Of a DNA stretch of 23,581 bases, positions 1 through 23,581 are shown piece after piece. A program made the position numbers and the translations under genes. Origin of the DNA: a virus; the IMG/VR virus record IMGVR_UViG_3300044617_002188, positions 1 to 23,581 of that record; one strand, written 5' to 3'. Within the stretch, counting starts at the first letter, position 1; each line of letters starts with the position of its first letter. The notes under the pieces were generated by a model. It was given only the letters and a program-made list of their open reading frames with translations. It had not been told where the DNA came from and did no database searches.

Positions 1-168
1 GTCGCCGCAGATAGGGCAGTGATACGGGGTGCCGTTGTAGCTGCCGCGGCGGAGGTGCGCGGCAGCTGCCTGGCGGTTCAGGTGAGGGATCTTTGTCGCG
101 CACATGGCGCGGGCGCGCTCGATGAAGTGGTCATCAGGGAGTTGCAGAGGGTCGATGTGGGTGGGCAA
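1..168 (-). CDS. Partial small zinc-ribbon-like protein (3' end outside window)
   Basis: The reading frame is open from a TTG at 168 to the window edge (56 codons) and does not stop. The start reads MPTHIDPLQLPDDHFIERAR and the visible end is YHCPICGD, a CxxC pair typical of the first half of a zinc ribbon, so a second pair probably lies beyond the edge. No ATG start is available in frame upstream; a GAGGA stretch lies about 14 bases before the TTG. It follows the 179-349 gene after a 10-base gap in the same leftward operon. Function unknown. The frame and composition look genuine, but the TTG start is a judgement. Confidence 0.55.
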   Translation of the reverse strand, partial: MPTHIDPLQLPDDHFIERARAMCATKIPHLNRQAAAAHLRRGSYNGTPYHCPICGD

Positions 169-178
169 GGGGTGCGGA

Positions 179-349
179 TCAGTCGTCCTCGGGGGATCCC
201 GGCAGCTTGGCGGGTGGTGCGGCTGCCGGTAGGGCGGCGCGTTCGAGGGCGCCTGCGAGGTCGGCGGCGCTGAGCAGCACGGGGCCGGCGATGGGGGCGA
301 GCTCGGAGCAGTAGCGGGCTATGGAGCGGAAGAGGGTGGCTTTACGCAT
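179..349 (-). CDS. Small hypothetical protein (56 aa)
   Basis: A 56-residue Ala/Pro-rich protein starting MRKATLFRSIARYCSEL. The ATG at 349 overlaps the stop of the upstream gene by 8 bases (ATGCGTAA), an arrangement suited to translational coupling; an in-frame ATG at 373 would give a longer overlap and is less likely. The N-terminal half is amphipathic helix-like, the C-terminal half low-complexity Pro/Ala ending in an acidic tail (SPEDD). I do not recognise the family. It sits directly after the HTH/RHH DNA-binding protein, so it may work with it, but that is only inference from position. Confidence 0.6.
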   Translation of the reverse strand: MRKATLFRSIARYCSELAPIAGPVLLSAADLAGALERAALPAAAPPAKLPGSPEDD

Positions 350-737
350 TGGTGGCTGTGCGGAAATGTGCAATAGCTGTGTTGATCAGGTCGCTGCGGG
401 TGATGCCGTAGGGGGCGGCAGCGAGCGCGGTGTCGAGCCAGCTGAGGTTGTCGGGGGTGAGCACGACCTGCAGCTTGAGGCGCTCCAGGTCGCGGCGGAG
501 CTCGCGGTTGGTGCGGGCGGCCATGCGGCGGGCGGCCTCGGAGCGATAGCGGTCGAGGTCGTCGCTGGTGATGTAGCCGAGGCCGACGGCCTGCTGCATG
601 AGCTGGAGGATGCGTTGGCGGCTGAGGCCGAGCTCGGTGGCCAGGGCGCTCCACTTGACGAAGCCTTGGCGGGAGTAGTGGGCTTCCGCAAGGGTGATCA
701 GTTCGGTGTAGCGCTCAGGGGGGACGGCTTTACTCAT
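342..737 (-). CDS. Putative DNA-binding protein with HTH and ribbon-helix-helix-like segments
   Basis: 131 aa. Residues about 25-60 (FVKWSALATELGLSRQRILQ) read as a helix-turn-helix with the A-x-x-L-G-L-S turn. Residues about 90-130 read as a ribbon-helix-helix module: a strand-like LQVVLTPDNL, then SWLDTALAA, then ITRSDLINTAIAHF, which resembles CopG/Arc C-terminal helices. Between them is a basic, Arg-rich stretch (RRMAARTNRELRRDLERLK). Two DNA-binding folds in one short chain are unusual. The start ATG at 737 overlaps the upstream gene's stop by four bases. Likely role is an operon or phage regulator; family assignment is by eye only. Confidence 0.7.
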   Translation of the reverse strand: MSKAVPPERYTELITLAEAHYSRQGFVKWSALATELGLSRQRILQLMQQAVGLGYITSDDLDRYRSEAARRMAARTNRELRRDLERLKLQVVLTPDNLSWLDTALAAAPYGITRSDLINTAIAHFRTATNA

Positions 738-1003
738 GGGCGTGTGGATGGGAGGTAGATGGCGATGACGCGCAGGTCGCGCCAGCCGAGTTGCTGTAGC
801 GCGGCGGCGCGGCGACCGGCGGTCAGGATGTCGACGAAGCGCGTGGCGCTCTCGGGGGCGGCGGTTGTCGTGATGGGTGGACCGTCGGCGGCGTGGCTGG
901 CGGCGAGGAAGCCGCCCTCAGCGCGGATCGTGTAGTAGAGGCGCGTGGAAGGTGTCGGCTGGGTAGTAGCGGCTGGGTATTCCGCTGTCTCGTAGTCGGG
1001 CAT
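734..1003 (-). CDS. Hypothetical protein (about 89 aa)
   Basis: The frame is open from further upstream, but the convincing part begins at the ATG at 1003 (MPDYETAEYPAATTQPTPST) and runs to a stop sharing ATGA with the next gene. The C-terminal half (ATRFVDILTAGRRAAALQQLGWRDLRVIAIYL) looks like an alpha/beta fold. It overlaps the 918-1103 gene by 86 bases, which is long, so the true start may be lower, near 945, with a non-ATG codon. Family unknown. Confidence 0.55.
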   Translation of the reverse strand: MPDYETAEYPAATTQPTPSTRLYYTIRAEGGFLAASHAADGPPITTTAAPESATRFVDILTAGRRAAALQQLGWRDLRVIAIYLPSTRP

Positions 1004-1103
1004 TGGCTTGGAGGATCTCGGAGGTGGTGGCGCAAGTGCGATAGAGGATGGTGCCTGTGGTGGGGTTGCACAGGTCGTAGTAGGCGAACGCAAGCGAAGC
1101 CAT
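918..1103 (-). CDS. Small hypothetical protein (61 aa)
   Basis: Starts MASLAFAYYDLCNPTTGTIL and ends FHAPLLHDPR. Composition is protein-like (aromatic-rich, mixed charge), unlike the Pro/Arg-rich noise seen in antisense frames here. No Shine-Dalgarno is visible. It overlaps the following gene out of frame. About 80 bases separate it from the upstream gene at 1183. Function unknown. Confidence 0.5.
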   Translation of the reverse strand: MASLAFAYYDLCNPTTGTILYRTCATTSEILQANARLRDSGIPSRYYPADTFHAPLLHDPR

Positions 1104-1182
1104 GCGAAAGCAACGGCAGGGCCGTGAAGGGGAGTGAAGAGTGGGCCGGGCGGCGCTCAGCGCTCGGGGAGGGCCGGCTTTA

Positions 1183-1587
1183 TCAGTCTGGCAAGGTGCG
1201 TCGGATGTGGTAGGTGCTCTCGCCGTCGAGCTCGGTTAGGTCGGGGGCGGCGTCGTAGAGGTTGAGGCATGCGTCGATGAACTGGTTGACGCGGGCGTAG
1301 TCGAGGGCGGCGTTGATCCAGCGCGGTTCGAGCTCGTCGTGGTCGTCGATCAGCTTCTCGATCTGCAAGCAGGCGGTGCGGTTGAAGCAGCGCCAGAGCA
1401 GGGTGATGAAGGCGATCGTGTCCATGAAGGCCGAGTCGCTGAGTTCGCCCTTGGTGAGCTCGGTGTGGAGCAGGTGGACGAGCTTGCGGTGTCGGGGGCG
1501 CAGGGCGTCGTAGTTGGAGAACATCTCGCGGACGCTGCTGTCGCTGAGGTGCTCGAAGAGTGCCTCAGGGCTGTCGGGGATTTGCAC
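1183..1587 (-). CDS. Hypothetical helical protein (134 aa, GTG start)
   Basis: The frame continues upstream to 1761, but that part lies antiparallel in frame to nothing sensible and overlaps the DUF932 gene, so I place the start at the GTG at 1587 (V/MQIPDSPEALFEHLSDSSVR). The protein is rich in helix-forming and charged residues (KLVHLLHTELTKGELSDSAF; DYARVNQFIDACLNLYDAAP) and looks cytoplasmic. No recognised motif. It follows the DUF932 gene by about 65 bases that hold a GC-rich hairpin. Confidence 0.65.
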   Translation of the reverse strand: MQIPDSPEALFEHLSDSSVREMFSNYDALRPRHRKLVHLLHTELTKGELSDSAFMDTIAFITLLWRCFNRTACLQIEKLIDDHDELEPRWINAALDYARVNQFIDACLNLYDAAPDLTELDGESTYHIRRTLPD

Positions 1588-1619
1588 GGCTGGAGGGCGC
1601 TCTAGGGCAAGGGTAGGGA

Positions 1620-1636
1620 GGCCGGCGGAGCCGGCC
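1620..1636. repeat. GC-rich palindromic hairpin, copy 1
   Basis: GGCCGGC-GGA-GCCGGCC, a perfect 7-bp stem with a three-base loop, in the gap between the DUF932 gene and the next gene. The 15-base core GCCGGCGGAGCCGGC recurs in reverse orientation at 2756-2770. It lacks a T-tract, so it is not a classic intrinsic terminator; it may slow transcription or stabilise mRNA ends. Confidence 0.6.
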
Positions 1637-1651
1637 ACAGCAGGGTGCTGG

Positions 1652-2734
1652 CTACACCAGCGCCAAGCAGGCTTCGCGGGCGCGCTCGATGCGCTTGGCA
1701 GCAGCGCCGCCCCAGAGCGCTTCGAGGCGGGCCCGGGCGCGCTCGGTGGAGTCGGTGGCACGGCCGGAGTCGTGGGTGGCGTGCTGGGTGATGGCGTTGA
1801 AGAGGGCGTAAGCGGTGCCGGGGATGCCGGGGATGTCGTGGATGCCGAGGCCCGTTGTGCCGGAGTAGTGGCTGCGGATGGTGGCGATCTCGGGGAGGTC
1901 GGCGAGCACGCGGGGGCGCTTGTCGCCGGTGGATTTGTCGCGGATGGGGGTGGTGAGTTTGTCGGCGTAGGTGGCTTCGAGGACGCGGCGGGCGGTCTCG
2001 GGGGTGAGGCGCAGGCTGGCGAGGGAGCGCAGCTCGTCGATGGAGGCGGCGAAGGTGCGGCGCTCGATGTCGATCAGCTGCGGGAGATGGCGGGCGAACT
2101 CGGTGACGCTGCTGGTGTGCTTGCGACGAAGGCCGGTGCCTGCGGACGCGGCAGCGGTGGCGGCGCGGCCGGTCAGGTAGTTGAGCTGATTGGCGCAGGC
2201 GAGGCGGACGTCGCTGAAGAAGACGCCGAAGCCGGAGCTGCCGTCGTGGGAGTTGAAGAGGTGGAGGTAGCGGCGGACGCGGTCGCCGGGGACGACTTCG
2301 CTCTCGGTGTCGATGGCGGCGGTGGCGAAGACGCGGCGGCCGTCGCGGATGGAGAGGACGGTCTCGAGGTGGATGTTCTCGCGGAGGTAGTCGAGGAGGT
2401 TGATCAGGGCGTCGTTCTGCACCGGGGTGTAGGCGGTGCCGTGGATGCCGAGCAGGGCGTCGTTGTCACTGCGGACGATGGAGCAGTGGTCGGGGGCCTC
2501 GATGCGGCGGCCGTCGGGGCCCATGTAGAAGACGGGGCGCTTCTCGGCGGTCCAGTTGAGGCCGGCGATGGCGAAGGCCTCGGTGGCGGAGGCGCGCTCG
2601 GGGACGAAGGTGCCGAGCTGGGCGGTGAGGGGGTTCACGGCGTAGCCGTGCTCGCGGTACTTGCCGTAAACGGCAGGGCCGCGGCCGTCGGCGGCGTAGG
2701 CGGTGGTGACGGTGTTGGGGCTGTAGTCGCGCAT
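1652..2734 (-). CDS. DUF932 / TIGR03299-type phage-plasmid protein
   Basis: 360 aa from the ATG at 2734 (MRDYSPNTVTTAYAADGRGP). It has the layout of the DUF932 family: an N-terminal segment ending in GLNWTAEKRPVFY, the stretch IHGTAYTPVQNDALINLLDY, then DGRRVFATAAID, GDRVRRYLHLFNSHDGSSG and FSDVRLACANQLNYL, with a helical C-terminal half. Such proteins (about 300-400 aa) are common on phages and plasmids and often sit near recombination genes; their biochemical role is not established. Upstream sequence in the same frame to 3037 is low-complexity antisense noise. It is the largest protein of the left operon. Confidence 0.85.
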   Translation of the reverse strand: MRDYSPNTVTTAYAADGRGPAVYGKYREHGYAVNPLTAQLGTFVPERASATEAFAIAGLNWTAEKRPVFYMGPDGRRIEAPDHCSIVRSDNDALLGIHGTAYTPVQNDALINLLDYLRENIHLETVLSIRDGRRVFATAAIDTESEVVPGDRVRRYLHLFNSHDGSSGFGVFFSDVRLACANQLNYLTGRAATAAASAGTGLRRKHTSSVTEFARHLPQLIDIERRTFAASIDELRSLASLRLTPETARRVLEATYADKLTTPIRDKSTGDKRPRVLADLPEIATIRSHYSGTTGLGIHDIPGIPGTAYALFNAITQHATHDSGRATDSTERARARLEALWGGAAAKRIERAREACLALV

Positions 2735-2754
2735 GGTGGTGCGGTAGTGGGGTG

Positions 2755-2771
2755 AGCCGGCTCCGCCGGCT
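2755..2771. repeat. GC-rich palindromic hairpin, copy 2
   Basis: AGCCGGC-TCC-GCCGGCT, a perfect 7-bp stem in the 70-base gap just upstream of the DUF932 gene. It is the reverse complement of the hairpin at 1620-1636 over 15 bases, so the DUF932 gene is bracketed by an inverted pair. Confidence 0.6.
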
Positions 2772-2804
2772 GCGTTGGTAGCGGAGGCGCAGCCCTCCGG
2801 GTGG

Positions 2805-3068
2805 TCAGACGGGGGCGCTGTGGATGTAGGCGTGCCAGAAGGTGGCGTAGTTGTCGTCCTCGGGGAAGGGGTAGCCCTCGAGCTCCCAGTCGGATTCGTG
2901 GATGCCGTCGGGGGAGTACCAGCCGCCCTCATCGCCGGACCAGCCGGCGCGGAAGCGGGCGGTGTCGATGCGGTCCTGGGCGGCCATGGCGGCCTCGACG
3001 GCGCTGAGGTGGTCGTACCAGTTGGGGCGCGACTCAAGCTGTAGCAAGTTGAAAGCAGGGTCAGTCAT
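2805..3068 (-). CDS. Hypothetical acidic protein (87 aa)
   Basis: Starts MTDPAFNLLQLESRPNWYDH from the ATG at 3068; an in-frame ATG at 3089 exists but overlaps the HNH gene end. Rich in aromatic and acidic residues (ESDWELEGYPFPEDDNYATF), no known motif. Its first codons (ATGACTGACCCTG) are repeated at the start of the upstream HNH gene, suggesting the HNH insertion split the original junction between this gene and 3579-3836. Function unknown. Confidence 0.7.
   Translation of the reverse strand: MTDPAFNLLQLESRPNWYDHLSAVEAAMAAQDRIDTARFRAGWSGDEGGWYSPDGIHESDWELEGYPFPEDDNYATFWHAYIHSAPV
3050..3068 (-). repeat. Direct repeat flanking HNH insertion, copy A
   Basis: On the minus strand this reads ATGACTGACCCTG followed directly by CTTTCA, the start of the 2805-3068 gene. 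The same 13 bases, then two extra bases and again CTTTCA, begin the HNH gene at 3582. Confidence 0.7.
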
Positions 3069-3078
3069 GGAAGGCAAG

Positions 3079-3582
3079 CTATGCAACATGTTTCCAGATA
3101 TGCTTAAGCACTATCTGGCTAATTAAACCTTGGCTGACTCCATAATTATTAGCCAGCTTAATAGTCGAGGTGTTACCTTCTGCGTACTCCGCTCGAATAC
3201 GGCGGACTTCGTTATCTGTTAACTTAGCTTTGCAGTTACGCACTCCTCTAGCGGCCGTTACTGCTCTTCTTCCTCGTTTGATCGTGTCTTGAGCGTTGTC
3301 GTAGTGAGTGCCTATATCTAAGTGACATGGGTTACAGCACTTGGGATTGTCACAGGCATGTCGCACTATCAGTCCAGAGGGAATAGGTCCTCTTGTGAGG
3401 ATCCAACTCAATCTGTGTGCACCGATATTCTTGCCTTCGTACTTAAGTATGGCGTAACCGCCTTTATGGGATATGGGCCCGAGCCATTCCCAGCAGACGT
3501 CTACCATGCTGACATCTACACGCCCCCAGTATTTGTAAGCGTTGATCCCTAGATGTTGTGCTGAAAGTACAGGGTCAGTCAT
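3079..3582 (-). CDS. HNH homing-type endonuclease with C-terminal HTH
   Basis: 167 aa. An HNH nuclease core spans about residues 28-105: WEWLG, then GAHRLSW, then VRHACDNPKCCNPCHLDIGT with H75, N84 and H87 as likely catalytic/metal residues, followed by DNAQD and RGR. Residues about 117-167 form a helix-turn-helix (AKLTDNEVRRIRAEYAEG; LANNYGVSQGLISQI) ending WKHVA. The gene is clearly AT-richer than its neighbours. Start at 3582 shares ATGA with the upstream stop; a longer frame to 3675 reads as noise. Homing endonucleases nick or cut a target to spread their own gene; this one is free-standing between two genes. Confidence 0.9.
   Translation of the reverse strand: MTDPVLSAQHLGINAYKYWGRVDVSMVDVCWEWLGPISHKGGYAILKYEGKNIGAHRLSWILTRGPIPSGLIVRHACDNPKCCNPCHLDIGTHYDNAQDTIKRGRRAVTAARGVRNCKAKLTDNEVRRIRAEYAEGNTSTIKLANNYGVSQGLISQIVLKHIWKHVA
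3562..3582 (-). repeat. Direct repeat flanking HNH insertion, copy B
   Basis: Minus strand: ATGACTGACCCTG, TA, CTTTCA, forming the first codons of the HNH gene. It matches copy A at 3050-3068 except for the two-base insertion, giving near-identical borders about 514 bases apart. Confidence 0.7.
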
Positions 3583-3836
3583 TCGCCTAGGTGGATGAGG
3601 TGAGCTTCGAGGTACTCTTGCACGGAGCGGAGGTGGGAGCGCATCACGTCTCTTTGCGTGGTGGCTTGGGGCCACGCGCCGGGACCGGCGACGTAGTAGT
3701 CCCTCGCGTTAATTTCGATCTCGTTGAAGGCGCGGATGGCGTCTTGCAGGGCGCGGTAGGCGTTGAAGTAGCCCTCAGAGAGGGTGGCGCGGCTGGTGCC
3801 GTTTAGATGAACAGTGGGAAGGGTGAGGTCAGTCAT
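3579..3836 (-). CDS. Conserved-looking hypothetical protein (85 aa)
   Basis: Starts MTDLTLPTVHLNGTSRATLS. The pattern H-L-N-G-T-S near the start followed by helical Y-x-x-A-x-x-A-L-x-x-A and a central R-D-Y-Y is reminiscent of a small protein often seen in phages and plasmids of several bacteria, whose function I do not know. The ATG at 3836 overlaps the upstream stop (ATGA), and its stop overlaps the HNH start. Confidence 0.75.
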   Translation of the reverse strand: MTDLTLPTVHLNGTSRATLSEGYFNAYRALQDAIRAFNEIEINARDYYVAGPGAWPQATTQRDVMRSHLRSVQEYLEAHLIHLGE

Positions 3837-4066
3837 ACGCGTGTGTAGGAGAAGGTGACGTTGCGGATGGCGGGATTGATGTCACGCCAGGACTGCAGGT
3901 AGTGGTCAGAGGCGGGGACGAGGAATGCGCCGACACCCCGGCTAACGGGGGGTGGTTCGTGCTCGAGGGAAGACAGGCGCTCCACTTCTTTGCGGGTGTG
4001 TTCGGCGATGGTGCCGTCGGTGAAGTGGAGGAGCTCCTTGCGGAGGTAGCGGATAGTGAGACTCAT
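3833..4066 (-). CDS. Hypothetical protein (77 aa)
   Basis: Starts MSLTIRYLRKELLHFTDGTI and ends RNVTFSYTRV. The ATG at 4066 lies six bases after the stop of the RlpA-like gene, and the start codon is embedded in two direct GAGTCTC copies (4058-4073) that match the half-site seen in control regions. No motif recognised. A longer frame to 4282 is Pro/Arg/His-rich antisense of the RlpA-like gene and is rejected. Confidence 0.7.
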   Translation of the reverse strand: MSLTIRYLRKELLHFTDGTIAEHTRKEVERLSSLEHEPPPVSRGVGAFLVPASDHYLQSWRDINPAIRNVTFSYTRV

Positions 4067-4071
4067 GAGAC

Positions 4072-4356
4072 TCAGTAAGAGATGTGCACGGAGGCGATGC
4101 CGTCTAGGGGGACGCCGAGGCGGTAGGCGGCGCCGGCGCTGAGATCCAAACTTGCGCAGTCGCAGCGGTCGGTGATGGGCACCGTGAGGGTGCGGCCTCG
4201 GTGGGAGACGCGCACTCGGGTGCCGCAGGGGAGCCAGGGATGGGCGGCGCTGACGCCCCAGTGCTGGTAGGTCTGGCCGCAATAGGTGATGCGGCCGTGA
4301 TAATAAGAGTGATAAGTAGTAGCTGTTACTGGCCTAGTGTGGCCAGTTAACTGCAT
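4072..4356 (-). CDS. RlpA-like double-psi beta-barrel domain protein
   Basis: 94 aa, almost only the domain. Residues about 14-94 follow the RlpA/expansin DPBB pattern: TTYHSYYHGRITYCGQ (like the S-W-Y-G start), then SAAHPWLPCGTRVRVSHRGR, then VPITDRCDCASLDLSAGAAY and RLGVPLDG. The Asp of TDR and the D-L-S motif, conserved in DPBB barrels, are present. RlpA proteins bind or cleave denuded glycan strands in peptidoglycan. No signal peptide is visible, which is odd for an envelope role. The start ATG at 4356 overlaps the HNH gene by 23 bases, so the insertion may have removed an earlier start or leader. Domain call is good, role uncertain. Confidence 0.75.
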   Translation of the reverse strand: MQLTGHTRPVTATTYHSYYHGRITYCGQTYQHWGVSAAHPWLPCGTRVRVSHRGRTLTVPITDRCDCASLDLSAGAAYRLGVPLDGIASVHISY

Positions 4357-4945
4357 GTTTAGGAGCAACGTGCTTCCAAGTATTCCCGCTAAGTGCTTGG
4401 TATAGCGCCCTGTGGCTAACACCGTACAGCCTAGCCAAGCTCCCAATAGGCGCCCCTGGCTCCCAGGACAAGCGAAGTTGCTCGACAACTTCAGCGTTGA
4501 GTTTCGCCGAGGGACTATCCTCGCCTTTGACCGCTCGTGGTGGCACATAGTCAACAGATGAGATAAGATGCTGTGAGTTTTCTTGATAAGTAACCCACTC
4601 CAGGTTTTCGACGCGGTTGTCATAACGGTCTCTGTTTTTGTGATTAACACAGGGCTTGTTATCGGGATTAGGAATGAACGCAAGGGCTACAAGTCGGTGT
4701 ATGTAAAAACGAGTGGAGTCCGGATGGTCGAATAGCGAAACGCCTAGGTACCGGCCAGACTGTTTCGGTGTAATTATCCGTCCTTTGTGCGAGCGCTTAA
4801 TACCCGTAAGCTTGTCTACTACGAATCTGTCTAGCGCTCTAACTTGTCCAGCACTAGAGACCTCGTATAAGTGAGCGTACCTTGGTATTGGTACAGCCAA
4901 CCATTCAGGTTTGGCAGTTCCAGGCGTGAGAGTGAAGCGGCGCAT
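4334..4945 (-). CDS. NUMOD4-HNH homing endonuclease
   Basis: 203 aa. Residues about 14-70 resemble NUMOD4 (EWLAVPIPRYAHLYEVSSAG), then an HNH_3-type core: IHRLVALAFIPNP with H83, VNHKNRDRYDNRVENLEWVT with H102 and N110. Residues about 145-192 form an HTH (AKLNAEVVEQL; LARLYGVSHRALYQAL) ending WKHVA, the same ending as the 3079-3582 endonuclease. It is AT-rich against the GC-rich operon, a sign of transfer. Start ATG at 4945 shares TGATG with the upstream 53-aa gene. It is free-standing and probably targets phage DNA nearby. Confidence 0.92.
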   Translation of the reverse strand: MRRFTLTPGTAKPEWLAVPIPRYAHLYEVSSAGQVRALDRFVVDKLTGIKRSHKGRIITPKQSGRYLGVSLFDHPDSTRFYIHRLVALAFIPNPDNKPCVNHKNRDRYDNRVENLEWVTYQENSQHLISSVDYVPPRAVKGEDSPSAKLNAEVVEQLRLSWEPGAPIGSLARLYGVSHRALYQALSGNTWKHVAPKHAVNWPH

Positions 4946-5106
4946 CAGTCCTCCAGCGGGGGGAGTGCGGCGATGAAGCCCTGGATCCAGGTGCCAACGT
5001 CCTCAGGGGCGAGGAATGAAGGGACTCCACGGCGGCCATCCACTTGAACGGCAAGGCGTGGCTCGGTGCCGTGCTCGCGCACGACTTGAAGGGTGATGAT
5101 GCGCAT
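4945..5106 (-). CDS. Small hypothetical protein (53 aa)
   Basis: MRIITLQVVREHGTEPRLAV to IAALPPLED. Beta-strand-rich N-terminus, then APEDVGTWIQGFIAAL as a helix. It lies four bases after the upstream gene and its TGA overlaps the HNH start (TGATG), fitting the operon. Function unknown. Confidence 0.65.
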   Translation of the reverse strand: MRIITLQVVREHGTEPRLAVQVDGRRGVPSFLAPEDVGTWIQGFIAALPPLED

Positions 5107-5110
5107 GGGG

Positions 5111-5305
5111 TCAGCGGTTGTAGAAGTAAGAGCCGGGGGCGAAGTCCTCGAGGATGTGGTTGAAGGCGTTCTCGAGGCGGCGCTTGTTGCTGGGGTCGGC
5201 GACGTACCAGGCGGCGGCGAGGGCGCGGCAGAAGCCGCCGCCGTGGCGCTCCATGGCGGTGACGGTGTGGTGGAGCTCGGTGGGGGAGAGGGCTGTGAGG
5301 CTCAT
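5111..5305 (-). CDS. Small hypothetical protein (64 aa)
   Basis: Starts MSLTALSPTELHHTVTAMER and continues GGGFCRALAAAWYVADPSNK, ending FAPGSYFYNR. The pattern of a helical body with a Gly-Gly-Gly-Phe turn and an aromatic tail looks like a structured small phage protein, but I cannot name the family. ATGA overlap with the upstream gene. Confidence 0.75.
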   Translation of the reverse strand: MSLTALSPTELHHTVTAMERHGGGFCRALAAAWYVADPSNKRRLENAFNHILEDFAPGSYFYNR

Positions 5306-5646
5306 TGCAGGTACTGAGTGGTGAGGGCGACGTAGACGGTGGGGGAGTCGGTGGCGAGGCCTTCGGCCTGCTCGCGGAGTTGGGTTTTGCGGAGGGCCTC
5401 CATGGCGGCCTCGGTCTCGGGGGTGTAAGTCCAGCGGTGGCGAAGTTTGCGGGTGACGATGAGGTCGCCCTGCTCGATGCGGTCGAGGTCGAGGCGCTCC
5501 ATGCGGTCGCAGAGCCAGGTGCGGTGAGCGGTGAGCTCAGCGGTGATGCGCTGCGATTGGAGTTGCAGCTCGTGGGCTGCGGTGAGACGGCGGCCGATGG
5601 CGCCGGTGGGGCTGTAGGTGCGGGTTGTGCGGGTGGGGTTACGCAT
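5302..5646 (-). CDS. Hypothetical protein (114 aa)
   Basis: Start taken at ATG 5646 (MRNPTRTTRTYSPTGAIGRR); a TTG at 5664 in frame is possible. The centre is strongly helical with many Arg, Leu and Gln (AAHELQLQSQRITAELTAHR) and may be a short coiled coil. No motif recognised. It opens a sub-block after a 60-base gap and its stop overlaps the next start (ATGA). Confidence 0.7.
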   Translation of the reverse strand: MRNPTRTTRTYSPTGAIGRRLTAAHELQLQSQRITAELTAHRTWLCDRMERLDLDRIEQGDLIVTRKLRHRWTYTPETEAAMEALRKTQLREQAEGLATDSPTVYVALTTQYLQ

Positions 5647-5706
5647 CTGCGTGAGGTTTAGCAAGGATCGGTGAGGAGCGCAAGGAAGTTAGCAGCTTTG
5701 CTGCAG

Positions 5707-5913
5707 TTAGTGCGGATCTTCCACGTAGTGGTTGAGGGTGTAGGGCTGCGCGCGGGTGGCGTACTCGATGAGGAGGGGCTCGACCTCGGTGGGGTCCTCC
5801 ACCCAGTGCTCGTGTTCGAGGTCGGCGGAGAGGAAGTGCCAGACGCGGATGGGTGGAGCGTCGGGCTCGGGGTCGCGGGGGGAGAGGGGGCGGGGATCGG
5901 GGGTGTCGGTCAT
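5707..5913 (-). CDS. Small acidic hypothetical protein (68 aa)
   Basis: Starts MTDTPDPRPLSPRDPEPDAP: a Pro/Asp-rich N-terminus, then a folded-looking HFLSADLEHEHWVEDPTEVE and ends HYVEDPH. ATG at 5913 overlaps the upstream stop (ATGA). Strongly acidic; small acidic phage early proteins often bind host proteins, but nothing here shows a target. Confidence 0.65.
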   Translation of the reverse strand: MTDTPDPRPLSPRDPEPDAPPIRVWHFLSADLEHEHWVEDPTEVEPLLIEYATRAQPYTLNHYVEDPH

Positions 5914-6101
5914 GGGCCTGTGTAGAGGGTGGGGGTGGGGCGCAGTGTGTCGCTGGGGCGCTGGTAGCCGTAGTCGACGGTCATGGCGGCGAGGGCCAGG
6001 CCGAGGCACAGTCCGGCGATGTGTTCGGCGCGGACCCAGGGAGGGGTGGGGCGGCGGGGGCGGGTCATGGTGGTGGTGGTGGTGCGGGGTTTGCGGGTCA
6101 T
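5910..6101 (-). CDS. Small single-pass membrane protein (63 aa)
   Basis: Basic Thr/Arg-rich N-terminus (MTRKPRTTTTTMTRPRRPTP), then a hydrophobic stretch at about residues 27-45 (IAGLCLGLALAAMTVDYGY) long enough for one membrane helix, then a polar tail. By the positive-inside rule the N-terminus would be cytoplasmic. ATGA overlaps at both ends. Function unknown. Confidence 0.6.
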   Translation of the reverse strand: MTRKPRTTTTTMTRPRRPTPPWVRAEHIAGLCLGLALAAMTVDYGYQRPSDTLRPTPTLYTGP

Positions 6102-6817
6102 GTGTTGACGTAGGCGGCGCCGACGCCGTGGGCTTCTACGAAGATGTCGGTCTTGGCGCCGTCGCAGAGGCGACAGGTAAGGCACTGCGCTTGCGAGTCG
6201 GCGGCGGTGGCGGGGCAGAGCTTGCCGCTGTAGGGGGCGTCGCCCTGGGGTACGACGGCAAAGGTGCGCCAGCCCATGTCAGATGCGGCGAGGTAGTCGG
6301 CGAAGGAGTCACAGCTCGCTTGGAATAGACCGCGGCACCATTGCGCCCAGTCGTGGCGCCACTGGTGGCTGTAGCCGGTGTGGCCGTCGGCTAGGGCTGT
6401 CAACGTGCGAACGACGGACTCGGTGAGGATGGCGGGGTCGCCATAGGCACCCCAGCGGATGCGGCGGCCGCGGATATAGCGGGCGTGTAGAGCGGGGTCG
6501 TACTCGGGGTAGGAGCCCCGGGTGAGGGCGCGGTAGACGCTGCCGACGCTTTTGCCTACGTCGACATAGCAGGAGCGCACGTAGCGCTGCAGTTCGTCAG
6601 ACCAGCGACGGCGGTGCGGGCAGTCACCGCAGATGGTGCGGTCGGCGCCAGACGCGATGGCCTCCAGCGGAGGCACGTCAGGGCGGAGGATGAAGACTTG
6701 GCACATGTTGCCGGTCTTGGCGTTCTCGGATTGGAGAACAAGCACGGCGATGTAGGGCTCGCCGTCGATCGGGGAGAGACCGCGATCGACGATGAAGCCG
6801 CGAAGTTTGCGGGACAT
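6098..6817 (-). CDS. Conserved phage protein with Cys-rich motifs (239 aa)
   Basis: Starts MSRKLRGFIVDRGLSPIDGE. Hallmarks: SENAKTGNMCQVFIL, then TICGDCPHRRR, RSCYVDVG, VYRALTRGSYPEYD, RIRWGAYGDPA, and a Cys cluster near the C-terminus (QCLTCRLCDG). I recall phage and plasmid proteins with the same G-D-C-P...C-Y-V...R-G-S-Y-P order, of unknown function; I cannot verify a family number. The cysteines could bind zinc or an Fe-S centre (inference). Stop overlaps the membrane-protein start; 75 bases separate it from the upstream gene. Confidence 0.8.
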   Translation of the reverse strand: MSRKLRGFIVDRGLSPIDGEPYIAVLVLQSENAKTGNMCQVFILRPDVPPLEAIASGADRTICGDCPHRRRWSDELQRYVRSCYVDVGKSVGSVYRALTRGSYPEYDPALHARYIRGRRIRWGAYGDPAILTESVVRTLTALADGHTGYSHQWRHDWAQWCRGLFQASCDSFADYLAASDMGWRTFAVVPQGDAPYSGKLCPATAADSQAQCLTCRLCDGAKTDIFVEAHGVGAAYVNT

Positions 6818-6892
6818 GCTGTCTACAGCTTGTGGGAAGGGGCGAGGCGCCCAGGGAGCCCGCCCATAGAAGGGGTGGAGCTCATTGGCGGA

Positions 6893-7075
6893 TCAGTAGG
6901 CGTTGAATGCGTCTTCGGGGATGCACTCCTCGATGTGGAAGGTGCAATCCGGATGTCGGCGGGTTAGGCCGGCTAGTTCCAGCACGACATCGGCACGGCT
7001 CCACCCCCAGATGCCGGTGGGGGCAGTGCGGGTGCCGAGCTCGTCGGTGATGGTGCAGATGATTTCGTAGGTCAT
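6893..7075 (-). CDS. Small hypothetical protein (60 aa)
   Basis: MTYEIICTITDELGTRTAPT then IWGWSRADVVLELAGLTRRH and a C-terminal FHIEECIPEDAFNAY. A strand-helix-strand pattern suggests a compact alpha/beta fold. ATGA overlap with the upstream gene. An alternative longer frame over 6882-7136 is Pro/His/Arg-rich noise. Function unknown. Confidence 0.7.
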   Translation of the reverse strand: MTYEIICTITDELGTRTAPTGIWGWSRADVVLELAGLTRRHPDCTFHIEECIPEDAFNAY

Positions 7076-7275
7076 GGCTTGCGGCGGGCGAGTTCGTCGG
7101 CGTAGGTGAAGGCTTGGTCCTCGTAGTAGCCCTCACGAATGGGGTTGCTATGGCGCAAGCCGGCCGCCGCGGAACGGCAGTCGGCGATGACGTAGCGCAG
7201 GGAAACGGTGCAGAGGGTTTCTGCGTGGCTCCGCCATTTGGCGAAGTCTTCGGGGGTGGCGTACTCGGGGCGCAT
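7072..7275 (-). CDS. Small hypothetical protein (67 aa)
   Basis: MRPEYATPEDFAKWRSHAET followed by a helical body and a basic end (ADELARRKP). Two bases after the upstream stop, ATGA into the next gene, so it belongs to the operon. No motif recognised. Confidence 0.7.
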   Translation of the reverse strand: MRPEYATPEDFAKWRSHAETLCTVSLRYVIADCRSAAAGLRHSNPIREGYYEDQAFTYADELARRKP

Positions 7276-7277
7276 GG

Positions 7278-7619
7278 TCAGTTACCGAGGTAGAGGTAGT
7301 CGTAGGCGCCGGGTTCTTCGGCGCAGTTGCACGCCCAGATCCACAAGACGCGCTTGCGGTTCTCGTTGTGGTTGGCCAGATCCCGGGCATCCCATGCGCC
7401 GAAACCGCGCAGGTACTCGCGGAAAAGCCAGGCGGGGCCGTCGAAATCGAGGCGGTCCACCCATGCGGATACGTCTTCGTCGCGGTCGCCGGATCCGGAG
7501 CAGTCACAGACGCACTCGGGGGGCAGTTGCCGCAGGGATTCGCGGCCGTGGAACCAGGTGTTGCGGTACATAACGAGGGTGCGGGGTAACCGGTTCGGGA
7601 ATGAGTCAGACAAGCTCAC
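7278..7619 (-). CDS. Hypothetical protein (113 aa)
   Basis: Starts MSLSDSFPNRLPRTLVMYRN (ATG 7619); a second ATG at 7571 is possible. It contains two Cys groups, PPECVCDCSGSGD and WIWACNCAEE, and many Trp and Asp residues (WVDRLDFDGPAWLFREYL). The Cys pairs could hold a metal. It overlaps the upstream gene by 14 bases. Function unknown. Confidence 0.7.
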   Translation of the reverse strand: MSLSDSFPNRLPRTLVMYRNTWFHGRESLRQLPPECVCDCSGSGDRDEDVSAWVDRLDFDGPAWLFREYLRGFGAWDARDLANHNENRKRVLWIWACNCAEEPGAYDYLYLGN

Positions 7620-7887
7620 GGAGATGTTCGAAGCCGGGTACTTCGTGAGCCCACTTAGGGCCGGGGAGGTTGCGCTTCAGCTCCTTGTACAGGCTCACGG
7701 TGATGTCCATACGTTCGGCGAGGTAAGCGCACTCGCGCCAGATTCCGGGCACGGCAAGGTGGCCGGCGTAGCCCTCGTCCCACGCGGCGACACGGGCGGC
7801 CACAGGGAGATCCTCGTCGACGAGGACGTACAGACGGCGCGGGTTGCCGTCGGAATCGTTGCTAGCGCACAGGTGTTGGAAAAACAT
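7606..7887 (-). CDS. Hypothetical protein, first gene of the left operon (93 aa)
   Basis: Start at ATG 7887 (MFFQHLCASNDSDGNPRRLY) with a GTGAG about 10 bases upstream; an in-frame TTG at 7920 would add 11 residues. Alpha/beta pattern with LYVLVDEDLPVAARVAAWDE and AVPGIWRECAYLAERM. No family recognised. It is the promoter-proximal gene of the leftward operon, behind a leader of about 540 bases if transcription starts at the nearest candidate promoter (8436-8465). Confidence 0.7.
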   Translation of the reverse strand: MFFQHLCASNDSDGNPRRLYVLVDEDLPVAARVAAWDEGYAGHLAVPGIWRECAYLAERMDITVSLYKELKRNLPGPKWAHEVPGFEHLRELV

Positions 7888-7938
7888 GCTGAACTCACAG
7901 CTAGAGGGATAGAGATGCAAAGCACCTCAGCCAAAAGA

Positions 7939-7963
7939 CCCCCGGACGCAGTGCGCCAGGGGG
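7939..7963 (-). terminator. Possible intrinsic terminator or attenuator in the leader
   Basis: Read leftward: CCCCC, an imperfect GC-rich stem-loop with two mismatches, GGGGG, then TCTTTT. The T-tract is short. It lies about 50 bases upstream of the first gene of the left operon and downstream of the three tandem promoter-like elements, so it would act on their transcript. Confidence 0.35.
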
Positions 7964-8435
7964 AACTTCTGGGGGAGATGGTTTGTGCCCGGCAGAGCCG
8001 TGTGCCGGGGCTTGGCCGTCCTAGTGAAGCCGGAGCGGCGGGCTGCCCTATGGGCGTATCTGCAGTCCGGGCGTTAAGGGGCCGGTGCACCCGCTGTGAT
8101 CCCTGTCGGGAGCAGCGTTGATCCCCCTGCAGCAGCGGGATCGGTAAAAACACATGCAGTGCGCCCTCCTGCAGGAGGTTCCGCGTTCGCTTGCTTGCCC
8201 CCAGCCATCGGGTACTGGTCGCCTCACCCTCTATCGCCAGCTGTTACGGCGTTCGGGTATCTCGGCGACGGTCCTCGTGCTCGGTGTGATCCGAGCAGGC
8301 CGTCCGTGAGGTGCAAGAGCTAGCGCCCAGTCAGTTTGGGCGCACTGCTGCTATAGCTCCGGGATCCGCCCGGCCGGCCGCGCTTTATCGGCTGCGCTGT
8401 TGCGCTTAATGCATTGGTGGTTCTGAACTGAAGGA

Positions 8436-8465
8436 AGTGTGGCACGTGGGGTGCCGATCTGTCAA
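8436..8465 (-). promoter_or_regulatory. Leftward promoter-like element P3
   Basis: Minus strand: TTGACA (8465-8460), 18 bases, CACACT (8441-8436). The -10 side is embedded in CGTGCCACACT. It shares GGTTGCTTGAC..GAT and CGTGC.A.ACT with the element at 8556-8585, far beyond what a generic promoter needs. Confidence 0.5.
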
Positions 8466-8555
8466 GCAACCGGCCGGAGCCGGTACCGGCGCGCAGCCAC
8501 GGGGAGCTGACCTGAGGCCTAGGCTCCGCGGGGCGGCTGCGCTCCCGATGTCTTG

Positions 8556-8585
8556 AGTGTTGCACGAGATCCGCCAATCCGTCAA
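8556..8585 (-). promoter_or_regulatory. Leftward promoter-like element P2
   Basis: Minus strand: TTGACG (8585-8580), 18 bases, AACACT (8561-8556), with CGTGCAACACT over the -10 side. Same orientation as, and 120 bases upstream of, P3. Confidence 0.5.
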
Positions 8586-8648
8586 GCAACCCGCTAGGGA
8601 GGGTTGCCAAGGAAGACGAAAACGCGCATGATGTGCGCGCGTGAGGTC

Positions 8649-8677
8649 AGTCTGGCACGGCACCGCGTGGCCGTCAA
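8649..8677 (-). promoter_or_regulatory. Leftward promoter-like element P1
   Basis: Minus strand: TTGACG (8677-8672), 17 bases, CAGACT (8654-8649), with CGTGCCAGACT over the -10 side. A GTAAGTCTC half-site starts ten bases beyond its -35 box. Confidence 0.45.
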
Positions 8678-8686
8678 GACACCTCA

Positions 8687-8724
8687 GTAAGTCTCATGCG
8701 TCGCACCTGAGGGACATGAGTCTC
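8687..8724. promoter_or_regulatory. Candidate operator half-sites (GTAAGTCTC, ATGAGTCTC)
   Basis: GTAAGTCTC at 8687-8695 is identical to one arm of the inverted repeat at 13401-13420; ATGAGTCTC at 8716-8724 differs by two bases; an inverted GAGACT follows at 8762-8767. They sit between the leftward promoter-like elements and the rightward HNH-like gene. Confidence 0.4.
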
Positions 8725-8782
8725 GGTGTGTCGAAAGTTGAGTCCAGCCCTGCGTCGCAGTGAGACTGGGCTAGAGGTGGAT

Positions 8783-9511
8783 ATGTCACATCCTGGGCTA
8801 GAAAAACTGTATATAAATAAAAGTTGTAGGGGGGTATGCTTGTGGGGTACCTCAGAGACCTGTATGCCTGCTCAGACATACCAGCGCTGCCTTCCGCTTA
8901 CCGATGTGCACTACGCGCTCAATAGGAAGGGAGCTCCACGCCCCATTCCACCAATAGTTGAAGAGCTGCTCGAGATATCTAGTACATCGCCTTCGGGCCT
9001 TGTTTGGAAAGTCGCTAGTAAAAATGGTAAAGCTAAAATAGGTGAACCAGCTGGTTCAAGAAGCGGAGCAAAATGGTTAGTGTCTGTGCGGGGACATGGA
9101 TTATTTTATGCCCATAGGATTGCGTACTACTTAAAAACGGGTCAAAATCCAGGTAGTATGGTAGTCCGGCACATAGGAAAAGAAGAACTAGCGCTAGGAT
9201 GGCAAGACGATAACGGACGAGATGAAAGCGGAGTAGCTAAGAGTAGACGGAATAAAGACTGCGTATCCCCGCAGGAACAAACAGTGCGCATAGCTGCATC
9301 TAGGGTGCTACGTAGTAAAAGACCTGTAGTAGGTCACGTAACTAAAACAATGTACCTGTATCAGGGAGTACTGTATAATGCTAAGAGTTTGTGCAAAGAA
9401 TTAGGACTAAATTACTCTACAATCTATCAGCGAGTGTATCGTTGTAAGCACACAGGTGTATACGCTTTTGCTATGGAGGGCATAGAAGTAGAAGAATTTA
9501 CTGTCTGGTAG
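8783..9511 (+). CDS. Degenerate HNH-like homing endonuclease relative
   Basis: 242 aa from ATG 8783, which has a good Shine-Dalgarno (AGAGGTGG) six bases upstream; ATG 8864 is the alternative. The core GLVWKVASKNGKAKIGEPAG, then YAHRIAYYLKTGQ (H111) and VVRHIGKEE (H130), then DDNGRDES follows the cyanophage HNH layout, but the usual N-P-x-x-H-L segment between the second His and the D-N is missing, so a key Asn and metal His are absent. The C-terminal part (MYLYQGVLYNAKSLCKELGL; STIYQRV) looks like a NUMOD1/HTH DNA-binding module. Strongly AT-rich against its surroundings. It ends one base from the end of the sigma factor gene. It may bind DNA without cutting, or be decaying. Confidence 0.75.
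   Translation: MSHPGLEKLYINKSCRGVCLWGTSETCMPAQTYQRCLPLTDVHYALNRKGAPRPIPPIVEELLEISSTSPSGLVWKVASKNGKAKIGEPAGSRSGAKWLVSVRGHGLFYAHRIAYYLKTGQNPGSMVVRHIGKEELALGWQDDNGRDESGVAKSRRNKDCVSPQEQTVRIAASRVLRSKRPVVGHVTKTMYLYQGVLYNAKSLCKELGLNYSTIYQRVYRCKHTGVYAFAMEGIEVEEFTVW
8812..8819 (+). promoter_or_regulatory. TATAAATA late-promoter-like box
   Basis: TATAAATA stands in an AT-rich island (TGTATATAAATAAAAG). This equals the T4-type late promoter -10 box, also reported for cyanophages; no good -35 box is seen. It would start transcription near 8826, favouring the ATG at 8864 as the translated start of the HNH-like gene. Confidence 0.35.
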
Positions 9512-9512
9512 C

Positions 9513-10403
9513 TCACTCGTTAAAAGCATCCCAGCTATAAGTGAGCTCTACTCTTAGCTTGTGCATAGCTTTTTTGTAGATCGATGAGATGCAATAGCGG
9601 GATATACCGAGCTCGTCGGATAGCTCGTGGCGGCTGCGTTGCTCAAAGTGGATCGCTTGGACCACAAGGAGTTGCGTAGGGTCGAGGGTCGCGAGGGCTT
9701 TTTGTAGAAGCTCTTCGCGCTCGATGAGGGATACGGTGAGTTCTGGGCTTTCTGACGGGGTCGGGTTGTCAGAGCTGAGTACCTCGGAGATGGGGGCATC
9801 AGAGAGCTGACATAGGGCGTCAATGGAGGTGCAGCTGGTAATGGTGCAGCTGATCAAGGTCTCGGTGATGCGCTCAGGGGGAAGCTCGAGCTCGGTGCTG
9901 AGCTCGTCGATGGAGGGGGGTCTGCCGTAAGAGGCAGTCAGCGTGTGCATGGCGCGCTTGATCTTGGTAGAAAGATCCTGCACGTTTATTGGTAGCCGTA
10001 TTGTGCGGGAGGAGTTATAGATTGCGCGTGAAATAGATTGGCGGATCCACCAATAGCTGTAGGTGCTGAAGGCGTATCCGCGGGTTGGGTCAAAGAGCTC
10101 GATGCCTCGGATGAGACCGAGGCTGCCTTCCTGGATCAGATCGCTGAGTTCGAGGCCTCGGTTCTGATAGCGCTTGGCGAGGTGGACAACTAAGCGCAGG
10201 TTGGTTCGCACCATGATGTCCAGGGAGCGCTTGCCGGGGCGTGCAATGTGAGCGGGGGCGGCGGAGCGGTCGGGCTCGGTGGAGCCGGGTGGGGTGTAGT
10301 CGACCCATGCGCGGATGCGATAGGCGTGACGGAGTTGGGCTTCGCGCGAGAGGATCGGATGCCGGGAGATGTCACTGAGGTACTGGGAGATGAGGTCCGA
10401 CAT
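9513..10403 (-). CDS. Phage RNA polymerase sigma-70 family factor
   Basis: 296 aa. Region 1.2 at about 2-33 (LISQYLSDISRHPILSREAQ), region 2 at 65-140 (NLRLVVHLAKRYQNRGLELS; DLIQEGSLGLIRG; FSTYSYWWIRQSISRAI), region 3 at 145-220, region 4 at 230-285. Region 2.4 keeps the -10 contact Gln (Q122), with Ser125 where primary sigmas have Thr. In region 4.2 the recognition helix reads GISRYCISSIYKKAM, lacking the R-E-R-V-R-Q residues that contact TTGAC in primary sigma factors. It would redirect host RNA polymerase to phage promoters. Last gene of the leftward replication operon; ends against the HNH-like gene. Confidence 0.95.
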   Translation of the reverse strand: MSDLISQYLSDISRHPILSREAQLRHAYRIRAWVDYTPPGSTEPDRSAAPAHIARPGKRSLDIMVRTNLRLVVHLAKRYQNRGLELSDLIQEGSLGLIRGIELFDPTRGYAFSTYSYWWIRQSISRAIYNSSRTIRLPINVQDLSTKIKRAMHTLTASYGRPPSIDELSTELELPPERITETLISCTITSCTSIDALCQLSDAPISEVLSSDNPTPSESPELTVSLIEREELLQKALATLDPTQLLVVQAIHFEQRSRHELSDELGISRYCISSIYKKAMHKLRVELTYSWDAFNE

Positions 10404-10409
10404 CGCTGA

Positions 10410-10613
10410 TCAAGAAGCAGCGGAGCTGTGAAGGTCGCGGACCAGTGAGCCGAGTAGCCAGGCTCGGGCGTGGGTGAGGCCGTGCTGGCGCGCGAGTTTG
10501 AAGTAGAGCTCGCTGTAGGGGCCGGTGACGGGGTTGCGACGGATGGTTTCGGCAGATGCGCTGGAGGCGAGCCGCATGTACTGCGGTAGGACGGTGGCGA
10601 GATGCTGATCCAC
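10410..10613 (-). CDS. Small hypothetical protein (67 aa, GTG start)
   Basis: Starts GTG at 10613 overlapping the upstream TAG (TAGTG). Sequence MDQHLATVLPQYMRLASSAS, then TGPYSELYFKLARQHGLTHA and WLLGSLVRDL: an all-helical pattern. Six bases before the sigma gene. Function unknown; co-transcription with the sigma factor is likely. Confidence 0.7.
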   Translation of the reverse strand: MDQHLATVLPQYMRLASSASAETIRRNPVTGPYSELYFKLARQHGLTHARAWLLGSLVRDLHSSAAS

Positions 10614-10798
10614 TAGAGGGTGATTTTTAGCTGAACGTAGTATGTGGTGCTGAAGGAATCGGCGGTGGAAGCTGGAGTGATTGTTAAAGCTTCGACGGCT
10701 ACTCCAGTGATTTCGCTGAAGTCGTTGAGCACGCTGGCTATGTGGTCTTCAACGTTGGTGGAGTGGGCACGCAATTCGACTACGGATAGTGAGCTCAT
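10613..10798 (-). CDS. Small hypothetical protein (61 aa)
   Basis: MSSLSVVELRAHSTNVEDHI to TTYYVQLKITL. Helical centre, beta-like C-terminus. ATGA overlap with the dNMP kinase stop. No recognised family. Confidence 0.65.
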   Translation of the reverse strand: MSSLSVVELRAHSTNVEDHIASVLNDFSEITGVAVEALTITPASTADSFSTTYYVQLKITL

Positions 10799-11406
10799 AT
10801 GACTTCGGAGAAATAATCAAACGCGAGGACGTCGTCTACTTGGCTGTATAGCGCGTCGAGGGATTCGTCGTTTTCGATGATGTGGTGGAAGGCGAGGGAG
10901 CAGTCGTTCTCGGGGTCAGTCAGGGCATGGAGGTGGTCGAGGCCGCCTTCAGAGGCGTGGTCGGTGTTGCGCTCGGTTCCCGGGCGTGTGACTTTCCAGA
11001 GATGGGCGCCGAAGCGATCGAGGAGGGCGGCTTCGTTGAGAAAGCGCATGTCATCTACAACGACGCGCTCGATGCCTTGGAGCTGAAGGCGCATGTAGCG
11101 GGAAGTCCAGCAGCGGAGCCAGATGTCGGGGTGGACGCAGCTGCGGCCCCACTCGGTGCCCAGGGTGCGAAGCAGGTGGCGAGCGTCGACGTTGTCATCG
11201 ATCTCGGGGAGAGGGGCAGTTTTGGCGACGTGGGTCGCGTGGTGCGCGTCCTGAGGGCTATAGCCGAAGTCATAGAGCAGCGAGCTGATCATTGACTTGA
11301 GCGGTTCGGCAAAGCTGAGGTGGGTGAAGCCGTGCTGTGTGACCAGGTGGTCGGCGACGGAAGATTTGCCGCTGCCGGCGGCGGGAGAGTAGATACCGAT
11401 GAGCAT
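10795..11406 (-). CDS. Deoxynucleoside monophosphate kinase (P-loop)
   Basis: 203 aa. N-terminal MLIGIYSPAAGSGKSSVADH with a Walker A P-loop (G11-S-G-K14-S-S), then FAEPLKSMISSLLYDFGY, DARHLLRTLGTEWGRS and WLRCW, then RVVVDDMRFLNEA and KVTRPG, the order seen in T4 gp1-like dNMP kinases. The R-T-L-G-T-E-W-G-R motif is characteristic. It would phosphorylate dNMPs to dNDPs for phage DNA synthesis. Length fits the family. Operon partners are nuclease, ssDNA-binding-like and regulatory genes; DNA polymerase lies in the opposing operon. Confidence 0.9.
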   Translation of the reverse strand: MLIGIYSPAAGSGKSSVADHLVTQHGFTHLSFAEPLKSMISSLLYDFGYSPQDAHHATHVAKTAPLPEIDDNVDARHLLRTLGTEWGRSCVHPDIWLRCWTSRYMRLQLQGIERVVVDDMRFLNEAALLDRFGAHLWKVTRPGTERNTDHASEGGLDHLHALTDPENDCSLAFHHIIENDESLDALYSQVDDVLAFDYFSEVI

Positions 11407-11408
11407 GA

Positions 11409-11798
11409 TCAGGGGCGGATAAAAGTGGGGTGGAGAAGGGTCAGGGTCCAGGCGTACATCGCCTTGGCGGCCTCGTTGTAGATCGGTGGGGGTTCGTCGC
11501 CGTTATGTGCGGGATCGCCGAGTATTTTCCAGAGCGCGGTGGCGAGGTAGCGGACGTTGTAGTCCTTGATCTCGGCGTCGATGAGCAGTGCTGTCACGGA
11601 GCTCAGAACGTGCGAAGCGGCGACTTCAAAGTCGAGGCCTAGGTGCGTGGTGAGCTTGCGGTAGAGCTCGAAGGACTCGGGGCTGCTGGGGTCAGCGAGC
11701 AGCTCGGGATCGATGTCCAGCGCATTGGCGTGCTGCACTAGGAGGGAGCCTCCGATGACGTTGCTGACCAGCGCGTGGATAGGGGTGGTTTCGCTCAT
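11409..11798 (-). CDS. Hypothetical helical protein (129 aa)
   Basis: MSETTPIHALVSNVIGGSLL, then a run of helices (SFELYRKLTTHLGLDFEVAA; VRYLATALWKILGD; YNEAAKAMYAWTLTLL). No catalytic motif seen. ATG at 11798 overlaps the nuclease stop (ATGA), and it ends two bases before the kinase start. A role in phage DNA metabolism is inferred from position only. Confidence 0.75.
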   Translation of the reverse strand: MSETTPIHALVSNVIGGSLLVQHANALDIDPELLADPSSPESFELYRKLTTHLGLDFEVAASHVLSSVTALLIDAEIKDYNVRYLATALWKILGDPAHNGDEPPPIYNEAAKAMYAWTLTLLHPTFIRP

Positions 11799-12475
11799 GC
11801 GCGGGACCGGGTGAAGCGTTTGATGCGAGCCTCGAAGTGCTGCATGTACTGGGTGAGCTTGCGGAGCGAGAGCTCTTCGATTTGAGGTGTTTCGTCGGGG
11901 ATAGCTACGACGATCAGCGCTCGGGTGATATTTAGGCCTTGTGGTTTGTAGACGTAATTAGCGGCGGCGGTGTAAGCAGCAACTTGCAGAGAGTATTCGT
12001 ACATCTTTGCTGGGTTGCGGACTTTATCGGCTGTTTTCCAGTCCAGCAAAGAGGGCTGTTCACCATCGTCCTCTAGATAAGCGATGCAGTCGAACGTGCC
12101 GGCGTAGCGGAGCGGGTGGTAGATAGCTCCTTCGCAGACGAGAGGACGGCGAATGCGGTCGAGGAAGCTGCGCGTGCTGTTCCAGTAGGGCGTGTTGAGA
12201 AAGTCGAAACCGGGCTCGGTGCCGTCGAGTAGGTAGCGCTCAACAGCGTCGTGGTGGCGGGTGCCGCGGAAGCTGGCGAGGTTGCAGATGAAGTCTGCGC
12301 GGGCTTCACCGACGGACTCGCGCCAGGCTTGTAAGCCGGAGCTATCGCGGGTGCCGCTCAGGATTGTGGTAACGGAGCTGCAGGATCCGAGTGGTGTGGA
12401 GTAGCTGCGTTCACCGTTCTCGTGGGAGCGGACTGGTTCGTACTTGGGTAGGCCGCGGATGAGGTCAGCCGTCAT
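11795..12475 (-). CDS. PD-(D/E)XK exonuclease (RecB/Cas4-like)
   Basis: 226 aa. Motifs in order: FRGTRHHDAVERYL (His75 region), VCEGAIYH (E115), AGTFDCIAYLED (D129), SLLDWKTAD (D145-x-K147), and YSLQVAAYTAAAN (Q164-x-x-x-Y168). This is the RecB-type PD-(D/E)XK nuclease core, as in phage exonucleases and Cas4. It would degrade DNA ends, probably for host DNA breakdown or recombination during replication. No Cys cluster of the Cas4 Fe-S type is present, so the phage exonuclease assignment is preferred. It overlaps the XRE gene by 11 bases. Confidence 0.88.
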   Translation of the reverse strand: MTADLIRGLPKYEPVRSHENGERSYSTPLGSCSSVTTILSGTRDSSGLQAWRESVGEARADFICNLASFRGTRHHDAVERYLLDGTEPGFDFLNTPYWNSTRSFLDRIRRPLVCEGAIYHPLRYAGTFDCIAYLEDDGEQPSLLDWKTADKVRNPAKMYEYSLQVAAYTAAANYVYKPQGLNITRALIVVAIPDETPQIEELSLRKLTQYMQHFEARIKRFTRSRA

Positions 12476-12698
12476 AGGGGACGCCCTCTATGGGTAGGAG
12501 CAGCGCGTTGGCGTCGCAGCGGAAGACACGCATGAGATCGGCGAGAACGTTGGGATCGATCAGCTTGGTTTTGCCACTGGCCATGCGACCAAGGGAGTAG
12601 GGGGATATGCCAGAGGCTTCGGCGACATCGCGCAGTGTTAGCCGGGTGCGGAAGAGATGGAAGCGAATGTTGCGTCCGAGCAGCTGTGTGGTGTCCAT
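12465..12698 (-). CDS. XRE/Cro-CI family HTH regulator
   Basis: 77 aa; residues about 8-66 form an HTH_3 domain: LGRNIRFHLFRTRLTLRDVA, EASGISPYSLGRMASGKTKL, then the helix DPNVLADLMRVFRCDANALL. Single-domain, the size of Cro-like proteins. It starts 13 bases after the T-tract of a strong terminator, so it is expressed by read-through or a promoter not seen. It is the only Cro/CI-type gene in the window, so a candidate binder of the inverted repeat at 13401-13420 (inference). Confidence 0.85.
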   Translation of the reverse strand: MDTTQLLGRNIRFHLFRTRLTLRDVAEASGISPYSLGRMASGKTKLIDPNVLADLMRVFRCDANALLLPIEGVPYDG

Positions 12699-12710
12699 GA
12701 GGTACTAAGT

Positions 12711-12734
12711 AAAAAGGGGAGCAGATAGCTCCCC
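12711..12734 (-). terminator. Intrinsic terminator after the ssDNA-binding-like gene
   Basis: Leftward: GGGGAGC, loop TATCT, GCTCCCC, then TTTTTACTT. A perfect 7-bp GC stem and U-run just past the stop at 12743. Confidence 0.85.
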
Positions 12735-12742
12735 TGTGGCTG

Positions 12743-13276
12743 TTAGGCGGAGGCTTCAGCGAATGGATCCTCACCGTCGAATAGACGATTCAGGTCGCAC
12801 TTGAGGTCATCGAAGCGTGCCTGAACGTCAGCTTTGACAGCCTTAGGAGGTGCGGCTACTAAGGTATATTCGGTTTTTTTACCTTCACCGGTTTTGCCGA
12901 TCTTTACGTCGTAGCCAGTGGGGTCTCCGTAGTCTTCGTCGGAGATGAACTTGAAGAGCTGATCCATCAGAGTCTTCTGAGTGATCTGCAGGATCTTGAA
13001 GTCATCAGAGGAGTAGTCGTAGACCACACCGGCGATGAAACGCTTGACGGTTTGGTAGCCCTCCTGCTGGCGGATGTTGGAGGGGAGCTCTTCGGGCTTG
13101 CTTTCCCAGCGGATGGGCTTGTTGTCGGTGGTCCAGGCTTCAAAGCCTGTCACGCCCGCGCCAAAGAAGCGCACTCGGACTTCGTCGGTGATCTTGGAGG
13201 GGTTCAGGTAGCGACCGGCGCCGGAAGACTCCTTGGAGATCTCCTCAATAGCACCTTTTGAAAGGAACGTGGACAT
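12743..13276 (-). CDS. Putative phage ssDNA-binding protein
   Basis: 177 aa from ATG 13276 (MSTFLSKGAIEEISKESSGA). The body has VRVRFFGAGVTGFEAW, PIRWESKPEELPSN, GYQTVKRFIAGVVYDY, FKILQITQKTLMDQLFKF and EDYGDPTGYDVKI with TEYTLVAAPPK. This matches, as I remember it, phage single-stranded DNA-binding proteins that report T-Q-K-T...D-P-x-x-Y-D and end in an acidic tail; here the tail is LFDGEDPFAEASA. It would coat ssDNA at the fork and contact polymerase or nuclease through the tail. First gene of the operon, with a sigma-70-like promoter 68 bases upstream and its own terminator, consistent with high expression. Confidence 0.7.
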   Translation of the reverse strand: MSTFLSKGAIEEISKESSGAGRYLNPSKITDEVRVRFFGAGVTGFEAWTTDNKPIRWESKPEELPSNIRQQEGYQTVKRFIAGVVYDYSSDDFKILQITQKTLMDQLFKFISDEDYGDPTGYDVKIGKTGEGKKTEYTLVAAPPKAVKADVQARFDDLKCDLNRLFDGEDPFAEASA

Positions 13277-13343
13277 GGGGGCGAAATCCCGTAAATAGTG
13301 GGTGATGTGCCAGAGGTCGGGGGTTTCCCGGCCTCGTGAGCAG

Positions 13344-13372
13344 ATCGTATGGGATTGGCGTGACTTCGTCAA
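13344..13372 (-). promoter_or_regulatory. Leftward sigma-70-type promoter
   Basis: Minus strand: TTGACG (13372-13367), 17 bases, TACGAT (13349-13344). Optimal spacing and position for the operon starting at 13276. Confidence 0.6.
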
Positions 13373-13400
13373 CGATCTGCAGGAAAACTCGCAATAATCA

Positions 13401-13420
13401 GTGAGTCTCGTGAGACTTAC
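13401..13420. promoter_or_regulatory. Inverted-repeat operator candidate
   Basis: GTGAGTCTCGTGAGACTTAC: nine-base arms with one mismatch around a two-base centre (core AGTCTC-GT-GAGACT perfect). It lies between the two divergent promoters, the usual place for a phage repressor site. Confidence 0.55.
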
Positions 13421-13429
13421 CGCGGTGGG

Positions 13430-13458
13430 TTGTCGGGGATCTGGTAGCTCGTTACGGT
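13430..13458 (+). promoter_or_regulatory. Rightward promoter candidate
   Basis: TTGTCG, 17 bases, TACGGT; a weaker mirror of the leftward TTGACG-17-TACGAT promoter, 72 bases before the primase-helicase start. Confidence 0.35.
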
Positions 13459-13472
13459 GAAACACGGCCAAG

Positions 13473-13499
13473 AAAAAACCCCCCGCTTGTGGCGGAGGG
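13473..13499 (-). terminator. Intrinsic terminator (leftward) in the divergent region
   Basis: Leftward: CCCTCCGC, loop CACAA, GCGGGGGG, then TTTTTT. It is nested in an 8-bp palindrome GGCCAAGA (13466-13473) / TCTTGGCC (13500-13507). It would block antisense leftward transcripts, or fold in the rightward leader. Confidence 0.7.
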
Positions 13500-13529
13500 T
13501 CTTGGCCTTCACTTGCTGCTGAAATCGTA

Positions 13530-16283
13530 ATGGACAAAGAGCTCAATGGCAATAGCTCGGATCTCTTAAAGGGGCGAGCTATCGAATTGCTGCGACGTGA
13601 TGTATTTCCAGATGGATGGGCTTTTGTGCCAGTTGCGGGAAAAGCCACCTTTGTAAAGGAGTGGAGCACTAAGCCGTTGACGCGGATTGAGTGCATGACG
13701 GCCTACCAGCTCAGGCAGGAATACGTAGGCCTGGGTGTGGTGACAGGTTCGTTCTCGGGGGGACTCATCGCCCTCGACATCGATGGACCTGACGCCGATC
13801 AGCGCTATCGCGAAGTGGCGGGGCCGGAGTACGAGGTCTATGGCGAGGAGCGGACCATGTCGTGGACTTCGGGTAAGCCCGGGCGTCGGCAGATCCTGTA
13901 TCAGGTACCCAAGCGTTTGGTTCCCGAGCTCGGGGATGTGAAGACCTTGATCCTGCGCACGGACGATGGGCAGTGGCACCTGGGGCATGGGGATACAAAC
14001 CGGGGTGCCGGTGGTGATGTGGACGCGATCAGTGGGGCTGCCTACGAAGAGGTGGTGCTGCGGTTCAACGCCTGTCAGAGCGTGGTCCCTGGCTCACCAC
14101 ACCCGGAAACAAAGCAGCCCTATCGGTTCCTCAACTACAACGGCGGAAAGGTAGAGACGGCACCGCAGTGGGTGCTGGATGTGCTGCGCCCACATCGGAA
14201 GCCGGTGCAATGGCTGTCCGAGGCTGAGCAGAAGGAGGTGATGAGCGAGCTCGGGGGGCAGACAGCTGTCCCGCCACGTCAGATCCGTGGGTGGTTTTTC
14301 AAGGAGGAGGTGCAGTCGCTGCTGCGGCCGCGGTTGGCTGATCTGGTGTTCAACCACGAGGTGTTTGACCGGTACGGGTGGAAGAGCCGCGGTGGAGATA
14401 AGCCCCAGCGCATGAGCGGCTGCCCGTGGCATGGGGGGCAGAGCGGGACGACATTCCAGTACGCGGAAGAGACCGGTTGCTGGGACTGCAAAGCGTGTGG
14501 TGTAGGTGGTGACGTGCTCGATTTCGTCCACAAGATCCGCACCAAGGACATGCACGCTGGGCGTCCGAGTGGGCCCGCCCTCGAGGCCTATGTGGCGGAG
14601 CTGGCCGTGGAGCTGGGGTACGACTACCCGGCGTGCGCAACGGCGACCGAGGTCACCATCAAAGATGCGCCGCTGAAACGGCTATCGGGGCAGGAGTTTT
14701 TCACGGCAGCCGAGAAGATCATCAACGGGTACGACAATGCCGAGCTCGCGCATTACCAGTTGATGGAGCTGGTGCGGGACTCAGGGCTGACACACGTGTA
14801 CAAGTCGGGGCCGCAGGTGGAGTCAGCGCTCGAGCGGTTCCTGCTGCACCAGGAGCAGGTGGAGGAAGACCCGCAGTGGCAGGAGAAGATGCGCGGGCAG
14901 CGGGACTACCTGATCCCGGACTTTGTGTCGGCACCGAGCTCGATTCTCTTGCACGCAAGGGGCGGGATGGGTAAGACACGCCTTGCAGTGCTGCTGGCCA
15001 AGATCGTGGGCCAGAAGCTGCCGATGAAGGTGCGGGGGCTGACGGTCGAGCCGACGGTCTCGGGGAATGTGCTGTTCATCGGCAACGACATGTCGATGAC
15101 GGACTATGCGGAGTACCTGGATCAGCAGGGGATTGACTCGACCGGTGCCGATACCTGGTTCCGATTCAAACCGCAGTGGCAACAAAGCCAGTACAGGGTG
15201 CTCTTGCGGTGGCTGCAAGAGCTCAAGCCAGTACTGGTGGTAGTCGACTCACTCACGTCGGTGAGCACGATGATTGCGGCCAAGGAGTACGAGAAGGAGT
15301 ACTCGAACACGCTGTACCGCTTGGCGCGGGAGAACGGGACGGCGTTCCCGCCGACGACGTTTCTGTGGATCCACCACAACACCAAGGACGGGACGAAGTT
15401 CCGCGGCACAGACACGCTGCGGAATGCGGTGCACGAGACCTGGGAGCTGAAAGACCTGACGGACGAGGAGCGCGCTCAGTACGGGGATTATGCGCTCATC
15501 CTCGAAATCGACAAGAGTCGGGGCATGCGGGGTGGGGATCGCTTCCTGGTGCAGGAGGACATTGAGGAAGCGCTGAGCATTGAGGATCTCACCCCGACTG
15601 TGACCCGAGAGAACGGTGGGCAGGGCGATGAGACGCCACGGACGATCGTTCTCGGGATCCTCAAGGAAGCGGAGGCGCCGATGACAGCTAAGGAGCTGCG
15701 CTACGCGCTCAACAGCCGGCTGGCAGGGCGTAGGGGACCAGGGACGATCGTCAGTGAGAAGACGGTTAAGCGGTGGGCGCAGCGGTGGGTTGTTGCCGGC
15801 CTCGTGGAAGAAACCCGGGTGCGACAGCCGGGACAGAAAGGGGGGCGCCCTCTGGTGGGTTTTTCAGTCAAAGCCCCTATATACGAGGGTCGGAGTGTCC
15901 AAAACCCTCCTTCTTTCTTTGGGACTCCTTGTGCTGGAGGGGATTTGGGTTTTGGACAGGGTCCAGACGAAATTGTCCAAAACCCCAAAATGTCCAAAAC
16001 CTCCGAGGTCGAAACAGTTCAGCAAGGCACAGTCTCAGATGCGACGCATGAGACCGAGCTGCCTGTGGAAACTTTTGTGGAAAACGTTGCCGAAATGCCC
16101 CTAGAGGTTTCGGACAGTTTCGGACACACGGAGGGGTTGTCCAAAACCTCCGAGGCTGAAACCCTCTCCAGCACAGCGGTTTCGGAAAAACCGCCGGAGG
16201 TTTTGGACACGGCCTCGGAGATATATGGGACCCCCGGTTCTACGCAGGACTACGGAGATTGGGAGGACACCGATTGGGGTTGA
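13530..16283 (+). CDS. Primase-polymerase / helicase fusion
   Basis: 917 aa. N-terminal archaeal-type bifunctional primase-polymerase (about 20-200): GLGVVTGSFSGGLIALDIDG with D83 and D85 as the D-x-D metal site. A CHC2-like zinc finger follows: C298PWH301 and C320KAC323. Then a RecA-like ATPase/helicase: Walker A RGGMGKTR (K482), Walker B VLVVVDSLT (D573), and WIHHNTKDGTKFRGT. A winged helix lies at about 715-785 (TAKELRYALNSRLAGRRGPG; TVKRWAQRWVVAGL). The last 120 residues are low-complexity and encoded by DNA carrying iteron-like repeats. It would prime and unwind DNA at the fork. Starts at ATG 13530; followed by a convergent small gene and the polymerase. Longer than typical prim-pol helicases because of the tail. 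Confidence 0.92.
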   Translation: MDKELNGNSSDLLKGRAIELLRRDVFPDGWAFVPVAGKATFVKEWSTKPLTRIECMTAYQLRQEYVGLGVVTGSFSGGLIALDIDGPDADQRYREVAGPEYEVYGEERTMSWTSGKPGRRQILYQVPKRLVPELGDVKTLILRTDDGQWHLGHGDTNRGAGGDVDAISGAAYEEVVLRFNACQSVVPGSPHPETKQPYRFLNYNGGKVETAPQWVLDVLRPHRKPVQWLSEAEQKEVMSELGGQTAVPPRQIRGWFFKEEVQSLLRPRLADLVFNHEVFDRYGWKSRGGDKPQRMSGCPWHGGQSGTTFQYAEETGCWDCKACGVGGDVLDFVHKIRTKDMHAGRPSGPALEAYVAELAVELGYDYPACATATEVTIKDAPLKRLSGQEFFTAAEKIINGYDNAELAHYQLMELVRDSGLTHVYKSGPQVESALERFLLHQEQVEEDPQWQEKMRGQRDYLIPDFVSAPSSILLHARGGMGKTRLAVLLAKIVGQKLPMKVRGLTVEPTVSGNVLFIGNDMSMTDYAEYLDQQGIDSTGADTWFRFKPQWQQSQYRVLLRWLQELKPVLVVVDSLTSVSTMIAAKEYEKEYSNTLYRLARENGTAFPPTTFLWIHHNTKDGTKFRGTDTLRNAVHETWELKDLTDEERAQYGDYALILEIDKSRGMRGGDRFLVQEDIEEALSIEDLTPTVTRENGGQGDETPRTIVLGILKEAEAPMTAKELRYALNSRLAGRRGPGTIVSEKTVKRWAQRWVVAGLVEETRVRQPGQKGGRPLVGFSVKAPIYEGRSVQNPPSFFGTPCAGGDLGFGQGPDEIVQNPKMSKTSEVETVQQGTVSDATHETELPVETFVENVAEMPLEVSDSFGHTEGLSKTSEAETLSSTAVSEKPPEVLDTASEIYGTPGSTQDYGDWEDTDWG
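15896..16209. repeat. Iteron-like cluster of TGTCCAAAAC repeats; candidate replication origin
   Basis: Direct copies at 15896-15905, 15974-15983, 15991-16000 and 16138-16147; inverted exact copies (GTTTTGGACA) at 15949-15958 and 16200-16209; inverted one-mismatch copies (GTTTCGGACA) at 16107-16116 and 16117-16126. The copies at 15991 and 16138 extend to TGTCCAAAACCTCCGAGG. They are read in different frames of the primase-helicase gene (V-Q-N at 15896 and 15974, S-K-T at 15991 and 16138), so the conservation is at DNA level. Confidence 0.7.
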
Positions 16284-16293
16284 TATTGCGCTC

Positions 16294-16515
16294 TTAGCCC
16301 TGGCGCCAGGGGAGCTCGTCATCGAGCTCGGCCTGGTAGCTGGGGCTGGGCCCCAGGGTTGTTTCGCGGAGCAAGAGTGTTGCTATGAAGCTGCGCGATG
16401 TGAAGTGAGACTTAATGAGACTCTTAGCTAGAGCTTTTAGCTCTGCTACATTGGTACAATCATCGATCTGCCTTAGTGCTGCTTCTTGAGCAAAGCTAAG
16501 AGTAAGGTCGTCCAC
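16294..16515 (-). CDS. Small hypothetical protein (73 aa, GTG start)
   Basis: Starts GTG at 16515: MDDLTLSFAQEAALRQIDDC, then AELKALAKSLIKSHFTSRSF and ends DDELPWRQG. The pattern L-T-L-S-F-x-x-E-x-x-L-R-Q followed by a helix is loosely like cyanobacterial NblA-type small proteins, which tag phycobilisomes for breakdown, but the match is weak and I would not name it so. It is convergent with the primase-helicase and divergent from the polymerase. Two GAGACT half-sites (16405-16420) fall inside it. Confidence 0.55.
   Translation of the reverse strand: MDDLTLSFAQEAALRQIDDCTNVAELKALAKSLIKSHFTSRSFIATLLLRETTLGPSPSYQAELDDELPWRQG
16298..16346. other. Cluster of palindromes at the convergent gene ends
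   Basis: CCCTGGCGCCAGGG (16298-16311), then GAGCTCG-TCAT-CGAGCTC (16312-16329, 7-bp perfect stem), both in the 3' end of the leftward small gene just past the primase-helicase stop. No T-tract; could still slow both transcripts. Confidence 0.4.
16452..16460 (+). promoter_or_regulatory. Extended -10 promoter candidate for the polymerase gene
   Basis: TGGTACAAT fits the extended -10 form (TGn-TATAAT). No clear -35 box. It lies 79 bases before the polymerase ATG. Confidence 0.3.
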
Positions 16516-16538
16516 ACAACCACTGCATTTAACCGAGT

Positions 16539-18488
16539 ATGCCGTCCGATGAATCCCTTGCTCACAAGGAAGCTTTAGATAATGTGGATTTCGACTTCAT
16601 TCGTGGTCCACAGGCTGCGGCATTGCTGACACGGCGCGTTTCCGAGCTCGCGGAGGCAGTGGGTCCGCTGGGCGTGGATACAGAGACCACTGGCCTGGAT
16701 CCACTGGTGAATCGCGTGCGTCTCATCCAAGTCGCAAGTTGCGACTATGCGTTGGTGGTCGATGTGGAAGGTTGGCGCACCGAGGGCGGGCGGCAGCTGC
16801 CTTGGGATGCACCAGGGCTACGTCAGCTGAAGGCGCTGCTCGAAGGGCCAAAAAAGAAGGTGCTGCAGAATGCTGCATTCGACTTGAACTTCCTAGCGGG
16901 GGAAGGTGTCGAGCTCGGAGGATCGATCTTCGACACGATGATCGCCGCCAAGGTGGTCAACAACGGCACAGGGGCAAAAAACGACCTGGGGAGTCTGGTA
17001 AGCCGTGTGCTGAAGGTGCCGCTGCCTAAGGAGCTGCAGAAGGCCAACTGGGCAGGGGAGATCTCGGATGAGATGGTCCGCTATGCCGCCCGGGACGCGG
17101 TGTGTCTACCGAGGATGGTGCCCTCACTCGTAGCAGCGCTGAAGGAGGCAGAGGTCTCGCCCTCGGTGACGCTGTGGGACATCTTCAAGCTGGAGATGAT
17201 GGCGCTTCGGCCCATCGCTCGGATGCAGTGGAACGGGTTTGGATTTGATGCGGTGTCTGCCGCAGCGCTGCAAGTCTCATTGCAAGACAATGCTGAGACG
17301 CTTAAGACGACATTCCTCGAGGCGTTGGATCTGGCGATCAAACAGGAGAAGCCAGATGAGCCGGCGGTGTGGCTACCGCGGGATGAGGACGGGGCCTTAA
17401 ACACACGGGAGAAGGACTCGGGGTCGATCCGCGCTGGAACCAAGCGCTACAAGGGGTTCAACCCGCGCTCGCCGAAGCAGATGGCGGAGCGGTTTGAGCA
17501 GGCGGGCATTCTGCTGCCACCGGACGAGAAGGGAGCACCGAGTTTGGATCAGAACCTGCTGGCGTTTCTGAAGGGGGAGTACGAGCTCGTGGCCATGTAC
17601 ATGGAGTGGAAGGCGGCTGTAACCCGGGTGTCTCACATTGAGAAACTGCTGGATTCGATTGGACCGGATGGGCGGATCCATGCGGGGTACCGGCAGATGG
17701 GGACAGAGACGGGCAGGCTGAGTTGCTCAGGTCCGAATCTTCAGCAAGTACCGCGGGAGGGGGAGTTTCGGCGCCTGTTTCGCGCTCGTGAGGGTTACAC
17801 CTTGGTTGTGGCTGACTTCAGTCAGGTGGAGCTGAGGGTGGCCGCGGAGCTATCTGGTGAAGAGCGCATGCTGGAGGCGTACCGAGCTGGGCGGGACTTA
17901 CACACAGAGACCGCGGCTTTAGTGACAGGTAAAAGTGCTGATACTATTACGAAGAAAGAGCGTACTTCTGCGAAGCTCTGTAATTTCGGGCTTTTGTATG
18001 GGGCAGGTGCTGCTACGTTAAGGAAGCAAGCTGTTGCACAGTATGGTGTAGATATGGAGCTAGAAGAAGCCCAGGGTCTTGTTACTGGGTTTCGTGAAGC
18101 GTATCCCCAGCTTTATGAGTGGCAGATGCAAGAAGGCAATAAGACTACGCGCGCTGTATTTACTAGGTATGGTAGGCGTAGGATACTGACAGGCTTTAAT
18201 GATAAATACACTACGCGAATCAACACGCAAGTGCAGGGTACAGCGGGTGACATCGCTAAGATTGCCATCGCGATGATATGGGACAACATAAAAGCGGCTA
18301 AGCCAGAGGAAGCGATGCTTATTGCCATGGTGCACGACGAGATCGTTCTCGAGGTTGAGGATGGGGTAGTGGAGAAGTGGGCGAAAACATTAGCCGGAGC
18401 TATGGAAGCCGCGGGTTCGGTAGTTTGTCAGTTGGTGCCTATCGTGGCGGAAGCTTCTTTTGGTAGTAGCTGGGCCGATGCCAAGTAG
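16539..18488 (+). CDS. DNA polymerase I, family A, with 3'-5' exonuclease
   Basis: 649 aa. Exonuclease (DnaQ-like) at about 40-200: GVDTETTGLDP (D47, E49), NAAFDLNF (D115), YAARD (Y182, D186), so proofreading residues are intact. Polymerase at about 350-649: TGRLSCSGPNLQQVP, motif A VVADFSQVELR (D426), motif B RTSAKLCNFGLLYG (R475, K479, F483, Y487), QVQGTAGDIAK, motif C MVHDEIVLEV (H599, D600). F483 corresponds to E. coli Phe762, where T7 has Tyr. No 5'-3' exonuclease domain, as usual in phages. From about 17925 base composition and codon use become clearly AT-richer through the fingers and palm. It is the replicative polymerase, next to the primase-helicase. Confidence 0.97.
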   Translation: MPSDESLAHKEALDNVDFDFIRGPQAAALLTRRVSELAEAVGPLGVDTETTGLDPLVNRVRLIQVASCDYALVVDVEGWRTEGGRQLPWDAPGLRQLKALLEGPKKKVLQNAAFDLNFLAGEGVELGGSIFDTMIAAKVVNNGTGAKNDLGSLVSRVLKVPLPKELQKANWAGEISDEMVRYAARDAVCLPRMVPSLVAALKEAEVSPSVTLWDIFKLEMMALRPIARMQWNGFGFDAVSAAALQVSLQDNAETLKTTFLEALDLAIKQEKPDEPAVWLPRDEDGALNTREKDSGSIRAGTKRYKGFNPRSPKQMAERFEQAGILLPPDEKGAPSLDQNLLAFLKGEYELVAMYMEWKAAVTRVSHIEKLLDSIGPDGRIHAGYRQMGTETGRLSCSGPNLQQVPREGEFRRLFRAREGYTLVVADFSQVELRVAAELSGEERMLEAYRAGRDLHTETAALVTGKSADTITKKERTSAKLCNFGLLYGAGAATLRKQAVAQYGVDMELEEAQGLVTGFREAYPQLYEWQMQEGNKTTRAVFTRYGRRRILTGFNDKYTTRINTQVQGTAGDIAKIAIAMIWDNIKAAKPEEAMLIAMVHDEIVLEVEDGVVEKWAKTLAGAMEAAGSVVCQLVPIVAEASFGSSWADAK

Positions 18489-18501
18489 AGCTTTGTGTGA
18501 T

Positions 18502-18522
18502 ACGCTGTTTTCGTAGCGTTTT
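18502..18522 (+). terminator. Weak terminator-like hairpin after the polymerase
   Basis: ACGCT, 8-base loop, AGCGT, then TTTT. The short stem makes it a possible attenuator before the cyAbrB gene rather than a full stop. Confidence 0.3.
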
Positions 18523-18529
18523 ACCACTC

Positions 18530-18910
18530 ATGCTCACTGGGCAAGACCTGCTTTCATTTGTGAAAGCCAATGCGGACATGGATCAAGCCGAGCTAGCTCG
18601 CGAGGCTGGCTACGTGCGCAATACGGATAAGGGTAATGAGCGCTTGCTCATCGGTAAGTTGCACGAGGCACTGCTTGAAGCTAAAGGTGTAAAGCTGAAA
18701 ACCAGCAAGAAGCCTGGTAAAGCAGCGCAGTTTATGACTACCGTCCATCGTAATGGTGTGATTTTGGTAGGCAAGACGTACTCGGAGAAGTTTGGTGTGG
18801 AGCCGGGCGATGAACTGCAGATCGTGATCGAGGATGATGCAATTCGGCTTGTGCCTCAATCTGCAGCGAGCGTGAAAGCCTCCAGTAAGTCTGTGGCTGT
18901 GGCTGGTTGA
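18530..18910 (+). CDS. Cyanobacterial AbrB-family transcription regulator (cyAbrB)
   Basis: 126 aa from ATG 18530. The N-terminal part MLTGQDLLSFVKANADMDQA, EAGYVRNTDKGNERL and HEALLEAKGVKL follow the cyAbrB-specific region; the C-terminal AbrB domain is TTVHRNGVILVGKTYSEKFG, then VEPGDELQIVIEDDAIRLVP. In cyanobacterial hosts cyAbrB proteins control carbon/nitrogen balance, hydrogenase and redox genes by binding DNA as oligomers. On a phage it could reset host metabolism or control phage genes; the sequence does not say which. It lies between polymerase and lysis genes, and its TGA overlaps the next ATG (TGATG). The upstream in-frame start at 18497 gives non-homologous residues and is rejected. 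Confidence 0.9.
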   Translation: MLTGQDLLSFVKANADMDQAELAREAGYVRNTDKGNERLLIGKLHEALLEAKGVKLKTSKKPGKAAQFMTTVHRNGVILVGKTYSEKFGVEPGDELQIVIEDDAIRLVPQSAASVKASSKSVAVAG

Positions 18911-19134
18911 TGGACGAGAGCGAGCTGCGTTCTCGGTTGTTGGCTCGGCTTAACCGAATCGCAGAGCGTTTACCAAATGGGCTCCTTCATCGCTTGGTGG
19001 AGGATGCCCAGTTTTTTTATGACTGGAACCTGCGGAAGAAACGAGCTCGGGCGTCGGCACGTATGTCGCAGTACCAGGCTTGGCAGGGCAAGGTTGAGGA
19101 CCGCTATTGGCGTGAGGTGCAGCGGCGCCGGTAG
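18910..19134 (+). CDS. Small basic hypothetical protein (74 aa)
   Basis: MDESELRSRLLARLNRIAER, then PNGLLHRLVEDAQFFYDWNL and a basic tail. The segment L-P-x-G-L-L-H-R-L-V-x-D-A-x-F-F-x-x-W-N resembles small cyanobacterial proteins seen near transcription regulators; function unknown. TGATG coupling to cyAbrB suggests they work together. Confidence 0.75.
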   Translation: MDESELRSRLLARLNRIAERLPNGLLHRLVEDAQFFYDWNLRKKRARASARMSQYQAWQGKVEDRYWREVQRRR

Positions 19135-19157
19135 CGTGAAGTATCTGCGCGAAATCT

Positions 19158-20297
19158 GTGGCTACTCGCAAGACGTACTCGAACACCTGGGAGGGTGTGC
19201 GGCAGGCAGGGGAAGATGCTGGGGCTAAATACCCCGAGCTTGTGGCAGCACAGTGGGCACTTGAGAGTGGCTACGGGAAGCACACGAGTGGTAAACATAA
19301 TTATTTTGGTTTGAAGGGTACTGGAACAGGTAAAGAAACTAAAGAGTTTATGGATGGAAAGTGGATAACTATAACGGCAGAATTTATTGACTTCTCGGAT
19401 CTCGGGGCGTGTGTGAGGTACTTGGTTACTCGCTGGTATAAGGACTGGGACAAATACGAAGGTGTGAATCGGGCGGCGACGCGAGAGGATGCGGCGAAGG
19501 CGTTGGTGGATCAGGGGTACGCGACAGATCCGACCTACGCAGAGAAGTTGATCAAGCTGATGGATGAGCGGGCACCGTCCTCGGTGGTGAGCAAGCCTGT
19601 GGTTAAGGCGGAGCCAAAGTCGATCTTGTACCGGATCGAGGCGGTGCATGTGACATGGCTGAAGAAGGAGCCAGTTCCGGCTGCCGAGCTCGGTGAGAAG
19701 GAGAAGGTTCTGGTGCCCGTCGGGAAAGATTATGCAGTGGTTGCATACACGGAGCGGCCGGCGGATGGGCATGCGCGGGTGGAGTTGGCGGCGGGGGCCG
19801 GGACTTGGTTTGTGTTCGAGCCACACTGGCGGAAGGTGATCGGCTCGGGGGAGTTCATGCGCCCTGATGTCGATTGGGGCGACTTCAACTGTCTAGTAAC
19901 GCCAAATCTGACTGTGGGTGAGATCTTGCAGTGGGACCGGCGGCGAATTCCAGGGCCGACGTCGTCGGTGCGGACGCGGTTGCTGCGCACTGCGGCGGAG
20001 TTTCAGCGAGTGCGCGAGGCGTGGGGGCGGCCCCTGGGGGTGACGAGCTTCTACAGGCCGGAGCCGATCAATGCCCAGGTGGGAGGGGTACCGGGCTCGA
20101 GGCACGTCCTCGGGGAGGCGTTCGACCTCTACCCAGTGGACCGGAGCCTGGACAGCTTCTACCAGTGGATAAAAGTCAGGTGGACTGGGGGTCTGGGCGA
20201 TGGGCGACCACGCGGCTTCGTGCATATGGACACGCGCGGGGGCGGAGGTTTCGTTCCTGGGGCCGGTGCCAGGCCTGCAGCCGAGTGGCTGTACTGA
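19158..20297 (+). CDS. Endolysin: glucosaminidase plus M15 peptidase
   Basis: 379 aa, GTG start at 19158. Residues about 11-130: glucosaminidase (FlgJ-like) domain with E36 in AQWALESGYGKH, NYFGLKG and TITAEFIDFSDLG. Residues about 150-235: linker/SH3-like module (VTWLKKEPVPAAELGEKEKV; GTWFVFEPHWRKV) as in cyanobacterial M15 proteins. Residues about 245-379: peptidase M15 with VTSFYRPEPIN, GSRHVLGEAFDLYP and FVHMDTR; zinc ligands H316, D323, H356. It would cut both the glycan and the peptide of peptidoglycan. No signal peptide, so export needs a holin. An AT-rich patch (about 19285-19395) interrupts the GC-rich gene. TGATG overlap with the next gene. Confidence 0.93.
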   Translation: MATRKTYSNTWEGVRQAGEDAGAKYPELVAAQWALESGYGKHTSGKHNYFGLKGTGTGKETKEFMDGKWITITAEFIDFSDLGACVRYLVTRWYKDWDKYEGVNRAATREDAAKALVDQGYATDPTYAEKLIKLMDERAPSSVVSKPVVKAEPKSILYRIEAVHVTWLKKEPVPAAELGEKEKVLVPVGKDYAVVAYTERPADGHARVELAAGAGTWFVFEPHWRKVIGSGEFMRPDVDWGDFNCLVTPNLTVGEILQWDRRRIPGPTSSVRTRLLRTAAEFQRVREAWGRPLGVTSFYRPEPINAQVGGVPGSRHVLGEAFDLYPVDRSLDSFYQWIKVRWTGGLGDGRPRGFVHMDTRGGGGFVPGAGARPAAEWLY

Positions 20298-20455
20298 TGG
20301 ACGACCGCACTCGGGAGAACTGGGCGAAGGTGAAGGAGGCCCTGGAGCGCGCAGGTAAGACCAGCAGCCCGTTCTATGCGAGGGCGGTGGCGGTGTTGAA
20401 GACGGGGCGGGACCCGGGGCCGGATTTTGGGGCTAAGCCAGGGGAGTTTGCTTAA
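20297..20455 (+). CDS. Small hypothetical protein after the endolysin (52 aa)
   Basis: MDDRTRENWAKVKEALERAG, then SSPFYARAVAVLKTGRDPGP and ends KPGEFA. ATG overlaps the endolysin stop (TGATG). Helical, charged. Its last 23 bases overlap the convergent 20433-20618 gene. Function unknown; a lysis accessory role is only positional inference. Confidence 0.7.
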   Translation: MDDRTRENWAKVKEALERAGKTSSPFYARAVAVLKTGRDPGPDFGAKPGEFA

Positions 20456-20618
20456 AGTCCCAGCCCATGCCTTCGAGATACATCATTGCGATGTAGTGGT
20501 CCTCGGCGTAGCGGCAGATGCTGTCCTTGCAGGCGCGGTAGTACAGTTCGCCGCGCTCGTTTTCCAGCTGATCCAGGCTGAAGCCGTTGCCGTAGTCGGT
20601 GGTGTTGACGACGCTCAT
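20433..20618 (-). CDS. Small hypothetical protein (61 aa)
   Basis: MSVVNTTDYGNGFSLDQLEN, GELYYRACKDSICRYAEDHY, ending WDFKQTPLA. Balanced composition with two Cys. ATGA overlap with the membrane protein upstream. Convergent with the endolysin operon end. Function unknown. Confidence 0.7.
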   Translation of the reverse strand: MSVVNTTDYGNGFSLDQLENERGELYYRACKDSICRYAEDHYIAMMYLEGMGWDFKQTPLA

Positions 20619-20866
20619 TTTTTGCTGCCGACGGTCATTTCGATGTGACGCACGCGGGTTTCGAGATCGGTGAGCCGTTCTTTGGAGTCGTTTTTGAGTT
20701 CTTGGATGTCGGCGGCGACGGTGCTGACGGACTGGTCCAGCTTGGCGACTTGCATAAAAAGGCCAGCTAGGCCGACCACTGCAGCGGTCAACAGAGCTGG
20801 CACGATTTGGTTGAAGGGGTTTTCAGGGGGTTTGGCGCTAACGGGTGCCTCGTCGAAGTGCTCCAT
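20615..20866 (-). CDS. Membrane-anchored coiled-coil protein, holin- or spanin-like (83 aa)
   Basis: N-terminal polar segment (MEHFDEAPVSAKPPENPFNQ), one membrane helix at about 20-40 (IVPALLTAAVVGLAGLFMQV), then a heptad-like coiled coil (LDQSVSTVAADIQELKNDSK; LTDLETRVRHIEMTVGSKK). Size and layout fit small phage lysis membrane proteins, and it lies next to the endolysin on the other strand. It could be a holin or an inner-membrane spanin part; no lipobox is seen. The frame continues upstream to 21001 but there overlaps the basic peptide gene and has no pattern. Confidence 0.7.
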   Translation of the reverse strand: MEHFDEAPVSAKPPENPFNQIVPALLTAAVVGLAGLFMQVAKLDQSVSTVAADIQELKNDSKERLTDLETRVRHIEMTVGSKK

Positions 20867-20897
20867 TACAAGGCATGTCGCTGACCTTTTTCTCAGA

Positions 20898-21035
20898 TTA
20901 GCGGCCCTGGCCGACTCGTTTTTTCTTGCCGCGTCTCCGAGGACGACTGTTCTGGCCGTACCCGTCTCGGGTGGTCTTGGGGCGACCAGCTTGGTGGTCA
21001 AGCCGGCCGGTGCCGGTTTTTGCTTTTGTTGCCAA
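20898..21035 (-). CDS. Small basic peptide (45 aa, TTG start)
   Basis: MATKAKTGTGRLDHQAGRPK, then DGYGQNSRPRRRGKKKRVGQ, ending GQGR. Very basic, Gly/Lys/Arg-rich. Cyanophages carry small basic peptides with a similar K-x-x-R-V-G-Q-G ending, as I recall. Start is the TTG at 21035 since no ATG is available. It could bind nucleic acid. Medium-low certainty because of the start. Confidence 0.5.
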   Translation of the reverse strand: MATKAKTGTGRLDHQAGRPKTTRDGYGQNSRPRRRGKKKRVGQGR

Positions 21036-21110
21036 TGAAGCGCTAGGGAGCTGAGGTTAGCTTACATGGGTGCATAACCTTAGAATGGGTTCGGGCTCGG
21101 GGTAAATCAA

Positions 21111-21136
21111 TAAAAAGCCGGCTATTGACGCCGGCT
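21111..21136 (-). terminator. Intrinsic terminator
   Basis: Leftward: AGCCGGC, loop GTCAATA, GCCGGCT, then TTTTATT. Perfect 7-bp stem, just after the 35-aa membrane peptide. Confidence 0.85.
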
Positions 21137-21141
21137 GTTAG

Positions 21142-21249
21142 TTAGTAGTAACGATCTTGCCAATCAGAAGTATGGCACCACTGCCAAATCATTAAGCCGA
21201 GAATGACGATGGCTAGCAGTGATGCCGTGACGGCGATCAAGAAGCCCAC
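21142..21249 (-). CDS. Tiny membrane peptide (35 aa, GTG start)
   Basis: MGFLIAVTASLLAIVILGLM then WQWCHTSDWQDRYY: one hydrophobic helix and a Trp-rich polar tail. It overlaps the stop of the 21237-21551 gene by 13 bases and ends six bases before a strong terminator, which supports it being the last gene of a transcript. Could be a small holin-like peptide. Confidence 0.5.
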   Translation of the reverse strand: MGFLIAVTASLLAIVILGLMIWQWCHTSDWQDRYY

Positions 21250-21551
21250 GGGAGACCGGGCGCAACGGTAGGTGCATGCTGCTGATCAAGTTGCTGCTGA
21301 AGCGCGGCTTCGATTTCAGCGACTTTGTCGTCACCAAAGTTTTGTTTCACCCAGCCCACCACAAGCTCCTCAGTTAAATCGGCATACGGCACCATTGCGG
21401 AAGGATCAGGCTTTTCAAGCCCAATAGATCCATACGCAGAACTGCTATAAGTGCCGTCATTGGCGCCGATTGTATAATGCACCGTAAATACGACGCCATC
21501 CGCCGTATAATGCTCCATGTTCGCGATGTGCCATTCAAAAGTGGTTGCCAT
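21237..21551 (-). CDS. Cyanophage conserved protein, DUF7936-like (104 aa)
   Basis: Starts MATTFEWHIANMEHYTADGV, then VVFTVHYTIGANDGTYSSSA, YGSIGLEKPDPS, PYADLTEELVVGWVKQNFGD and ends GLPWAS. Marine and freshwater cyanophages carry a family with the same order (M-A-T-T-x-x-W, V-V-F-T-V-H, D-G-T-Y-x-x-x-x-Y-G-S, P-Y-x-D-L-T-E, W-V); the family number is from memory. It is usually near structural or fibre genes and its function is unknown. The start is eight bases from the T-tract of a perfect terminator, a possible attenuation setup. Confidence 0.8.
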   Translation of the reverse strand: MATTFEWHIANMEHYTADGVVFTVHYTIGANDGTYSSSAYGSIGLEKPDPSAMVPYADLTEELVVGWVKQNFGDDKVAEIEAALQQQLDQQHAPTVAPGLPWAS

Positions 21552-21558
21552 AAGAAAA

Positions 21559-21599
21559 GGTGGCGATACAGCAAATTTAGCAGTATCGCCACCAAAAAA
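21559..21599 (-). terminator. Strong intrinsic terminator after the integrase
   Basis: Leftward: GGTGGCGATAC, 13-base loop, GTATCGCCACC, then TTTTCTT. A perfect 11-bp stem between the integrase stop and the next gene's start. Six A/T bases flank both sides. Confidence 0.9.
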
Positions 21600-21616
21600 C
21601 ACGGCGGATTACCGAT

Positions 21617-22471
21617 TCAAAGCACTGGCATCTCGTAGTCCTGGGTAGTTCCCGCATAGTGTTTGAAGATCACGTTTGCAGTATTGCCGGCCCAGGCCGC
21701 AACCTGCGTGACTGGGATGCCAGCTTCGAGCCAGCGGCTGATGGCAGTATGGCGGGCGTCGTATGGACGGTAGACGTGAGACGTCAAGCCCGCACCGTGA
21801 AGCTGGACCGCTTTCTTTCTGAAGTAGCTCTGAAAGGCAAGGCGATCCCAGGGAAAAACGTACTCGGTAGATTGATCTATAGACTCAATGATTTGTTTAG
21901 CGCGAAGGTTAAGTGGTACCCAGCGTTTTTTGTTTGTTTTAGTGCTGTTTTTGAGTCCATGTGTTAGCGTAAAATTTTGATGAACCAAAATCTTGCCGTC
22001 TTTAATATCGTCCCAACGCATAGCTCTGACTTCTCCAGTACGCATTGCGGTTTGTAGCATAAATTCGGCATAGGCACTCCAATTTGTGGAGCGATAGGTG
22101 CGTTTCGCCTCGAGTGCGACTAGCAGCAGTGCGACCTCGTTGCGCGGAATTACGATGATTTCTTCGTCTCGCTGCGGTCGCTTTGGCATCCTGAAACTAG
22201 CGACTGGATTGCGTTGCAGAATGGCAATAGCTTCTTGTGCACACCATTTGTACATACTTCTGACGTACATAGCAACGCGACGAGAAGCGAGGACGGGCTG
22301 CTGCTGGAGAACCCAAGTCAATACTTGCCGACCTTCTTCAACATCTTGAATCGGACAGCGGTGGAGCCATTTTGTGGTTTGGCTGTAGTCCGAAGTGAGA
22401 CTTGTAGGACACAGTGAAACCGAGCGCTCGGCTAGGAAGCGGTCCCAAGCTTGTGATAGGGTTAAACGCAT
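21617..22471 (-). CDS. int: Tyrosine recombinase / phage integrase
   Basis: 284 aa. N-terminal SAM-like core-binding part (about 1-95), catalytic part 105-284. Catalytic residues: R149 in TGEVRAMRWDDI, K178 in KNSTKTNKKRWVPL, the box PYDARHTAISRWLEAG with Y237 in place of the common first His, R240 and H241, and the nucleophile Y272 in VIFKHYAGTT. The Y-D-x-R-H form is common in cyanobacterial integrases, so it should be active. It would integrate and excise the element at an attachment site, which I could not identify. Divergent from 22501-22725 with only 29 bases between. Moderate AT-richness. Confidence 0.95.
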   Translation of the reverse strand: MRLTLSQAWDRFLAERSVSLCPTSLTSDYSQTTKWLHRCPIQDVEEGRQVLTWVLQQQPVLASRRVAMYVRSMYKWCAQEAIAILQRNPVASFRMPKRPQRDEEIIVIPRNEVALLLVALEAKRTYRSTNWSAYAEFMLQTAMRTGEVRAMRWDDIKDGKILVHQNFTLTHGLKNSTKTNKKRWVPLNLRAKQIIESIDQSTEYVFPWDRLAFQSYFRKKAVQLHGAGLTSHVYRPYDARHTAISRWLEAGIPVTQVAAWAGNTANVIFKHYAGTTQDYEMPVL

Positions 22472-22500
22472 TGTTAAGCGTAAAGCTCTAACACACTACC

Positions 22501-22725
22501 ATGACCGACGCCGAAATACTAAACATAATGTACGGTCACGCATGCGGCTTTAGCAGCGTGGTTCAATTCAGCGGTGACGATGCTGTCATCGCTTTTGCGC
22601 GCGAAGTGCTTGAAGCAGCAGGTTACGAACAGGTGGCCAAGTCAGAGCTAAAGCCAGAGCCCGGCTACGAAGAGCAGCTCAGCGCTTTTATTATGCAAGC
22701 CGACGAGACCCTTAAGCGCGACTGA
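22501..22725 (+). CDS. Small acidic hypothetical protein (74 aa)
   Basis: MTDAEILNIMYGHACGFSSV, then AVIAFAREVLEAAGYEQVAK and an acidic helical end. Position divergent to the integrase would suit an excisionase, but no HTH or winged helix is visible and the protein is acidic, so I do not call it one. Followed by a strong terminator. Confidence 0.75.
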   Translation: MTDAEILNIMYGHACGFSSVVQFSGDDAVIAFAREVLEAAGYEQVAKSELKPEPGYEEQLSAFIMQADETLKRD

Positions 22726-22733
22726 CAAAAAAT

Positions 22734-22773
22734 AAGCCTGGCTGACAAAAAGGGTGTCGGCCAGGCTTTTCTT
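22734..22773. terminator. Bidirectional intrinsic terminator
   Basis: A 14-bp stem with one G-T wobble (AAGCCTGGCTGACA / TGTCGGCCAGGCTT), 7-base loop; TTTTCTT follows on the plus strand and TATTTTTT on the minus strand. It lies between convergent genes ending at 22725 and 22801. Confidence 0.92.
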
Positions 22774-22800
22774 GTGTAAAAACGCTAGTGAAGGTGACTA

Positions 22801-22980
22801 CTAGGGCTGGTACAAGTATCGCTGAGGGGATGCCTCGTCTTGGTTGTAGACCAGTTCCCTGTAGTTCTTGCCCCTTCCAATAGGAACGGCAATGATGGAA
22901 GCATAAGCAGGGATGCGGATGCACTTGCCATCAGCATCACCTCCTACAAGTTCAACCAGTTTGTGTTTGAGTTGTGGCAT
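22801..22980 (-). CDS. Small hypothetical protein (59 aa)
   Basis: MPQLKHKLVELVGGDADGKC, IRIPAYASIIAVPIGRGKNY, ending SPQRYLYQP. A beta-rich pattern with GGDADGK near the start. Good frame with TAG at 22801. No family recognised. Third base use looks coding. AGGAGGTGAT inside the gene is a coincidental Shine-Dalgarno match. Confidence 0.65.
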   Translation of the reverse strand: MPQLKHKLVELVGGDADGKCIRIPAYASIIAVPIGRGKNYRELVYNQDEASPQRYLYQP

Positions 22981-22994
22981 AGAAGGGGAAGCGA

Positions 22995-23204
22995 CTACGG
23001 GGTTGCAGGTTGGTCAGCAATATGCCGAAGCAGTTCACGGGCAAACTCAATCTCGCCATACCAACGCCCATCATCGAAAGTATCGTCATAATTTCCAGCG
23101 TCTGAAGGGCTGTAATCATCTCCATACACATCAATGCAGTGCTTGCAGTTTGCGCTTTCTTGGAGCTTAGAAAGAAGGTATTCAAGTTTTTGTTGGTCTG
23201 TCAT
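22995..23204 (-). CDS. Small acidic hypothetical protein (69 aa)
   Basis: MTDQQKLEYLLSKLQESANC, then VYGDDYSPSDAGNYDDTFDD and GEIEFARELLRHIADQ. Helix, acidic loop, helix. Closely spaced with the 22801-22980 gene (14 bases), so likely co-transcribed. Function unknown. Confidence 0.75.
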   Translation of the reverse strand: MTDQQKLEYLLSKLQESANCKHCIDVYGDDYSPSDAGNYDDTFDDGRWYGEIEFARELLRHIADQPATP

Positions 23205-23226
23205 GGGTGATTAGTGGTAATGACTA

Positions 23227-23439
23227 CTAGCGACGAGCTGACTGAAGAAACTCTCTGGAATTGCTGTCAGAAAGTTCCAGCAAGCTGCAACACGCTTCTA
23301 GCTCTTGATCGGCTCCAGCCTGAAACGCTCGGATTAGAAGGACATCGAGGTTTTCGACCTCATCTAAAAATTCAGTTTCCCACTCACTGAGCTGTTGAGC
23401 TGAGGGAAGGACTGGATGAGTGTATTCTTCTTGGGTCAT
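23227..23439 (-). CDS. Small acidic hypothetical protein (70 aa)
   Basis: MTQEEYTHPVLPSAQQLSEW, then ETEFLDEVENLDVLLIRAFQ and AGADQELEACCSLLELSDSN. Helical and acidic. 22 bases before the next leftward gene. Function unknown. Confidence 0.7.
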   Translation of the reverse strand: MTQEEYTHPVLPSAQQLSEWETEFLDEVENLDVLLIRAFQAGADQELEACCSLLELSDSNSREFLQSARR

Positions 23440-23500
23440 GGTTTCTAGGGAACTGTGGCCAGGGGCAGGAGGTGCAAACTCGCTGCCCCACCATTATGCC

Positions 23501-23581
23501 CTAACAGCGGTGCAAAGGAATACGGATGAGCTGGAAGAATCTCCCAACCCACCCGATCTGTTCACCGCAATGCTGGCAGCA
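23501..23581 (-). CDS. Partial protein end with CxxC (5' end outside window)
   Basis: The leftward frame enters from the window edge as CCQHCGEQIGWVG and ends IRIPLHRC with a TAG at 23501 (26 residues visible). The C-C-x-x-C suggests a zinc site. Only weak evidence that it is translated. The 60 bases between it and the gene at 23439 hold no clear promoter. Confidence 0.3.
   Translation of the reverse strand, partial: CCQHCGEQIGWVGRFFQLIRIPLHRC

Follow-up and report, generated by a model that had tools for sequence, protein, structure and literature searches.

A repeat array in a cyanophage primase-helicase gene, probably bound by the encoded winged helix and a likely replication origin

The primase-helicase gene and its repeat array

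The window analysed here is the whole 23,581-base virus record IMGVR_UViG_3300044617_002188 (positions 1 to 23,581). On its plus strand, a gene at 13530..16283 encodes a primase-helicase of 917 aa for which Pfam searches and a structure model gave the order Prim-Pol, zinc ribbon, RepA-like helicase, winged helix (wHTH) and variable tail. The Prim-Pol domain occupies aa 28-214 (13611..14171; PF09250, E 1.1e-13) and is followed by a zinc ribbon at aa 295-340 (14412..14549), whose match to PF01807 scored 22.8 bits, slightly below the Pfam cut-off of 24.9. The RecA-fold helicase core at aa 454-621 (14889..15392) matched PF13481 (AAA_25, 6.4e-10) and the structure of RepA. For the model of aa 385-797 the best PDB match was the hexameric helicase RepA of RSF1010 (1nlf, Foldseek rank 1, E 7.6e-10, TM (target) 0.65), although the RAD51 and KaiC folds came close behind, so that the assignment to RepA is not exclusive. 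A winged-helix domain follows at aa 703-780 (15636..15869), which places a helicase and a C-terminal winged helix in a single chain according to both Pfam and the structure models. The AF2 model of aa 690-797 (H-H-H-E-E) consists of three helices and a two-stranded wing, with a pLDDT of about 90 in the helices and a moderate overall confidence (pLDDT 75), and it matches the PDB winged helices of PerR/Fur, PadR and RTP. The tail beyond it is variable and of low complexity, with some recurring peptides (SVQN, LSKT).

The neighbouring genes include those for an XRE protein (12465-12698), a phage DNA polymerase (polA, 16539-18488) and an AbrB-like protein (18497-18907). Between the primase-helicase gene and polA lies a 73-aa ORF on the minus strand (16294-16515) with a weak PHROG match of unknown function (E 0.0023). 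Elsewhere in the window, three HNH_3-like endonuclease ORFs were found at 3079-3675 (-), 4334-4945 (-) and 8726-9511 (+), one of them with a NUMOD4 motif; these are probably free-standing homing endonucleases.

An earlier note on this DNA, made from the letters alone, had described eight copies of the 10-mer TGTCC(A/G)AAAC in the 3' end of the primase-helicase gene. Our recount agreed: eight copies lie at 15896-16209, four per strand, six of them exact and the other two (TGTCCGAAAC) each with a single mismatch, starting at 15896+, 15949-, 15974+, 15991+, 16107-, 16117-, 16138+ and 16200-. When the entire 23,581-base record was searched for TGTCCRAAAC, no copy was found beyond the array. The even scatter that the same note had named as counting against its reading is absent, and a cluster of a short unit sits at a replication gene with none elsewhere, as in iteron-type origins. 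With two mismatches allowed, the count over the whole window was not above chance (16 against 12.4 expected) and not informative; the signal lies in the clustering of the exact and one-mismatch copies.

An 11-mer, TGTCC-AAAACC, describes the repeat better. In these terms, sites 1 (15896..15906), 3 (15974..15984), 4 (15991..16001) and 7 (16138..16148) on the plus strand and sites 2 (15948..15958) and 8 (16199..16209) on the minus strand read TGTCCAAAACC, while site 5 (16106..16116, -) reads TGTCCGAAACC and site 6 (16116..16126, -) reads TGTCCGAAACT. Among 12 lineages with the window's unit, the first 10 bases of site 1 and the 10-mer of site 8 are invariant, and site 6 is the least conserved. 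Seven of the eight sites lie on a common helical face, the exception being site 3. We propose the whole array (15896..16209, not assigned to a strand) as an initiator-binding region and candidate origin.

Arrays in related loci and selection on the DNA

Relatives were collected as 72 viral loci and then as 80 through a profile search, with many contigs in common, and nine further loci came from Cyanobium, Vulcanococcus, Synechococcus and uncultured cyanobacteria. One long relative encodes a portal, a terminase, a head protease and a tape-measure protein, indicating that at least part of the group consists of tailed cyanophages or their prophages. The 10-mer was found in exact form 93 times in 14 related records that total 496,989 bases, and each record had all its copies in a single cluster of ~315 bp. 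Motif finding returned a repeated unit for each of the 71 distinct tails; most stood well above shuffled tails, with a signal near the shuffled level in a few (e.g. L044, L060, L130 and L154). Clusters lie within the tail, or immediately 3' of it, in almost all of the 71 distinct relatives, and the 11-bp unit is specific to each lineage. The right half of this unit may be AAAACC, GTAAAT, GTTCAT, ATTGCT, TTTGCT, ATCGTT, GAACCA, GCACTG or another sequence, and the left half is mostly a constant TGTCC, replaced in a few lineages by TGACC, TGAGC, TGTCG, TGTCA or GGTAA.

The architecture of the arrays is also shared. Site orientation mostly alternates (+ - + - + -) across lineages, and centre spacings of 41/32/38/31/42 bp are common to several lineages with differing units. 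The sites are phased at 10.25-10.5 bp, with a mean pairwise cosine of 0.24 compared with 0.02 +/- 0.025 for random placement. Two Vulcanococcus limneticus contigs from the same host genome (L152 and L153) carry differing versions of the gene together with the units TGTCGCTCGTT and TGTCCCTCGTT, a difference that would be expected if coexisting elements require distinct origins.

Given that the tail is low in complexity and that the peptides SVQN and LSKT recur in it, the repeats could in principle be a by-product of a repetitive protein. The use of reading frames argues otherwise: the earlier note had remarked that the copies fall in different frames, and over all lineages every combination of strand and frame was indeed found. 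In L033/L041, site 1 is shifted by one base and encodes other residues, and in L047 and L150 the array follows the stop codon and is noncoding. Comparison of the tails across relatives, which the earlier note had suggested, covered 12 lineages that share the unit of the window: identity at third codon positions was 0.94 within the sites, against 0.69 for the remaining tail and 0.58 for the helicase. With third positions conserved mainly within the sites, all frames in use and some arrays noncoding, we rejected a protein-level repeat, whose probability we consider negligible, and the suggestion that selection acts on the DNA is supported.

Covariation of the repeat unit with the winged helix

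In the window, the recognition helix is encoded at 15756..15797 (+, aa 743-756) and the wing loop, RQPGQKGGRP, at 15822..15851 (+, aa 765-774). We compared these elements with the repeat units of 50 distinct genes representing 27 motifs, controlling for helicase divergence. The left half of the unit correlated with the recognition helix (partial Mantel r 0.76) and not with the wing (-0.13), whereas the right half correlated with the wing (partial Mantel r 0.69) and not with the recognition helix (-0.12); p was 0.0005 for both positive correlations, in a permutation test that removes relatedness only partly. A correlation was also present between the right half and helices 1-2 of the wHTH (partial r 0.55). 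In a nearest-neighbour test, the nearly invariant left half brought no gain. These values make the recognition helix the proposed reader of the TGTCC half and the wing loop the proposed reader of the AAAACC half.

Loci left out of this test were L130/L131 (CCGAGG) and L039, where the motif finder picked composition repeats, and L060/L073, L128, L151 and L158, whose units are unclear; L150 was also left out of the distance test. Manual alignment was used for the units of L034 and the L069-L072/L078 clade, and the result holds without that clade. L130/L131, L060/L073 and L128 then served as held-out cases. Their wings predicted the unit in four of five loci (L130/L131 and L060/L073), which amount to two independent cases; the prediction failed for L128, where the recognition helix differs too and the unit appears to start with TGATA. 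Several helix backgrounds that differ considerably from one another combine the wing K-GGRP with AAAACC, among them those of L150 and L047, the latter with a protein 49% identical to that of the window. Similarly, QR(R/K)P pairs with GTTCAT, K(A/T)P with ATCGTT, and (S/A)DKP mostly with (A/G/T)TTGCT.

Close relatives provide natural exchanges of these elements. Over most of their flanks, L020 and L023 share about 93-100% identity, which drops to 51-76% in the stretch with the wing and the sites. They have the same recognition helix and differ in the wing (GGQKGGRPCTGF versus PEGKKGHPWTAF) and in the right half of the unit (AAAACC versus GTAAAT). The pairs L064/L076, L059/L053, L129/L148 and L119/L131 likewise have near-identical flanks and differ mainly in the wing and the sites. 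The backbone of L148 resembles that of L129 (96% upstream, 94% downstream), and its cassette is closer to L063 (88%) than to L129 (68%); a combination of an L129 backbone with an L063-like cassette points to recombination rather than drift. The converse is seen in L034/L035, where the wing motif KGGRP is retained together with AAAACC while the recognition helix and the left half have changed. Reader and sites lie only about 100 bp apart, and for this reason they appear to be exchanged together by recombination.

Of the three candidate binders named in the earlier note, namely the primase-helicase itself, its winged helix and the XRE protein, the winged helix is the one supported. Both the XRE and the AbrB-like genes are nearby in many relatives, so the sites might belong to either protein. 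However, both proteins are identical in L020 and L023 despite the differing repeats, the unit tracks the wHTH, and the two genes occur in only part of the loci (XRE in 45 of 71, AbrB in 51 of 71, some loci being incomplete). We therefore rejected XRE as the determinant and AbrB as the binder, and regard ownership of the sites by either protein as highly improbable. The covariation and the exchanges support the winged helix of the primase-helicase as the part that determines the unit. Taken with the selection on the DNA, the covariation of both halves and the swaps make it very probable that the primase-helicase itself binds at the repeats.

We give about an even chance to a broader reading, according to which this cyanophage initiator family would read its origin by a two-part modular code, with swaps of a ~300-450-bp cassette of wing and sites changing replicon specificity, probably under selection against competing or cross-reacting origins in co-infection. 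In the exchanges described above, the proposed specificity element of an initiator and its DNA sites move jointly within a single recombination cassette, so that questions about replicon incompatibility among co-infecting phages become directly testable. The 27 motifs also constitute a natural library of matched winged-helix/DNA pairs, including near-isogenic switches, from which recognition rules for wing and helix are derivable.

The array as a candidate origin and its known counterparts

In related viruses the repeats change in step with the part of the enzyme that matches them, so that the virus very probably starts its own replication at this cluster. On these sequence comparisons, our explanation, given with good confidence, is that the phage's own primase-helicase binds at the array and that replication most likely originates there; as in the earlier note, the origin function is something we infer. 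The C-terminal winged helix would bind each 11-bp unit, its recognition helix reading TGTCC and its wing reading AAAACC, a step with strong though indirect support. Several subunits may settle on the sites, which mostly alternate in orientation and are approximately in helical phase, and this would place the hexameric helicase on the array DNA; the strands would then open and the helicase thread on, and the fused Prim-Pol could prime for the phage DNA polymerase of the adjoining gene (16539-18488).

Cumulative GC skew, a check proposed in the earlier note, gave no support: no reversal was seen at the array in the window or in four longer records (L014, L021, L025 and L040). In these five records the skew is essentially of one sign whatever the gene strand, G-rich on the coding strand of the primase, and might reflect a single leading strand for the whole genome. 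Nor was an AT-rich unwinding element consistently placed across lineages. An adjacent element of this kind is common, although not universal, at iteron-type origins.

The lack of a skew reversal and of a clear unwinding element would fit a role of the sites in control instead of replication start, be it autorepression, copy number/incompatibility or regulation of the DNA polymerase gene that follows. The covariation fits such binding equally well, and polA is located 330-643 bp downstream of the array. Nevertheless, the protein is a primase-helicase and not a repressor, the array lies 3' of the wHTH codons and not at the promoter of the gene, its place is unchanged in lineages with an intergenic array, and characterised analogues with such a layout are origins (PMC7581432, PMC4488673). 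A purely regulatory function is thus unlikely in our judgement, and an origin is the preferred reading. The array offers a candidate origin that is defined and testable, in cyanophages that are largely uncultured. No published description of these arrays came up in our literature searches, which covered open-access papers.

Cyanobacterial plasmid replication proteins (CyRepA1 family, DUF3987 proteins) resemble the window protein in their N-terminal Prim-Pol region, which could be aligned, whereas no alignable helicase or wHTH was found in them. In a search of a phage collection only S-LBS1 matched, and by Prim-Pol alone. Short repeats occur at the 3' end of several of these genes or soon after it: 12 copies of TGTAGACA/TGTCTACA within the final ~600 nt of a DUF3987 gene (5001-8114) on Planktothrix agardhii plasmid p2 (L160); six copies of GTAGACAA, likewise in the 3' end of a primase-type gene, in Tolypothrix (L162); four alternating copies of AATGGGCT at 256-349 nt past the primase gene of a Crinalium plasmid (L161), spaced by 33/27/33 bp; and 11 copies of AGGTTAGG on both strands at 38-373 nt past the primase gene of S-LBS1 (L163), with one block recurring at a distance of 254 bp. 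No clear repeat cluster was seen for S. elongatus CyRepA1 (L159) or L164.

Among characterised systems, the origin of phage lambda similarly has iterons within the coding sequence of its own initiator, gene O (PMC4488673). However, lambda O acts in initiation only and recruits the helicase through P, whereas the window protein joins primase and helicase in one chain; the binding domain of O is N-terminal and the proposed reader of the window is C-terminal; and the lambda origin has four 19-bp iterons beside an AT-rich element, in contrast to 11-bp units in both orientations and no AT-rich element found (PMC4488673). SaPI Rep and SCCmec Cch2 are also helicases with a C-terminal DNA-binding domain, which recognises short repeats directly downstream of their own gene (PMC7581432). 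They belong to other helicase families, have no Prim-Pol in the chain and use an intergenic origin, while the window has a RepA-type RecA-fold helicase and its sites are mostly intragenic.

Primase and helicase are likewise joined in one protein in pRN1 ORF904 and phage P4 alpha (PMC4234260). ORF904 also shares a C-terminal winged helix and a similar domain order with the window protein, but it has an SF3 helicase and an origin formed by a ~100-nt stem-loop without iterons, and P4 alpha differs by its bacterial Toprim-type primase (PMC4234260). The helicase domain of the window protein is AAA_25, an RSF1010 RepA-like RecA fold, and not the SF3 or other AAA+ domain of the SaPI Rep, P4 alpha and pRN1 families; by analogy, the protein may work like these self-loading initiators, and we do not file it as a member. 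RSF1010 itself also has a hexameric helicase of the RepA type, a primase function and an iteron-binding function, distributed over three separate proteins (RepA, RepB' and RepC; PMC4234260) instead of the single fused protein of the window. The fusion of Prim-Pol, RepA-type helicase and wHTH, together with the proposed two-part code of wing and helix, is what distinguishes the window protein from known systems.
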